From the NCBI RefSeq assembly GCF_019312595.1, contig NZ_JAHWDQ010000001.1, positions 930,001-994,000 on the forward strand: DNA of 64,000 bases. Reading direction: 5' to 3'. The notes under the pieces were generated by a model. It ran no database searches and was not told the origin of the DNA. It worked only from the letters and a program-made list of their open reading frames with translations. The DNA is from Zhongshania aquimaris. GTDB taxonomy: Bacteria; Pseudomonadota; Gammaproteobacteria; Pseudomonadales; Spongiibacteraceae. The translations under genes and the position numbers were made by a program. Below are positions 1 through 64,000 of the stretch, piece after piece (positions within the stretch are counted from its first letter, which is position 1; the number at the start of each line of letters is the position of its first letter).

Positions 1-561
1 ATAGATCACGCTCATCACGCAGGCAACGCCTACAATGCCCTAACTGATGCAGTAGAGCTATCTGAAGCGGTGGCTAAAGCGGTTGAACTAACGAATAGTG
101 ATGAGACCTTAATTATCGTCACTGCCGACCACAGCCATGTATTTACTATTGCGGGTTACCCGAAGCGCGGCAATCCCATCTTGGGTACAGTCGTAGACAT
201 CGGTTCCACATCACCTTCGCTTGCCGCAGACGGTATGCCCTATACCACCGTTGGTTACACTAACGGGCTAGGCTTTCGCGACCTCGGTGATGAAACAGAT
301 GCCGACGAGGGCTACAACTCCGCAATCGATGCTGGTCGCCAGGACCTGTTGTTAGTCGACACGCAATCGCCAGGATTCCACCAAGAGGCCCTAGTGCCGC
401 TCGGTTCTGAAACCCACGCCGGTGAAGATGTCGGCGTCTACGCGAAAGGCCCTGGCGCTGCGCTAGTTAGCGGCACCAACGAGCAAAACGTGATATTTCA
501 TGTCATGAACTACGCTGCAGACCTTGCGAATAAAGCAAATAGCAAGCAAGTAGCACCATGA
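1..561 (+). CDS. Alkaline phosphatase, C-terminal part (5' end outside window)
   Basis: The reading frame is open from base 1 and stops with TGA at 559-561, so only about 186 C-terminal residues are present. It hydrolyses phosphate monoesters, normally in the periplasm. The signature IDHAHHAGNAYNALTDAVEL at the very start and TADHSHVF shortly after are metal-binding segments of the PhoA-type family, and ETHAGEDVGVYAKGPGA near the C-terminus carries the last zinc-ligand histidine. The first in-frame start-like codon (GTG at 70) lies inside the conserved domain and is not the true start. A strong terminator follows. Family assignment is firm; the exact subgroup cannot be told without the N-terminus. 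Confidence 0.93.
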   Translation: MDHAHHAGNAYNALTDAVELSEAVAKAVELTNSDETLIIVTADHSHVFTIAGYPKRGNPILGTVVDIGSTSPSLAADGMPYTTVGYTNGLGFRDLGDETDADEGYNSAIDAGRQDLLLVDTQSPGFHQEALVPLGSETHAGEDVGVYAKGPGAALVSGTNEQNVIFHVMNYAADLANKANSKQVAP

Positions 562-584
562 TAACAATAATATAAAAGCCTGAC

Positions 585-611
585 GGCGCCGGTGAAAACC
601 GGCGCCTTTAT
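585..611 (+). terminator. Rho-independent terminator after alkaline phosphatase
   Basis: A perfect 9-bp stem (GGCGCCGGT 585-593, ACCGGCGCC 598-606) with a GAAA tetraloop is followed by TTTATTT. It lies 24 bp past the phosphatase stop and 46 bp before the next start, so the next gene probably has its own promoter or depends on readthrough. Confidence 0.85.
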
Positions 612-656
612 TTATAAATAAGTAGATGTAAACAGATTTATAAAGAGGAAGTAACA

Positions 657-1427
657 TTGAAGCGGCACCGCGTTTTCCCGAACATCTCAGGTCGATTAAT
701 CTGCGCCTTAGCGAGTCTTTTTATATCGGCCTTATCCGCACCCGCAGTATTTGCAGCCGACTGCACAGCAAATACACCTATTAGTGCGCGCTACCAAATT
801 AGCCATTATGAACATAGCGCCCAGCCTGAAACCGTCTCTCACATGGTATTGTGGCGTCGCGCCAATAGCGTGGCTGAGCAGTATCCAGAGCGAGGCATCA
901 CCGAGTTATGGGAGCGCAACCACAGCAATAGCATAAAATTAAATCGCTATTTTGATGCGTATCAGCGTGGCATTGAATACTCACCGAACGAATTAAAAGT
1001 GGTAAAAACCGACGACGACTGGAGCATGAAAAACCAGCTAATCGCGAACTCATTGCTATCTAAAATGAGCTTGAGTAGAAAATCGGGCAAAGCCTGTGAG
1101 CGCGAAGAAATCTACACATTAGAGAATGACAACGAAACCATCACAGTGGTCTGGCTTCCCGCCTACAAAATTGTAAAATCCTATAAGCGCCGCGCCAAAG
1201 GTAAAATATCGCATTGGTCACTAACGGAAATGAGCAGCGACAGCAAAATCATCGACGCGTTTTTTAGTAAACACCTTGATTATCAAACCACCGACTACGC
1301 CGATATTGGCGATAGCGAGTCCGACCCATTTTTAAGAAAGATGATCAATCTGGGCTTTGTCGAACACGGCAGCTCAGGCATGTATGACGCGCAGGGCAAT
1401 GATATTGGTGGGGAACACCATCACTGA
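657..1427 (+). CDS. Secreted protein of unknown function, TTG start
   Basis: A 256-residue protein I do not recognise. The N-terminus has basic residues, then a hydrophobic stretch (CALASLFISALSAPAVFA) and an Ala-rich cleavage site before ADC, a typical Sec signal peptide, so it should be periplasmic or secreted. The start is TTG at 657, supported by a good ribosome binding site (AAGAGGAAG) just upstream and by the signal peptide beginning there. The mature part is charged and rich in Trp, Tyr and Asn, with two cysteines (after cleavage and around residue 142), and ends in a His-rich tail (GGEHHH). It follows the phosphatase in the same direction, but a terminator separates them. Confidence 0.75.
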   Translation: MKRHRVFPNISGRLICALASLFISALSAPAVFAADCTANTPISARYQISHYEHSAQPETVSHMVLWRRANSVAEQYPERGITELWERNHSNSIKLNRYFDAYQRGIEYSPNELKVVKTDDDWSMKNQLIANSLLSKMSLSRKSGKACEREEIYTLENDNETITVVWLPAYKIVKSYKRRAKGKISHWSLTEMSSDSKIIDAFFSKHLDYQTTDYADIGDSESDPFLRKMINLGFVEHGSSGMYDAQGNDIGGEHHH

Positions 1428-1496
1428 ATTATTAAGCTGAATGAGCACACCACTAGTACTCTTTCAAATTTTAAATTTTAAATGGCATGTGACTCT

Positions 1497-1649
1497 GTAG
1501 CTTGGGTGGAGCGGTAGCGACAAGGCTGTATGGAACAAATTTGGGCAGCTCTGCTGGCCGTGAGGCCGAAGCGCGAATGCGCCGAGTCATGCCCAACATA
1601 GTGGTAGAGCACCCCACCCTGTTGGGCTTTATTTCTCAACCCAAGCTAC
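1497..1649. repeat. Structured palindromic element in a 318-bp intergenic gap
   Basis: No gene is seen between 1428 and 1745. An 11-bp perfect inverted repeat (GTAGCTTGGGT 1497-1507, ACCCAAGCTAC 1639-1649) encloses further pairings: TTGGGCA 1541-1547 with TGCCCAA 1590-1596, the competing pair GCCCAAC 1591-1597 with GTTGGGC 1621-1627, and two small hairpins, GGCC-GTGA-GGCC and GCGC-GAAT-GCGC (1571-1582). The nested arms resemble a folded RNA or a mobile palindromic element. No second copy was noticed in the window. Confidence 0.5.
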
Positions 1650-1745
1650 GAACTTCATGTTCAGGCGTTTAGGGCAAGAGGTTTCAAAAATAGACCAATA
1701 AACGTCTTTCGTATTACGCTTCTGTGGTTTGCATCGACATAATGT

Positions 1746-2585
1746 CTAACACTTCTCTACCATAAACTGCATAAAACAACGCACTTTGGCTGAGTGACGC
1801 AGGTCGCTGTGGGTCAGTATCCACAGCCCTGTTGTCACTAATGGCGTATCTGACACAGGGACTAATTCGGGGTATTGCGCCGCAATTTGGGCCGACATTA
1901 AGCCGAGTGAGTCGCCCTGCCTAACCATGGCTAATAGCTGGCTATTGCTATTGGTGCGCAGCGTGATATGCGGCTCGGCAACGAGGGTGCGAAAATATTT
2001 ATCGCCCTCACTTTTGCCAAATACCGCCTGCCAGATAGCCCAGTTGGCGCCCTCGTAGTCACCGTTAATCTGTTCCACATAATCTTCTCTACCGTATGCA
2101 TAGAGGGGAATTTCTGCCAAACGACGCCCCACTAAAAGCTCTGGTGGAGTATCGGTCATCCGAATAAGGACATCTGCTTGCAGTTGGTTTAAATTGAGCT
2201 GCTCCGAGGTCGCCAGTACCGTGAGTTGGACGTCGGGATAACTCTTCATAAAGGCGGCAATGGGAGCCGACAGATCTATGAGGGATGTTTCCGGAATAGA
2301 TATGGTTAGGGGGCCGGAGAGCACATCTGACTGGCCCCGTATTTTCCGCTCGAAATGCAGACAGCTCTCTTCAACCGCTTCGCCTTCAGCCATCAAGCGC
2401 TCGCCAGCGGTACTGAGTAAATACCCTTTCTGGCGCCGATCAAACAATTTCACCCCGCGCTCAGTTTCGAGACGAGTGATACGCCGAGCCACCGTAACGT
2501 GCGTAACCCCCAACACGCGTGCCGCCGCGCTAAGCGAGCCGGTGCGTGCGAGAACTAGAAAATAGCGAATATCGTCCCAATCCAT
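1746..2585 (-). CDS. LysR-family transcriptional regulator
   Basis: A 279-residue protein with the N-terminal winged helix-turn-helix of LysR regulators (MDWDDIRYFLVLARTGSLSA, then VTHVTVARRITRLE, residues 1-65) followed by a periplasmic-binding-protein-like effector domain. The start MDWDDIRYF is the usual one for the NahR/ArgP-like branch that begins close to helix 1. It is divergent from the SnoaL-like gene at 2688 with 102 bp between them, the normal arrangement for a LysR regulator and its target. The effector is unknown; control of the 2688-6477 genes is inferred from position. Confidence 0.92.
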   Translation of the reverse strand: MDWDDIRYFLVLARTGSLSAAARVLGVTHVTVARRITRLETERGVKLFDRRQKGYLLSTAGERLMAEGEAVEESCLHFERKIRGQSDVLSGPLTISIPETSLIDLSAPIAAFMKSYPDVQLTVLATSEQLNLNQLQADVLIRMTDTPPELLVGRRLAEIPLYAYGREDYVEQINGDYEGANWAIWQAVFGKSEGDKYFRTLVAEPHITLRTNSNSQLLAMVRQGDSLGLMSAQIAAQYPELVPVSDTPLVTTGLWILTHSDLRHSAKVRCFMQFMVEKC

Positions 2586-2687
2586 CTGTACATTTTCTCA
2601 CAGTTAATGTGCTTTTATTGAACTAACTATAACAGATCTAATTTTGTACACTGTAGCGAATTACTTCTCATAAAAGGCTAAAACGGC
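2586..2687. promoter_or_regulatory. Divergent promoter region of the LysR regulator and its likely target
   Basis: This 102-bp AT-rich gap lies between divergent starts. It carries two TGTACA words (2587-2592 and 2645-2650) near each end and several T-N11-A arrangements, the loose LysR operator form. No convincing -35/-10 pair could be fixed by eye. Confidence 0.4.
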
Positions 2688-3098
2688 ATGCACACGCTTT
2701 ATGACGCCCAGAATCTGGCTTTGCGCTATGCGCAAATTGTCGACGACCGCACGTTTGACGATATGCGCGGCATCATCAGCGATGACTTTACCCAAAAGGG
2801 GCCTCACTGGCAGTGCGAAAATGCCAATGCCTTTATTGCAACACTCGGCTTTTTAAAAGAAACCTACAGCGCCACATTCCATCTGGTGGGTAATCAACTA
2901 GGTCAATGGCATGAAGACCACTACGAAGGGGAAACCTACTGTATCGCGTCTCATATCTATGAAAAAGATGGCCAAGGCCGAAAGCTGGATATGGCGATTC
3001 GCTATCAAGAGCGCGTGGAGTATATCGATGGTCGCTACTGTTATACACGTCGCGATGTAAACGTTGTATGGAGCAGTGACCAGTCTTTACATCAGTAG
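2688..3098 (+). CDS. SnoaL-like (NTF2-fold) protein
   Basis: A 136-residue single-domain protein with the look of the SnoaL/NTF2 superfamily: a helical start (LALRYAQIVDDRTFDDMRGI), the conserved 'DDFTQKGPHW' segment and later strands (HEDHYEGETYCIASHIY, RYQERVEYIDGRYCYTRRDV). Such proteins are cone-shaped barrels acting as isomerases, cyclases or dehydratases on small hydrophobic substrates. The end (RRDVNVVWSSDQ) resembles SnoaL_4 proteins of catabolic clusters. It is the first gene of a likely operon with the epimerase 41 bp downstream. The substrate is unknown. Confidence 0.75.
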   Translation: MHTLYDAQNLALRYAQIVDDRTFDDMRGIISDDFTQKGPHWQCENANAFIATLGFLKETYSATFHLVGNQLGQWHEDHYEGETYCIASHIYEKDGQGRKLDMAIRYQERVEYIDGRYCYTRRDVNVVWSSDQSLHQ

Positions 3099-3139
3099 AC
3101 CAAATGGTCACGAACACTAAATTAACTAAGGATAAAAAT

Positions 3140-4054
3140 ATGAAAGTACTCATTGTTGGTGGTTCAGGCTTGGTGGGCGGCGACGCCGCTATTTATCTTC
3201 AGAACCAAGGTCATGACGTAACGATTATGGCGCGCAAAAAGCCCCTTGCACCGATTTTAGCGGCAATGCCCTTTTTACAGTGCGACTACGTGAACGATGA
3301 TGTTGGCGACGGTCGCCTGGCGGGTTTTGACTGGCTTGTGTTTGCCGCTGCCGCAGATATTCGTCAGCTACCGTTTGATGGCAGTGTCAGCCCCGAAGAG
3401 TTTTACAGCAAAGTAAATGATCAGGCCGTGCCGCAATTTTTTGCCGCTGCACGCGACGCCGGTGTGAAGAGCGCAGTGTATATCGGCACGTTCTACCCTC
3501 AAGTGGCACCGCAGCAAATTGGCGTCTGCCCCTATGTCACCTCGCGCAGCAAAACCGACGAGGCCGTGCGAGCACTTAGCACTGAAAGCTTTTCGGTTTG
3601 CAGCCTAAACCTACCGTTTGTACTAGGCCACATCCCCGGCCTAGACATACCCCATATTGGTGCATTGGTCGCCTATGCCAGCGGCGCACTGCCAGATCTG
3701 CCGGTATTTGCTCCCAAGGGTGGCTCCAATCACATCAGTTCTCGCTCTGTAGCGCAGGCTACGTTAGTGGCATTAACAAAGGGCGAATCGGGCAAGGCGT
3801 ATCTTCTCGGCGATGAAAACTACAGCTGGCAGGAATATTTGCAACTGTGGTTTGACGCTGCCGGAAACACTCAGAGTCTTGAGGTATCGGAAGAAGATCA
3901 TCCATTGCTACCCAATATCATTATGTTTGCAGGTGCTGGCGCAACAGTGCGTTATGAGCCGGAAGACGCAACATTTCTAGCGTATGAGCGGCAGCAGATT
4001 CGCGATTTAGTAAAAGAAATCTCGGCCGCGTATCAAGGTAGCGGCACTGCCTAA
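3140..4054 (+). CDS. NAD-dependent epimerase/dehydratase family protein
   Basis: About 304 residues with an N-terminal Rossmann nucleotide-binding motif (MKVLIVGGSGLVGGDAAIYL) typical of the extended SDR/NAD-dependent epimerase family. The motif pattern is atypical: the usual YxxxK is replaced around 'YVTSRSKTDEAVRAL', where Y, S and K are present in a shifted context. I place the start at ATG 3140, behind TAAGGATAAAA; the frame is open to 3104 but the extra residues are polar and unlike a family N-terminus. It is probably co-transcribed with the SnoaL-like gene. Oxidoreductase or epimerase on a small carbonyl or sugar-like substrate; identity unknown. Confidence 0.8.
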   Translation: MKVLIVGGSGLVGGDAAIYLQNQGHDVTIMARKKPLAPILAAMPFLQCDYVNDDVGDGRLAGFDWLVFAAAADIRQLPFDGSVSPEEFYSKVNDQAVPQFFAAARDAGVKSAVYIGTFYPQVAPQQIGVCPYVTSRSKTDEAVRALSTESFSVCSLNLPFVLGHIPGLDIPHIGALVAYASGALPDLPVFAPKGGSNHISSRSVAQATLVALTKGESGKAYLLGDENYSWQEYLQLWFDAAGNTQSLEVSEEDHPLLPNIIMFAGAGATVRYEPEDATFLAYERQQIRDLVKEISAAYQGSGTA

Positions 4055-4078
4055 ATAGCTTCTGAAGGTCGCTCGAAG

Positions 4079-4100
4079 CGAGCCACTAGCTAGTGGCTCG
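4079..4100. terminator. 22-bp perfect palindrome between epimerase and TonB receptor
   Basis: CGAGCCACTAG is followed directly by CTAGTGGCTCG, 25 bp after the epimerase stop. The hairpin is strong, but only TTG follows, so it may attenuate rather than end transcription into the receptor gene. Confidence 0.5.
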
Positions 4101-4194
4101 TTGAAATACCAAATTAACAATTAGCGGCACAGCTGCGACCGTGCCGCCCATAACAGTGACCACCGTTTTACAAATATAATAAGGGACTCTCACC

Positions 4195-6477
4195 ATGAAA
4201 CACACATTATCGCTAACACCACTTTGCGCTGCGGTATCGATTTCACTGTTCGGCAGCGTAGGTAGTGGACACGTCCATGCCCAGCAAGAAAGTTCTCGCA
4301 ATATAACTTCTACTATAGAAGAAGTTATGGTGACTGCCCGGCGGCGATCTGAAAACATGCAGGAAATACCTGTTTCCGTTACCGCGTTTACGTCCTCAGA
4401 TATAGCAGAAATCGGTATTAGCGATATTTCCCACATTAGCGAGTTAACGCCCAACCTCGTTATTCTGCCAAACTCCGGCGGCAATGATGGGGCGCTAATA
4501 TGTATGCGCGGTCTGTGCCGCACCGACTTTACTATTACCGAAGACCCAATGGTTGGCGTCTACGTCGACGGTATCTACGTAGGCAAATCCATTGGCTCTC
4601 TGTTCGATGTTGCCGAGCTCGATCGCGTTGAAGTGCTCCGCGGACCACAGGGTACTTTGTACGGCAAAAACACCTTGGGCGGCGCAGTTATCCTGCACAC
4701 CCGCAAACCTTCGGGCGAGCTCGGCGGCAAGGCGACGGTAACCGCTGGCAATTACAATCGCATCGACACTAAGTCTTATATTGAGTTTCCAGTAACAGAC
4801 CAGCTCGCAGCTAACGTGTCAGCGTTGACTAAAAATCGTGACCCCTTTGTGAAGAACAACCTTGGCGACGACCGCTGGGACGAAGACAATCAAGCCCTCC
4901 ATGGCGCATTGCAGTGGACACCATTAGACAGGATGACCCTTAACTACGCCTACGACTGGCAGAAGAAACGCGAACAACCGATGGCGTCTCAAATGACCTC
5001 GGCCACTGGTTGGCTGGCCGCAATGTATGGCCAAGATGTTCGCCCAAACCGGGAAAGCAATGTCACTACCTTCGGCGCCTCACACAGCAACATCGATTTA
5101 AACGCCCACGGCTTAACCATAGAATATGAACTCGACAGCATCGGTACCTTTGAGGATCTCGCGCTCAAATCAATCTCTGGCTATAGAACAGTAGAAAACG
5201 ATTTGCTCAACAATGCCACCGGCGCAAGCAGCCCGTTTATTTACAACAGAGATATATTTGACTACGACGCCCTGACCCAAGAAGTTCAGCTAACCGGCAC
5301 AGCCTTTAACGGCTTCTTCGATTTTGTTGTCGGCGTGTTCTACTTTAATGAACAGGGTGACTATAGCAACGAGCAAGAAATTGACGCCTTCGCCTCACAC
5401 GTTGTGCTAAACACCGAAATAGATAACACCAGCAAAGCCCTCTTCACTGAGGTGACCTCGCACCTGACCGACAAGCTCGATTTCAGTCTGGGCATTCGCT
5501 ACACCGAGGAAGACCGCGAACAACACCACACCCTAATCGATGTGAGCTCCGGTTTTGTGGTTATGGATACTTACAATCAAACCTACCTGGGCGCGCCTGA
5601 GCAAATCCCCACCACCATTACTGAAAGCAATGTATCGCCACGGGTGTCGATCAACTATCAGTGGAATGACAGCCTGATGACCTTTGCAACCTATGCCAGA
5701 GGCTTTAAGAGTGGCGGCTTTAATGCCCGCGCCAATACGCCGCTGCAATGGGGACCCTACGATGATATGCAGGTTGATAGCTACGAGCTCGGCATGAAAT
5801 CAAACTGGCTGGAAAATCGCGTGCAATTTAATATGACGGCCTTCCACCAAAACCTCAGTGACATGCAGGCGCAAGTGAATGCGGTAGACCCTGGCAATAC
5901 GCAGGGCGGCTTTTCGATTGTTATCCAAAATGCCGCTGAAGCTACCATCGCTGGCGCCGAAGCCGAATTAATTATGCGTGTCGTTGACGGACTAGATATC
6001 AGTGCAGGCTACGGCTACATCGATGCCCAATACGATAAATTCAACTCTTTCGATATCAACACTGGCGCGGTGAGCGATATTGCCGAAGATCGCGCCTTTG
6101 AGTTTAGCCCCAAGAACAGCTACAACCTCTCGCTCAACTATACTGTGCCCAGCTTTACCAGCATTGGCACACTGCGAGCGCGCCTGGATTGGTCCGGCAC
6201 CAGCAAAATATACGTCACACCAAAAATCAGCGGCAATGACGATATCAACCAAGACAGCTACGACTTGCTAAACACTCGCATCACCTTTGACGATGTTGCC
6301 CTTGGCGACGGCATACTGGCGGTGTCAATTTGGGGGAAAAATATCACCGACGAGGAATATAAAATCGGCGGCTTTGAGGTAGATGCAGGGGGCGGCGCAC
6401 GCGTTGGTACTAACCAGTGGGGAGAGCCTCGCACCTTCGGTATTGATGTGACCTACCGATTTGGCTCGCTGCTTTAA
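4195..6477 (+). CDS. TonB-dependent outer membrane receptor
   Basis: A 760-residue protein. It has a Sec signal peptide (residues 1-29, ending HVHAQ), a TonB box (IEEVMVTARRR), a plug domain with the PVSVTAF segment and the conserved LRGPQGTLYGKNTLGGAV block, then a 22-strand barrel ending in the family C-terminus (TFGIDVTYRFGSLL). The type is that of the many FecA/CirA-like receptors of marine gammaproteobacteria that import non-iron organics. The substrate is not readable from sequence; the LysR, SnoaL and epimerase genes upstream suggest an organic molecule rather than iron. No Fur box was seen upstream. Confidence 0.93.
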   Translation: MKHTLSLTPLCAAVSISLFGSVGSGHVHAQQESSRNITSTIEEVMVTARRRSENMQEIPVSVTAFTSSDIAEIGISDISHISELTPNLVILPNSGGNDGALICMRGLCRTDFTITEDPMVGVYVDGIYVGKSIGSLFDVAELDRVEVLRGPQGTLYGKNTLGGAVILHTRKPSGELGGKATVTAGNYNRIDTKSYIEFPVTDQLAANVSALTKNRDPFVKNNLGDDRWDEDNQALHGALQWTPLDRMTLNYAYDWQKKREQPMASQMTSATGWLAAMYGQDVRPNRESNVTTFGASHSNIDLNAHGLTIEYELDSIGTFEDLALKSISGYRTVENDLLNNATGASSPFIYNRDIFDYDALTQEVQLTGTAFNGFFDFVVGVFYFNEQGDYSNEQEIDAFASHVVLNTEIDNTSKALFTEVTSHLTDKLDFSLGIRYTEEDREQHHTLIDVSSGFVVMDTYNQTYLGAPEQIPTTITESNVSPRVSINYQWNDSLMTFATYARGFKSGGFNARANTPLQWGPYDDMQVDSYELGMKSNWLENRVQFNMTAFHQNLSDMQAQVNAVDPGNTQGGFSIVIQNAAEATIAGAEAELIMRVVDGLDISAGYGYIDAQYDKFNSFDINTGAVSDIAEDRAFEFSPKNSYNLSLNYTVPSFTSIGTLRARLDWSGTSKIYVTPKISGNDDINQDSYDLLNTRITFDDVALGDGILAVSIWGKNITDEEYKIGGFEVDAGGGARVGTNQWGEPRTFGIDVTYRFGSLL

Positions 6478-6554
6478 GTTCATCGATGCCTAGCGGTGAA
6501 TACGCTTGCGGCGCTTTGGCGGAATCCGTGAAGCTGATCCAATATGATAAGCAG

Positions 6555-6591
6555 AACAATGTGGTCGTCACTTGCGACCACATTGTTTTTT
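6555..6591 (+). terminator. Rho-independent terminator after TonB receptor
   Basis: A 13-bp stem (AACAATGTGGTCG 6555-6567, CGACCACATTGTT 6575-6587) with a 7-nt loop is followed by a T run. It lies 77 bp after the receptor stop. Confidence 0.88.
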
Positions 6592-6738
6592 CTAGCAAGG
6601 GCCATCAGTGAGCCTCCCCTAAACTCGGTTTAGCAAATTTTTTATCTAAAGCTGCTTATCACAGCACCTATAATATCTCTGCCCCGCAAGTCGCGTTACA
6701 CTATCCACTTCTGTTCCTAGAAAATCTTTCACACTGCG

Positions 6739-7659
6739 ATGCAAGACATTCTCAACGATATCTGTAAAACCATCACCGCCGAGCCAAACAAGGGAAAGGT
6801 CGCTAGCTATATCCCTGAGCTAGCCTGCATCGACCCCGAGCAATTTGGTATCAGCGTCGCTTTGCCGGATGGCCAGGTGTTTAATGCCGGCAGTGCCCAT
6901 CAGTTATTTTCGATACAAAGCATTTCAAAGGTTTTCACCCTGACTATCGCCCTCGGCAAGCTCGGTGACGCGATCTGGTCTCGTGTTGGCAGAGAGCCAT
7001 CGGGAGACCCATTCAACTCCATTGTGCAGTTAGAACACGAGGGCGGAAAACCCCGCAACCCCTTCATTAACGCCGGTGCGATTGCAGTAACCGACGCCAT
7101 TATGATGGGCCATAAACCCAGAGAAACCCTGGGCGAAATTTTGCAGTTTGTGCGTTTTATCGCCGATGACAATAGTATCGGCATAGACGAGAAAGTGGCC
7201 CAATCAGAAAAACTTACCGGCGATCGCAATGCCTCCCTAGCCCATTTCATGGCCGCGTTTGGAAATTTGAAGAATCCCGTAGAGCAGGTGCTCGGCACGT
7301 ATTTTCACCATTGCTCCATTTCCATGAGTTGCGAGCAGCTCGCGCAGGCCGGCTTGTTTTTGGTGTCGGACGGCATTAATGAAAGCACCGGATTTAGGGT
7401 GGTATCTGCACAGCGCGCCCGCCGTATTAATTCACTGATGATGATGTGTGGTCATTACGACGGCTCAGGCGAATTTGCCTACCGAGTGGGCTTGCCTGGA
7501 AAAAGTGGGGTTGGCGGCGGTATTTTAGCAATCGCGCCGGGCAAGGCCTCTATTGCGGTCTGGTCGCCCGGACTCGATAGCATCGGCAACAGCAAGCTGG
7601 GAACCCAGGCGCTGGAATTGCTTGTGCAAAAAACGGGATGGTCAATTTTTGGGCATTAA
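6739..7659 (+). CDS. glsA: Glutaminase
   Basis: A 306-residue protein matching the serine-dependent beta-lactamase-fold glutaminases (GlsA/YbaS/YneH), which convert glutamine to glutamate and ammonia in the cytoplasm. The catalytic SxxK motif is in [10 protein letters not shown] (Ser61, Lys64). Further family blocks are [11 protein letters not shown] and [11 protein letters not shown] near the C-terminus. Length is normal (about 305-310). It stands alone between a terminator and an empty gap. No clear Shine-Dalgarno sequence precedes the ATG (upstream bases TTTCACACTGCG). Confidence 0.95.
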
Positions 7660-7976
7660 CACTGACTATTTCACCGACCCAATTAAAGCTCATAATAAAT
7701 TTTTTGTCTCTCCACTCTTCGGGATACTGATGTCCAAGCCAAACCGGCTTCACACTCCGTTTAGGCTGCCGACGTCGACCAGCACTCCCATTAAACGCCT
7801 GTTTTTTCAGTTGCCATAACATGCACAGTCATTCGCGAAAACAGAAGCTGACATTATATGTTAGATTTTGTGAGTGTGTTCTCATTTGCGGCGATTACGT
7901 ATACATAGCAAGGCATTTTGCCGCCAGTATCATTACAATCCAACGCTGTAATGCATTCTGAATATGGTGGCCTAAT
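7660..7976. other. Intergenic stretch with no recognised feature
   Basis: About 317 bp between glutaminase and the next secreted orphan. ORFs on both strands (7550-7822) have no recognisable protein features. No strong hairpin, operator or repeat was found; the AT-rich part around 7850-7960 may hold the promoter of the 7977 gene. Confidence 0.4.
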
Positions 7977-8522
7977 ATGAATAAAAATCTTTCTTATCCC
8001 TTATTGCTAAGTACCGCACTGTTGTCCGCTAGCGTTTTTGCCAAAGTCACACCCATGTGGAAAGTAGGCGAACTGTCTCATTCCACTGGCTATACGGTTG
8101 CTGCAGACAGTCAAACCAGCCACCACTTTGGCCTAGTGAAACACAGCAACACCTGTGGCAGCGATGAACTGTATCTCAGTTGGACTAGTTCAAGTCCAGA
8201 TGTCTGGTCTTTAGCAGGTAAAACCGTCACCATGGACGCCAATTTTGATGGTATTTCTATATCCTTACCGCTAAAAGTTGTCGCCATAAAGCCAGGCATC
8301 GGAGATAGCCATGAAATTATTATGGGCCATGTATTTGCGAACGCAGAACTGCTGAACTTAATGACTCACTCCGACGCGGTCAATGTCTTGATACCGACCA
8401 CAGACGCCATGGCACAGCACTTGGACGCTGGCAACGATCGCTTCTCCATGCAGGGCTTTAACGAAGCGCGGGAACAGGCTTTAAGCCGCTGTCACAGCAA
8501 GAGCTCGCTGGCCAGTAACTAA
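7977..8522 (+). CDS. Secreted protein of unknown function
   Basis: A 181-residue protein with a clear signal peptide (MNKNLSYPLLLSTALLSASVFA, cleavage before KVTP). The mature part has two cysteines (around residues 60 and 171) that may form a disulfide, and beta-rich segments such as ISLPLKVVAIKPG. I recognise no domain. It seems monocistronic and ends at a bidirectional terminator. A small periplasmic protein is the most that can be said. Confidence 0.7.
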   Translation: MNKNLSYPLLLSTALLSASVFAKVTPMWKVGELSHSTGYTVAADSQTSHHFGLVKHSNTCGSDELYLSWTSSSPDVWSLAGKTVTMDANFDGISISLPLKVVAIKPGIGDSHEIIMGHVFANAELLNLMTHSDAVNVLIPTTDAMAQHLDAGNDRFSMQGFNEAREQALSRCHSKSSLASN

Positions 8523-8542
8523 CAGCCCTAAACCGCAGGCAT

Positions 8543-8594
8543 AAAAAAGCCCAATGTTTGACTCAGTACAATGAGCTAAACATTGGGCTTTTTT
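8543..8594. terminator. Bidirectional terminator between secreted orphan and efp
   Basis: GCCCAATGTTT (8549-8559) pairs with AAACATTGGGC (8578-8588). The stem is flanked by A6 on the left and T6 on the right, so it can end transcription from both convergent genes. Confidence 0.92.
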
Positions 8595-8606
8595 GCTTAA
8601 GCGGGT

Positions 8607-9179
8607 TTAAACCGGTGCTTTAGCGCGTGATTTGTATTCGCCGGTACGAGTATCAATCTCGATCCAGTCGTCAATCTCACAGAAGTCAGCCACTTTGATT
8701 TCAGTGCCGTTACTCAACTTCGCTGGTTTCATAACCTTGCCAGAGGTGTCGCCGCGAGCAGAGCCTTCGGTGTAGGTAATTTGGCGAACGATCATGGTCG
8801 GCAGATCAACAGATATTACTTTGCCTTCAAAGAATACCGCTTCACAAATATCAGACATGCCATCAACGATATAAGGCAATACGCTTTCGATATCGTCTTC
8901 ATTTAATTCGTACTGATTGTAATCTTCGTCCATAAATACATAGACCGAATCGGCAACATAGGAGTACGTTACGGCAATACGTTCGAGGATAACCGGCTCA
9001 ACTTTGTCGTCGGTCTTGTATACGGTTTCTGTCGTCGAACCGCTAAGCAAGTTCTTTAGCTTCATTTTAACAATGGCGCTGTTACGACCAGATTTCGTAA
9101 ATTCTGCTTTCTGAACCATCCAAGGCTGGCCGTCGATCAGAATCACACTATTGGGCTTCATTTCTTGTGCTGTTTTCAT
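8607..9179 (-). CDS. efp: Elongation factor P, arginine type
   Basis: A 190-residue protein of normal EF-P length with KOW-like, OB and C-terminal EF-P domains (end: [20 protein letters not shown]). EF-P binds ribosomes stalled at polyproline stretches and promotes peptide bond formation. The loop residue that is modified is Arg32 (KSGRNSA), not the lysine of the E. coli type. Arg-type EF-P is activated by rhamnosylation by EarP, and earP lies 52 bp upstream on the same strand, so substrate and modifying enzyme form one unit. The sequence closely resembles the Pseudomonas protein. Confidence 0.97.
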
Positions 9180-9231
9180 AGGTTTATCCGAATGGAAATT
9201 GAGTTAAGCCAGCAATTTTTTTGGCTGCGTA

Positions 9232-10374
9232 TCATACCCAATTCTGATAAAACTGCACTAGCGATTCCGCAAGATTATTTTGCCCTTCTAAAACCCCACA
9301 CCATCGCTCCGCATGGCCCGCCAGCTCTGCCGATGGCGCAAACATAAAGCCATCCCACTGCACACGTTGATCAGCGGAATTCCAAGCCCGCCAATGACTT
9401 AGCAATTCTTGCTTGGCGCCAGCGCTTAGCTGACATGAATAGTGACTTAAAAATGCCTCCATTTTAATAAGATGAGCCCCTTCCTCCTGCGGGTAGATAT
9501 GCCATAAAAAGGGTCTGCCTGCCCATTGGGCTCGAACAAAGGAATCCTCCCCCCTAACCACATTGAAATCGCAGCTCCACAGTAAACGGTCGTAGTCCTG
9601 CTGGCTCAAAAACGGAATCAACTGAATCGTGACGTTGCCCCGCGCGTAAACCTCGTCAAATTCGATTTTATCCACTGCCAACCAACGGCAAACATCACCG
9701 ACGATTCTCCCCTCGGGCACCAAAACATGACAAGGGTGCCCCGCCACTGCAGCATGATCTAAGAGAGTTGCCAGCTGGGGATTTTCATAACAAAACAGCG
9801 AAACTAAGGTGCTATCTGTGGCTAGCTGGACCCCAATACGATTTAAAAACACCTCGCGGGCGGTGGCACTGCGCTGAAATTCTCGCCGGTCTTTTAACAG
9901 ACCAGACTCTCTGATCAAGCCGCCAGTATCTGCGCTGAAGCCAGGGAAGAAGAAGTATTTTTGCAGGCCATTTGCCTGCAAGGACGGCAGGGTATGACAG
10001 CCTGCGACCCAGTCTTCGGCGCTCAAATATTCTAGATTCAACCACAGTACCGGCGTCTCCCGGGCTAGCATGGCTGCAATATAGGCACTGGGCAGCTCGC
10101 AAGCAAACGCTTCCACGACCACATCTGCCGCTGACACTGGCGACCACGGCGCGGCCCAGAAATGTACCCAAACGCCGTCTATCAGCTGAGGTTGTTGCTC
10201 GACTGCCGCAGTGTTCGCGGCGGGAACCAAGCGGGACAAGCTCGCGACGTCATCAATCCACAAGCGCACATCGAGGTCGTATTCCGCCGCCAATTGCCGG
10301 GCCAGACGCCAACAAACGCCAATGTCGCCGTAATTATCGACGACCTGACAAAAAATATCCCAGTGTGTACGCAT
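9232..10374 (-). CDS. earP: EF-P arginine rhamnosyltransferase EarP
   Basis: About 380 residues. EarP transfers rhamnose from dTDP-rhamnose to the guanidino group of EF-P Arg32. The N-terminal signature VVDNYGDIGVCWRLARQL is diagnostic. With the start at ATG 10374, the two aspartates fall at positions 13 and 17, the numbering of the catalytic/binding Asp pair known in Pseudomonas EarP; Glu276 in RGEDSFVRAQW corresponds to the C-terminal catalytic glutamate region. The frame extends 8 codons upstream to a TTG, which I consider less likely. It lies upstream of efp. The dTDP-rhamnose biosynthesis genes are not in this window. Confidence 0.95.
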   Translation of the reverse strand: MRTHWDIFCQVVDNYGDIGVCWRLARQLAAEYDLDVRLWIDDVASLSRLVPAANTAAVEQQPQLIDGVWVHFWAAPWSPVSAADVVVEAFACELPSAYIAAMLARETPVLWLNLEYLSAEDWVAGCHTLPSLQANGLQKYFFFPGFSADTGGLIRESGLLKDRREFQRSATAREVFLNRIGVQLATDSTLVSLFCYENPQLATLLDHAAVAGHPCHVLVPEGRIVGDVCRWLAVDKIEFDEVYARGNVTIQLIPFLSQQDYDRLLWSCDFNVVRGEDSFVRAQWAGRPFLWHIYPQEEGAHLIKMEAFLSHYSCQLSAGAKQELLSHWRAWNSADQRVQWDGFMFAPSAELAGHAERWCGVLEGQNNLAESLVQFYQNWV

Positions 10375-10410
10375 CGCATGTTCGCAGTGAAAAAACAAAA
10401 TATGGCTAAT

Positions 10411-10879
10411 TTAGGTGGCAGCTAATTTACGCAGAGTAGCGGTAAAACTCGTTAACACCCGTCCCTCTTGTTTGAGCACGCCGCGCGTGAACCCCATACG
10501 TCCGGTTTCGTGAATTAACTCAATTTCCGCCAACAGCGGCAAGCCCGACAAACTGCAGCGTCATATCAATCGTCACCACCCTACCGAACGCAACGCTTCG
10601 ATTAATATAAAGGGGGAGATACAACACTTGCTCAGCGCGTACTGCCAAAAAACCACCGTGAAGTCCATTCTGCCCATTTTGGCTAGCACTACTGGTTTCA
10701 AACCGCGCCTCCGCCCTGCCATCACCGGATTTACGAAACTCATAGGGAGCGAGCTGACTGTCAAAACTATCGCCTTCAGGCATGGGCATCGCCATCCACT
10801 CTGAAGACGTAACGTCTGGAAAATACACTGGGGAATTATCTACCATCGCACTGCGCGCCGTATTATTAATAACCGGCAA
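10411..10879 (-). pseudogene. Hot-dog (PaaI-type) thioesterase, frameshifted
   Basis: The frame from 10879 encodes about 113 residues of a hot-dog acyl-CoA thioesterase (core NGLHGGFLAVRAEQVLYLPL, then VVTIDMTLQFVGL) and then runs into a stop at about 10520. Shifting frame by one base near 10536-10542 restores a family-like end: LLAEIELIHETGRMGFTRG, then VLKQEGRVLTSFTATLRKLA, stopping at 10411. The repaired protein would have about 155 residues, the usual length. Removing one G from the GGGCTTGCCGCTG context (minus strand) restores the frame. It is either a recent inactivating insertion or a sequencing error. It sits just upstream of earP on the same strand. Confidence 0.75.
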
Positions 10880-10982
10880 GGTATCATAGTCTTGGGAGAA
10901 TCAGACTGATTTGCAGTGAAAAAAAGCGCAATCAAATATGGCCAGAACCACACAGAGAATTTACCCGCTAAAATCGCCAAAC

Positions 10983-11020
10983 AAAAAAATACCGCCAAGC
11001 AGTGTGAGCTGGTGGCGGTA
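10983..11020 (-). terminator. Terminator of the enoyl-CoA hydratase gene
   Basis: On the minus strand TACCGCCA pairs with TGGCGGTA (10990-10997 with 11013-11020) and is followed by T7. It lies 27 bp after the hydratase stop. Confidence 0.85.
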
Positions 11021-11046
11021 CTTTAATTACAGGCGCTTGCCAGCTA

Positions 11047-11856
11047 TTACTTTGCGAGCTTTACCCTGGGCAATACCGGTTCTCGTTTCTCCAAAAAGGC
11101 CGCTAACGCTTCGCGGTGCTCATCACTATTCCTGCAGCGCTGGAAGTTTTTGATTTCTTCAGCGATATAGCTCTCACAGCTTAATTCTTCGGCATTTTTT
11201 AGATTGTTTTTAATGCAGCCCAGTGCATTCGTTGGTCCTTCCGCTAACCGCGTGGCCAACGCTTCTACCTCAGTACATAGCGAATCCACATCACAGACCT
11301 TACTGAGCAGACCGTTTCTATAGGCCTCATCCGCGCTATAGGTTGGGCATAACAAACAGAATTCCCGCGCCTTGCCCGCCCCCATCCATTTGCTTAAAAA
11401 ATAGGCCGCCGCGAAGTCGCCGGACAAGCCAATTTTTGTGTGGGCATAGCCCAGCGTTGCGGTGCTATCCGCCAAGCGAAAATCGCAGGCCAAAGCCAGC
11501 GACAAACCCCCGCCCACCGCCGGACCACGAATCATTGCGATGGTCGGTTTTGGCATTTCATGCAATAACATGGCGGCTTCAGCCCCCACCCGTAACAACA
11601 CTTCAGTAGAGTATTTACGGGTGTGCTCAACACCCAGCGCCAAATTTTTGATGTCTGCTCCAGAGCAAAACGCGTCGCCCGCGCCCTCAAGCACAACGGC
11701 ACCGACGGTGTCATCCTGCGCCGCATCGCGCAAGCAGCGATATAAGGAGGTCACCATCTCTTCATTTATGGCGTTCTTTAATGCTGGGCGGCTTAAAATG
11801 ACGTGTAGGACTCTGCCGTGGCGACGTGAATGAACGGGGCCGATTTCATTAATCAT
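11047..11856 (-). CDS. Enoyl-CoA hydratase/isomerase (crotonase) family protein
   Basis: A 269-residue crotonase-fold protein. Oxyanion-hole segments are visible at CSGADIKNLA and MIRGPAVGGGLSLALACDFR, typical of the family that hydrates or isomerises CoA thioesters in beta-oxidation-like pathways. The second catalytic position falls in IGLSGDFAAAYFL, where an aspartate stands instead of the classical hydratase glutamate, so the reaction may be isomerase-like or otherwise non-standard. It is transcribed alone (terminator downstream, 170 bp to the next gene). Confidence 0.88.
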   Translation of the reverse strand: MINEIGPVHSRRHGRVLHVILSRPALKNAINEEMVTSLYRCLRDAAQDDTVGAVVLEGAGDAFCSGADIKNLALGVEHTRKYSTEVLLRVGAEAAMLLHEMPKPTIAMIRGPAVGGGLSLALACDFRLADSTATLGYAHTKIGLSGDFAAAYFLSKWMGAGKAREFCLLCPTYSADEAYRNGLLSKVCDVDSLCTEVEALATRLAEGPTNALGCIKNNLKNAEELSCESYIAEEIKNFQRCRNSDEHREALAAFLEKREPVLPRVKLAK

Positions 11857-12159
11857 TATTTTAATCCTATCTACTACAGATAAAGACGCATCCTTGCCTC
11901 GTGCTTAGTGCGCTCCTCCTAGCTGGACTGCTGTCACCAAGCTCTAAACACACAAAATACGGGACATTCCTAGGAAAGACAATCGATAAAACACGCCGAT
12001 TTGCACAGCCTGCGTCGACGTTTATGAATTAGCCATTTTTAGCGAAAAATGCACTAAAGCTGCGCGTAATTTCATGCAAAACCCGACGCTTACCCAATCA
12101 GTTATTTGAATCTAACGACACCGCGACAGGCTTTGGCGAACCCTCTCGAAGCAAAATCT

Positions 12160-12201
12160 AAATACAAACCATTTGTATTTGATATTGATTCTCATTACTA
12201 T
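12160..12201 (+). promoter_or_regulatory. Fur-box promoter of the siderophore receptor
   Basis: The 460-bp gap 11857-12316 holds no gene, but a promoter can be read. TTGTAT (12173-12178) and TACTAT (12196-12201) are spaced 17 bp. A Fur-box-like 19-mer at 12181-12199 (GATATTGATTCTCATTACT) matches 14 of 19 positions of the classical consensus and fills the spacer, where Fur-Fe would block RNA polymerase. Directly upstream is a perfect 9-bp inverted repeat, AAATACAAA-CCA-TTTGTATTT (12160-12180). The remaining bases show nothing further. Confidence 0.8.
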
Positions 12202-12316
12202 GTGCCTCGACTTCACGAGTTGACCAAACAAAAGCCCGCTAACCACTCGGTCATCTTATTTATAAACAGTGGCATATGGGATCAGCAACATGAGAACCTA
12301 CCAGGAGACATTCAAC

Positions 12317-14467
12317 GTGACAGATAGATACAAACCAAACCAGCCGCGGCGCCAACTTCTCGCGCAGGCGATTAGCGTCGCACTTGCCAGTACAACATTG
12401 ACAGCCCTAGCCGCCGAAGAAGCCCAACAGACCCTTCCTGCAGTAAAGGTTGAATCGACGGTAATCTCGCCCTACAAAGCAGAGAAAGCATCGTCTCCGC
12501 AGTACACCCAAAAATTAGCCGACACGCCAAAGACTATTAGCGTTGTACCTGAGCAAGTGCTGCGCGACCAGGCGGTCACTAGCCTACGTGACGCCTTGCG
12601 CAATGTATCGGGCATTACCATGCAGGCCGGTGAAGGCGGCGCTGCGGCCGGCGACAATTTGAGTATCCGTGGTTTTGACGCTACCAACGATCTTTATGTA
12701 GATGGTGTAAGAGATATCGGCGCGTATAGTCGCGACACATTTAACCTGGAGCAGTTAGAAGTAACCAAAGGCCCCTCGTCTACCGTCAGCGGTCGCGGTT
12801 CAGCCGGTGGCTCGGTTAACTTGGTAAGTAAAACCGCTAAGTTTGAAGACTTTAAACGTGGCACCGTGTTGGTCGGAAGCGACAGCCAACTACGTGCCAC
12901 CGCAGACATCAACGGTGCACTGAGCAATAATTTGGCCGGCCGCATTAATGTTATGACCCAAGACAGCGGCGTACCCGGCCGCGATGTTACCGAAAACAAA
13001 GGCAGCGGCTTTGCCGGCGCGTTAACGTATTTATTATCTGAAAAGACCACACTATCTGGTGGCGTCACCTATCTCGACCAAGACAATATTCCCGATGGCG
13101 GTGTGCCATTACTTACCAACGCCAACGGCGAGCGCTACTTGGATGAAGCCACCGCAGAAAACTACTACGGTGTTGAAAATCGCGATTACGACAAGAATGA
13201 AATCACCACCTTCAAAGTGGCCGTTGAACATAACTTCAGCGACACCTTAAGCCTGCGCAACCAAACATTTATCGGCACAACCGAAACCTCCGCCGCCTTC
13301 ACCCGCCCGAGCTTTGATTCATCTACCGGCGACGTACGCCGCGGAGGCGTTAAAGGACGTGACGAAGACCGCGATATCATTTCTAACCAAACCACCCTGC
13401 GCAGCGACTTTGTCAGCGGCAGCGTCCAACACAATCTAGTCACGGGCATTGATATTACCCAAGAGGAATATATCAACTACGAGCTGCTGGCCACCAACGA
13501 TAATCCGCCCAATGTCGACCTATACAACCCCGTCACCGACGATCCATACGGCGGCTCTATTACCCGTGCCGGTGGCCAGCGCAAAGGCACCTACGACGCG
13601 CTGTCATTGTTCGTAAGCGATACTTTAACCTTTACACCGCAATGGTTGGTCACCCTTGGTGTACGAGTTGAAGACTATGAGCAAGAGTATTCACAAGACT
13701 ATTCTTCAACTGGTCGTGGTGGTGTTATCACCGACCCATTCAAGTATAAATCGAGTGACACCTTGATCAGCTGGAACGCCGCAATTACCTATAAACCGGC
13801 AGAAAATGGCAGTATTTATGTCGGTGTTGGCAATTCTCAAACGCCACTTGGCAGCAACTTAACGCTGAGTTCTGATGAGCAAAACCTCGATGCTGAAGAA
13901 GATCAAATCCTCGAACTCGGCACCAAATGGGAACTGTTCGACGCCAAAGTGCTAGCCAGTGCAGCCATTTTCCGCTCGGAGAAAACCAATGCTTCCACCA
14001 ATGACGTGGATAATGATGACGTACTAGTACTTGAAGGCGAGCAAGTAGTACAAGGACTTGAGTTGGGCATTAACGGCACGATTACATCCAAGTGGGTCAT
14101 TATTGCCAACTACACCTATACCGATAGCGAAATCAAAGACTCTGGCGATCCAGAAGAAATTGGCGAAGTTATTTTCAATACCCCTGAGCACAGCGCAAGC
14201 CTGTGGACGACCTACCAAATTGATCGAGCGTGGCAAGTGGGCGGAGGCCTGCAGTACATTGGCGAATACGAGAATGGCAGCACCACTGAACTAGACGCTA
14301 CCACTCTGCTAAATGCGGCTGCGTCATTCCAAGCGACTGATAACCTCAAGTTACAACTGAATGCGAATAATCTAAGCGACGAGAAATACCTGCTTAAACC
14401 TCGCGGCAGTCGCGGCGTACCAGGCGCCGGCAAAAGCGTAGCACTTACCGCTAGTCTGGAGTTCTAA
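12317..14467 (+). CDS. TonB-dependent catecholate siderophore receptor (Fiu/PiuA type)
   Basis: About 716 residues from the GTG at 12317, chosen because AGGAG (12303-12307) lies 9 bp upstream; an ATG at 12290 and the open frame from 12269 are less well placed. There is a signal peptide ending LTALAAEE, a plug with TPKTISVVPEQVLRDQ, LSIRGFDATNDLYVDGVRD and GPSSTVSGRGSAGGSVNL blocks typical of Fiu/PiuA/FhuE-type ferric siderophore receptors, and a barrel ending in the outer membrane signature VALTASLEF. The Fur-type promoter upstream and the PiuC-type hydroxylase downstream support a role in iron uptake. Confidence 0.93.
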   Translation: MTDRYKPNQPRRQLLAQAISVALASTTLTALAAEEAQQTLPAVKVESTVISPYKAEKASSPQYTQKLADTPKTISVVPEQVLRDQAVTSLRDALRNVSGITMQAGEGGAAAGDNLSIRGFDATNDLYVDGVRDIGAYSRDTFNLEQLEVTKGPSSTVSGRGSAGGSVNLVSKTAKFEDFKRGTVLVGSDSQLRATADINGALSNNLAGRINVMTQDSGVPGRDVTENKGSGFAGALTYLLSEKTTLSGGVTYLDQDNIPDGGVPLLTNANGERYLDEATAENYYGVENRDYDKNEITTFKVAVEHNFSDTLSLRNQTFIGTTETSAAFTRPSFDSSTGDVRRGGVKGRDEDRDIISNQTTLRSDFVSGSVQHNLVTGIDITQEEYINYELLATNDNPPNVDLYNPVTDDPYGGSITRAGGQRKGTYDALSLFVSDTLTFTPQWLVTLGVRVEDYEQEYSQDYSSTGRGGVITDPFKYKSSDTLISWNAAITYKPAENGSIYVGVGNSQTPLGSNLTLSSDEQNLDAEEDQILELGTKWELFDAKVLASAAIFRSEKTNASTNDVDNDDVLVLEGEQVVQGLELGINGTITSKWVIIANYTYTDSEIKDSGDPEEIGEVIFNTPEHSASLWTTYQIDRAWQVGGGLQYIGEYENGSTTELDATTLLNAAASFQATDNLKLQLNANNLSDEKYLLKPRGSRGVPGAGKSVALTASLEF

Positions 14468-14507
14468 TTCTCAACACGCAATAATATACGCGCCAGAGAA
14501 AACCTAC

Positions 14508-14530
14508 CGCCCCGCACATGCGGGGCGTTT
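14508..14530 (+). terminator. Stem-loop between receptor and piuC-like gene
   Basis: CGCCCCGCA (14508-14516) pairs with TGCGGGGCG (14519-14527), then TTT. The short T run suggests a partial terminator or RNA-stabilising hairpin, so the hydroxylase may be expressed by readthrough from the Fur promoter. Confidence 0.65.
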
Positions 14531-14549
14531 CCGTTAAAGGTCTAAATAC

Positions 14550-15230
14550 ATGTTAGTTAAAATACCCGCCGTTCTCAGCAAAGCAGAAGTCGCACACTGC
14601 CGCCGTGTTATGGAAGCAGCAGAGTGGGTAGATGGCAAAGTAACTGCGGGTTACCAGTCAGCAAAAAATAAAAACAATATTCAGTTGGCAGAGAATTCCG
14701 ACGCGGCAAATCAGCTCGGCGATATTATTTTGGCCGCCCTTGCCAAGAACAATTTATTTATGTCTGCCGCCCTACCCCTAAAAATTTTTCCGCCACTGTT
14801 CAATTGCTACCAAGGTGGTCACTCCTTTGGCGTGCACGTCGACAATGCTATTCGGCAGGTAAAGGGTACGGCGGTTAAAGTGCGAACAGATATATCAATG
14901 ACCCTGTTCTTCTCAGAGCCGGAAGAATACGACGGAGGCGAACTCGTCATCGAAGATACCTACGGCACACAAAGTATTAAGCTCGCTGCCGGAGATATGA
15001 TTCTCTATCCCTCCACTAGCTTGCACCGAGTCACACCTGTCACCAAAGGCCGACGCCTCGCCTCGTTTTTCTGGCTGCAAAGTATGGTCGCCAGCGATGA
15101 AAAACGCAGCTTGCTATACGACATGGATATGAGTATTCAGAACTTAAGTCAGGGTAATGAAGACCACCCCGCCATCATTCAACTCACCGGGGTTTACCAC
15201 AACTTATTGCGGCAGTGGGCGCAAACTTAA
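14550..15230 (+). CDS. piuC: PKHD-type Fe(II)/2-oxoglutarate hydroxylase (PiuC/YbiX family)
   Basis: A 226-residue cytoplasmic dioxygenase-like protein of normal family length. The iron-binding HxD...H triad is visible as HVDNAI (His90, Asp92) and the later His in [10 protein letters not shown]; the 2-oxoglutarate-binding Arg is in [10 protein letters not shown]. The family (YbiX in E. coli, PiuC in Pseudomonas) is regularly encoded beside Fiu/PiuA receptors and iron-regulated, as here. Its exact substrate is not settled in the family. The start has AAAGG 9 bp upstream. Confidence 0.93.
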
Positions 15231-15394
15231 ATTGCTTTTACATAGAGAAAATACGGAGCTTTACTCTTCAAACTACAAATAGCGAGGGACTATCTAGATT
15301 ACTCAGAGAAGTACGGACAGCTATTTTACTACCCGTTAAAGTAGCGCAGATCCAAAGCTTCTCGCTTCCTGCGCAGCCTTATTCTGTTAAAGTT

Positions 15395-15772
15395 TTAGTT
15401 GATTCTCGTCCAGAACGTCATGTTCACAGAGTCTTTTTCAAGAAGTTCTAAATATTCAAGTGCAACGGCGTTATCTAACCATTGCTGGCAATACTCCTCT
15501 GCCTTTTCCTGCGAGCTGGCAATAGCCACATCTGCATAAATACCATCTGCACCACGAACCAAAAAATGGAGAATTAGCTCCCCTTGCTGACTAAGAAAAT
15601 CTGCCTCGACGTTATTAGACAGTTCTACCAATCTTGCCTCTGTCACACCGTCTTTAAGCCTGAAGGTCGCGAACTCCATGCCGCCAATGCTATCAATATT
15701 GCCATTCTTTATCATATTAGTGCCCCAGTTATTGCTTGAATGCCAACTGTAAGGCGTTGCTACTGACAGCAT
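15395..15772 (-). CDS. Small protein coupled to the WYL regulator
   Basis: About 125 residues from ATG 15772, which lies 4 bp after the regulator's stop codon, suggesting translational coupling; an upstream extension to 15850 overlaps the regulator and is less likely. The sequence (GMEFATFRLKDGVTEARLVE, later YCQQWLDNAVALEYLELLEK) alternates strands and helices like ferredoxin-like dimeric alpha/beta-barrel proteins of the antibiotic-biosynthesis-monooxygenase type. That fold is a guess. It probably binds the small molecule that the regulator responds to or metabolises it. Confidence 0.7.
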   Translation of the reverse strand: MLSVATPYSWHSSNNWGTNMIKNGNIDSIGGMEFATFRLKDGVTEARLVELSNNVEADFLSQQGELILHFLVRGADGIYADVAIASSQEKAEEYCQQWLDNAVALEYLELLEKDSVNMTFWTRIN

Positions 15773-15776
15773 TGTG

Positions 15777-16463
15777 TCAGTCCACTTTTGCTTTTGATTC
15801 AATATATGCCGATAGAGAAACACCTTCTGGTAAAGGAGCGGTATATTCACAAAGGGTTAGCTCGCTTATACGGTCAAGCCTGAAGTCCCTGTAGTCGCCG
15901 CGCAGGTCGCACCAACTGCCTAGCGTCCATCTGCCTCCCCAATAAAATAGACCCAAAGGATAAACTGTTCTCGACGTCACACTCTCTGAAAGCGAGTTAT
16001 AAGCGATCTTCAGCCAACGCTTTCTCTCTATCGCCGAGTGCGCTTTCCCCCAAACTTGATACGTTTCAGAATCACGATGACTTACCGGCACCCTTACCAC
16101 GCGCTCCTCATCAGGAATCAGATTTGATGCCTTCGGTAATACAGCTTCGATCTTTGACAGCAGTGAGTGCGCTGAAGCCGCAAGATGCTTTCCAGTTAAA
16201 GACGCTGTAAAGCTCACCCCCGTAATGAGCGCCTCCAACTCGCCCGAAGATAGTTGTATCGGCGGTAACTCAAAGCCCTCTGACAACCGATACCCAACAC
16301 CTGGCTCGCCATATATCGGTATTCCCGACAAAGATAAATCATCAATATAGCGATATATAGTTCTTTCAGACACCAGCAATTTCTCAGCTAACTGCTTTGC
16401 AGTAATGGGCTGATGTTTACGCAAAATATTAGTTAACTGAAAAAGTCTGTCTGATTTTCGCAC
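15777..16463 (-). CDS. YafY-type HTH/WYL-domain transcriptional regulator
   Basis: A 228-residue protein with an N-terminal HTH_11 domain (MRKSDRLFQLTNILRKHQPI, then SERTIYRYIDDLSLSGIPI) and a C-terminal WYL ligand-sensing domain (WLKIAYNSL, YPLGLFYWGGRWTLGSWCDL, FRLDRISEL). Members are DeoR-like one-component regulators. It is the first gene of a two-gene unit with the small protein downstream. The 291 bp upstream (16464-16754) show no recognisable operator. Confidence 0.9.
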   Translation of the reverse strand: MRKSDRLFQLTNILRKHQPITAKQLAEKLLVSERTIYRYIDDLSLSGIPIYGEPGVGYRLSEGFELPPIQLSSGELEALITGVSFTASLTGKHLAASAHSLLSKIEAVLPKASNLIPDEERVVRVPVSHRDSETYQVWGKAHSAIERKRWLKIAYNSLSESVTSRTVYPLGLFYWGGRWTLGSWCDLRGDYRDFRLDRISELTLCEYTAPLPEGVSLSAYIESKAKVD

Positions 16464-16754
16464 ACTATAGCCTTTTCTCTTAGAAGGTCTAACACACGCA
16501 AAAGCGGCGCTGAAAACGCGCGGTTATGATGTCCGGCCCCGCAGGGGTGCACTGCTTGCTAGTTAGGTAGATAGTGGGAAGTGCTCTCTTATTCACATGC
16601 CTTGACGACTTACATCGAAAGTTACAATACCCGTGACTGACCGCTAATGAGTTTATTAACGATCAGGTTTAGTATCGACTTACATTCGGCGAAGTTAGAT
16701 AACGTATGATCACTCTAGTTTTTCAGACAACCAGGCGGTATCAAAAAAGTAGTG

Positions 16755-17231
16755 CTACGATTCGTCGCCGTCAGTATTGCGGAACTTCAACTGCAAACCC
16801 TTTAAGAAATTCCGCAAAATCTGATCTTTGCAATCGCGGTAATGTTTGTGATCGGTCTTGCGAAAGAAGGCACTCAACTCATGCTTGCTAATCTTAAAAT
16901 CTGCCAGTGCCAGTATCGCCATCACGTCTTCCGCTTTTAGACTTAGGGCAATTTTTAACTTCATGAAGATCATATTGTTTGTCAGGCGTTTCTCTACTAC
17001 CGGCTTTTGCCCGTCTTTGGCGCCGCGCATATCAACAATTAAGCCGTTTAAAAATGCGGCTAACAACAAGTCATCGCAATGCTCAAAGCCGTCATCTTCT
17101 TCTTTTTTTAACCACGCACTCACTTCTTCGCGGGAAACATGGTGATCAGCCAAGCTAAAGATCGCCATCATTTTTGAATCATTAAAATCAAAGATGTAAC
17201 GCACTCGGCGCAAGACATCATTATTTACCAT
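16755..17231 (-). CDS. yehS: DUF1456 protein, YehS family
   Basis: A 158-residue protein with two repeats of the DUF1456 module: VLRRVRYIFDFNDSKMMAIF with VSREEVSAWLKKEEDDGF, and MIFMKLKIALSLKAEDVMAI with ISKHELSAFFRKTDH. The duplicated layout and length match E. coli YehS. Function is not known. It is 27 bp downstream of the YlqF gene and probably co-transcribed with it. Confidence 0.92.
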   Translation of the reverse strand: MVNNDVLRRVRYIFDFNDSKMMAIFSLADHHVSREEVSAWLKKEEDDGFEHCDDLLLAAFLNGLIVDMRGAKDGQKPVVEKRLTNNMIFMKLKIALSLKAEDVMAILALADFKISKHELSAFFRKTDHKHYRDCKDQILRNFLKGLQLKFRNTDGDES

Positions 17232-17258
17232 GGTGTTTTCCTATTACTTACTTGTCTT

Positions 17259-18194
17259 TCAATTATCTGAACGGCGAGAGCCATCTTTAAAACGACGTTT
17301 ACGGGCTTGGTTCTCTTCTTCTTTTTTTGCCTTTGCTTCGGCAACGGCTAAATTTTCGCGCTCAATCATAGCAGGCGTTTCCAGGCTAATCCGTCCCACG
17401 GTACCGGCGCGCAATTCGTTAATCAGCAATTCGCATATTTTGTGGAAGTTAATGCGGCCGCCACCGGTAAGTGCGCCACGCCGACGCGCTGCCGCCTCTA
17501 AAAAAGCCAGTTCGGTGTCGGGAATGCTATCGAGCTGGAAGCGCGCTTTGAGTAACTCTGGGTAGGCCTTAATTAAATATTCAGCGGCGTAAAACCCGAC
17601 ATCGTCGAACTCCATAGCGGTGTTTTTAATTGCGCCGGTGACGGCCAAACGATAGCTGCTATTTGGGTTTTCAATTTTTGGCCACAGAATACCGGGAGTA
17701 TCAAATAGCACAATACCGCTGCCCAGGTTTATTCGCTGCTGGCTTTTTGTCACCGCTGGTTCATTGCCGGTTTTGGCGATAATCCGATCTGCGAGAATAT
17801 TGATAAGCGTGGATTTGCCCACATTGGGAATACCGACGATCATCGAGTTGATAGTTTTTAAACTCGCGTCTTTTGCGGGAAACATTTTGCGGCAGAGATC
17901 AATTATCTGCCGAATTTTGCCGGGCTCGTCGGTGGTGGTGGTAAAGGTTTTTACCCCGCGATCACGCTCTAAGTATTCTTGCCACTCGGCCGTCACCTTG
18001 GGGTCGGCCAAATCAGACTTACTTAGCACCTTGATGCATGGCTTTTCACCGCGCAATTTAGCAATGGCGGGATTTTCGCTGGAGCTTGGAATCCGTGCAT
18101 CCAAGACCTCAATGAGCAGATCAACCTGAGGCAAAACCTCGGCAATCGCCTTTTGAGCTTTGTGCATATGCCCCGGATACCACTGAATTGCCAT
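17259..18194 (-). CDS. ylqF: Ribosome biogenesis GTPase YlqF (RbgA-like)
   Basis: A 311-residue circularly permuted GTPase. The G4-like motif (VLSKSDLAD) comes first, then G1 (GIPNVGKSTLIN) and G3 (FDTPGIL), the order diagnostic of the YlqF/YawG family. The N-terminus IQWYPGHMHKAQKAI is the family signature. In Bacillus the homologue RbgA matures the 50S subunit; the proteobacterial role is likely similar but less studied. The C-terminus is very basic (RKRRFKDGSRR), suited to rRNA contact. Confidence 0.94.
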   Translation of the reverse strand: MAIQWYPGHMHKAQKAIAEVLPQVDLLIEVLDARIPSSSENPAIAKLRGEKPCIKVLSKSDLADPKVTAEWQEYLERDRGVKTFTTTTDEPGKIRQIIDLCRKMFPAKDASLKTINSMIVGIPNVGKSTLINILADRIIAKTGNEPAVTKSQQRINLGSGIVLFDTPGILWPKIENPNSSYRLAVTGAIKNTAMEFDDVGFYAAEYLIKAYPELLKARFQLDSIPDTELAFLEAAARRRGALTGGGRINFHKICELLINELRAGTVGRISLETPAMIERENLAVAEAKAKKEEENQARKRRFKDGSRRSDN

Positions 18195-18277
18195 TAACCA
18201 CGCCCTTATCTATCAGAGGCGCTATTGTACGTGATGCAGATCAAATTAGGTAAATCCTATGGGCAATTCGGCTTTTA

Positions 18278-18910
18278 CTACGTAAGCGGCCAATCGTGAA
18301 TGACACTGCGGTGATAATTTGAAATAGGCGATGCCAAAGCCTTGCGGATCAATTGCGGGCAGCGTTGCTTAGCGTGCCAGAGCTCAAACACTTCCAGCAC
18401 TCCGGCGTAGGCCTGGTCGGTCTTTACTAATATGATAGGGTCACCGGCGCTGATATTGCCGTCTCGCAACACCCGAGCATAGGCGCCCGGCCTGCCCGCA
18501 AAGATAAACTGTTTGGCAAATTTACTGTCTCCCATGCGCACTGCCAACTTAAAACAGGGGGTACGCGGTGCAGATATTTCGAGAATGGTATTGCCTATCA
18601 TAAGGCGGTCGCCAATAACTAATTCACGCAGATCAATGCCTTGTGTGGTGAGGTTTTCGCCGAACAATCCCGGCTCAAGTTCTCTACCCAAAAAGTCAGC
18701 CCACCACTGATAGTCTTCCTGGCTATAAAGATAAACGGCCTGATCTGCACCACCATGCACACTCAGGTCGACGATATTATCACTCTCAATTCCTGCACTA
18801 CTCACGTAGACCGACGACGCGACAGGCTTTTTGAATATGCCGGTTTCGACCAATTTACCGTCGAATTCTATCTGTTGCTTCTGCGCTCGATTTATTGAAA
18901 CAAGCTTCAT
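18278..18910 (-). CDS. MOSC-domain protein, YiiM type
   Basis: About 210 residues. The MOSC core is visible: VHGGADQAVYLYSQEDYQWW, LFGENLTTQGIDLRELVIGD and the conserved cysteine in APRTPCFKLAVRMGD, followed by the YiiM-type C-terminal extension. In E. coli YiiM contributes to molybdenum-dependent resistance to N-hydroxylated base analogues, with the cysteine as molybdenum cofactor ligand. I prefer the ATG at 18910 with a G-rich Shine-Dalgarno tract upstream; a GTG at 18922 in the same frame is an alternative. Confidence 0.9.
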   Translation of the reverse strand: MKLVSINRAQKQQIEFDGKLVETGIFKKPVASSVYVSSAGIESDNIVDLSVHGGADQAVYLYSQEDYQWWADFLGRELEPGLFGENLTTQGIDLRELVIGDRLMIGNTILEISAPRTPCFKLAVRMGDSKFAKQFIFAGRPGAYARVLRDGNISAGDPIILVKTDQAYAGVLEVFELWHAKQRCPQLIRKALASPISNYHRSVIHDWPLT

Positions 18911-19167
18911 CCCTTCCCCCACTTTCCGTAATTACTGATGCCAGGGTCCATCCACGCTGGCAGCACAAACTACTAGATGGACAATAGCCTGTGTCGGAAA
19001 CCTAGAATGCCAAACATAGGCAAGGTGTAGATATACGTCAGTCAACATATCTCGCACCGCAATAGGTGGTCCGATATTGACGTAAAAGAAGAAAATGGGA
19101 AGGTCAGCAAGCGGGAGTGTTGTTCTCTGGCAAGGAGAAATCTCACGAACCGCCGCGCAGCGGAGGC

Positions 19168-19738
19168 CTTGCACATTGTGCGGCGACTGAGTAAACAAAC
19201 CAAACCTCCGCCATACTCTGCAGCGACCGAGTACACATACCAGATCCCCGTCAGAATCGGCCACGACCGAGTATCTAGGTGAGCACAGCGATCCCCTTTG
19301 CTTTTCTCGACCTAGGAATCAGCGCATAGCCCGCGGTTTATGGATCCCCGATCGGGGTCGGGGATGACTGCGGTGGGAGCCCGCACAGCATACTCAAGCA
19401 CCGTCATATTGAGCAGCGACCGAGTACACAAACCAAAGTCCGCCATACTCGGCAGCGACCGAGTACACATACCAAATCCCCGTCAGAATCGGCCACGACC
19501 GAGTATCTAGGAGAGCACAGCGATCCCGTTTGCTTTTCTCGACCTAGGAAACAGCGAATAGTCGCGGTTTATGGATCCCCGATCGGGGTCGGGGATGGCA
19601 GCGGTGGGAGCCCGCACAGCATACTCAAGCACCGTCATATTGAGCAGCGACCGAGTACGCAAACCAAAGTCCGCCATACTCTGCAGCGACCGAGTACACA
19701 TACCAAATCCCCGTCAGAATCGGCCACGACCGAGTATC
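19168..19738. repeat. Tandem array of ~231-bp mosaic palindromic repeats (BIME/REP-like)
   Basis: The non-coding gap 18923-19840 is filled by a tandem repeat: copy 1 at 19207-19438 (232 bp), copy 2 at 19439-19669 (231 bp), a partial copy 3 at 19670-19738, and a worn copy end at 19168-19206. Copies are nearly identical. Each unit holds the 12-bp palindrome CCCCGATCGGGG (19346-19357, 19577-19588) inside a longer G/C hairpin, and three GACCGAGTA words (in copy 1 at 19225, 19265 and 19418). One pairs as TACTCGG-CAGCGA-CCGAGTA (19446-19465). The mix of small hairpins in a larger repeated unit matches bacterial interspersed mosaic elements. Short ORFs here shift with the repeat and are not genes. 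Confidence 0.85.
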
Positions 19739-19840
19739 CATACAAGAGGAGCGAGTGCATTATTGGGTACGACTTTGCCAAAAGTAGGTGTCTTTAAGCG
19801 ACGCAGACAGCGGATAAAATAACAACCGTGTAGAGGTCTT

Positions 19841-20284
19841 TTAAAGTAACTCTGTTTTAGCCCTATCACCTTCCGAAAAAGTCGCCACCAAGGAGAAGCG
19901 CATAAAGCCGCTACAGGTGGTCAAATAGTCGCGAAGACAGAATTTAACAACATCTGCAAAGCGCTCATCTTTAAACTTCCAGTGCGAGGATTTTGCGAGA
20001 TACGGCTCAACGGTAGACATATCACAAATAACTTTGTGTCCCGCTTCGCGCTGTTTGGTGTCGTCCGTTACCACAATTTTTAAGATGCCGTCAGCCGTGA
20101 TTTCAAATATCAAATACTGGGAATCGTCGTCGATATTGTCGTGCATCAAGCTGACTGCCTTGTCTGTACACGCGATAATCAGCGGTTCAAGCTCTTCCTC
20201 AAGCTTAGCTACGCTGTCGATAGTACAAACATATTCCGCCAAAGAGCCAAGCTCAGACGGCGTGATATTCCAATTTACTCGCAT
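19841..20284 (-). CDS. Protein of unknown function
   Basis: About 147 residues from ATG 20284 (RVNWNITPSELGSLAEYVC); the frame is open to a GTG at 20320. It has no signal peptide or membrane segment, an acidic N-terminal half (LEEELEPLI, DNIDDDSQ) and mixed alpha/beta pattern. I do not recognise a family. It lies between the repeat array and the endopeptidase terminator and seems to be a single gene. Confidence 0.6.
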   Translation of the reverse strand: MRVNWNITPSELGSLAEYVCTIDSVAKLEEELEPLIIACTDKAVSLMHDNIDDDSQYLIFEITADGILKIVVTDDTKQREAGHKVICDMSTVEPYLAKSSHWKFKDERFADVVKFCLRDYLTTCSGFMRFSLVATFSEGDRAKTELL

Positions 20285-20351
20285 TATATTCAAGCCTTTT
20301 GTTCTAGAATCGCTCGCCACGAATGTTCAATTCGATTGCCAATCACTGAAA

Positions 20352-20391
20352 ACAAGAAGGGCCTTCCTGTCGGCAGGAAGGCCCTTCGAGG
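20352..20391 (-). terminator. Terminator of the PBP7-type gene
   Basis: A 14-bp perfect stem (GAAGGGCCTTCCTG 20356-20369, CAGGAAGGCCCTTC 20374-20387) with a 4-nt loop. On the minus strand it is followed by TTGTTTT. It starts 24 bp after the gene's stop codon. Confidence 0.85.
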
Positions 20392-20410
20392 TGTTCGCTA
20401 GCAAATCTGT

Positions 20411-21340
20411 TTAACGAATACTGGCTGTCGCGCGAGCCGCCATATATTCAGATACTTTCTTCTTCTGATACACATGTGCTGCCGTGGCCACATTACCGCC
20501 CTTACCGGTTTCTAGCCAACGCTTAATACGGCCAGCGTCGCCAATGGGGCTGGTTTTGCCAAAAGAGTCTAACATCACAAACAGCAAAGACTTACCATCG
20601 ACGTTTGCCTTCATCACTAGGCAGCGTCCAGCTTCGTTGAGATAGCCGGTTTTGCTCATATCCACATCCCAGCGCTTATAACGCACCAGGGAGTTGGTAT
20701 TAACATAGGCGAGACTATAAGCCGGGCGGCTAAAGTTAGCCGTGTGAGTTGTGGTCGTTGAGAACTCTGCAATTTCAGGGTATTTCGCTGCGGCAGCAAC
20801 TAATTTAGCTAAGTCTGACGCAGTTGAGACATTGTGATGCGATAAACCGCTGCTATCCACAAAGACGGTATTTTTCATACCTAAGGACTTCGCTTTGGCA
20901 TTCATTTTTGCCACAAACGCCGTCATGCCACCCGGATAATTTCTTCCCAATGCGGCGGCTGCCAGATTTTCAGACGACATTAAGGCAAGACGCAAGACTT
21001 CGCTGCGAGGTAATTCAGAGTCTAGACGTATGCGCGAATAGTAATTGTTAACCGCTCTGCGATCATCTTTAGAAAAACGAATCACTTCTCGCATCGGCTG
21101 ATGAGCATCAAGCACGATCATCGCCGTCATCACTTTGGTAAGCGAGGCAATCGGTTTCACAATATCTGCGTACTTTTGGTACACCACTTCGCCGGTGTCG
21201 GCATCGACAACCATCGCGCTAACAGAGGCTAACTGCAGGTTTGCAGGATTATTCCCGGTGGCGGGGTTTGTCGCTGAAGTACCCGCCATTGCTGGAGATA
21301 ACAGCAGTGACACCAACAGCGTAATCATTATTCTTGTCAT
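20411..21340 (-). CDS. pbpG: D-alanyl-D-alanine endopeptidase (PBP7 type)
   Basis: A 309-residue periplasmic peptidoglycan hydrolase of the serine low-molecular-weight penicillin-binding protein family. There is a signal peptide (ITLLVSLLLSPAMAG). The active-site SxxK is in ASLTKVM (Ser66, Lys69), the SxN-type motif is SSENLAAAALG and the KTG motif is MSKTGYLNEAG. Length and absence of a long C-terminal domain favour the PBP7 endopeptidase group over DacA/DacC carboxypeptidases. Confidence 0.9.
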   Translation of the reverse strand: MTRIMITLLVSLLLSPAMAGTSATNPATGNNPANLQLASVSAMVVDADTGEVVYQKYADIVKPIASLTKVMTAMIVLDAHQPMREVIRFSKDDRRAVNNYYSRIRLDSELPRSEVLRLALMSSENLAAAALGRNYPGGMTAFVAKMNAKAKSLGMKNTVFVDSSGLSHHNVSTASDLAKLVAAAAKYPEIAEFSTTTTHTANFSRPAYSLAYVNTNSLVRYKRWDVDMSKTGYLNEAGRCLVMKANVDGKSLLFVMLDSFGKTSPIGDAGRIKRWLETGKGGNVATAAHVYQKKKVSEYMAARATASIR

Positions 21341-21430
21341 TACTTCACCGTCTAACCAAATAATTAAGCGGAAGTTATCATAGCCATTTTGGCAAAACTG
21401 CCGACCTGTTCAATATTTATACAAATTTGT

Positions 21431-21838
21431 TTACTCTTCGCTTTTAACCCGCAAAGTATCCAAAATTTGATCTACCGCTGCCCGATCCATATCCCTATCA
21501 TCTTCCGCGCAAGCATAGCTCACTAGCAATAAGTGACTTCCACCATGCAAGAACCATTCGCGAATATAATCTCCTTCTTCAACAGTTTCAAACTCCCAAC
21601 CACGATAATCGTCACCTATTTTGCAAACTTTGCCGTTTTTTATCGGAATTCCGACGTCTTTGATCAAGTCGAGCAGGTCTTTCTCGGTAGCGGCCTTGCC
21701 GTTCTCTGCCTGTAAACTGCTCAAACTAATGCAGCCGAGTTCATCCTGGTCGAAGATCAGAATACTGTCGTCGTCCTGTTCGGTACGCCATTCTTCAGGT
21801 AATCCAATAAACCACCAATCAGATTCTACTTCCTGCAT
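21431..21838 (-). CDS. Small acidic cytoplasmic protein of unknown function
   Basis: A 135-residue acidic protein (EVESDWWFIGLPEEWRTEQD, DLLDLIKDVGIPIKNGK, RGWEFETVEEGDYIREWFLH). No signal peptide or membrane helix. The pattern resembles small conserved proteins of gammaproteobacteria, but I cannot name a family. It is 45 bp upstream of nothing obvious on its own strand except the endopeptidase 90 bp downstream, and seems independently expressed. Confidence 0.65.
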   Translation of the reverse strand: MQEVESDWWFIGLPEEWRTEQDDDSILIFDQDELGCISLSSLQAENGKAATEKDLLDLIKDVGIPIKNGKVCKIGDDYRGWEFETVEEGDYIREWFLHGGSHLLLVSYACAEDDRDMDRAAVDQILDTLRVKSEE

Positions 21839-21883
21839 AATTTTAATCTCAATAAATAGGGTTTAAGTGCGGCTTGATGCTGT

Positions 21884-22330
21884 TCAAAACAGCGGCAGAT
21901 CGGCTGACATCAAAACGGCATCTTCATGACCGTCGCCTAGCGGATAATACTTTTTGCGGATGCCATCCTCGACAAAGCCGAGCTTACTGTACAAGGTTCG
22001 CGCTACTGTATTAGATACCCGTACTTCGAGTAAACAGCGCTGGCCACCGAACTGCTGCATCCACTCCAAACCCTCGGTGAGCAAATGCCTGCCTACACCG
22101 CCGCCACGGCTGTCGGTATCAACCACAATATTCAGAAGGCTGACCTCATCCAAGACCAAGGTATAAGCGCTAATCGCCAGTAATTCATTGTCTTGCCAAT
22201 AACCAAGGCAGTGATCGTCGCGAAGACTGCGCAGCCAATTGACCCGCCCCCAGGGATGCGGATCAGATCGTGTTTCTATTAATAAGCACTGTTCAAGGTG
22301 ATGAATACCCAGCATAGCGACACGCGGCAT
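21884..22330 (-). CDS. rimI: Ribosomal protein S18-alanine N-acetyltransferase
   Basis: About 148 residues of GNAT fold. RimI acetylates the N-terminal alanine of ribosomal protein S18. Family marks are IETRSDPHPWG near the start, the acetyl-CoA loop SRGGGVGRHLL and the C-terminal NTVARTLYSKLGFVEDGIRK. I choose ATG 22330, 4 bp after the stop of the upstream holD-like gene, which suggests translational coupling; an earlier in-frame start at 22369 would overlap that gene. The holD-rimI pairing is also seen in E. coli and Pseudomonas. Confidence 0.85.
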   Translation of the reverse strand: MPRVAMLGIHHLEQCLLIETRSDPHPWGRVNWLRSLRDDHCLGYWQDNELLAISAYTLVLDEVSLLNIVVDTDSRGGGVGRHLLTEGLEWMQQFGGQRCLLEVRVSNTVARTLYSKLGFVEDGIRKKYYPLGDGHEDAVLMSADLPLF

Positions 22331-22334
22331 GATG

Positions 22335-23189
22335 TTATTCGCTATCCTGAGTGGGAAAGGCGTGCCCACGCAACTGCTGCCATAAGGCGGCTTTTAAAGC
22401 GCCATCTGTCATCATCGCTGCCGGACTGGCGCTAAACAGGACAGTCAAGCTAGCGCTGGCCAGGATATCGTGATCGAAATACGGCTGTATTTGCTCACCA
22501 AACACCACTATGCAAGGCGCATTTTGGCGTTCGGCATGCGCCATCACACTCCCTAAGAGTGCGTCTTTCGCCGCATTGGCGCCCTGCGCAAAGCTGGGGG
22601 TTTTAACGACCGGCCACTGGAATTTAGTACTAGAAAAGCGTGGTGCTGACTCGATGTGATGGTGGGTTTTCACCGCAACGGCAATATTGGCGAGCAGCCG
22701 CTTCTCGCTGGGGATCAGCGCTGATGCCGTCGTGTCCACCACGAATAACAGCCCAATATCTGTGCCGACTAGATCAACGCTAAAACGGGGATTGGCTTGC
22801 GCCGCGCCATCATTCTCTGCATTAAGCTGGTCTTTTTCTTCAACGTTAGCAGCGCGTTTTGCGCTTTTGCCGTCTAAATTAATACCCTCAAGCTCAGACG
22901 CAATGCGCGACCGGCTTTCGCCATTGCTTTGCGGGGAACTGTCTTGCAATGCCCTAGCTTGCGAACTACCGGCCGCTGACTTTTCACTGTCGCGCTGCGC
23001 ACTTAGGTTTTGATATTCGCTTTCAATATCGTAGTTGTCCGCCGATGCCGCGCCGCCATCGTCATAATCCGCAGGCGGAAAACCCATGTCGCAAAGCGGT
23101 GATTCTGCCGCGCCATCCAGCACGTAGCGTGGCACATAGCTGTCCACGCCCATCGCCTGCAAATAATCTAAGCGCAGTGCTTCGTTCAC
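22335..23189 (-). CDS. Probable DNA polymerase III psi subunit (HolD-like)
   Basis: A 284-residue protein. The N-terminus LRLDYLQAMGVDSYVPRYVL resembles the chi-binding start of psi subunits, and the C-terminal part (LLGSVMAHAERQNAPCIVVF, ALKAALWQQLRGHAF) resembles the region next to rimI in Pseudomonas. A long low-complexity Ser/Asp/Ala-rich stretch (about residues 40-135) joins the halves and makes it longer than the 137-residue E. coli HolD. Identification rests on position upstream of rimI and weak similarity recalled from the Pseudomonas gene, so it is an inference. Confidence 0.55.
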   Translation of the reverse strand: MNEALRLDYLQAMGVDSYVPRYVLDGAAESPLCDMGFPPADYDDGGAASADNYDIESEYQNLSAQRDSEKSAAGSSQARALQDSSPQSNGESRSRIASELEGINLDGKSAKRAANVEEKDQLNAENDGAAQANPRFSVDLVGTDIGLLFVVDTTASALIPSEKRLLANIAVAVKTHHHIESAPRFSSTKFQWPVVKTPSFAQGANAAKDALLGSVMAHAERQNAPCIVVFGEQIQPYFDHDILASASLTVLFSASPAAMMTDGALKAALWQQLRGHAFPTQDSE

Positions 23190-24734
23190 TTACACGCCCC
23201 GCTGTGGATGGGCTTTTAAGACGCCCGCTTCCAGAAGATTCAAAGCGTCCAAATAGGCTTTAACAGAGGCCACAATAATATCGGTATCGGCGCCGTTACC
23301 GTTCACGATAACACCGTCTTTTTCTAGTCGTACCTGCACTTCACCCTGAGAATCTGTACCGCTGGTAATGGCGTTTACAGAGTAAAGTAAGAGCATAGCG
23401 CCGCTATTTACCAGGGATTCAACTGCCTTAAATGCGGCATCCACAGGCCCGTCGCCCTCGGCAGAGGCCTGTTGTGATTCACCATCGACAAGCAGCTGAA
23501 TATCCGCTCGGGGCTTTGAGCCCGTTTTTGATAGCGCTTCCAAGCCGGCAAAGCTATACCGCAACTCGCGCTCCGCGGGCTGCACATCGCTCATCAAGGC
23601 TTGCAGATCTTCATCGAAAATTTCGTGTTTTTTGTCCGCCAATTCCTTAAAGCGGGTAAACGCCAAATTCAGGGCCGCCTGATTTTCCAGGGTAATGCCT
23701 AGCTCCTCCAAGCGGGCTTTGAAGGCAGCGCGACCGGAGTGCTTGCCCAGCACCAATTTATTGGCGTTCCAGCCGACATCTTCGGCTCGCATAATTTCGT
23801 AGGTTTCACGATATTTTAAAACCCCGTCCTGATGAATGCCGGACTCATGCGCGAAGGCATTGGCACCGACAATGGCCTTATTCGGCTGCACCGGAAAACC
23901 GGTGATCGACGACACCAGACGCGAGGTGGGCACAATTTGGGTGGCATCGACACTCACTTCAACTGGGAAAATGTCAGCGCGGGTCCGCACTGCCATCACC
24001 AGCTCTTCCAGGGAGGCATTACCGGCACGCTCGCCCAAGCCATTAATTGTACATTCCACTTGTCGCGCACCGTGCATAACCGCAGACAGTGAGTTCGCCA
24101 CCGCCAAACCGAGGTCGTTGTGGCAGTGCACTGAGAAAATGGCCTTATCAGCGTTGGGTACCGAGTTCATCAACCGCGCCACCATGGCGCCGTATTCTCC
24201 GGGCTCACCATAACCAACCGTGTCTGGAAGGTTAATGGTGCGCGCACCGGCATTGATAACCTGTTCAATAATACGGCACAGAAAGTCATATTCTGAGCGG
24301 GAAGCATCCTCACAGGAAAACTCAACATCGCCAATAAGGTTACGAGCGTGCTTAACCGCCGCCACGGCGCGCTCAACCACATTGTCTGGCGCCATTCTCA
24401 GCTTGTATTCCATATGGATTGGCGAGGTGGCTATAAAGGTGTGGATACGCCCCGACTCAGCCGGGCGCAGAGCTTCCGCAGCGCGATCAATATCCTCTGC
24501 GCCGGTGCGCGCCAAGCTACATATCGTGCTGCCTTTCACCGCCTCAGCGACCGCTCGCACCGATTCAAAATCACCCACACTGGCTATCGCAAAGCCCGCT
24601 TCAATAACGTCGACACCCATTTTTTCTAGCATCTTGGCGATGCGCACTTTCTCATCGCGCGTCATCGACGCACCTGGACTTTGCTCACCGTCACGCAGTG
24701 TCGTGTCGAATATAATCAACCGATCTATAGCCAT
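23190..24734 (-). CDS. leuA: 2-isopropylmalate synthase
   Basis: A 514-residue enzyme that condenses acetyl-CoA with 2-oxoisovalerate, the first step of leucine synthesis. The N-terminal DRE-TIM barrel has [13 protein letters not shown], metal-binding [13 protein letters not shown] and the [13 protein letters not shown] block; after residue 390 comes the leucine-binding regulatory domain. Length fits the standard LeuA. It is 1 codon-scale gap from the holD-like start (23189/23190), so the two may be read from one transcript. A GGGGAG Shine-Dalgarno precedes the start. Confidence 0.97.
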
Positions 24735-24761
24735 GAATAACTCCCCAAATTATCATTATTT

Positions 24762-24805
24762 GCTGTGACATAATGCTCACAGCACAATCAATGCTCGCAA
24801 TTATA
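24762..24805 (-). promoter_or_regulatory. Candidate leuA promoter and leader hairpin
   Basis: On the minus strand a TATAAT box lies at 24805-24800, with no good -35 seen. Just downstream is a 7-bp inverted repeat GCTGTGA/TCACAGC (24762-24768 and 24777-24783), 28 bp before the leuA start. It could be an operator or leader hairpin. No leucine-rich leader peptide was found. The rest of the 370-bp gap to 25104 shows nothing I can name. Confidence 0.4.
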
Positions 24806-25104
24806 GTCGGACATGGGCCAGAGTTCTTGGCTCTTTTCACCATCCAGCGCCGTTTTTTCTCCGTACTACTGTCCAAACTCGGTAAAAATGCCAAGACCGG
24901 CAAATGAACTTAGTCCATCCTTAACGTCAAACTCCGAGAGGCGCAAAGCAAATGAAATTGCGCAAACGTCAATTTAAAGGCGTTTCCGCTGGTGATTTTG
25001 TATACAATTTACTCGCTAGCGCTGGCCTTACTAGTTGTAACAAATGTAATTAACGCGCAAGCCTAGGCTTGCTTACCAACAATAACGGAGTAATCCGCTG
25101 TATC

Positions 25105-26607
25105 ATGCGACGCATCTTTATTTTTTGCATAGCGCTAAGTCTGCCACTGTTCACTCAGTCTGCTGCGGCCAACGAGCAATCTCCAAAGACACTGGACGAA
25201 TCTAAATCCCTTAACTCAAGCACCGTCAGTGAAACCAAAAGCGCTGAGGACGGCACGACGTTTACCTCAAATGGGCGCAAAGACCCCGATTTAAACAGCA
25301 AATTTGATACAAACTCTGGTAATAAGGGCACCCCGGAAGTGGCTTTCAATTTGCTGGGGCAAGACATTTTACGGGGCAGTTTTGAACGGCTCTACTGGAC
25401 AGCTGGTCAGGCCATTGCCGGGCTCGCCATGCCAACGCCAATCCTTGTCGCGGCAGGCAATCAACCCGGTCCCACTCTGTGCTTAACCGCGGCGGTACAC
25501 GGCGACGAGCTAAACGGGGTAGAAGCTATACGCAGAGTGATGTTTAGTTTAGAGAGCGACAAATTGAACGGAGTTGTTATTGGCGTACCCATCGTCAATA
25601 TGCACGGCTTTCGTCGCACATCACGCTATCTGCCAGATCGCCGCGACCTCAACCGCTACTTCCCCGGCGACCCCAAGGGCAGCTCGGCGGGTCGAATTGC
25701 CCACAGCTTTTTTAACGAAGTTATCACTCACTGTGACCGCCTCATTGATATTCACACGGGCTCATTTCACCGCACCAACCTCACCCAGTTACGCGGCAAT
25801 TTGGGTAAAGAAAGCGTGATGCAATTTAGCAAGATGTTCCATGACGTCACAGTCTTAGACGGCGCCGGTGCGCCCGGAACACTTCGCCGTGCAGCGGTAG
25901 ATGCGGGCATACCAGCGGTGACTCTTGAGGCGGGCGAACCCTTGCGCCTGCAGCTTAAAGAAGTGATACAAAGTGTGAACGGCATAAAAGCGGTGATGTA
26001 CCACATGAATATGATTGCTACTAAACCGAGTCGCGCACCCAAGCAAAATGTCTTTTATAAATCGACCTGGCTGCGTGCAGATCAAAGCGGTGTGTTTCTC
26101 ACCGAGGCCAAGCTGGGCCAGAATGTTAAAAAAGGCGACATACTCGGCAGCGTTACAGACCCGATTACCAACCGCAGCTCGGTCATTCGATCTAATGTCG
26201 ACGGCCAAATTATCGGTCTCGCGCTAAACCAAATGGTTATGCCAGGCTTTGCCGCCTACCATGTCGGTATTGCCGCTGATGAGAAGAAAGTCGCTGCGGA
26301 CAAGGTCGCGGACAGCGTCGTGGCAGAAGCACTTGAACCCGTCGCTGAAAACATGAAGGAAGTGGCGCGGGAAGCAGCGCAAACTGCAGCTAAAACCAGC
26401 AACGATCCAGCCAAAGTCAGCGCCGCCGCTCGCAAAGCTGTAAAAGATGCGGCGCGCAATGCCTCTCAGCTGGTGGATCAACCCAAGACAGATAAACCGA
26501 AAGATCCTGAACCAGAAAATAATCCGCCAGAAAGTGGCCAAGCCCCGCCGTCGGAGTCGATAAGCTCACCTCGACCCAATGACGAGCTAGAAGAGCACCC
26601 TGAATAA
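25105..26607 (+). CDS. Exported succinylglutamate desuccinylase/aspartoacylase-type protein (M14-like)
   Basis: About 500 residues from ATG 25105; the frame opens at 25069 with TTG, but the signal peptide (RRIFIFCIALSLPLFTQSAA) fits the later start. The M14-type zinc site is visible: HGDELNG (HxxE) and LIDIHTG (third ligand His), with Glu in TLEAGEP as likely catalytic base. A C-terminal domain around GVFLTEAKLGQNVKKGDILG is typical of the aspartoacylase family. The N-terminal 90 residues after the signal are Ser/Thr-rich and disordered, and the last 100 are Ala/Pro-rich. It probably hydrolyses an amide of a small molecule in the periplasm; the substrate is unknown. Confidence 0.85.
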   Translation: MRRIFIFCIALSLPLFTQSAAANEQSPKTLDESKSLNSSTVSETKSAEDGTTFTSNGRKDPDLNSKFDTNSGNKGTPEVAFNLLGQDILRGSFERLYWTAGQAIAGLAMPTPILVAAGNQPGPTLCLTAAVHGDELNGVEAIRRVMFSLESDKLNGVVIGVPIVNMHGFRRTSRYLPDRRDLNRYFPGDPKGSSAGRIAHSFFNEVITHCDRLIDIHTGSFHRTNLTQLRGNLGKESVMQFSKMFHDVTVLDGAGAPGTLRRAAVDAGIPAVTLEAGEPLRLQLKEVIQSVNGIKAVMYHMNMIATKPSRAPKQNVFYKSTWLRADQSGVFLTEAKLGQNVKKGDILGSVTDPITNRSSVIRSNVDGQIIGLALNQMVMPGFAAYHVGIAADEKKVAADKVADSVVAEALEPVAENMKEVAREAAQTAAKTSNDPAKVSAAARKAVKDAARNASQLVDQPKTDKPKDPEPENNPPESGQAPPSESISSPRPNDELEEHPE

Positions 26608-26613
26608 GGGATA

Positions 26614-26646
26614 TAAAAAAGCCAGCGCATGCGCTGGCTTTTTTTA
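26614..26646. terminator. Bidirectional terminator between the M14-like gene and the chemoreceptor
   Basis: GCCAGCGCA is followed directly by TGCGCTGGC (26621-26638), with A6 on the left and T7 on the right. It serves both convergent genes. Confidence 0.92.
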
Positions 26647-26655
26647 GCTGCGGTT

Positions 26656-29628
26656 CTACGCTCGGCGCTGCTGCCAGCCACGAGCTGGCGCTGCTTCAGG
26701 AGCCTTATTTTGTCGCACATCGCTAACCCGCTTGTCGTCTCCAAGCTCAAATCGACCCACCATGTGGTTCAATTCTTGCGCCTGTCCAGATAGCTCCTCT
26801 GCGGCACTGGAAGACTCTTCAGAATCTGCAGCGGTGCGTTGTACCACCTGATCCATATCCGAGATAGCCAAGTGGATTTGTTCAATACCGCTGGTTTGGG
26901 CTTCACTTGCCGTGGTGATCTCATTGACGATATTCGCGACCTTGCCGACAGCACCCATGATGTTCGTTAGCTGACCATTCACATCGCTAGACAAACGACC
27001 GCCATCTTCAGCAGATTCTGCCGATTGCGCGATTAAACTGGCGGTTTTATTTGCCGCCTCTTTGGCACGCTGCGCGAGGTTGCGCACCTCGGCCGCGACC
27101 ACCGCAAAACTGCGTCCTGACTCACCTGCTCTCGCAGCTTCTACAGCGGCATTCAGCGCCAGTAAATTGGTTTGGAAGGCAATCTCATTAATATCATTAA
27201 TGATGGTCTGGGTGTCTTTGGCTGAGGCTTTGATTCGCTCCATCGCACTCAACATTTGACCCATGGTGTTACTACCACACTGGGCCAAATCCTGAGTTTC
27301 CCGTGCGAGTTGCTGCGCGTGGCGAGTATTCTCGGCATTTTGCCGAGTCTGTTCCGCCACTTCATCTAAGGAACGGGTAGTTTGCTCTAGCGATGCCGCT
27401 TGCTGAGAGGCACCAACCGCAACCGAGTGACTGCTTGAGGCAATTAAGCCCGACGCCGCAGAAACCTGTTTAGACGATTCAAGAACGTGGGACATCGAAT
27501 CACGCAGCTGGGAAACGGCAGTATTCACTGAATGCTTCAATTCGTCGAACTGACCGCGATAATCACCAGCAACCTGGACACTCAGTACATTTTCAGCAAC
27601 GGCCTGCATAACCGAAGACACTTCATTTATCGGCGCGGTAATCGCGTCAAGCATGGCATTTATATTTTCTAGCAATCTCAGGTTGTCGCCACTAGCACCA
27701 TCAAGTTTTGCGCGATTCTCTAAACGACCTTCCTGTGTCGCGCGAATTAAAGCCTCTACTTCGGCAACAGTTTCTTTACGCTCGGTAATATTGGTGGCGT
27801 ATTTCACCACTTTAAATACTTTGCCAGAGAAATCTTTAATCGGCGTATAAGAGGCTTGAATCCATATGTCGCGGCCATCTTTGTGTTTTCGGCAAAACTC
27901 ACCAACCTGCGCCTCACCCGCACCTAGCGCCTCCCAAAAACGACGATAGTCATCGGATTTACGATACGATGAATCGACAAACATGTTGTGATGTTTACCG
28001 ACAACTGCGCCCAAGTCATAACCCAAGGTATTCAAAAAGTTATCATTCGCGGTAATTATCGTGCCGTCGGTTTCAAATTGAATTACCGCCTGCGACGAAC
28101 TGATGCCTTGAATCTGTCCCTCAAAATCGGCATTTCGTAACTTTTGATCAGTGACATCACTCGCGTATTTCACGACCTTCACAACCTTGCCCTGAATATC
28201 TTTTATCGGTGTGTAAGAAGCTTGTATCCAAACATCTCGTCCGTCTTTACGAACACGACGAAACTCTCCGGTCTGCGCCTCGCCCGCTGCTAAAGCCGTC
28301 CAGAAGCGACGATATTCCTCGGATTGACGGTAACTGGGATCGACAAACATGCTATGGCTCTTGCCGACCACTTCGTCCGCTCGATACCCAAGCGTTTTCA
28401 GGAAATTATCATTGGCGGAAATAATTTTACCGTCGGTCTCGAATTGAATAACCGCTTGCGATGAACTAATGCCTTCAATTTGGCCGCGGAAATCTGCGTT
28501 CTGAATTTTTTGCGCCGTGATATCAGTGGCGTATTTAACAATTTTAAATACCTTGCCACTCATATCTTTAATGGGTGTGTAAGAGGCCTGGATCCAAACC
28601 TCGTGGCCTTGCTTATGTTTGCGCGAAAACTCGCCGGTTTGGGCTTCGCCAGCAGCGAGTGACGCCCAGAACCGTCGATAGTCATCCGATTTCCCGTAAG
28701 CCGCTTCGACAAACATACTGTGGTATTTGCCAACAACTTCATCGCGACTGTAGCCAATGGTGTTTAAAAAATTATCGTTAGCCGCAATAATCTTGCCATC
28801 AGTTTCAAATTGAATAACCGCTTGAGAGTGACTGATTCCTTCAATTTGACCTTGGAAATCGGCATTGCGAAGCTTTTGCGCGGTAATGTCTGACGCATAC
28901 TTTACAACCTTAAAGACCTTACCTTCCAAATCTTTTATCGGTGTGTATGAGGCTTGCAACCAAATGGTTTTGCCATCTTTTCTTACGCGGCTAAACTCGC
29001 CCACCTTGGCCTGGCCGTTACCGAGCTCTGACCAAAAATTGCGGTATTCCGAAGACTGGCGATAGGTCGGGTCAACAAACATGCTGTGGTGTTTTCCGAC
29101 AACCTCATCACGACTATAGCCAACCGCATTTAAAAAATTATCATTTGCCAGTGTAATCGTACCGCCAACATCAAATTGAATAACGGCCTGATTCAGGCCA
29201 ATTCCTTCAATCTGACCTTTGTAGTCAATATTTCTAAGCTTTTGAGCGGTGATATCGCTGGCGACTTTCACAATACGATTAACATTGCCCGCTTTGTCTA
29301 ATACCGGATTATAGGAAGCTTGTATCCAAAATATATCGCCGTCTTTGGTAAACCGACAAAACTCGCCAGTCTGGGCTTGGCCTTCACTCAGTGCGCCCCA
29401 AAACTCGCGATATTCCGCGCTCTTCGCGTAGCTGGGATCTACAAATATACGATGATGCGCGCCATCTAAGTCCCCAGCTGAATATCCGGTCACACTTAGA
29501 AAGTTAGCATTGGCGGTGATAATAGTGCCGTCAGGTTCAAACTCGATAATTGCCTGAGAAGCGCTGATCGCGTCGAATGTGCTTGATAAACGAGCGTATT
29601 CAGACGTCGTTGTTTTTTTCGCTGGCAT
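26656..29628 (-). CDS. Cytoplasmic methyl-accepting chemotaxis protein with five PAS domains
   Basis: A 990-residue receptor with no signal peptide or membrane segment. Residues 21-630 are five PAS/PAC units of exactly 122 residues, each starting like ISxSQAVIQF and ending [18 protein letters not shown], with units beginning at 21, 143, 265, 387 and 509. A linker follows (about 640-740), then the chemoreceptor signalling domain with hairpin tip [20 protein letters not shown] and [20 protein letters not shown]. The layout is that of BdlA-like soluble PAS-MCP sensors, which sense redox or oxygen through bound heme or flavin; five units is more than usual. No C-terminal CheR-binding pentapeptide is seen. 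Confidence 0.95.
27739..29568 (-). repeat. Five intragenic 366-bp PAS-coding repeats
   Basis: The PAS-coding part of the chemoreceptor consists of five in-frame units of 366 bp. Comparing the first two, and the start positions of all five, shows no insertion or deletion. Units 2-5 are closer to each other than to unit 1. This points to expansion by recombination between in-frame tandem copies. Confidence 0.85.
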
Positions 29629-29873
29629 GGCAACCTCGCGTTATTATTCGAATGAAATACCGCTGCCATTGCTAAATAGCAAAAGACAGTAGGACGTAAA
29701 TCACAATAAGCTGCCTTTGCATTGATGGATATAAGTAATACTGCGCATGAGGTAATGCGTTAGTTTTAAGGCGATCGCGACCATTCCCGGCACCTACTCA
29801 CACCACAGGGATGAAATAGCGACATTCTATTGTGGGGGCTATTGTCAGCTGTTCTGCACCACTGCGCCCCCTG

Positions 29874-30419
29874 TCAGGGAAGCCGCGAACCGTCGGGCTC
29901 GGCGGCGGCACTTGCGGCACCTAGTGTGAGCGCAACCAAGCGAGCAATACCCAAAATGCTAACTATAACCAGACCGCCGCCAAGTACCACAAGACTCATC
30001 CAGACCAACGGCTGCGGAGGGATACCGTCCAATTTCGCGGCTAGACCGCTCACTAGATAAAACATAAACGCGTAATTATTGAATATCATAGGCAACATTT
30101 CGCCAAAGGCGACAATCGCGTAAACCACCATACAAATAAAAATCAAGCGCGCCGTGTCAATGCCGAGGCTGCTAGCAAACAATTCAACAAACTGCAGAGT
30201 AAGTAGATAACAAGCGATACCTGTGATCCCACCCAGTATTAAATGGGGTGCTTTGGTGCGGTCCATATGTGACTCAAAGAAAAAGATCATCACCAAAAAT
30301 ACCGGCCATGCCGGCAAATGAAAGTGATGCAGAAACAGTTCTAACATTATGATAAGTACGATCAGGTAAGCTCCGAATACGAGCCGTTCTTTCTTTATTG
30401 ATTGCAGTGACACCATCAC
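29874..30419 (-). CDS. Integral membrane protein of unknown function
   Basis: A 181-residue protein with about six predicted membrane segments, including FGAYLIVLIIMLELFL, LPAWPVFLVMIFFF, LILGGITGIACYLLTLQF, LIFICMVVYAIVAFGEML and LVWMSLVVLGGGLVIVSIL. No family was recognised with confidence; the layout resembles small DUF1097-like proteins. It lies 72 bp downstream of the HMG-CoA reductase on the same strand, so it may be a permease or membrane partner of that unit. Confidence 0.7.
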   Translation of the reverse strand: MMVSLQSIKKERLVFGAYLIVLIIMLELFLHHFHLPAWPVFLVMIFFFESHMDRTKAPHLILGGITGIACYLLTLQFVELFASSLGIDTARLIFICMVVYAIVAFGEMLPMIFNNYAFMFYLVSGLAAKLDGIPPQPLVWMSLVVLGGGLVIVSILGIARLVALTLGAASAAAEPDGSRLP

Positions 30420-30491
30420 ATAGTTCTCCTAGATTATTTTTATGACTATTGATCTGATATTAAAATGACCAATAAATGCGCGTCGCCTTTC

Positions 30492-31667
30492 CTAAGGGCG
30501 GTTTCGCCCCAGCTCATCGTGACTACTCACCCACTCCTCTGAGACTACCGCAGCGCCCAGAGATATTTCACCGCAGAGCACTGTAGCGGCGATTATTTCT
30601 GCCAGTTTTCGTGCCTTGCCGGTGCCGTAACAATCCATAGCCTCAAGACATTCTCGCTGCGTCGGCAATCCGGTGCCGCCACCGTAGGTCGCGACAATAA
30701 GCGACGGCATCGTCACCGAATAATAGTAGTCACCCTCAGGAGTCACTTCCGAGAACACCAAGCTGGCATGGGACTCTGCGACATTAGCTTCATCTTGCCC
30801 TGTTGCAATAAACACCGCGGCAACGCCATTTGCGGGGTGAACACCATTGTGAACCGCCCCCGCCATTAGCCCGCCTAGCTGCGAGGTCTTTCGCGCTTGG
30901 TACAAGGATTCAGGCGTGGTCCTTAGCTTTTCCTGAAGTAACGCTCTGGGCAAGGTAATTTCGGCAATAACGCGCTTTCCACGACTGTGCAGTGTATTGA
31001 GTTGAGAGTGCTTTTTATCGGTATCCATGTTTCCCGACAAATAATAATTCACAATTTTCTTTGGGTAATTATTGATAATCCACTGGCAGGCAATGTACGT
31101 CGCCTTGCCGGTCATATTCTGCCCAGCGGCATCGCCAGTGCTATAGTTAAATCGCAGGTACAACATGCGGCTGGCAAAATAGTGTTCTATATTGCGCAAT
31201 TTACCGGTGTTGGTGGTGGTTTCAGCAGCAGCTTTAATCGCCGTAAAATTCTCGCGCATCCATTCGTCGAAGTGTTTCGCACCACGCGCGCTCGCAAACA
31301 CAAAAACCGGTGAGCGCTGCATAGCGTCGTCAACTACTGTAGTGGTAATTCCACCCGCCGCGCGCGTTAAACCCATGCCGCGATTGTAACTGGCGACAAG
31401 GGTTCCTTCGGTAGTCGCCATAGGCACGTAAAAGTCGCCCTGCGCATGTTCCCCGTTTATTAATAGTGGGCCTGCAAAGCCCATCGGCATTTGCACAACG
31501 CCAGAAAAATTCTCAATATTTCCAGGCAGAATATTTGGATCAAAAGAAAACTGGGAGGTATGATGCAAAATTGCTGGCGTGTTATTTTCAATAAAGCGGC
31601 GCCGCTCGGCGGCTGCTTCTCGAGTGTAATCATTGTCGGCTTGACGAGGTATTTTTATTGACGTCAT
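30492..31667 (-). CDS. Hydroxymethylglutaryl-CoA reductase, class I type
   Basis: About 391 residues from ATG 31667; the open frame to 31730 overlaps the thioesterase gene. HMG-CoA reductase interconverts HMG-CoA and mevalonate with NAD(P)H. The four catalytic residues of class I enzymes are all visible: Glu in MATTEGTLVAS, Lys in DTDKKHSQLN, Asp in ATGQDEANVAES and His in WVSSHDELGRNR. The TTEG sequence is class I (eukaryotic/archaeal type), unlike the EEPSV of class II bacterial enzymes. There is no membrane anchor. It is in a minus-strand unit with a thioesterase and an Fe-alcohol dehydrogenase. No mevalonate kinase or decarboxylase is present in the window. Confidence 0.92.
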   Translation of the reverse strand: MTSIKIPRQADNDYTREAAAERRRFIENNTPAILHHTSQFSFDPNILPGNIENFSGVVQMPMGFAGPLLINGEHAQGDFYVPMATTEGTLVASYNRGMGLTRAAGGITTTVVDDAMQRSPVFVFASARGAKHFDEWMRENFTAIKAAAETTTNTGKLRNIEHYFASRMLYLRFNYSTGDAAGQNMTGKATYIACQWIINNYPKKIVNYYLSGNMDTDKKHSQLNTLHSRGKRVIAEITLPRALLQEKLRTTPESLYQARKTSQLGGLMAGAVHNGVHPANGVAAVFIATGQDEANVAESHASLVFSEVTPEGDYYYSVTMPSLIVATYGGGTGLPTQRECLEAMDCYGTGKARKLAEIIAATVLCGEISLGAAVVSEEWVSSHDELGRNRP

Positions 31668-31726
31668 TGCGTGATATTCCCAAATATTATTAGTAAAGAC
31701 AGGAGGATAGATTTCTGCCACGCACA

Positions 31727-32188
31727 TCACGTCGCGTGCAACAGGTGATCCAATCCGGCTCTAAGCTCTCCCTGAATTTCGACCGGCCGCTCCGTCTGCC
31801 GATCCACAAACACGTGGGTAAATGTACCGTAGGCACTGGCTTGCTGCGCACCCGCAGAAAAAATCGCAATACCGTACTGAACTGAACTACTCCCAATGCG
31901 ATTTACTCGCAACGCGCCCTCAAGTTGCTGAGGAAATGCGAGCGCATGCTTATAAAAACACTCGGAGTGCACTATATATCCGATGACGGAACCGAGTTTG
32001 ATATTGAGTCCGCAATGATCAATAAGATAGGTATTGGCGACCGTGTCAAAATAGGAATAGTAATTCACATTGTTAACGTGGCCATACACATCATTGTCCA
32101 TCCATCGAGTACTAATCGGCAGAAACCAGCGATAGTGTTGGCGGTGCATTGAGTCCGGCGATTCGGACGCAGTAATCGGCTTTGTCAT
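31727..32188 (-). CDS. Acyl-CoA thioesterase (4HBT/YbgC-like)
   Basis: A 153-residue hot-dog protein with the 4-hydroxybenzoyl-CoA-thioesterase signature WMDNDVYGHVNNVNYYSYFD (catalytic Asp in the DxxxHVNN context) and the typical later strands (HSECFYKHALAFPQQLEGAL, IGSSSVQYGIAIF). It likely hydrolyses a short or medium acyl-CoA. It lies 60 bp upstream of the HMG-CoA reductase start and 57 bp downstream of the alcohol dehydrogenase. Confidence 0.9.
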   Translation of the reverse strand: MTKPITASESPDSMHRQHYRWFLPISTRWMDNDVYGHVNNVNYYSYFDTVANTYLIDHCGLNIKLGSVIGYIVHSECFYKHALAFPQQLEGALRVNRIGSSSVQYGIAIFSAGAQQASAYGTFTHVFVDRQTERPVEIQGELRAGLDHLLHAT

Positions 32189-32245
32189 TATTTTTGCTTA
32201 CCCTGCTGCATAAGTTTGGTGTTGGTATAGATCTACGTTGCGCAT

Positions 32246-33415
32246 CTAATACGCAGCGCGATATATCGCCAATGCGTCCGCGGCGGTAACGGGTCTAGGA
32301 TTGTTCACCAGCAAACGCTGTTGCTTCATTGCATCCTCCGCAAGTATAGGGAGGTCTTTTTCTGGAATATCCATTTCCGACAGACGCGACGGTAACGCCA
32401 AGGATTTGATCAAGCTCACAAAGTAGTCGATGAATTGCTGACAACGTTCTGATGTGCTCGACGGCTTTCCTAGATCTAAGCTCAACGGTGGAATAACAAA
32501 CTCGGCGAGCTCCGCATACAGCTCCTCTGCAGCGGGCGCATTGAAGGCCAGCACCTGCGGTAAAATCAAGGAATTACTCAAGCCGTGGGGAATATGGTAA
32601 TGGCCACCAAGGGGGTATGCCAGAGCGTGCACCGCGGCAACGGGGGCATTAGCAAATGCCTGCCCCGCCAGACAGGCGCCCAACATCATGCCCTGCCTAG
32701 CTTCCAGGTTACTGCCATCTCGAGTCGCATTTAATATATGGGTCGACATCAATCTTAGCGCCTCACCGGCGAGCAAATCCGAATAAGGATTCTTCTGCCG
32801 CACACTTGTGTAGGCTTCCACAGCGTGAACCATGGCATCGACACCGGTCATAGCAGTGATAGCGGGCGGCAATCCCAGCGTTAACTCAGCGTCTAGAATA
32901 GCAACATCCGGATAGAGAAATTTTGATACCACACCCATTTTGCTGGTCGCGCCAGTCGTTACAATTGCAACTGCCGTTACCTCTGAACCGGTACCCGCGG
33001 TGGTGGGTATAAGCACTAAAGGTAGTCGCGGTCCGCGCGCTTGCTCGACACCGTAAATAGCTTGCAGGGATTCACCGGACTTGGCCAATAGCGCAACTAG
33101 CTTGGCAGTGTCTAGCGAGCTTCCACCGCCGAGGCCTATCACACCGTCGACGCGCTCAGATGCTGCCAAGGCAAGCGCCTCTTTCACCACGACTTCAGGT
33201 GGGTCGGCCACCACCTTAGCGAAGGTGGCGAAAGTCATTTTTTCAGCTCTAAGACAATCACACAAAACATCTAATACGCCAGCTTTCTCAATTCCCGGAT
33301 CAGTGACAATAAGCGGATTATAAATTCCCTGCTCGCGACAAATCTCAGCAATGCGTTTTGCCGCACCGACTTCAACGATGATTGACTTACTGGTAGTAAA
33401 AGTGAAATTGCGCAT
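32246..33415 (-). CDS. Iron-containing alcohol dehydrogenase
   Basis: A 389-residue group III alcohol dehydrogenase. NAD(P) binding is at GLGGGSSLDTAK. Metal ligands appear as Asp and His in GVDAMVHAVEAY and as His in HALAYPLGGHYHIPHG. It oxidises a primary alcohol or reduces an aldehyde. The start has GGAG about 8 bp upstream, and the 244-bp gap upstream contains TATATAAAAT on the minus strand as a likely -10 region. It is the first gene of the ADH-thioesterase-HMGR-membrane protein unit. Confidence 0.93.
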   Translation of the reverse strand: MRNFTFTTSKSIIVEVGAAKRIAEICREQGIYNPLIVTDPGIEKAGVLDVLCDCLRAEKMTFATFAKVVADPPEVVVKEALALAASERVDGVIGLGGGSSLDTAKLVALLAKSGESLQAIYGVEQARGPRLPLVLIPTTAGTGSEVTAVAIVTTGATSKMGVVSKFLYPDVAILDAELTLGLPPAITAMTGVDAMVHAVEAYTSVRQKNPYSDLLAGEALRLMSTHILNATRDGSNLEARQGMMLGACLAGQAFANAPVAAVHALAYPLGGHYHIPHGLSNSLILPQVLAFNAPAAEELYAELAEFVIPPLSLDLGKPSSTSERCQQFIDYFVSLIKSLALPSRLSEMDIPEKDLPILAEDAMKQQRLLVNNPRPVTAADALAIYRAAY

Positions 33416-33659
33416 GGCTCTCCAGCTTGCTGCGCACGGCTGCTCTCAGCAGGTGATAGAGCAGCGCGCGCAATTAATTTTATATAGGAGAGATTCTAGA
33501 AAATTACACGCTACACGCAATTGCCATTTCCGCCGATGTGAGTTACCAAAAGCGTCGACGTGTAAACGCGGGGAAAATTAAGCAAGGGCGCAATACCATT
33601 CATGGAGGAACGGCACGGCAACAAGATATATGCAAAAATAATCAAGGTAGCCTGCGGAC

Positions 33660-34712
33660 TTAATCGCCAACAGAATGAGAGGTGCGATATTGACCAGGCG
33701 TTAATCCCGTCCATTTTTTGAAAGCGCGGAAAAATACACTGACCTCGTCGAAGCCCAAACGCTCGGCGATTTCACGATTACTTATGTCAGGGCAACCCAG
33801 GTAGTGGAATGCGGCCTCCATCCGACACTCGTCTTTAAGACGCTGGAACGACGTATCCTCCACCTGCAGATGCCGTCGCAGGGTGGTGAGTGACATATTC
33901 AGACGCTCGGCCACACGATCTGCACACAACATATTGTGGCCAACATTCTGATTCAACATCGCTTTGATACGCGACTTGGTGGTGTGCTCTTCACCAATGT
34001 TCACAATCAGGCTGAACTGGGCTATTCGCACAAACTCTTCGGCAGTTTCAGCTGTTTGAATAATCGAATAGTCGAGTAGCGCACGCGGAAACTCAAACCC
34101 GTTGAAGTCGTGATCAAACACTGTTTCTTTACTAGAAAACTGTGCCATTTCCCAATCGTCCTTGGGTTTTGGAAAGGCAAAATAGGTCTTTAATACCGTC
34201 ACTTCGCTGCCAATAAGCCAACTCCAGTGTCGCTGCCAAGCGGCCATCGTGGTGCGGATCGTCGCCGGATTCGAGTTGGTGATGATTTCTTTGTATTCAT
34301 CTGGGTCGACATGATCCAAGGCTTCCATGCGCACGCGCGCGACATCGTCGATCTCGTCTAAGCCGACGGTGATTTTGAAACCGCGGCAAATATGGCCGAA
34401 CTCTCTAGCTCGCCGCAATGCCTGGCGCAGGGTTTTGCATTGCACCATCAACAGCGATAACAAGCGAAAAGAGCCTTTATGAATTTTGCCACCGGTCAAC
34501 ATACCAAACCATTCGTCCTGCATGGCTCCGCGCGCACATTGGTAAAGCTTGCCGAAACGCACCGCAGAAAAATAACGATGTTGCTCAAGCTCGGCGCGGT
34601 CGATCTGCGCCTCTTTTAATAGTTGCTCCGTGTCGTAACCTCGCTCCTGCACACGGTTTAACAGTGTCTGGATATAGCTGGTCGGTATTTTTATTTCTTC
34701 ATTCAACATCAT
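33660..34712 (-). CDS. AraC-family regulator with Arabinose_bd-type sensor domain
   Basis: About 350 residues from ATG 34712, preceded by AGGTTGAG; the open frame to 34775 is less likely. The N-terminal half (PTSYIQTLLNRVQERGYDTE, FGMLTGGKIHKGSFRLLSLL) is typical of the OruR/ArgR-like AraC group. The C-terminal AraC HTH is clear (DRVAERLNMSLTTLRRHLQV and FDEVSVFFRAFKKWTGLTPG). It lies between the two arms of the catabolic island and probably controls the minus-strand unit, the divergent TonB receptor, or both; this is from position only. Confidence 0.92.
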   Translation of the reverse strand: MMLNEEIKIPTSYIQTLLNRVQERGYDTEQLLKEAQIDRAELEQHRYFSAVRFGKLYQCARGAMQDEWFGMLTGGKIHKGSFRLLSLLMVQCKTLRQALRRAREFGHICRGFKITVGLDEIDDVARVRMEALDHVDPDEYKEIITNSNPATIRTTMAAWQRHWSWLIGSEVTVLKTYFAFPKPKDDWEMAQFSSKETVFDHDFNGFEFPRALLDYSIIQTAETAEEFVRIAQFSLIVNIGEEHTTKSRIKAMLNQNVGHNMLCADRVAERLNMSLTTLRRHLQVEDTSFQRLKDECRMEAAFHYLGCPDISNREIAERLGFDEVSVFFRAFKKWTGLTPGQYRTSHSVGD

Positions 34713-35100
34713 TTTTCTCAACCTGCATGGGAGTGGATTGAGCCGCGTCGTCACACAGGAAACAATATACGTCATAGCGGCCGAGCTTTGCTAGCCAATC
34801 GAATGAGCCCTGTTGTTTTGCAAGCGCAATGTGTCGCGCTGCAAAAATTAGCTCGCCCCACCCAGTATGAGCTCGCTCAACGGCCACTTCACTGACAATT
34901 CACTAGCGATAGGCGTTTTTGGTAACTGACTTCGGCGGGAATTGTTATTTTTTTTATACAGGCCCTTCGCTAGTCTCTCCATTAACTGGATCAGGACGAG
35001 CTTTTACCAGAACCGTCGGCCCGGCAGCTTAGAACAATAATTAACATTTCCAGAGCATGACAGTCACATTTTATGTTCTGAGAATAATAAGGAGTACAAA
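34713..35100. other. Divergent intergenic region between AraC regulator and TonB receptor
   Basis: About 388 bp. It holds an A/T tract at 34941-34959 and a strong AAGGAG ribosome binding site (35089-35094) ahead of the receptor start. No operator palindrome, Fur box or further gene was seen; both promoters should lie here. Confidence 0.45.
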
Positions 35101-37464
35101 ATGAAATCTACCGAATTACCATGCAGCTTACCGTTAACTCGACACCGTTTTTCGTCACGACATCCACTTCGCTTTAAACACCTAGCATTGGCCGCGGGGA
35201 TTGCCGCTAGCTTGGGCAACACCACCGCAGTGGCACAAACCCAAATGCGAGGAAGCGCCGCCACACTAATGGAGGAAGTGATTGTGACCGCCCGCAAACG
35301 AGAAGAGAACTCGCAGGATGTGCCGATTCTCGTTTCCGCATACAACTCAGATCAACTCGACGCACTTAAAGTCCGCAATATGGAAAGCCTATCTGTCGGC
35401 CTACCCAACGTGTCCCTAGACGATGCTGGAACGGCAAAGGGCTACGCTAACTTCTCGATACGCGGCCTCGGCATAAATAGTTCGATATTGTCAATTGACC
35501 CAACCGTCGGCATTTTTGTCGACGGCGTTTACATGGGCGTTTCCAGCGGCATGGTGTTTGACGTATTCGATCTAGAGAGTGTCGAAGTATTGCGCGGCCC
35601 GCAGGGAACCCTGTTCGGCCGCAATGTGACCGGTGGCGCCATTTTAATGAACACCAAAAAGCCAGGAGATGAGCTTGCCGGCAGCATCAAAGCAGCCGTT
35701 GATGGCGGCGGACCTGGTGGCCTCAACAAGTACCTAATGGGCACAATAGGTGGCCCTGTCACCGACACCGTTGGCGCCAAATTTACCATGTACTTAAACG
35801 ACGATGACGGCTGGTTCGAAAACCAATTAGACGGCGAAGACTTTGGTGCGGCGGAGCAGGAAATGATACGCGGCGTTGTCACTTGGCAAGCCGCCGACAG
35901 CACGGATGTTATCTTTCGTTGGGAGCATGCCAAAAATGATAGCGATGGCCCTGCCGGTCAAAACCACCGCAATGGCGATGGTGTTGAAGCAGCGACAAAT
36001 GCCATCCCCGGCGTCACCTCTAGTTGGGACCGCGACAGCCACGATTTCTCGATTGATGAACGCGGCTTTTACAATACTAAAACCGATTTCATGACCTTGG
36101 AAATTAATCACGATGTCGCCTTTGGCGACGGCACTATCACCAATATCACCGGCTGGCGTACATACGAAGCACAAAGCCTCGGTGATATAGACTCACAACC
36201 GTTCTGGATTTTTCACTCAAGTAGCTGGACCGAACAAGACCAAGTCAGTAATGAGCTGCGCTACACCGGGCGTTTTGCCGAAAAAGCCAACCTAACCACA
36301 GGAATATTCTATTTCAATAGTGACCTCGACTATCACGAGCGCCGTTTATTTGGACCGAATGTATTTACTGCTTCCCCAATCTCCTTCGACGGCGGCGGCA
36401 TTTACGGAGTCGAAACCTGGGCGATATTCAGCTCTTTAGATTACGATGTCACAGAATCGCTAATTCTTAACTTGGGTCTGCGTTATAGCTACGAAGAAAA
36501 AGAAGCTAGGATTGCCACGCTGCCCGCCAACTCGCCATTATTTGGCGACCCGACCTGCAATATTGTTGCGCCATCGCCAAGCGATGCAGCATCTTGTCAG
36601 TTTGATTTTGAGGACAGTGAAGACTGGAGTAACTGGTCTCCTAAAATTGGCATGACCTATCTGCTGTCAGACGACGCGAGGCTCTTTGCACATTGGACTC
36701 GAAGCTTCCGCTCCGGTGGTTACAATCTTCGCAATACCGCTCTACCCACTGACACAATACCTGCGCCCTACGATAGCGAAGATCCAGCTGACATTCCCGG
36801 TCCCTTTGATGAAGAAACCGTGGACAACTTTGAGCTTGGCTTTAAATCTGAATTCGGTCGCAGCCGTTTAAATGCGGCGGTATTTTATAACCAGATCAAA
36901 GATATGCAACGCGAGCTTAACTTCCCTGGTGCGCTGGGTACCAACCAGCTGATCCGAAATACAGCCGACGCACAGATTTTCGGGATCGAAATTGACGGCG
37001 CCATCGCGGTGACAGACAGCCTCCTTCTCACGGCGTCGATCGGCTGGCTAGATGCCGAGTATCAAGATGTAAAAGCCGATCTTAATGGCGACGGCAATAT
37101 CGACAGTCAGGACGAAGATCTCGACTTGCCCCGTGCGCCAGAGTTGACCTACAGCGTGGGAGTAAATCACGACCTCAGCCTCGGCTCTGTTGGTTATATC
37201 GCGTCTCGTATTAGCTACGCATTTCGCGATGAATCAGCCTATACCGACAATAATAAAGGCTTTATCACCGAGCAAAAAATGCTCAATGCTGGCGTAGATT
37301 TCCACACCAATGATGAATCGTGGGTGGTCGGCATCTACGGTAATAATTTACTGGATGACGTGAAGCACGGCGGTGATACGCAGCTACCAGCCAGCATCGG
37401 TGGCACGTTTGCACCGCTCGCCAAAGGTCGAGTACTTGGGCTTGAGGTCACCTACAAATTTTAA
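35101..37464 (+). CDS. TonB-dependent outer membrane receptor
   Basis: A 787-residue receptor. The first 45 residues are a long signal region ending TTAVAQTQ, followed by the TonB box MEEVIVTARKREE, plug blocks FSIRGLGINSS, IDPTVGIFVDGVYMG and LRGPQGTLFGRNVTGGAI, and a barrel ending LGLEVTYKF with the terminal Phe required for outer membrane insertion. It resembles the first receptor in the window in plan but is a different sequence. Placement before an acyl-CoA ligase, an MDR protein and two SDRs suggests import of a hydrophobic organic substrate. Confidence 0.94.
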   Translation: MKSTELPCSLPLTRHRFSSRHPLRFKHLALAAGIAASLGNTTAVAQTQMRGSAATLMEEVIVTARKREENSQDVPILVSAYNSDQLDALKVRNMESLSVGLPNVSLDDAGTAKGYANFSIRGLGINSSILSIDPTVGIFVDGVYMGVSSGMVFDVFDLESVEVLRGPQGTLFGRNVTGGAILMNTKKPGDELAGSIKAAVDGGGPGGLNKYLMGTIGGPVTDTVGAKFTMYLNDDDGWFENQLDGEDFGAAEQEMIRGVVTWQAADSTDVIFRWEHAKNDSDGPAGQNHRNGDGVEAATNAIPGVTSSWDRDSHDFSIDERGFYNTKTDFMTLEINHDVAFGDGTITNITGWRTYEAQSLGDIDSQPFWIFHSSSWTEQDQVSNELRYTGRFAEKANLTTGIFYFNSDLDYHERRLFGPNVFTASPISFDGGGIYGVETWAIFSSLDYDVTESLILNLGLRYSYEEKEARIATLPANSPLFGDPTCNIVAPSPSDAASCQFDFEDSEDWSNWSPKIGMTYLLSDDARLFAHWTRSFRSGGYNLRNTALPTDTIPAPYDSEDPADIPGPFDEETVDNFELGFKSEFGRSRLNAAVFYNQIKDMQRELNFPGALGTNQLIRNTADAQIFGIEIDGAIAVTDSLLLTASIGWLDAEYQDVKADLNGDGNIDSQDEDLDLPRAPELTYSVGVNHDLSLGSVGYIASRISYAFRDESAYTDNNKGFITEQKMLNAGVDFHTNDESWVVGIYGNNLLDDVKHGGDTQLPASIGGTFAPLAKGRVLGLEVTYKF

Positions 37465-37506
37465 ACAGCTGCGCTAAGTAAGTTTAGATCTCCCAGGAAG
37501 GCCATT

Positions 37507-37576
37507 CGCGGCGTCTCTCTTTTTACCTGACAACATATTCTATTGTTAGGTACAAAAGAGAAACACCGCGCTTTTT
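37507..37576. repeat. Long imperfect inverted repeat with T tract
   Basis: A 27-bp left arm (37507-37533) pairs with 37543-37570 at most positions: CGCGGCGTCTCTC against a right arm ending GAGAAACACCGCG, and ACCTGACAA against TTGTTAGGT. The loop is about 9 nt, followed by a T5 run (37572-37576). It works as a strong terminator after the receptor, though the arm length is more like a small palindromic mobile element. Confidence 0.65.
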
Positions 37577-37640
37577 ACCTCGCAAAAATCTTATCAAAAA
37601 TGCACTTCTCAACGCGACCCACAACCGATGGTAGCTAGCA

Positions 37641-39221
37641 ATGAACGACACCAATACTGTAGTTAACCTACTCGAACACGCCTTTACCACCTACCCCGAT
37701 AAGCCGGCATTTACATGCCTAGGAAAAACGCTAACGTATAAAGAGCTGGATTCCCTAAGTAGCCAATTCGCTATATTTCTGCAAACCCAAACAGATTTAA
37801 AACCCGGCGACAGACTCGCTATTCAGTTACCCAATTTATTACAGTACCCGGTTGCCGCTTTCGGTGCTATGCGCGCGGGTATTGTGATCGTCAACACCAA
37901 CCCGCTATACACTCCGCGAGAAATGCAACACCAGTTTTCTGATTCCGGCGCCAAAGCGCTAGTGACACTGGCATCGCAAAAAGCAGTCTTAGAGACGGTC
38001 GCCAAAAACACCCAAATTCAGACAGTCATCCTTACCGACGTAGGCGATTTGCACAGTGCCATCGCAGCTGGCGCAAACAGCCAGTCGATGCCCAAATCGG
38101 GTTTGCTCAGTGAGGTGGGGTTTCGCGATGCTCTGGCAGCTGGCGCAAATGCGGACTTTACTGCTGTAGCACTCGAGCCTCACTCACTCGCGCTTCTTCA
38201 ATACACCGGAGGCACGACGGGTGTTGCCAAGGGCGCCATGCTCGCCCACCAAAACCTTGTCGCCAATGCGCGCCAATGTATCGCGCAATCCACCGCCTAT
38301 TTCAATGAAGGGGCAGAAACCTATGTGGCGGCATTGCCGCTTTATCATATCTATGCTTTTACAGTACAAATGCTCACCCTCATATTCCGTGGTGGCCACA
38401 ACATACTAATACCTGATCCGCGGAATACCGACGCATTGGTCGAGGCGGTAAAACCTTATGCCTTTACCGGCTTTCCGGGCATTAGCACCCTCTTTGCCAG
38501 CCTTTGTAACAATCCGTCCTTTCAACAACTGAACTTTAGCGCCTTAAAAAGCACCTCTGCCGGCGGCATGGCACTCAGCGAAAAAGTAGCCACCCAATGG
38601 AAGGCATTGACTGGCATTGAAATCGCTGAGGGTTACGGCATGACAGAATCGTCACCGGTTATTTCATCCAATCCACCAGGGCGTATCCAGTCGGGGACCA
38701 TCGGCATACCGGTACCCGGTACCGAGGTTCGCATTATTGATCGCGAAGGTAACACGCTGCCAGACGGGAAAGCCGGAGAGCTGTGTGTACGCGGCCCGCA
38801 GGTCATGCAAGGTTACTGGCAGCGTCCCGAAGCCACCGCAGAAGTAGTATCGGATGACGGCTGGCTGCGCACCGGCGATATTGCCATTCGTCAGCAAGAT
38901 GGTTATCTCAAATTGGTCGACCGCTTAAAAGACATCATTCTGGTGTCTGGATTTAATGTGTATCCCAATGAGATTGAAGAGGTAGCGAGCAGTTACCCAG
39001 ATATTTTAGAGTGCGCCGCCATCAGTGTTCCCGATTCGCAATCTGGCGAGGCCATTAAACTTTTTGTGGTGCCCACGAGTAATCGTTTCGACGCCGATCG
39101 CTTACGCGATTACCTACGCACCCAGCTCACGCCTTATAAAGTGCCTAAACATATAGCACTTATCGATGAACTACCTAAAAGCAATGTTGGCAAAATACTG
39201 CGTCGCGAGTTGCGCGACTAA
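37641..39221 (+). CDS. Long-chain acyl-CoA synthetase (FadD-like)
   Basis: A 526-residue AMP-forming ligase that activates a carboxylic acid to its CoA thioester. The AMP-binding P-loop is LLQYTGGTTGVAKGAMLAHQ; other motifs are GYGMTESSPV, DGWLRTGDIAIRQQDGYLKL, the hinge DRLKDIILVSGFNVYPNEIE and the catalytic Lys in PKSNVGKILRREL. Length is slightly shorter than FadD (about 560). It starts the FadD-MDR-SDR-SDR run behind the TonB receptor. Confidence 0.94.
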   Translation: MNDTNTVVNLLEHAFTTYPDKPAFTCLGKTLTYKELDSLSSQFAIFLQTQTDLKPGDRLAIQLPNLLQYPVAAFGAMRAGIVIVNTNPLYTPREMQHQFSDSGAKALVTLASQKAVLETVAKNTQIQTVILTDVGDLHSAIAAGANSQSMPKSGLLSEVGFRDALAAGANADFTAVALEPHSLALLQYTGGTTGVAKGAMLAHQNLVANARQCIAQSTAYFNEGAETYVAALPLYHIYAFTVQMLTLIFRGGHNILIPDPRNTDALVEAVKPYAFTGFPGISTLFASLCNNPSFQQLNFSALKSTSAGGMALSEKVATQWKALTGIEIAEGYGMTESSPVISSNPPGRIQSGTIGIPVPGTEVRIIDREGNTLPDGKAGELCVRGPQVMQGYWQRPEATAEVVSDDGWLRTGDIAIRQQDGYLKLVDRLKDIILVSGFNVYPNEIEEVASSYPDILECAAISVPDSQSGEAIKLFVVPTSNRFDADRLRDYLRTQLTPYKVPKHIALIDELPKSNVGKILRRELRD

Positions 39222-39281
39222 AACCCAACGGGGTATGCGCAGCGTCCCCTTTTTATTTATACACGATCGAAGTTGAAAATT

Positions 39282-40259
39282 ATGAAAGCTATTATTTGCA
39301 AACACTACGCGCCAATCCAGGAACTTGTTTACCAAGACATACCCGATCCAATACCTGAGGCCAACGAAGTGGTGGTGGCGGTCAAAGCAGCCGGCGTTAA
39401 CTTCCCCGATGCGCTAATCGTACAGGGCCTATATCAAGATAAGCCCGCACTGCCCTTTACCCCCGGCCTTGAATTCGCAGGCGAAATTCTAAGCTGCGGA
39501 AAGGATGTGACACGACTCACCGCCGGCACCCGAGTACTCGGTTTTAGCGCGGGCTACGGCGCCTATGCCGAGCAGGTGAAATGCCATGCGACCAGCGTTG
39601 TTGCCATCCCCGATGATATGCCCTTTGTCGACGCAGCCAATTTGGTCTGTGCTCACGGCACTGCTCAGCACGCACTCCGGCAACGCGCAAACATTCAGCC
39701 TGGTGAAACCCTGGTCGTACTCGGTGCAGCGGGTGGCACAGGCATCGCCGCGGTGCAGATTGGCAAAGCAATCGGCGCAAGAGTAATTGCCGTGTGCTCT
39801 AGCGCAGAAAAGCTGGAAATTGCCAAAGCCAATGGTGCTGATGAGCTGGTTAATTACAGCGAGCAAGATTTAAAAGCTGAATTGAAGCGCATCACCCAAG
39901 GCAAAGGTGTAGACGTCGTATTTGACCCAGTTGGCGGCGATGCCTTTAACATTTGTTCGCGCTGCATGGCACGCAATGGCCGCTTACTGGTGATCGGATT
40001 CGCCAGCGGCGAGATTCCCAAGCTGCCCGTTAATTTAACGCTAGTAAAAGAATATTCGCTTATCGGTGTATTTTGGGGAAGCTTTACCCAGCATGAACCC
40101 CAGGTCTTTGCCAACAATCTCAAAGAGTTATTTCAGTGGTATCGCAATCGGCAAATCAAGGTTATTACCGACGCCGAATTGCCCTTAGCCGAAGCCGTTG
40201 ACGCTTTGCAAATGATGGTTGAACGCAAAGTGAAGGGCAAAGTGGTTCTGCTGCCCTAA
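39282..40259 (+). CDS. NADPH:quinone oxidoreductase-like MDR protein
   Basis: About 325 residues of the medium-chain dehydrogenase/reductase family, quinone oxidoreductase branch without structural zinc. The GroES-like N-terminal half has VKAAGVNFPDALIVQGLYQ, and the NADP-binding motif is LGAAGGTGIAAVQIGKAIGA. It may reduce an enoyl or quinone group. I take ATG 39282 rather than the TTG at 39273. It follows the acyl-CoA ligase by 60 bp. Confidence 0.91.
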   Translation: MKAIICKHYAPIQELVYQDIPDPIPEANEVVVAVKAAGVNFPDALIVQGLYQDKPALPFTPGLEFAGEILSCGKDVTRLTAGTRVLGFSAGYGAYAEQVKCHATSVVAIPDDMPFVDAANLVCAHGTAQHALRQRANIQPGETLVVLGAAGGTGIAAVQIGKAIGARVIAVCSSAEKLEIAKANGADELVNYSEQDLKAELKRITQGKGVDVVFDPVGGDAFNICSRCMARNGRLLVIGFASGEIPKLPVNLTLVKEYSLIGVFWGSFTQHEPQVFANNLKELFQWYRNRQIKVITDAELPLAEAVDALQMMVERKVKGKVVLLP

Positions 40260-40312
40260 GACTTAAAATACTGAATATCTAAACCAAATTTATACGTAAT
40301 TGGAAAATCATA

Positions 40313-41077
40313 ATGAGTACATCCCTATTCGATCTCAGCGGCAAAATAGCCCTAGTCACCGGCGCCAGTCGCGGTATTGGTGAAGCCATCGCAAAGTTAC
40401 TAGCCAAACATGGTGCCCACGTCATTGTTTCAAGTCGAAAAATAGATGACTGTCAGTCGGTAGTTCAAGCTATCCGAGCGTCAGCTGGTAAAGCTGAGGC
40501 GATAGCCTGTCACGTAGGGTCAATGGAAGATATTGCCACGCTGTTTGAAACAATTAAAACGCGTCACGGTAAGCTCGACATTTTGGTCAACAATGCAGCA
40601 GCGAATCCCTACTACGGCAATATTCTCGACACTGACCTCAATGCCTTTAACAAAACCGTCGAGGTCAATATTCGCGGTTATTTCTTCATGACGATCGAGG
40701 CCTGCAAATTGATGCGCGAACAAGGCCGCGGAGCTATCGTTAACACCGCCTCAGTCAACGCGCTGCAACCGGCCGAACTGCAAGGCATCTACTCCATCAG
40801 CAAAGCCGCCGTGGTGAATATGACTAAATCCTTTGCCAAAGAGTGCGGACCACTGGGAATCCGCGTCAACGCCCTGTTGCCCGGTTTAACAAAAACTCGC
40901 TTTGCCGGCGCCCTGTTTCAACAGCAAGCATTAGTTGAACAAGTGGTTGGCGCGATCCCTCTGCGCCGTCACGCCGAACCCGAGGAGATGGCCGGAACCG
41001 TGCTGTATCTGGCGTCGGATGCCGCTAGTTACACCAATGGCGAATGTATTGTTGTGGATGGTGGTTTGACAATTTAG
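40313..41077 (+). CDS. Short-chain dehydrogenase/reductase
   Basis: A 254-residue classical SDR: cofactor motif TGASRGIG, NNAAAN, catalytic Ser in NTASVNALQP and YSISKAA (YxxxK), and a C-terminal EECIVVDGG-like end (NGECIVVDGGLTI). The presence of Arg after the glycine motif (SSRKIDD) suggests NADP(H) preference. It lies 53 bp after the MDR gene and 47 bp before the second SDR, so the four genes are likely one transcript. Confidence 0.93.
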   Translation: MSTSLFDLSGKIALVTGASRGIGEAIAKLLAKHGAHVIVSSRKIDDCQSVVQAIRASAGKAEAIACHVGSMEDIATLFETIKTRHGKLDILVNNAAANPYYGNILDTDLNAFNKTVEVNIRGYFFMTIEACKLMREQGRGAIVNTASVNALQPAELQGIYSISKAAVVNMTKSFAKECGPLGIRVNALLPGLTKTRFAGALFQQQALVEQVVGAIPLRRHAEPEEMAGTVLYLASDAASYTNGECIVVDGGLTI

Positions 41078-41124
41078 CCACGCGGATTCAAGCATTTCTT
41101 ACAAATGGTGCACGGGAGTCAAAC

Positions 41125-41886
41125 ATGAACACTGAAGACTTTAACGACAAAGTTATTTTAATCACTGGCGCAGCTGGCGGCTTCGGTCGGCTGCTTGTGG
41201 AGCGCTTTGCCAATGCGGGCAGCAAGTTAGTGCTCTCGGACCAAATCCTTGAATCACTCGACGATTTTGCCGAACCCTTCCGAAATCGAGGTTGCGATAT
41301 CGTCACGCAGCGCTGTGATGTATCTATAGAGGCGGATGTTCGCTCCCTCGTAGAAACCGCTGTGGCGCGCTACGGCAGACTAGATATCGCCATCAACAAT
41401 GCGGGCATGTCGAGCCCGATGAAGTCGCTAATTGACACTGAAGAAGCCGACCTAGATATTAATTTTGCGGTTAACACCAAAGGCGTTTTTTTCGGATTGA
41501 AGTACCAAATTCGACAAATGCTAACTCAGTCTGAGGGCGGCACGATACTCAATGTCGCGTCCATGGCAGGCTTGGGTGGCGCGCCCAAATTAACGGCCTA
41601 TTGCGCAGCTAAACATGCGGTGGTTGGGATTAGCAAAACTGCAGCGCTGGAATATGCAAAACACAATATACGGGTCAATGCGATCTGTCCGTATTTCAGC
41701 CCGACACCCTTAGTCACCGACGGCATGGATGAGTCTATGCAGGGTTTGCTAGCAAAAGGCTCGCCCATGAAGCGCCTAGGAGCACCAGACGAAATCGTCG
41801 CCGCCATGGTAATGATGGTGGCGCCGGAGAACAGCTATCTTAACGGACAAGCGATTGCCGTTGATGGCGGCGCCTCCGCTCGGTAA
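41125..41886 (+). CDS. Short-chain dehydrogenase/reductase, NAD type
   Basis: About 253 residues from ATG 41125, with GGGAG upstream; the long open frame to 41044 overlaps the previous SDR. Motifs are ITGAAGGFGRLL, an acidic residue after strand 2 (VLSDQIL, pointing to NAD), NNAGMSSP, VASMAGLGG and YCAAKHA with the catalytic Tyr and Lys. The end NGQAIAVDGGASAR is typical. It closes the plus-strand run of the catabolic island. Confidence 0.93.
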   Translation: MNTEDFNDKVILITGAAGGFGRLLVERFANAGSKLVLSDQILESLDDFAEPFRNRGCDIVTQRCDVSIEADVRSLVETAVARYGRLDIAINNAGMSSPMKSLIDTEEADLDINFAVNTKGVFFGLKYQIRQMLTQSEGGTILNVASMAGLGGAPKLTAYCAAKHAVVGISKTAALEYAKHNIRVNAICPYFSPTPLVTDGMDESMQGLLAKGSPMKRLGAPDEIVAAMVMMVAPENSYLNGQAIAVDGGASAR

Positions 41887-41970
41887 ACACGTTTATAGAC
41901 AGCTATCGCGATGGCGATGCGGGGTAACGATGGCGCCGGCCTCGCCGCCACAATCCATCACGACGCGGTT

Positions 41971-43431
41971 TCAAGACCAGCCTATATCGCGCTCTAATTG
42001 CGCGGCAAGACCGAACAGCGTCGCCTCGTCATTCATCCGACCAGTAAATTGCATCCCTATCGGCAAACCGTCACTGCTGTTGTGCAGGGGCACTGACATG
42101 CCCGGCAAGCCGGTGATGTTCCCCATGATGGTGAACGCCATTTTTGCGAGTACCGGTGTGGCCATCTGCTCAACTAATCCCGCGCTAAATAACCATTTAC
42201 CCACATTAATTCGATGAGAAGCCAACATCAGTAGCTCTTCAATACGACTGTTAGGCAATACGCCGTGGGGCACTGCGGGCGTGGGCACGGTTGGGCAAAG
42301 CATGACATCGTGATGCTCCAGCAACCGTCCCATCGCAAGCTGAATGTCATGCCACCCTTTTTTGGCGGCTACCAAATCTGCCGCACTTAAAGAGCGCCCG
42401 ATCATCGCCATATTTTTAGTTGCCGGCTCGAATTTTGCGACACAAGCTTTACCGTACAGTCGACTGTAGAGTGCGACCATCGCTGCCACCTCGCCACAGA
42501 CCACCACAAAAAAGTCGCGCCAAAACCGGTCAATATGAATATCAGGCTCACACTCAATGACCTCATGACCGAGATCACGCAGCTGCTGCGCTGTTTTACT
42601 CAGCGCGGCGTCTACCTCGGGATCGAGTAAGGTATTTACCAGCGGTTTGCGACTCAGGGCAATTCGAAGCGGTTTTGGATCGCGGGTAGTCGCCGATAAG
42701 AACGTAGCGCTTGGCAGCGCAATATTATAGGGAGCGCCAATCTCGTGGCCGCTGCTACAATCCAACATTGCCGCGCTGTCTCTCACACTACGCGTCAACA
42801 CATGCTCCGCAACGGCGCCCTGCCAATCCTCGCCTTGATCAGGGCCCAAGGGGTTACGGCCTCTGGAGGGCTTTAAACCGAACACGCCGCACCAAGAGGC
42901 GGGAAACCGGATGGAACCGCCGCCGTCACCACCGTGTGCCATCGGTACAATGCCAGCTGCCACCGCAGCCGCACTGCCACCCGACGAACCACCAGTGCTA
43001 TAGCCCAACTTGCGGGGATTGTGGCTAGCCCCGTGGGCTTTTGGTTCGGTGGTGATTATGAGTCCAAATTCGGGGGTATTGGTTTTGGCGAATATATTCA
43101 CACCACTGGCTTTGTAGCGACGCACTATCTCGCTGTCATAACCAGGCACTACCGCCACCCCCCGACTGCCCATGGTCATAGGTTCACCGGCAAACGCAGC
43201 CAGTAAGTCCTTTAGTACAAAAGGCACCCCGGTGAACGGCCCCTGGGGTAGGCCATCTTTAATATACTGGTAAGCTCGGTCATCGAAACGATGAATAATC
43301 GCGTTGATCGCAGGGTTAATCTCATTGGCGCGGGCAATGGCTGCATCGAGCAACTCCGCAGGTGTCACCTCACCAGCCTTGACTAAATTCGCCATACCCA
43401 GGGCATCGTATTCACCGTATTCTTTAAACAT
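41971..43431 (-). CDS. Amidase signature family enzyme
   Basis: A 486-residue amidase. The Ser-cisSer-Lys triad can be placed: Lys74 in [10 protein letters not shown], Ser150 in [14 protein letters not shown] and nucleophile Ser173 in [14 protein letters not shown]. It hydrolyses a carboxylic amide in the cytoplasm (no signal peptide). It converges on the SDR gene with an 84-bp gap and is possibly part of the same catabolic locus. Substrate unknown. Confidence 0.93.
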
Positions 43432-43642
43432 TCATTACTCCCCGTTTTATTCTTCTAATGCCCACCGGCATGCCCCGTTTGCCAAGAATAATTAAATAAT
43501 CAAAATGCCTTTGGCCGAACAGACAAAATCGCGCTACAGTATTCAGTCTGGGTATACGGAAAAACAATCTCCCCAGAGCTAACATTCCTGTGTGGATGTT
43601 ATACGCAAGACCTTTACTTCATAACAATACAAGGTTGTAGCT

Positions 43643-43897
43643 ATGCCGCTATCTAATGACGTTCTTGACGAAATACGCGTACTCACCCAATTTAACCCCG
43701 CCTCCGCACTGGAAGGCATCAAGGTACATCATACCGCCGACGCAAGCACCATTGCGGCCACCCAGCGGCTTTTTGACAAAGACTTAATCACCCTGCCAGA
43801 CGGTGGCTACCTCACTAATAGTGGTGTCGAAGTCATTCGCCATTTAGACAGCCTGATTACTGTCTTACAATGCAAAAAAGAAGCTGTTGCCGGCTGA
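43643..43897 (+). CDS. TIGR02647 family protein
   Basis: An 84-residue protein matching a small conserved family of gammaproteobacteria (TIGR02647) in length and wording: MPLSNDVLDEIRVLTQFNPA, ATQRLFDKDLITLPDGGYLT, VEVIRHLDSLITVL. Function is not known; the C-terminal part resembles a small winged helix. It stands alone ahead of a hairpin. Confidence 0.88.
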   Translation: MPLSNDVLDEIRVLTQFNPASALEGIKVHHTADASTIAATQRLFDKDLITLPDGGYLTNSGVEVIRHLDSLITVLQCKKEAVAG

Positions 43898-43912
43898 TTA
43901 CTAGGAAATACT

Positions 43913-43949
43913 GGTCGGTAAATAGCTCGCCATCACCCTATTTCCGACC
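43913..43949 (+). terminator. Hairpin after the TIGR02647 gene
   Basis: GGTCGGTAAATAG (43913-43925) pairs with CTATTTCCGACC (43938-43949) with one bulged base. There is no T tract, so termination efficiency is uncertain. Confidence 0.5.
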
Positions 43950-44030
43950 GGGATACTATTAATGACATGACGTGAATTACCCGTCCTTTTTCAGCTACAC
44001 TCTCGTCTCGCCCAAAAATCAGAGCACCAC

Positions 44031-45029
44031 ATGGATCCCCTTACCCAAGGCTTACTTGGCGCGGTTGCTGTTCGCAACTCCCGCAATCGCAGCGCACAAC
44101 GCGGCGTCGCCGTCGCACTCGGTTTTTTTGCGGGTATGGCCGCCGACCTAGACGTGCTTATTCGCTCGAGTAGTGACTCATTATTGTTTCTTGAATACCA
44201 TCGCCAATTCACCCACTCGCTTACTTTTATTCCCTTGGGCGGCCTAATTTGCGGCTTGGTTTTGCACTATTTGATAGGGCGGCGAGGCCACCTCAGCTGG
44301 CCGCAAAGCGTTTTATTTTGCACACTGGGTTACGCCACCCATGCACTACTCGATGCCTGCACCACCTATGGTACCCAACTATTTTGGCCGTTTAGTAACG
44401 AGCGCGTAGCGTGGAACGTCATGTCGATTATCGACCCACTCTATACCTTGCCCATCGCCGGGTTGCTGTTGCTCAGCCTACGTAAACACTGGCAGTGGGC
44501 TGCGTCGGTAGCACTTTTTTGGGTCATTGCCTATCCATGCCTGGGTTGGTGGCAACGAGATCGCGCCGAAGCGCTTGGCTACCAACTGGCCTCCAGCCGC
44601 GGCCATCTCGTTCGCAGCTTGGAGGCAAAACCCTCCTTCGGCAACATCCTGCTCTGGAAAATTGTGTATCGCACTGACGATGCCTTTTACGTGGACGCAG
44701 TCCGCGTCGGCAGGACAACAAAGATTTTCCCCGGCGACAGCATCCCTGTGCTGACACTGAACTCAGACTTACCGTGGCTTATTTCAACAAGCCGCCAAGC
44801 CGCAGATATTGAGCGCTTTCGCTGGTTTTCTAAAGGCTATATCGCACTAGACCCAAACAACCCGTCGCGCATTATTGATATTCGCTATTCTCTCCTGCCC
44901 AATGAACTGGATGCACTTTGGAGTATCGAACTGTCACCAGATTCGCCAAATAGTCACGTGCAATTTCAAACACACCGTAGTGATGGCCAAGCGAAACTGC
45001 AGCAGTTCTGGCAAATGCTAAGCGAGTAA
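44031..45029 (+). CDS. Membrane-bound metal-dependent hydrolase (YdjM/DUF457 type)
   Basis: A 332-residue protein. The N-terminus [15 protein letters not shown] with later [10 protein letters not shown] and [20 protein letters not shown] gives the His/Asp pattern of the YdjM-like putative metal-dependent membrane hydrolases. Four or five membrane segments occupy residues 25-170; the C-terminal 160 residues are soluble. The catalytic role is predicted only by family. No LexA-type box was found upstream, although YdjM is LexA-controlled in E. coli. Confidence 0.88.
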
Positions 45030-45072
45030 CATCTCGCCAACACCCTGCGCAACAAACAATACGGATTTACTC

Positions 45073-46059
45073 ATGGTTAAACTTTCAGTCCTCGACTTGT
45101 CACCCATCACCGCCGACGGCGATGCGGGCACATCACTCAATAACAGCCTGTCACTGGCGCAACACGCAGAAAAATGGGGTTTCAATCGCTACTGGCTAGC
45201 TGAGCATCACAATATGCAAGGTATCGCCAGCGCGGCGACGGCGGTGGTTATTGCTCATATTGCCGGTGGTACCAAAAGCATCCGCGTGGGCGCTGGCGGT
45301 ATTATGCTACCCAACCACGCCCCGCTCATTATTGCTGAGCAATTTGGTACCTTAGAGGCGCTTTTCCCAAACCGCATTGACCTTGGGCTTGGCCGTGCAC
45401 CGGGTACCGACCAAGCGACTGCCTACGCCATGCGCCGCAATCTCGACGCCGATGTCGATCAATTTCCGCAAGATGTCGTTGAGCTAATGGGCTATTTTGG
45501 CGAACCTCATCCAGATCAGAAAATTCATGCTGTGCCAGGATACGGCCTCAACATTCCCTTTTGGATTTTAGGTTCAAGTCTATTTGGCGCGCAGCTGGCA
45601 GCCTCTCTCGGCCTGCCATACGCCTTTGCCTCACATTTTGCGCCAGAGCAAATGCTGAACGCGATAGCCCTCTACCGCGAACGTTTCCGCCCCTCTGCGC
45701 AACTAGATAAGCCCTATGTCATGCTCGGCTACAATGTTTTCGCCGCCGACAGCGATGCCCAAGCACATTATCTAGCGAGCTCAATGCAACAGGCTTTTGT
45801 GAATTTACGACGCGGGCAACCGGGTAAATTACAGCCACCCACAGACAACTATCTAGAACAATTATCCGCCGGCGAGCAAATGCTAATCCGGCAAATTATG
45901 TCCTGCGCAGCCATTGGCACCGCAGATAAAGTACAAGCAGAGATGCAGAAATTTATCCAGCGAACCCAAGCTGACGAGTTGATGATTACCTCGCAGATAT
46001 ATTCCCACGAGGCGCGATTGCGGTCTTACGAAATTGCCGCGTCGCTAGAATTACTATGA
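45073..46059 (+). CDS. Luciferase-like monooxygenase (LLM class flavin oxidoreductase)
   Basis: A 328-residue bacterial-luciferase-like protein of the YhbW/MsnO8 branch: [15 protein letters not shown] at the start, [40 protein letters not shown], and [19 protein letters not shown]. It uses reduced FMN supplied by a separate reductase. Substrate unknown. It is 43 bp downstream of the YdjM-like gene and may share its transcript. Confidence 0.93.
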
Positions 46060-46076
46060 GGCAGTCATAAACTACC

Positions 46077-46117
46077 TACATAGACAGCCGCCACTAATGG
46101 TTCAGACTGTCTATGTA
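46077..46117. terminator. Convergent hairpin between LLM monooxygenase and MscS channel
   Basis: TACATAGACAG (46077-46087) pairs perfectly with CTGTCTATGTA (46107-46117) in the gap between convergent genes. T tracts are weak on both sides. Confidence 0.6.
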
Positions 46118-46129
46118 ATGTAAACAACG

Positions 46130-47440
46130 CTATTTGCCGTACTTCTCGTTTAATACCCGCACTTCGCGCTGCGGGAATGGAATTTGGAAACCGTGTTCGC
46201 GCATAGCCTCAAATATCATCAACAGCAAATCGCCACCGACACGGTTTTTACCATCGTCGATACCCATCATCCAAAACTCGACAAACATATTCACCCCGGA
46301 ATCACCGAAGCTGTCTATTTCACAATCCGGCCGCTCTTCAAAAGGGATATCCTCACCACTAATGACCTGCTCATGCGAGGCGACGGTTTCCTTAATTATT
46401 TCTACTAGCTTGCGTATATCTGAGTCGTAAGCCACCGAAAAATCCACTCGGTAACGCTGCTTCTTATTCTTGTGCGTCCAGTTGGTAAAACTCTCGGTTA
46501 CAAACTTCTCGTTTGGCACCATGATGTCTTTGCCATCATAGGTTTCCAGGGTGGTCGATCTGAGAGTCAGCTCGCGCACAATACCGGTGCGGCCATCCTC
46601 CAGTTCAATGTAGTCATCCAGGGAAATGGAGCGATCCAACAAAATAATAATGCCGGAAATAAAGTTAGACGCAATTGCTTGCAGACCAAAACCTAAACCG
46701 ACCCCGAGAGCACCACCAAAGACCGCCAGCGCGGTTAGATTAATACCCATAACCTGCAGCAGGAGAAGAAAGATCACGACAAAAATCGCTACTTCAAGTA
46801 ACTTTGCGGCAACCTCTTTGGTTCGGAAATCGAGCTTTTCTTGGCGCCGAATCATCTCCTGACCGGTACTATTTGAGACGCGCCCCAACCAAAACAACAT
46901 GGAGCCAACCAACATCACCCGCATTACACCATAGGCTGAAATCTCAATATTACCGACGGCCACCTCAACCGATTCCAGCACGGCAATGATCGGCTCAAGA
47001 ATATTTAGCAGGTGCAAAAATAACAGTGGCTGTCCTACCCAGCGAAAAACAAACGCAATAAAATCATTTTTGACGTAATCGCGAATTATTGACCTAAACA
47101 CCAACATCATGGCGACAATTAGAGCCGTTCGCACCAGCCAGTATTCACCGAGCAAGCGCTCACTAATTTCAACTGCAAAGCTCAACACTAAAATGGTAAG
47201 TAAAGGGAAAATCATTACACCAAGTTTGCCAGTAAGCTTGCGCAGTGGCTTGAGGGGTGCATTTGCCGGCGCGTCAGCAAAAGACGGCACAAACTTGCGA
47301 ATGTAAGTGGTAAAAAAATAGGTAATAGCAAAGACCACCAGCACCAGTGCTAGCTGAGCGTAGGTCTCCGATTGCAAAAGAACGGCAAATACGTGGTCAG
47401 AAAAATCTAAAAATGCCTGTTTGTAATTATCAAAATCCAC
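46130..47440 (-). CDS. MscS-family mechanosensitive channel
   Basis: A 436-residue inner membrane protein. Five or so hydrophobic segments (residues 20-195) precede the MscS pore helix (LAVFGGALGVGLGFGLQAIA, SNFISGIIILLDRSISLDDY) and the cytoplasmic beta domain (IVRELTLRSTTLETYDGKDI, VPNEKFVTESFTNW). It is larger than E. coli MscS (286) and closer to the YbdG/YnaI-size members. It releases solutes on osmotic downshock. Confidence 0.93.
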   Translation of the reverse strand: MDFDNYKQAFLDFSDHVFAVLLQSETYAQLALVLVVFAITYFFTTYIRKFVPSFADAPANAPLKPLRKLTGKLGVMIFPLLTILVLSFAVEISERLLGEYWLVRTALIVAMMLVFRSIIRDYVKNDFIAFVFRWVGQPLLFLHLLNILEPIIAVLESVEVAVGNIEISAYGVMRVMLVGSMLFWLGRVSNSTGQEMIRRQEKLDFRTKEVAAKLLEVAIFVVIFLLLLQVMGINLTALAVFGGALGVGLGFGLQAIASNFISGIIILLDRSISLDDYIELEDGRTGIVRELTLRSTTLETYDGKDIMVPNEKFVTESFTNWTHKNKKQRYRVDFSVAYDSDIRKLVEIIKETVASHEQVISGEDIPFEERPDCEIDSFGDSGVNMFVEFWMMGIDDGKNRVGGDLLLMIFEAMREHGFQIPFPQREVRVLNEKYGK

Positions 47441-47469
47441 ACTATCTACTCTTGTTATTCGCTCTAATT

Positions 47470-47494
47470 GGGTAGATGTTCGTCACATCTACCC
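47470..47494 (-). terminator. 10-bp perfect hairpin upstream of the MscS gene
   Basis: GGGTAGATGT (47470-47479) and ACATCTACCC (47485-47494) with a 5-nt loop, between the DUF4440 gene and mscS on the minus strand. No T run follows. It may be a weak terminator of the DUF4440 gene or an element in the mscS leader. Confidence 0.45.
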
Positions 47495-47556
47495 AGCCCC
47501 ACTCACACACGCTTCTCGTCACAGGATTTCATTGTAGCCAGTGACGTCACTGCAAG

Positions 47557-47997
47557 CTAAATATCATGAAATACAATATCGTGGCCATAAGAATTATAAA
47601 TACAACATAACCACGTGCCGTCAGCGGATCTATTGAACACATAGCATGCTTTGCGCTCAACGGCCGGATAGCTCGGTGCGGCAACTTCGGTCAGCGCCAA
47701 CACAAGGCAAGTGTCCCCCGACTCAAGTAGCTGCATACCCTTTTGTCTTAGCTGTAATCCATTCTGAAAATACACCGCTATCTTCTTAAAAGCTGCTCGT
47801 ATCGCTGCTTTACCAACAGCATTCCGCCCCGGTTCAACGACAAGTACCGCATTTTCTGAGTAAATATCGAGGAGCGTATCAAAATCCTCCTTCACTATTG
47901 CTTCATCTGCCCGCGCTATCTGCAATATAACTGGATGCTGCGCCAAAACCACTTCCTCACTACGGTAACTAAAGGCTTGCGGTGCTTTAAGTATCAT
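47557..47997 (-). CDS. DUF4440/SnoaL-like protein
   Basis: About 146 residues from ATG 47997; the frame is open to 48102 but the extra part has no conserved look. The NTF2-like fold is visible in VILQIARADEAIVKEDFDTL, LLDIYSENAVLVVEPGRNAV and GKAAIRAAFKKIAVYFQNGL, as in the SgcJ/YybH group whose members often bind small molecules. It is followed by a hairpin and then mscS. Function unknown. Confidence 0.78.
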   Translation of the reverse strand: MILKAPQAFSYRSEEVVLAQHPVILQIARADEAIVKEDFDTLLDIYSENAVLVVEPGRNAVGKAAIRAAFKKIAVYFQNGLQLRQKGMQLLESGDTCLVLALTEVAAPSYPAVERKACYVFNRSADGTWLCCIYNSYGHDIVFHDI

Positions 47998-48338
47998 CCA
48001 AGCACTAGCCAGGTGAATTATAGAATATCTGTAGGCCCTTATTGGAACTGAGAAGATGAATATGCAATTTGGGGCCAGCAATACTCCCCAGTCATTCCAC
48101 AATAGACAGCTTCGCCTGAAAAAAGTGATGTATTTCTCGTTTTTACTACCACAGCCACTTAATGAGTACTAATACGAATACGGAAGTCAGCGTGACTACG
48201 ACATAGTTCGATCACATCAGGGAAGAATAACCTAAAAACTAGTCTGCTGCTGACGTGACTTTAATCGAACAAGACATCGTTCTGCTTAGACGCCTCGTTC
48301 AGCAACACAGAATGCACTTAGCCTAGCGAACGAAAGCC
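47998..48338. other. Intergenic stretch upstream of the BLUF-like gene
   Basis: About 340 bp between divergent genes. It should contain both promoters; no confident box, repeat or RNA could be read. The BLUF-like gene has only a weak ribosome binding site (GAACGAAAGCC). Confidence 0.4.
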
Positions 48339-49178
48339 ATGAAAAGAATAGCGTGTATTAGCACGATCACGACCCAGCCCGATGAAGGGGACGCTTCTAC
48401 TCAACTCATGGCGCTCTATAACTCAACTCGAGTTTACAACAGAGAAAATGATATCACCGGCGTATTCCTTGTGTCAGATAGCAGCTGTCTGCAAATTATG
48501 GAAGGAAATGCCGAGTCTTTGGCCAACGCCATTTACCGCATTGGGCGTGATCCTCGTATCAGTGACTTCAGTGTAGTAATGAATAGCAATGCCGACGCGG
48601 CGGAATTTGCCGGTTGGAAGATTCGTATCATAGGCGCCGGAACCGATGCGCATTTAGATTTCATCGCAAGACTCAAAGAAAGCCTGGCGGACAAGATCCA
48701 GGCAAAAAGCAGTACTGATAAAACGCGGCTAGAAAGGTTTTTTGGTCGACCTGAGTTACCTACTCCTACACCGACCACAATATTAGCCACACCAGCCCCC
48801 GCGCCAGCGAACATTAGCAGCACAAGCCAAAAAATATACGATGACTGCGTTGTATCCGTATCTGCGTGGCCGCGACCAACGCAAATGAGGATGACACCAG
48901 AACTTATCCGCCTTTGCTCCAACCTGACAAAAAGACCCGCACATTTCGAACGCATTTTAGCCCTGAAGCTGTGCTCATCTACTGAAAAATTAACTCATTA
49001 CTTGTCAGTACTAGAGAGCTTGGGTCTATTAAAAACACATTCAAGCGTCGGAGTCCCAAACTTGAGGGTAGTTAGCAATCCATCGATAGCAGCCAATACG
49101 ACGGAACAAGCAGTAAATAAAACCGCAGACCGATTTAGCCGAGTTCTCCGACGCTTTATCGCATCTGCTAAATCCTAG
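48339..49178 (+). CDS. BLUF-like protein with substituted photochemical tyrosine and winged-helix-like C-terminus
   Basis: A 279-residue protein. Residues 1-95 follow the BLUF (FAD blue-light sensor) plan: RIACIST, then [51 protein letters not shown] and FAGWKIR. The flavin-contacting Asn (Asn34) and Gln (Gln52) are kept, but the essential Tyr (Tyr8 of PixD) is Cys6, so classical BLUF photochemistry should not occur. A Pro/Thr-rich linker (about 145-165) leads to a C-terminal region ([47 protein letters not shown]) that looks like a winged helix. It is the first gene of an operon with a small GTPase (13-bp gap) and two roadblock proteins, suggesting an input or output part of that switch. Confidence 0.8.
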
Positions 49179-49191
49179 GGCTTCGCTAACT

Positions 49192-49761
49192 ATGGATCAA
49201 ATTTATAATAAATTAGCGATAGTGGGCGAAGTGGGCGCGGGTAAAACCCAGCTCATAAACACTATTAGTGAAATCTCTCCCTTCGCCACAGAAGCGAGGT
49301 CTTCTGTCGATATAGGCAAGGAATTCACGACCGTTGGTATTGATTATGGCCGCTTGAGTCTAGATGCCGATATCGCACTGGGACTTTTTGGATTACCCGG
49401 ACAAAAGCGTTTTTCACTGCTTTGGGACATGGTCAACACTGCTTTGTGGGGGCTGGTCATCTTAGTCAAATACGGTGAAGGTATTAATATCGATGCCATC
49501 GACGATATTCTCAGCCATTTCCAGCCATTAAAAAATAACGTCCCAGTTGTAGTCGGAATCAGCCACTCCGAAAACGCCACGGCTGAGGAATTAGACGTAC
49601 TGATGGAGTTTTTAGAACACGTTTTACAAGGGCACGGTTTATCTGCCCCGATCATGCCTGTTGATCCACGCGATGTTGAGTCTTCTCTCATGCTTCTGCA
49701 AATGATCGATGCAATCAGCAACACGGAAGAGCCCGAAGGAGCACAACTACATGTCGGATAA
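49192..49761 (+). CDS. Small Ras-like GTPase, COG2229 type
   Basis: A 189-residue single-domain GTPase. Walker A is GEVGAGKT (residues 12-19), the switch I threonine is in [11 protein letters not shown], and G3 reads [10 protein letters not shown] where the usual DxxG aspartate is Gly, as in other COG2229 proteins. The N/TKxD motif is not recognisable ([10 protein letters not shown] stands in its place), so base specificity is uncertain. Relatives are encoded beside roadblock/LC7 proteins, which act as GAPs or scaffolds, in the manner of MglA/MglB. It overlaps the first roadblock gene by 11 bp. Confidence 0.88.
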
Positions 49762-50158
49762 TAAAAAATTGAGTGAGCAGCTAATTGGCTTATTCAATGA
49801 ATATTCGAGCAACAATGACGCGATAGAGATTATCTCACTGGCAACCACAGACGGATTTCCCGTTCATCACTTTTCACGCCTGAGCGAAGGATTTGATGTC
49901 GAAACTATGGCCGCAGCGGCAAGCACCCTGTACTCCGTAAGCAATGCCGTGACCAAACAGATTCTGTCGAAAAGCTTCAAAATCACCTTCATTGAATCAG
50001 AGCAGGGCAATGTCGCCTTTGTTGCGCTGCAATTGAATGACAAGGACTTTGTACTGTCCATGTCGGCTAAAGGCGCCATGAATATCGCTAGTTTACGCTT
50101 ACTAATAAACCGCTTAGCAGTTGAAATTGGCGATCTCGATTTAGCCAATGTTGCTTAG
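49751..50158 (+). CDS. Roadblock/LC7 domain protein 1
   Basis: A 135-residue protein from ATG 49751, which has AAGGAG 9 bp upstream inside the GTPase gene. The fold pattern fits roadblock/LC7: a helix ([18 protein letters not shown]), the strand [36 protein letters not shown] and the later strands ([18 protein letters not shown]). Such proteins dimerise and contact the switch regions of partner small GTPases. The 11-bp overlap with the GTPase gene supports a 1:1 functional pair. Confidence 0.85.
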
Positions 50159-50285
50159 CCAGCAGAACACTCTGGCGCCGGAATCGACACACCCATGCTA
50201 AGGCAAAATAAGAAAGTCAAAGGGTCCAAATCGTTAGAATTTAATTTGCCAAAACAAAACAGATTTAACCAGGAGAGTAAAAACT

Positions 50286-50648
50286 ATGAGTAATTTAAAC
50301 GACGCCGTAAAAAGCATGATGGAAATCGACGGCGCAATGGGTTGTGCAGTTGTGGATTACACTTCAGGAATGCTATTAGCTTCGGCTGGCTCTGGGGTTG
50401 ACCTTGAAATGGCTGCAGCTGGTAACAGTGAAGTGGTCAAGGCAAAAATGAAAACCATGAAATCACTGGGCATTACCGGAAAGATCGAAGATATTTTGAT
50501 CACACTGGACACACAGCTTCATATCATCCGTCCAAGCGCGAGCAATGAAGGCCTATTTATCTATCTCGTACTCGATAAAAAGAACTCAAATCTCGCCCTA
50601 GCCCGCCGTAAAACTGCGGACATTGAAGGCGACCTAAAGCGCGTTTAA
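50286..50648 (+). CDS. Roadblock/LC7 domain protein 2
   Basis: A 120-residue protein with CCAGGAGAG upstream. Features are a start helix (LNDAVKSMMEIDGAMGCAVV), DYTSGMLLASAGSGVDLEMA and IEDILITLDTQLHIIRPSA, LFIYLVLDKKNSNLALARRK. It is a shorter and clearly different LC7 member from protein 1, 127 bp downstream, so the GTPase may have two distinct partners or the two may form a heterodimer. It ends the operon at a terminator. Confidence 0.83.
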   Translation: MSNLNDAVKSMMEIDGAMGCAVVDYTSGMLLASAGSGVDLEMAAAGNSEVVKAKMKTMKSLGITGKIEDILITLDTQLHIIRPSASNEGLFIYLVLDKKNSNLALARRKTADIEGDLKRV

Positions 50649-50707
50649 AAGATGTGAACTAGGATTCAAATGCGCGTCACGGCATTTGAATCTGTATAGC
50701 CCAATGT

Positions 50708-50740
50708 AAAAACGCCCTCACAAAGAGGGCGTTTTTATTT
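50708..50740. terminator. Bidirectional terminator between roadblock operon and glnN
   Basis: AAAAACGCCCTC (50708-50719) pairs with GAGGGCGTTTTT (50725-50736) across a 5-nt loop; A and T tracts on the two sides serve the convergent genes. Confidence 0.92.
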
Positions 50741-50792
50741 CAAGCGAAGTCATTTCAAAAAATAATACGCAGCCCGAGGGACTGCGCGAATA

Positions 50793-52967
50793 TTATTTAA
50801 TAAATAACATCTCCGAATACTTAGGCAGCGGCCACAGATCATCAGCAACCAATGTTTCCAAAGTATCAGCGTGGCCACGCACTTCAACCATCAGGCTACG
50901 CAGAGTGCTTGCAGCGTACTGCATATGCGCTTCGGTAGAATCAAAGTCATGCGCGTCTAACGCTGCGCTTAATGTCGCTACTGCCGCCATCATCGCATTC
51001 GCTTCGCCGGCAACCGCTGACGCAACACTGCTATCAAGGGTGATGTTCAAGGCAGCCATAGACGACGCAGTGCTCGCAATTTGCGACAAGTACTCAACAG
51101 CCGCTGGGTAGATCATGGTCGTTGCCATATCAACTACCAGCTTGGCTTCTACTTCAATGGACAGCAAGTACTGCTCTGAATACACCTCGAAGCGGCTCGC
51201 CAGCTCAACTGGCGTTAATACGCCAGTGCTAGAGAACAATTTAACAACCGCTTCGTCGCGGAAGGCAGGTAGTGCATCAGCTGACGTCGGCAGGTTTTTC
51301 AGACCACGTTCTTCAACAGCAATACGGTGCCATTCGCTCGAATAACCGTCGCCGCCGAAAATCACGTTACTGTGACCTTCCATCAACTCTTTCAATACTT
51401 TGATAGCCGCTACTGGTTTGCTAGTACCGGTCGCCAATTCTGCTTCCAGCTTGTCGGCAATCCAGTTTAAGGAGTCAGCCAACATGGTATTCATCGCAAC
51501 CAATGGACCAGAAACCGAGGCAGATGAACCCACCGCGCGGAATTCAAAACGGTTGCCAGTGAATGCGAATGGCGAAGTGCGGTTACGGTCGCCTGGATCA
51601 CGCTCAAATTTCAGTATTTGGCTTAGACCTAAATCCATAAAGCCGCCCACTTCAGACTTCAACAATTTGCCTTCCTTGATGTCGTTAAATACGCGCTCTA
51701 ACTGGTCACCAAGGTAAACAGACAGGATGGCAGGTGGGGCTTCATTGGCACCTAAACGGTGGTCATTTGAGGCGGAAGCGATAACCGCGCGCAATAATGG
51801 GCCAAAAAGGTGCACGCCACGAATTACCGCACCACAAAAGAGCAAGAAGTTAATGTTGTCGTGTGGGGTGCTGCCAGGGTCAAGCAAGTTACCCTGAGTC
51901 GCGTTACCAACCGACCAATTCACGTGTTTTCCCGACCCATTAACGCCTGCAAACGGTTTTTCGTGTAATAAACATACAAAACCATGTCGCTTAGCCGTTA
52001 GCTTTAACAGTGTCATTAGAAGTTGCTGGTGGTCAGACGCGATATTCGCTGCCTCATAATAGGGCGCGATTTCAAACTGACCTGGTGCGACTTCGTTGTG
52101 GTGAGTTTTAGCCGGAATACCTAAACGGTACAACTTATCCTCTAAATCCTGCATGAACACTTGCACACGCTCTGGAATAGCAGCGAAGTAATGATCGTCA
52201 AACTGCTGGCCCTTCGCTGGCGAAGAACCGAATAGTGTGCGGCCCGCCAACAGTAAATCTGGACGGCTATTGGCGAAATTCGAATCGATCAGGAAGTATT
52301 CTTGCTCAGCGCCACAGCTAGAATTCAGCGCCGCAACGTCAGTTTCACCCATTAGAGACAATACGCGCTGGCCAGCTTTATTCATTGCCGAATTTGAGCG
52401 CAATAGCGGGATTTTCTTATCCAAGGCTTCGCCGGTCCAGCTCATGAAAACGCTTGGAATCATCAGCGTCGAACCATTGTCGGTGTGCATAATATAAGCT
52501 GGGCTGGTTGGATCCCACGCGGTGTAACCACGCGCCGCATTGGTCATGCGCAGGCTGCCGTTGGGGAAAGAAGAGCCATCAGGCTCGCCTTTAATCAGCA
52601 AACTGCCAGTAAATTCTGTGATTTGGTTGCCATCGGAATTAGTGATAATAAAACCGTCATGCTTTTCAGCGGTGGCATTGGTCATTGGGTAGAAAATGTG
52701 TGAGAAGAACTTAGCGCCTTTGCTCAGTGCCCAATCTTTCATGGCAGCAGCGACTACATCGGCAGTCGCCGCATCGAGTGGCGCACCGGTTTGCACGGTG
52801 GTTTTCAATGCCTTAAATGCGTTTTTAGACAGTGCTTCTTCCATCTTTGACAGATTGAAAACATCACTTGCCCAGATTTTACTGAGAGGCTCAGGCATCG
52901 TAACGTCAATTGGCTTACGATTAACTATCTGGGAAACAGCTTGAACACGCGCTTGATTGCGACTCAT
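50793..52967 (-). CDS. glnN: Glutamine synthetase type III
   Basis: A 724-residue enzyme making glutamine from glutamate and ammonia. Length and sequence (SKGAKFFSHIFYPMTNATAE, AEQEYFLIDSNFANSRPDLL, THHNEVAPGQFEIAPYYEAA) place it in GSIII, the large hexameric/dodecameric type common in Bacteroidetes and cyanobacteria and less usual in gammaproteobacteria, which rely on GSI. It stands alone; no NtrC-type site was noticed upstream. Confidence 0.95.
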   Translation of the reverse strand: MSRNQARVQAVSQIVNRKPIDVTMPEPLSKIWASDVFNLSKMEEALSKNAFKALKTTVQTGAPLDAATADVVAAAMKDWALSKGAKFFSHIFYPMTNATAEKHDGFIITNSDGNQITEFTGSLLIKGEPDGSSFPNGSLRMTNAARGYTAWDPTSPAYIMHTDNGSTLMIPSVFMSWTGEALDKKIPLLRSNSAMNKAGQRVLSLMGETDVAALNSSCGAEQEYFLIDSNFANSRPDLLLAGRTLFGSSPAKGQQFDDHYFAAIPERVQVFMQDLEDKLYRLGIPAKTHHNEVAPGQFEIAPYYEAANIASDHQQLLMTLLKLTAKRHGFVCLLHEKPFAGVNGSGKHVNWSVGNATQGNLLDPGSTPHDNINFLLFCGAVIRGVHLFGPLLRAVIASASNDHRLGANEAPPAILSVYLGDQLERVFNDIKEGKLLKSEVGGFMDLGLSQILKFERDPGDRNRTSPFAFTGNRFEFRAVGSSASVSGPLVAMNTMLADSLNWIADKLEAELATGTSKPVAAIKVLKELMEGHSNVIFGGDGYSSEWHRIAVEERGLKNLPTSADALPAFRDEAVVKLFSSTGVLTPVELASRFEVYSEQYLLSIEVEAKLVVDMATTMIYPAAVEYLSQIASTASSMAALNITLDSSVASAVAGEANAMMAAVATLSAALDAHDFDSTEAHMQYAASTLRSLMVEVRGHADTLETLVADDLWPLPKYSEMLFIK

Positions 52968-53264
52968 TAAGGAGACCTCGCCTTATAAGAAATTAGCTAA
53001 TGGGTATCACTTGAGCTTACTGAGGGGATCAGGAACTGAAATGACTGCCAGAACACTAGCAAAATCTGCACCAGTCTGACGCAAAACACCAGATCTAATA
53101 AATTATTTTTGCGCCACACAAGGCCATGGGCAAAAAACCGCTCAAATGAACCCAGCGCCGGCATCGAAGACAATGGCGGCGCTGCCACACTTGGGATTAG
53201 GCGGTATACTGCGCGCCCGACGCATCCGCATGCAGTTCATTTAATAGACGGTGAAACCAAACCT

Positions 53265-54494
53265 GTGGCGAACAACCCCAATACATACGATGTGATCATT
53301 CTCGGTGCGGGCGCCTCCGGCTTGATGTGTGCACTGACCGCCGCGCAGCGCGGGCGCCGAGTTTTAGTTCTCGAGAAGGCGAATAAGGTCGGCAAAAAAA
53401 TTCTGATGTCGGGCGGTGGCCGCTGCAACTTCACCAATCATTTTGTCGAGGCCGACAACTTCATTTCCGACAATCTCCACTTCTGCAAGGCCGCCCTAAG
53501 TCGCTACACCCAGTGGGATTTCATCGGCATGGTAGAGCGCCATCAAATCCCCTACGAAGAGCGCCGGCACAGTCAATTATTTTGCCTGAACTCGGCCAAA
53601 GACATCCTCAATATGCTATTGGATGAATGCGCCAACGCCGGCGTTGAGATACGCTGCCACACTGATCTCATTTCCGTTGCGGCAAGCGACGCCAGCAGCC
53701 AATCGTCACTGCGCTATCAACTTTCAGTCAATCAACAAGACTCACTTTTAGAGCTACATTGCCAATCTTTTGTGGTGGCCTCAGGCGCGCTATCTATACC
53801 CACACTAGGCGGCAGCGGCATGGGCTACGATATCGCCAAGCAGTTCGGCTTAACGCTTACCAAACGCCACGCCGGTTTAGTCCCCTTTATGTTCAGCGAC
53901 GGCATGAAACAGTTCTGCGAGAAACTTTCCGGACTGGCGCTGGAAGTCGACATGTCGGCCAACAAAACCAGCTTTACTGAAAACATCTTATTTACCCACC
54001 GCGGAATCTCGGGACCAGCCGCCCTACAGGTCTCAAATTACTGGAACCCCGGTGACGCTATTACCATCAATTTACTGCCAAAAATAAGCGCTAGCGACTG
54101 GCTGCTAGAGGCCAAACACAGTCAGTCTAAGAGCCTGTTGCGAACCGTACTTCACCACAATTTAGCAAAGAGTCTCGTGGCAGAGCTGCAATTTCTTTGG
54201 TGGCAGGAATTGGCTGAAAAACCGCTGGGGGAATACTCAGATAAACAGCTAATCAGCATCGCCGAGCGGCTAAATAACTGGGTATTAAAGCCCTCGGGAA
54301 CCGAGGGCTATCGAACCGCAGAAGTTACTCGCGGTGGGATCGACACCGCCGACATCAGCTCCAAAACCATGGAAGCCAAGAACCAGCCCGGCTTGTATTT
54401 TATTGGCGAGGTGCTCGATGTGACAGGTTGGCTGGGTGGTTTTAATTTCCAGTGGGCATGGTCGTCTGGGTATAGCGCTGGACTGGTAGCCTAA
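53265..54494 (+). CDS. HI0933-family flavoprotein (BaiN/YhiN-like)
   Basis: About 409 residues from GTG 53265; the open frame reaches 53109 but the extra 52 residues are low in conservation and start inside the glnN upstream region. The FAD-binding motif is VIILGAGASGLMCALTAAQ, followed by the family signature KVGKKILMSGGGRCNFTNH and the C-terminal GEVLDVTGWLGGFNFQWAWS. Members are flavoproteins of unsettled function (reductase activity on some bile acids in BaiN). Start choice is tentative. Confidence 0.85.
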   Translation: MANNPNTYDVIILGAGASGLMCALTAAQRGRRVLVLEKANKVGKKILMSGGGRCNFTNHFVEADNFISDNLHFCKAALSRYTQWDFIGMVERHQIPYEERRHSQLFCLNSAKDILNMLLDECANAGVEIRCHTDLISVAASDASSQSSLRYQLSVNQQDSLLELHCQSFVVASGALSIPTLGGSGMGYDIAKQFGLTLTKRHAGLVPFMFSDGMKQFCEKLSGLALEVDMSANKTSFTENILFTHRGISGPAALQVSNYWNPGDAITINLLPKISASDWLLEAKHSQSKSLLRTVLHHNLAKSLVAELQFLWWQELAEKPLGEYSDKQLISIAERLNNWVLKPSGTEGYRTAEVTRGGIDTADISSKTMEAKNQPGLYFIGEVLDVTGWLGGFNFQWAWSSGYSAGLVA

Positions 54495-54573
54495 ACCTAC
54501 AAGCCAGCTATCTCGTCATCTACTCACTCGGCGACAGCGTATACACCGTTTAGCTAAAAAGCAGTGATGCCCC

Positions 54574-55311
54574 ATGCAGTCAACAAGCATTGTTATTGGC
54601 GCCAGTGGCGCCCTCGCCTCCGCCTGCATAAATGCCATTGAAGCATTGGATGATGGCAGCCAAATCATTGCCATAAGTCGACGCAAATTATCCAGCACTG
54701 CGCACGCTGACGTACGCTATTGGCAATGCGATAACTCAGAGCTGGGCATTGAAGAATGCGTAAACGACCTGAAAGAAATCGACGGGCATATTGATCGCGT
54801 TATCATTTGCAACGGCCGCTTGCACGATGACGGAATCAAACCCGAAAAGCGCCTTGAGGATATTAAGGCCGACGCCCTCTTCAGCATTATGCAAAGCAAT
54901 GCGTTAACGCCGCTGCTTTGGATAAAGGCATTAACACCACTTCTCAAATCATCGCAGCCCTGTGTGATGGCGGTATTCAGTGCTCGCATTGGTAGCATTA
55001 GCGACAACCATCTCGGCGGCTGGTATAGCTACCGTATGTCGAAGGCAGCTTTGAATATGGGGATTCGCACTGCCGCCATCGAATATGGCCGCCGCGCAAA
55101 AAATGTCCGTCTTATGGCTTTTCATCCGGGCACCACAGATTCACCACTGTCACGACCTTTTCAGACCTCTGTGCCTGAGGGAAAACTATTCTCCCCCGCC
55201 TTTGTGGCAGAGAGCTTAATCACCCTAATGCAGAACACCGCGTCATCGCTTGACCATTCTGCCGCAGAAGCGACTTTTATCGACTGGGAGCACAAAACGA
55301 TTCCGTGGTAG
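54574..55311 (+). CDS. Short-chain dehydrogenase (CsgA/C-factor-like)
   Basis: A 245-residue Rossmann protein: nucleotide motif VIGASGALASACINA, then VIICNGRLHD in the position of NNAG, VFSARIGSISDN with the catalytic Ser and YSYRMSKAAL with Tyr and Lys. The wording is close to the C-factor-like SDRs of gammaproteobacteria. Cofactor and substrate are unknown. It lies 80 bp after the flavoprotein and 37 bp before the next. Confidence 0.85.
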   Translation: MQSTSIVIGASGALASACINAIEALDDGSQIIAISRRKLSSTAHADVRYWQCDNSELGIEECVNDLKEIDGHIDRVIICNGRLHDDGIKPEKRLEDIKADALFSIMQSNALTPLLWIKALTPLLKSSQPCVMAVFSARIGSISDNHLGGWYSYRMSKAALNMGIRTAAIEYGRRAKNVRLMAFHPGTTDSPLSRPFQTSVPEGKLFSPAFVAESLITLMQNTASSLDHSAAEATFIDWEHKTIPW

Positions 55312-55347
55312 AATCTCGCGCTTTCCAGTACACCGCGACCCCCGCCA

Positions 55348-57009
55348 ATGCTCAGACTCAACGACTTGAAATTGCCGCTCAACCACGATGAAACGGCACT
55401 CCGCAAATCCATTTTAGCCAGACTGGCTATTCAGGACGATGAACTCAAGACAGTAAGCATTTTTAAGCGCAGCTACGACGCCCGTAAAAAAGGAGATATC
55501 CAGTTAATCTATCAATTGGATATTAGCCTCGACGCCAAACGCGAAGCCGAATTGCTGGCGCGCTTCGAAGGCAAATCATTCCTTAGCCCCAGCCCGGATA
55601 CCGATTATAAATTCTTAGCCCATGCGCAGAGCGACTTCCCTAACGAGCAGCAACAACGCCCTGTCATTATCGGCTTTGGCCCCTGCGGTATTTTGGCGGC
55701 CTTGGTACTCGCCCAAATGGGACTCAAGCCGATTGTCTTAGAGCGCGGGCAAGATGTAAGGCAACGCACCAAAGACACTTGGGGATTGTGGCGCGAACGC
55801 AAACTCAATACCGAATCGAATGTGCAATACGGCGAAGGCGGCGCGGGCACCTTCTCCGACGGCAAACTCTACAGCCAAGTGAAGGATCGTCGTTTTCTCG
55901 GCCGCAAAGTCATGACTGAGTTTGTGAAGGCCGGTGCGCCCGAAGAAATACTGATGGTCAGCAAACCGCATATCGGCACGTTTAAGCTGGTAAAAATGGT
56001 GGAGAACATCCGCGCCGAAATTACCCGTCTCGGTGGCGAAATACGCTTTAACACCAAGGTCGATGTGATTCACCGCGAGCAGAGCAGCGACGCGCAAGGC
56101 CAAATCACTGGCCTCACCCTGAGCAATGGCCAGCACCTGCAAACTCACCATGTCGTTCTGGCGATTGGCCACAGTGCGCGCGACACCTTTGAAATGCTGC
56201 TAAACCAAGGTGTGTATATCGAGCCAAAGCCGTTTTCCATCGGCTTTAGAATTGAACATCCCCAATCCGTCATCGACAAAGCGCGGTTTGGTGAACAAGC
56301 TGGTCACCCTATTTTGGGCGCCGCCGACTACAAGCTTGTGCATCACTGCAAGAATGGTCGCAGCGTTTACAGCTTTTGTATGTGTCCGGGCGGCACCGTG
56401 GTTGCGGCCACGTCTGAGGAGGGCCGCGTCGTTACCAATGGCATGTCGCAGTATTCCCGCAATGAGCGCAATGCCAACGCCGCCGTAGTAGTGGGAATCG
56501 AACCGGATAAGGACTACCCAGAGCATGTATTGGCGGGTATCGATTTGCAGCGCTCGCTAGAAACCCTGGCCTATCAACTCGGCGGCGAAAACTACAATGC
56601 GCCGGCGCAGTTAGTCGGTGACTATTTACGCAACACGCCATCAACCGCCCTCGCCAGCGTCACACCGTCTTACAAACCGGGAGTATCGCTGGGTGATCTA
56701 TCCAAAGCGCTTCCCGATTTCGCCAATGAGGCGATCCGCGAAGCCATCCCCGCCTTCGACAAACAAATCAAAGGCTTCGCTATGAACGACGCCATTCTCA
56801 CCGGCATTGAAACCCGTACCTCGTCGCCTATTTGCATCAAACGCGGCAGGGACTATCAAAATTTAAATACCCGCGGACTCTATCCAGCGGGCGAAGGCGC
56901 AGGGTATGCGGGTGGTATTTTGTCGGCGGGGATAGACGGAATCAAAGTGGCGGAAGCGCTAGCCATAGACTTGCTGAAACTAGATATCGCGATACCGGAT
57001 GGCCGCTAA
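55348..57009 (+). CDS. FAD-dependent dehydrogenase (COG2509)
   Basis: A 553-residue protein. The N-terminal 100 residues form a small extra domain (RLNDLKLPLNHDETALRKSI), then comes the dinucleotide-binding core VIIGFGPCGILAALVLAQMG with LERGQDVRQRTKDTWGLW, the COG2509 block NVQYGEGGAGTFSDGKLYSQ, and near the end GLYPAGEGAGYAGGILSAGI. Function is not established. It may be co-transcribed with the SDR upstream. Confidence 0.92.
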   Translation: MLRLNDLKLPLNHDETALRKSILARLAIQDDELKTVSIFKRSYDARKKGDIQLIYQLDISLDAKREAELLARFEGKSFLSPSPDTDYKFLAHAQSDFPNEQQQRPVIIGFGPCGILAALVLAQMGLKPIVLERGQDVRQRTKDTWGLWRERKLNTESNVQYGEGGAGTFSDGKLYSQVKDRRFLGRKVMTEFVKAGAPEEILMVSKPHIGTFKLVKMVENIRAEITRLGGEIRFNTKVDVIHREQSSDAQGQITGLTLSNGQHLQTHHVVLAIGHSARDTFEMLLNQGVYIEPKPFSIGFRIEHPQSVIDKARFGEQAGHPILGAADYKLVHHCKNGRSVYSFCMCPGGTVVAATSEEGRVVTNGMSQYSRNERNANAAVVVGIEPDKDYPEHVLAGIDLQRSLETLAYQLGGENYNAPAQLVGDYLRNTPSTALASVTPSYKPGVSLGDLSKALPDFANEAIREAIPAFDKQIKGFAMNDAILTGIETRTSSPICIKRGRDYQNLNTRGLYPAGEGAGYAGGILSAGIDGIKVAEALAIDLLKLDIAIPDGR

Positions 57010-57054
57010 AGCCATCACCGTATTGTTGCGCAAAGTTGGGGACAACAAAGCAAT

Positions 57055-57091
57055 AGGCACTACACTAAAACTATCGGCATAGTGCCTTTTC
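57055..57091 (+). terminator. Terminator after the COG2509 flavoprotein
   Basis: AGGCACTA (57055-57062) pairs with TAGTGCCT (57080-57087), followed by TTT; it lies 45 bp after the stop and just before the convergent gene's stop. Confidence 0.6.
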
Positions 57092-57104
57092 TAACAAGAC
57101 CTAA

Positions 57105-57695
57105 TTAAAAACTGTAACGAAAACCTAATTCATAAGAACTAAGGTCAAGTTCGTCATAGTCCCGAACGCGGAAGCTGCCGCCGAGATGTTCGTTGTAGGA
57201 ATAGATCGTCTCAAAAATAAAGGTGGTGTCGCTGCCCACAATCAGATCGTGCTCACCCGCTTCCAAAGTAAGCCGCCACTGGGCGTTGAGATCATGGCGA
57301 ATTCCGACGCGATACTCTCTTGCCGTTTCATCGGGCTTTTTGTTGTTAGAACCTAGCTCGTGGCGATCAGCCGTTACTAATAAAGAGGTATTAGGGGAAA
57401 TGAAGTAATGCGCCCCGATACCGTAGGTCAGCCAGCCGTCTTGCTGATAACCTTTAGGTAAATGCGTGTCGCCGTTGTTATACCGTGCATGGGCATGCAC
57501 ATACTTTAGAAAATCGATGCTCGCTAAAAAGGTCGCATTGGTTTCTTCACTGAAAGGCCCCCAATCGGTACTTTGGTAGGCAACGGCGGCTTCCAGGTAA
57601 CGATATTGATTGGCATTATCCGCATCTGCTTGGGCATTAATCGTCGCAGTTGCGAGAACAGAACTTACTAGTAAGGTGGCGATATTTGATTTCAT
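57105..57695 (-). CDS. Small outer membrane beta-barrel protein
   Basis: A 196-residue protein with a signal peptide (IATLLVSSVLATATINAQA) and alternating amphipathic strands (QYRYLEAAVAYQSTDWGPFS, YGIGAHYFISPNTSLLVTAD, REYRVGIRHDLNAQWRLTLE) ending in SSYELGFRYSF with C-terminal Phe. This is an 8-strand OmpA/OmpX-sized barrel, perhaps of the YfaZ-like putative porin group. Ligand unknown. Confidence 0.82.
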   Translation of the reverse strand: MKSNIATLLVSSVLATATINAQADADNANQYRYLEAAVAYQSTDWGPFSEETNATFLASIDFLKYVHAHARYNNGDTHLPKGYQQDGWLTYGIGAHYFISPNTSLLVTADRHELGSNNKKPDETAREYRVGIRHDLNAQWRLTLEAGEHDLIVGSDTTFIFETIYSYNEHLGGSFRVRDYDELDLSSYELGFRYSF

Positions 57696-57913
57696 AAGTG
57701 GCTTTAGTCTGCGAAAAGAGGGGCTCAGTGTAAGGTATCATCAAGAAAAGTAGAAGTTGCAAAACTCTAGCACCTGACAATTAGCCCAAGACCAAGCCAT
57801 CAGCCCCAACGCGTATAATCAAACAATAAGCCCAAGCTCCGCGGCCACGAATAGCATAGAATACACACAGGCAACCCAACTCCAACTCAACACAAGCAAA
57901 TAGAGGTTATTGC

Positions 57914-58456
57914 ATGGCATCTCTGCAAGAGCAGCTTCTTAAAGCCGGCATGGTCGACAAAAAAAAGGCCAAGCAACTCAATCAAGAAAAACGCAAGCAG
58001 GTAAAACAGGCCAAGGGTACGGGCCAAGTACTTGTTGATGAAGGCAAGGAAGCAGCCAAGCGCGCGCTTGCCGACAAAGCCGAGCGCGATCGCGAGCTTA
58101 ATCGCCAGCGCCAGGCCGAAGCCGACAAAAAGGCCATTCAAGCGCAGATTATTCAGCTAATAACACTGAATAAAATTGACCGCAAAAATGGCGAGATCGC
58201 CTATCAATTTACCGATGGCAAGAAAATTAAAAAACTCTACGTCGACGCTCTATTACAGGCCCAGTTAATCAAGGGCGTAATCGCCCTCGTCAAACTGAAA
58301 GACGGTTACGAGCTAGTGCCAGCCATCATTGCCGACAAAATCAAACAACGCGACGACAGTGCCGTACTCGTTCACAACACCCAATCTGCCAGCGACATCG
58401 TGGCTGAAGATGACCCTTACGCAGCGTATCAAATTCCCGACGACTTAATGTGGTAA
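57914..58456 (+). CDS. DUF2058 protein (YaiL family)
   Basis: A 180-residue basic, coiled-coil-rich protein: SLQEQLLKAGMVDKKKAKQL, long Lys/Glu/Ala helix (residues 20-75), then a compact C-terminal domain (DRKNGEIAYQFTDGKKIKKL). Matches DUF2058/YaiL in start, length and layout; probably binds nucleic acid, but function is unproven. Its TAA stop (58454-58456) lies in the same frame as the recQ coding sequence that follows. Confidence 0.92.
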   Translation: MASLQEQLLKAGMVDKKKAKQLNQEKRKQVKQAKGTGQVLVDEGKEAAKRALADKAERDRELNRQRQAEADKKAIQAQIIQLITLNKIDRKNGEIAYQFTDGKKIKKLYVDALLQAQLIKGVIALVKLKDGYELVPAIIADKIKQRDDSAVLVHNTQSASDIVAEDDPYAAYQIPDDLMW

Positions 58457-60607
58457 CCCGCTATCTTACACACTGACACCCAAAAACCCGCAGATGCCGC
58501 CCTGCACATTCTGCAAAGCATTTACGGTTACGACGCCTTTCGCAACCAGCAAGCAGAGATCGTAAATCACGTGATAGGCGGCGGCGACGCCCTCGTGCTA
58601 ATGCCTACCGGTGGGGGTAAATCGCTTTGCTTCCAGGTACCGGCTCTCGTCCGAAGCGGAACCGCCATTGTCGTTTCACCCTTGATCGCGCTGATGCAAG
58701 ACCAAGTCATGGCGCTGCGCCAGAACGGTATAAAAGCGGCGTTTTTAAACTCCAGCCAAAGTGGTATCGAAGTTAACGGCGTAGAATCTGCGCTTATGAA
58801 TGGCGAACTAGACCTGCTCTACGTCGCACCAGAACGCCTGATGATGCCGCGCATGCTCGACCTGCTGAGTCGAGCGCCCCTCGCTTTATTTGCCATCGAC
58901 GAAGCGCATTGCGTATCACAGTGGGGCCACGACTTTCGGCCGGAATACATCAAGCTTTCTATTCTGCACGAACGTTTCCCCGACATTCCCCGCATCGCAC
59001 TGACCGCCACCGCAGACGGGCCGACACAGCGGGAAATTATCGAGCGGCTTTCACTGCAGCAAGCCCGTGTTTTTAACGACGGCTTCGACCGACCCAATAT
59101 TCGCTACCGTATCAGTGAAAACCAGGGTAATGCCCGCGAACAATTACTGCGCTTTATTCTGAACGAACACGAAGGCGAAGCGGGCATTGTCTACTGCCTG
59201 TCGCGCAAACGGGTAGACGAAGTCGCGCAGTGGCTTAGCGGCAAAGGGTTGACCGCGCTACCCTACCACGCAGGCCTCGGCAACGACGTGCGCCAACAAC
59301 ATCAAGAGCGGTTTCTGCGCGAAGACGGGGTGATAATCGTTGCGACAATCGCCTTTGGCATGGGTATCGACAAACCCGATGTGCGCTTCGTGGCGCACTT
59401 AAACTTACCGAAAAGCATCGAAGCCTATTATCAGGAAACGGGTCGCGCAGGTCGCGACGGTTTAGCTGCCGATGCGTGGATGGCCTACGGCCTCCAAGAC
59501 GTTATTACCCTGCGGCAAATGCAGGGCAACTCCACCGCTGAAGAAGGCCGCAAACGCCTGGAGCAACACAAGCTCGATGCCATGCTCGGCCTCTGTGAAC
59601 TCACCACCTGTCGCCGCCAAGCGCTGCTGCGCTACTTCGATGACAATTTAGATCGGCCCTGCGGTAACTGCGACAACTGTCTCACACCGCCGGAAACGTG
59701 GGACGCCACCCTCGCCGCCCAAAAAGCGCTGTCGTGTGTATATCGAACCGGTCAGCGTTTTGGCGTAAGTTATTTAGTCGACGTTTTGCTGGGCAAAGAG
59801 CACGAGCGTATTAGCCAATTTGGTCACGACAAAATTTCGACTTACGGCATTGGCAGCGAACTAAACGCCACCGAATGGCGCACCCTGTATCGACAAATAA
59901 TTGCCCGAGGATTACTCAAGGTAGACGTAGAAGGTTATGGCAGCGTACAGCTCACCGATAGCGCCAGACCCGTTCTAAAAGGTGACGAACAACTGACCTT
60001 ACGGAAAATGGTCAAGCTCAGCAAAAAAAGCAAAGAGCGCAAAAATCGCTCGTTCTCTGGCGCGGAGAGCAACACCTTGTGGGACGCCCTGCGCGAACAC
60101 CGCAAGGCACTGGCCAGCGAACAGGGCATTCCCGCGTATATGATTTTCCACGACGCCACCATCGCCGAAATGACCGAGCGCCAACCCCAAACGCTTGAGC
60201 AGCTAGGCCGCATATCCGGTATTGGCGAGAAAAAATTAGACAACTATGGACAAGGATTTTTAGACGTCATTCTGGCCAATGCGGGAAATAGCGGCGACCA
60301 AAACGATGATGTTAACGACACTGCGGCTAATAGCATCATGCTGTTAAAACAGGGCAACACAGCGGAAGATATCGCTAGCCAACGCAAGCTGTCTATCAAC
60401 ACCATCTATAGCCACCTTTGCCAGGGTATCAGCAATGGCGAACTCGTACTTAGCGATGTAATCACCCTCGACGACACGCAAATAAAGGAAATACTATTTG
60501 CCTTTGAATTGAGCGAAGACGGCAAAATGAAAACCGTGTTTGAATCCCTAGATGGCGAGTACGATTACACTATTTTGAAATGTGTGAAGGCGTCGTTAAA
60601 TAGCTAA
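58457..60607 (+). CDS. recQ: ATP-dependent DNA helicase RecQ, no canonical start codon
   Basis: The first in-frame ATG/GTG/TTG is GTG 58571, giving 678 residues. But coding similarity begins earlier: [20 protein letters not shown] (58502-58561) is the RecQ motif 0/Q-motif region needed for ATP binding. The frame is open from 58457, right after the DUF2058 stop, without ATG, GTG or TTG; ATC 58463, CTG 58502 or ATT 58508 would be needed. Domains: Walker [13 protein letters not shown] box [19 protein letters not shown], helicase C with [12 protein letters not shown], zinc-binding Cys cluster (CGNCDNC), RQC winged helix, HRDC ([16 protein letters not shown]) and an HTH_40-like tail ([20 protein letters not shown]). 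RecQ unwinds DNA in recombination and repair. The exact start is unresolved. Confidence 0.9.
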
Positions 60608-60704
60608 TAAAGTTTAAAAAGGCTCATAAGGTCGCACCAAATCACAATACTGATTCAAATATTTTTATAACCTAGATTAAGGTTGCCAACTGCTTCAAGA
60701 GCTC

Positions 60705-61412
60705 TCAACGCTCCGCTAGCTCCGCAACCAACGCCGGCACCACTGCACTCGCCAGTCCGTAACGATGCTCAGCAAATGCCGACTCCACGGCGGACGGCTC
60801 CAGGTTTATTTCCATAGTATGCGCGCCAGACAGCGCCGCTTGCCGCACAAAACCCGCAGCGGGATAAACATTGCCAGAGGTGCCAATGGCAATGAATAAG
60901 TCGCAGGCGTCGAGTGCATCGCAGATCTCGTCCATTTGCAGCGGCATTTCGCCAAACCACACCACATGGGGTCGAAGTGCACCGCGCATGCCGCAGCATT
61001 GGCAGCGGTCATCGACTTTGATATTAGTGTGAATGGGGTATATTTTGTCGGTATACGCACAGCGCATTTTGAGCAATTCGCCGTGCATATGAATAATATT
61101 TTGGGAGCCAGCTCGCTCGTGAAGATTGTCGATATTCTGGGTTACCAGCAGCAAACTGGCCCCATAAATTTGCTCTAATTCCGCCAAGGCGATATGTGCC
61201 GCATTGGGCTTTACCGCATCGCTTATCAACTGCGCGCGCCGACCATTGTAGAAGTGCTGCACCAGCTCCGGATCAGCAGCGAACCCTTCAGGGGTTGCCA
61301 CATCTTCAACGCGATGTTCTTCCCACAAGCCATCTTCAGCTCGAAAGGTTTTAATACCAGACTCTGCGGAAATACCTGCGCCGGTTAATACAACGATGCG
61401 TCTGTAAGCCAT
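60705..61412 (-). CDS. cobB: NAD-dependent protein deacylase (sirtuin, CobB type)
   Basis: A 235-residue class III sirtuin. NAD-binding [20 protein letters not shown], catalytic His in [14 protein letters not shown], zinc site Cys residues in RCAYT and RCQCCGMRG, and VVWFGEMPL are all present. FYNGRRAQL carries the Tyr-Arg pair that lets CobB/SIRT5-type enzymes remove succinyl and malonyl as well as acetyl groups. It ends 97 bp from recQ, convergent with it. Confidence 0.95.
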
Positions 61413-61432
61413 AATATTTTACTTATAGATGC

Positions 61433-61876
61433 TTAAAACCACGGACGCTGACCAATAACATAGGTCTGTTCAAAATCTTCGTCTGACTTGGTGATATATA
61501 AAATAAACTCAATAAACGCGATAATGCCAATGGCAATAGAGGGAAGCCCGAGAAGGATAAAACCAAATAAAAATGTCAGCAACATAATGACGCCTTGCTT
61601 GTTGTAACCAAGGTAAAATTTATGAACACCAAAGGCGCCGAAGAAAAACGCCAGTAACGCAGCAGCGACTTTTTTAGACGAGGCGGGCACAATACTTTTA
61701 TCCATATACAGCTGTTTAGCCGTGTCACCCTCAGCAACAAAATCCACGGCCAATCCGGCGCCCGCGAAACCTTCGCCTTTCCATTCGGCAGCGCCAAAGT
61801 TATAACGCTTGCCGTCTTCGCCAGCAATGACACCCTGCGATGTTGTCGCGTTGAAATCGAGAATTTTGCCTTTCAT
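61433..61876 (-). CDS. TM2-domain protein with N-terminal cold-shock-like domain
   Basis: A 147-residue protein. Residues 1-60 look like a small OB/cold-shock-like domain (MKGKILDFNATTSQGVIAGE, YNFGAAEWKG); residues 68-130 are a TM2 domain with two membrane helices (VAAALLAFFFGAFGVHKFYL, VIMLLTFLFGFILLGLPSI), the second pair around the DRF-like turn replaced by GVHKFYLGY. TM2 proteins are widespread with unknown function. It lies 20 bp downstream of the sirtuin gene's start region and may be expressed separately. Confidence 0.88.
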   Translation of the reverse strand: MKGKILDFNATTSQGVIAGEDGKRYNFGAAEWKGEGFAGAGLAVDFVAEGDTAKQLYMDKSIVPASSKKVAAALLAFFFGAFGVHKFYLGYNKQGVIMLLTFLFGFILLGLPSIAIGIIAFIEFILYITKSDEDFEQTYVIGQRPWF

Positions 61877-61978
61877 AAAGTACTTTCCTTAGCGTGAGAT
61901 AAATTACGTTTAAGCATAGCGCGGCCGCTTTTCGATAACCACACCAAAAGTTGAGCACGCCAATCTACGACTAGCTCG

Positions 61979-62455
61979 CTATAATTCCTTTTGCCAAAAC
62001 AGGGCCTGCCCCAGCTCAGGATCAAGTTCGTAGGCGGCAAAACCGCAGCGCCGGTAAACAGCCTGCGCAACCGTATTACCCTGCAGGACTTCGAGGGTTA
62101 CTTTACAACAACCCCGCTGCCTGGCTAACTTTTCTACCTCAGACATTAAGCGCTGGGCCAAACCCTGGCCACGGTAGGCCGGCAATACAATCACATCGTG
62201 AATATTTAGCAAGGGCTTGCACTTAAAGCTTGAGAATCCTTGCAATACCGTTGCCAGTGCCGCCGGCTTTTCACCATCGAAAATCAAAATCGTTTCGGCA
62301 TTTGCGACGTCCGCCAAGGCGTCACATAGGCCAGACAAAACCTTATCTGGCAACGCTTCACCACCACCCATTGGATCTAAGGCATAGTGGGACATCAGCA
62401 ACTCTATCGCAGCGCGATCCCGCGGTTGTTTGTAGTCTGCAAGACTGACTAGCAT
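61979..62455 (-). CDS. GNAT-family N-acetyltransferase
   Basis: A 158-residue GNAT protein: acetyl-CoA-binding AYRGQGLAQRLMSEVEKLA, the preceding strand IHDVIVLP, and the C-terminal NTVAQAVYRRCGFAAYELDP. A single-domain acetyltransferase on a small amine or peptide; substrate unknown. Confidence 0.9.
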   Translation of the reverse strand: MLVSLADYKQPRDRAAIELLMSHYALDPMGGGEALPDKVLSGLCDALADVANAETILIFDGEKPAALATVLQGFSSFKCKPLLNIHDVIVLPAYRGQGLAQRLMSEVEKLARQRGCCKVTLEVLQGNTVAQAVYRRCGFAAYELDPELGQALFWQKEL

Positions 62456-62513
62456 CAGCGCGCACCATCCACTGACTTTTTTCCAGCTTTTTTCAGGCCT
62501 TCATCAATCACCC

Positions 62514-62933
62514 TTAAAACTCCCTATTTTCAGCACCCGGCCCCAGTGGCTGGCCGTAACTAAATTCGACAAAATTACCATCGGGATCTCGCAAACCGCA
62601 GTAGTAGCCAACCGGGTAATCTTCCTCACGGGTTTCCCACACCAAAATGCCGTCGGCGCGAGCGCGATCCGCGATGCTATCGACAGCATCACTACTGGCG
62701 ACGGCAAAACCCAAATGCGAGAAGTCGCTATCGCTTTGCGCCCTACCCGGCCCACCGGGCAACAGCACTAAAATAAACTCTTTTTCTCTACCGTGCTCGG
62801 CCATCCAAATGACTTTGCCATTGTGGTGCGGTCGTTCGTGGACAATATTCATCTCAGCGTAGCGATGATAAAAATCGACACAAGCCGCTAGATCCTGCAC
62901 GTGCATGGCGATATGAGTCAGCGATGTAGGCAT
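62514..62933 (-). CDS. Glyoxalase-fold (VOC) protein
   Basis: A 139-residue vicinal-oxygen-chelate protein: SLTHIAMHVQDLAACVDFYH with the first metal His, DSDFSHLGFAVASSDAVDSI with the second, and DPDGNFVEFSYGQP with the Glu ligand. It resembles lactoylglutathione lyase-like and fosfomycin-resistance-like small enzymes; the reaction cannot be fixed. It precedes LysR remnants on the same strand. Confidence 0.9.
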   Translation of the reverse strand: MPTSLTHIAMHVQDLAACVDFYHRYAEMNIVHERPHHNGKVIWMAEHGREKEFILVLLPGGPGRAQSDSDFSHLGFAVASSDAVDSIADRARADGILVWETREEDYPVGYYCGLRDPDGNFVEFSYGQPLGPGAENREF

Positions 62934-62941
62934 GATACTCC

Positions 62942-63214
62942 TTACTCCATCCGGGAATTAACTGCCTGTGACAATAACAAGCCGTGCCGGTAAGGTCGAA
63001 TATCTTCACGTGTAAGCCCACCCTCATCAGGGTACTTGCTGTGCCAAATGGCGCGTGGTGTCGCCATCATGCCTTGCCGGCTGCGGACGAAAAGCTCGTC
63101 GTGAAAGGTCAACCGCCATCTCTGCAATACCGCGCTCATGGCGGGCTGGCTCGAGCCGATGCGGTCGGCGGCGGCCACTGGTTTCACACGCTCGTCGGAT
63201 GACCTGGAAACCAC
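62942..63214 (-). pseudogene. LysR regulator remnant with internal deletion
   Basis: A 90-codon frame holds part of a LysR helix-turn-helix (AAADRIGSSQPAMSAVLQRW, then FHDELFVRSRQGMMATPRA) and then jumps to IWHSKYPDEGGLTREDIRPY, which resembles the extreme C-terminal WHxRYxxDPxxxWLR motif of LysR proteins. The first helix before AADR is lost and about 200 residues between the parts are missing. It is not a working regulator. Confidence 0.7.
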
Positions 63215-63672
63215 TATTCTATTTGCAACAACTCTTTAAAATTGGTCATCGCCCACACCATTTTTCAGGCACAAATGACGGCAAAGGTGAAATCTCCGTT
63301 ACCCAAACCTTTGTTGAGTACTCCCTGTTCTGGTTTATCTGCCTATACCTTGGCTTAACCGAAATATTTCTTTTTGGCACCGCGTTCAAAGGCTTATGGG
63401 CTGCCCACAACCACGTGAACTGGAATTACGATCTGTTTTTTTTGAATCACCGCTGGGTTTGGGTGCGCAAAACCATATATGGGCTGTGCCATGTACTGAC
63501 GTTCCCAACCCAACATCACCACCATCACGCCCGCGGCAAAAACTCGGCAAAAAACATGTGCAATCTACTGTCGATCTACGACTGGCTGGTATCTGGCACA
63601 CTGGCAATAGAATCCAGCCGACCGAATCAATATGGCTGGAAGCAGTCACCGCAGGAAGAGCACAATATATAG
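63199..63672 (+). pseudogene. Sterol desaturase/fatty acid hydroxylase family remnant
   Basis: About 157 residues from ATG 63199 (overlapping the LysR remnant). The part LGLTEIFLFGTAFKGLWAAH, the His cluster FPTQHHHHHARGKNSAKNMC and LLSIYDWLVSGTLAIES match the C-terminal half of the di-iron membrane sterol desaturase/hydroxylase family. Members have about 250-330 residues and earlier His motifs, which are missing, so the N-terminal part is lost. The end may also be shifted, since another frame continues to 63719. Upstream reading enters the antisense LysR remnant, suggesting a deletion junction near 63200. Confidence 0.65.
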
Positions 63673-63933
63673 CACCGCTATTTCGCCATCGACATGCAAA
63701 AACTTGGCTAAATCTTTAGTTGCATCGCGACGCGTCACAACATGGCCTGCCGCGCCAGTTCACGAGCACTAAGTGCGATAGTTCACGAAAGCGTAAAGTT
63801 TAATGCTGCCGCCCTTAATATTTGCACTGAAAACATTATACTGCCCCTCAATAAACGGATTACCTTCAACGAAGTGACTTCTGCTGTCGCATTCAAACCG
63901 AGTAATCCGCCACGATAACAAAGAGGCAATATC

Positions 63934-64000
63934 ATGCTCCCCAGTGCCCGCTTAATCACCCAACTCACACTTATTAGTGCTATCACGGTACTCACAGCCT
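63934..64000 (+). CDS. Start of an exported or membrane protein (cut by window end)
   Basis: ATG 63934 follows AAAGAGG at a good spacing. The 22 visible codons read MLPSARLITQLTLISAITVL then Thr-Ala, a basic start and hydrophobic stretch like a signal peptide or first membrane helix. Nothing more can be said. The 260 bp before it (63673-63933) hold no other gene that I can support. Confidence 0.55.
   Translation, partial: MLPSARLITQLTLISAITVLTA

Follow-up and report, generated by a model that had tools for sequence, protein, structure and literature searches.

The 64,000-nucleotide stretch of Zhongshania aquimaris DNA analysed here (the window) contains four co-directional genes encoding a BLUF-domain protein, a small GTPase, and two roadblock proteins, RB1 and RB2. 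The first gene product joins the BLUF domain through a linker to a C-terminal winged-helix-like domain and is referred to below as BLUF-C. The features are as follows:

48339..49178, plus strand: BLUF-C, sensor or putative input protein, 279 aa (Pfam, AlphaFold model, fold matches, same-slot relatives)
48339..48743, plus strand: BLUF domain, residues 1-135
48354..48356, plus strand: codon 6, TGT (Cys), equivalent of the photoactive Tyr8 of Slr1694 (alignment)
48834..49175, plus strand: C-terminal winged-helix-like domain, residues 166-279 (model secondary structure, alignment A6, weak wHTH matches, DUF742 profile comparison)
49192..49761, plus strand: MglA-family small GTPase, 189 aa (motifs, profile alignment)
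49751..50158, plus strand: RB1, roadblock/LC7 protein 1, 135 aa (Pfam Robl_LC7 above cut-off, profiles)
50286..50648, plus strand: RB2, roadblock-fold protein 2, 120 aa (fold, relatives)
50706..50738, no strand: bidirectional intrinsic terminator (14 bp stem, -20.8 kcal/mol, z -7.0)

Gaps of 13, -11, and 127 bp separate the four genes, and the terminator, absent from the output of one other scan, divides the operon from a convergent glutamine synthetase III gene. This anatomy had been proposed in a sequence-only reading, and every element of it was confirmed: the BLUF protein, the GTPase, two roadblock proteins on one strand, their spacing, and the strong two-way terminator. A Pfam scan of the four operon genes and three flanking genes detected no histidine kinase (CvnA). 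Elsewhere in the window (26656-29628), a 990-aa chemoreceptor-like protein carries five similar PAS-like units in tandem, as judged by eye from its translation.

Conservation and distribution of the gene set

Relatives were collected by scanning contigs with eight GTPases, from which the best 80 loci of 218 relatives were kept. Together with regions from genome searches, these gave 114 GTPases besides that of the window, or 82 after dereplication at 92%. Forty-eight of the 82 lie in the same half of the GTPase tree as the window's own GTPase, 39 of them with uncut surroundings. Since loci were selected by GTPase similarity, the resulting counts measure the company kept by the GTPase. In the near clade, that company includes a C-domain gene, RB1, and RB2 on the same strand in all 39 uncut neighborhoods, with midpoints within 2.6 kb. 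A BLUF domain is also present in 32 of the 39, fused in 29 and encoded by a separate gene in three (Marinicella). For the 34 distant GTPases, profile hits that were not individually checked place the C-domain at 19 of the 24 uncut loci, RB1 at 20, and RB2 at 12. Gene order is BLUF-GTPase-RB1-RB2 in the window's clade and RB2-BLUF-GTPase-RB1 in Psychrobacter and Arenicella.

These data bear on the possibility that the four genes adjoin by accident or form a decaying relic. A patchy distribution, in which 5 of the 18 genomes from the window's genus carry the GTPase, would suit such an origin. However, the neighborhoods are conserved, the reading frames are open, and RB2 is 50-94% identical to 14 near relatives, so that this explanation appears highly improbable. 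The sequence-only reading was to fall if homologues of the four genes proved rarely to be neighbors; the counts show the opposite, contradicting an accidental operon.

A full-length BLUF-C protein occurs in 7 of the 18 genus genomes. At the level of the order, the GTPase was found in 13 of 145 genomes (E<=1e-6). In the class sample, a search with the GTPase alignment, which also catches distant members, hit 62 of 369 genomes at E<=1e-20. A protein search with alignment A3 returned 19 proteins, mostly of the window's clade. An iterated BLUF profile drifted and gathered proteins that had only the C-domain in common; the N- and C-domain models were consequently split and the loci recounted. Five loci (L023, L083, L084, L085, and L090) and one ORF of L086 were manually removed from the BLUF count. 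At L083, L084, L085, L086, and L090 the N-domain does not resemble BLUF, and L023 is the same region as L084.

Several loci deviate from the common arrangement. The 72-kb plasmid pSU2 of Agarilytica rhodophyticola (L193) carries BLUF, GTPase (54.7%), and roadblock genes, with a 119-aa "hypothetical" protein in the place of RB2. At L170 the set occurs in two tandem copies, and the GTPase gene is apparently missing from the first. Two further loci, L171 and L173, have one C-domain sensor gene flanked by two GTPase genes, together with a single RB1.

Nitrogen-assimilation genes adjoin 11 of the 114 loci; these cases are few and clustered by kinship. They comprise glutamine synthetase III in the window's genus, glnA in Acinetobacter, glnK-amtB in one class genome, and an AmtB-like gene in L057. 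Such genes stand beside the operon in separate lineages (Acinetobacter loci L094, L096, L097, and L101; L173; the window at 50793-52967), which may be chance.

The GTPase and roadblock proteins among known systems

The GTPase motifs read GEVGAGKT (G1), TT (G2), GLPGQ (G3), SHSE (G4, without the Lys of [NT]KxD), and DPR (G5). T46 and T47 are invariant in alignment A1 (13 sequences), and G2 has Thr where Group 1 has its arginine finger. Among five distant A1 rows, GTPGQ occurs in 5/5 and DAR in 3/5, against GLPGQ and DPR in the window. With 189 aa and both RB1 and RB2 adjacent, the GTPase falls under the Group 3 rule (single-domain, 150-240 aa, one or two MglB within four genes).

RB1 passes the Pfam Robl_LC7 gathering score (24.7 vs 23 bits), and its profile matches solved roadblocks at 6.9e-14 and CvnB5 at 2e-11. 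Its D34 and G35 are invariant in alignment A5 and correspond to the D-G pair that characterizes MglB in Groups 2-5. RB2 also has a roadblock fold, without the D-G pair. In Pfam it gave no Robl_LC7 match at E<=1, and LAMTOR5 appeared at 0.01 (16.4 vs 27 bits). Kinship between RB2 and RB1 rests on the fold, since their profile comparison reached only 19.5%; against conservon roadblocks, RB2 scored a weak 34.5%. Among near relatives, RB2 is better conserved than RB1 and the sensor. Its identity to the 14 aligned near relatives is 60-78% for 12 and 94 and 50% for the other two.

Group 3 MglA systems were described from genomes of beta- and gamma-Proteobacteria in 2014 (Wuichet and Sogaard-Andersen, PMC4316618). 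As far as the accessible part of that account goes, the set combines an MglA homologue and one or two MglB homologues with a partner protein of unknown function whose N- and C-terminal parts are both conserved; Phyre2 assigned the partner a receiver-like N-part and a winged-helix-like C-part. On that description, the window's operon fits a Group 3 MglA system. Shared features include the two-domain partner with a winged-helix-like C-terminus, the MglA-like GTPase, and one or two MglB proteins. The Thr in place of Arg in G2, the missing Lys in G4, and the D-G pair in RB1 also agree. In contrast, the N-domain is receiver-like in PMC4316618 and BLUF in the window, and G3 and G5 read GLPGQ and DPR in the window as opposed to GTPGQ and DAR, in a comparison by motifs and description. 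Because the receiver-like description was a Phyre2 prediction, the BLUF N-domain is classed here as a Group 3 variant. The sequence-only reading, which knew of no characterised system with this combination, is superseded to the extent that the architecture fits systems reported from genomes in 2014. Among the matches listed in the literature search, none described experiments with a Group 3 MglA system. The literature searched, mostly without subscription papers, held no account of a BLUF-GTPase system. A Spongiibacter BLUF gene adjoins a chemotaxis cluster, and that report mentions neither a GTPase nor a roadblock (PMC8805636).

The actinobacterial conservons (CvnA-D, Mfp) represent a second point of comparison. 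The GTPase profile aligns with CvnD at 99.8% probability (8 sequences) and RB1 with CvnB roadblocks at 98.1% (7 sequences), both sets being drawn from Streptomyces and Amycolatopsis in 8 of 127 plasmid records. Alignment A8 leaves out the conservon roadblock L200, an over-long ORF. Both systems combine a sensor, a roadblock, a winged-helix-like protein, and a GTPase. Unlike the conservons, the window's operon has no histidine kinase, its sensor is fused to the winged-helix part, it includes a second roadblock, and its DUF742 link is weak (64.8%).

The Myxococcus MglA/MglB/MglC module likewise unites a small GTPase with two roadblock-fold proteins, MglC being an MglB paralog in the part of the source available. 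The window's GTPase differs in lacking an intrinsic arginine finger beside the G2 Thr, and polarity or motility evidence is absent. The sequence-only reading had suggested polarity or surface motility as a possible output, and membership in the same GTPase superfamily would be compatible with a role like that of MglA in Myxococcus, governing cell polarity, surface motility, or type IV pili. All 13 GTPase-bearing genomes of the order have pilT-family genes, but so do 116 of the 132 others (129/145 overall, p 0.36). No pilus gene was recognised by eye among 25 recurring neighbor families, and the Group 1 arginine finger is absent. FlhA-family genes, whose models also match type III secretion proteins, gave no signal either (7/13 GTPase-bearing vs 98/132 other order genomes, p 0.19). 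The link to polarity and motility thus found no support in these counts, and we consider such an output unlikely.

The BLUF domain and loss of the photoactive tyrosine

The BLUF fold is present in the window's protein according to Pfam (1.2e-13), an AlphaFold model, and fold matches. The fold search also listed spliceosomal Prp3 and acylphosphatase chains among and below the BLUF rows, the arrangement being a common one. In fold and domain family, the protein resembles the BLUF photoreceptors Slr1694/PixD, Tll0078, and BlsA. It differs from all three in having Cys6 instead of the photoactive Tyr and Ile instead of the His of the DxRH motif. N34, Q52, D71, R73, and W93 are retained, N34 and Q52 being the equivalents of Asn32 and Gln50. 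The Tyr, Gln, and Trp counterparts in BlsA are indispensable both for motility under light control and for solubility, according to the available text (PMC6695109).

Residue changes were tabulated for 43 BLUF rows in Slr1694 numbering, the Slr1694 letters having been verified against PDB 2hfn. The rows comprise the 39 of the dereplicated GTPase set, window included, and four added genus rows (L161, L164, L165, and L166), all with Cys. At residue 8, 21 rows have Tyr and 22 have Cys. The Tyr-type rows keep the pocket nearly intact (N32 in 21, Q50 in 20, D69 in 21, R71 in 21, H72 in 20, W91 in 20). In the Cys-type rows, the corresponding counts are 18, 12, 17, 15, 0, and 21. As the sorting uses residue 8 itself, the independent count is the tree clade only. 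A larger alignment of 64 rows holds 35 Tyr, 23 Cys, 3 Asn, 1 Ser, 1 gap, and a yardstick row; the 43-row table leaves out those with Asn, Ser, or a gap, which are N-domains other than BLUF and a single ORF truncated at its 5' end.

The history of the substitution was traced on a tree of the GTPase, RB1, RB2, and the C-domain, with the BLUF domain omitted (540 columns, 43 rows). Of its rows, 36 have a fused BLUF domain (18 Tyr, 18 Cys) and 7 do not. The window's clade consists of 17 rows, 17/17 with Cys (support 99/96), and its sister is a Tyr-type pair (100/97). One further Cys row, L075, is placed elsewhere, giving a minimum of two Tyr/Cys changes. A quick tree of the GTPase alone nests the Tyr pair L038/L046 among Cys rows and gives three changes; the longer alignment is preferred. 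The best tree implies a single loss of the tyrosine in the window's clade, from an ancestor with a normal-looking BLUF protein, a history with which the GTPase-only tree disagrees. In the longer tree, the rows of the window's genus do not form one clade: the window pairs with L162 (100/100) near Gilvimarinus (90/69), and L163 groups with Teredinibacter (95/90). This pattern suggests transfer or an old duplication.

The BLUF domain serves as N-terminal module in a lineage that includes Psychrobacter, Arenicella, Zhongshania, and others. Tyr-type relatives should be blue-light receptors, since the photoactive tyrosine and almost every other residue of the pocket are retained in them. The window's domain is probably a derived, light-blind member, and the substitutions listed above point to an eroded flavin pocket in its clade. 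Given the retention of N34, Q52, D71, R73, and W93, the protein may still bind flavin. Loss of tyrosine may also lock a BLUF domain instead of killing it, as hinted by the title of PDB entry 3mzi, which names a "pseudo-Signaling State" of the Slr1694 Y8F mutant. The presence of Cys in every row of the clade hints at a use for this residue.

The window's BLUF domain could still sense light or redox through flavin, with Cys6 as a new reactive group. Constancy of the Cys in a clade defined without the BLUF domain and the retained N34, Q52, and W93 favor this reading, whereas Q50 is lost in 10/22 and H72 in 22/22 of the Cys-type rows, and we regard it as improbable. A more specific version envisages a blue-light-gated Ras-like switch in Psychrobacter, Arenicella, and relatives, in which a single Tyr-to-Cys change gave the window's branch a cysteine-based (thiol/redox) input to the same GTPase. 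This scenario appears slightly more doubtful still.

The C-terminal domain and possible outputs of the switch

The C-domain is the portion common to the sensor proteins of distant GTPase loci (alignment A6, profiles), and in the model it closes with a helix at residues 265-278. It is predicted to be winged-helix-like from this model and from weak matches to SmtB, MukE, and MarR (E 0.04-0.5). Against 8 DUF742 proteins, its profile reached 64.8% probability (E 6e-5, 70 columns), compared with 0.2% for a LysR control that was a single sequence and not a profile. A resemblance to CvnC/DUF742 of the conservons is therefore weak and suggestive only, and this likeness favors direct action of the C-domain on the GTPase. 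MfpC, a CvnC homologue and DUF742 protein, is termed a likely GEF in the accessible text of PMC13343842, and another Mfp account left that role open. Ten sensor proteins without BLUF (8 distant, 2 near) matched no Pfam family above cut-off, in 10/10 cases.

Alternatively, BLUF-C could be a DNA-binding transcription regulator controlled by the GTPase and roadblock module. A transcriptional output of Group 3 MglA systems was suggested by the 2014 authors in the available text (PMC4316618), and the weak winged-helix matches agree with it. Orphan BLUF-C proteins also exist. Two genomes of the window's genus, both single-contig and rated 100% complete (G516, locus L165; G520, locus L164), keep BLUF-C with no GTPase match at E<=1e-6, and neither a GTPase nor a roadblock gene lies beside the orphan at either locus. 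G517 retains the N-domain only. Given these orphans, BLUF-C may also act independently of the GTPase, for instance by binding DNA, or the orphans may reflect decay.

A 31-bp palindrome between the RB2 and BLUF-C genes in Psychrobacter is also consistent with DNA binding. Its pattern, ATTYGNTATNTAN7TANATANCRAAT (for example, L186:1501-1531), has 9 occurrences, spread over 7 of the 60 genomes from this genus, and a control pattern gave 0. All 9 sites adjoin RB2 and 8 also adjoin BLUF-C; at the ninth, the contig ends on the BLUF-C side. The palindrome could be an operator, or it could instead act as an RNA hairpin. However, the sites are local only and the search pattern was derived from these same loci, while 53 of the 60 genomes lack an exact match. 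Upstream of the window's operon, a search with arms of 8, loops of 0-12, and one mismatch revealed no shared operator or palindrome; short imperfect palindromes upstream of L161 and L017 are not common to the window. Furthermore, CvnC, which the C-domain resembles as well, is a suspected exchange factor. A transcription-regulator role is accordingly best treated as tentative and, on balance, rather unlikely.

The most likely reading is a Ras-like switch with an input of photoreceptor descent that no longer sees light normally. We assign a probability of about 0.6 to the fuller form: an MglA-family switch of the Group 3 kind, with a BLUF and winged-helix-like input protein, that ancestrally took a blue-light signal and whose input has been locked or repurposed in the window's clade. 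The N-domain would alter its state upon a signal, which the C-domain would relay to the GTPase, perhaps by promoting nucleotide exchange in analogy to CvnC/MfpC. RB1 would act as the GAP, as MfpD and MglB do, and RB2, the second and highly conserved roadblock, may scaffold or bias the complex. Blue light would be the signal in the ancestor and in Tyr-type relatives (18 of the 36 fused rows), and the Tyr-to-Cys change with the eroded flavin pocket would leave the input locked or repurposed. What the analysis establishes directly is the gene anatomy, the BLUF and RB2 folds, conservation of the neighborhood, and the residue substitutions with the clade that they define; light sensing in relatives, its loss in the window's clade, the GAP and exchange functions, and any output are inferred. 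The earlier idea of a complete GTPase switch is partly borne out: it stands for the conserved GTPase and roadblock proteins, the BLUF-derived partner, and the winged-helix-like tail; it requires revision for the BLUF domain itself, which lacks the photoactive tyrosine (Cys6) and is derived.

What is new here concerns the sensor's identity and history, through which the sensor of a Group 3 MglA system gains a named domain family. The light-responsive look of half of the sampled BLUF-type relatives would allow light-controlled cycling of the GTPase and a direct readout of its output. Loss of the tyrosine in one clade, in turn, offers a natural before-and-after pair for the function of a former photoreceptor.
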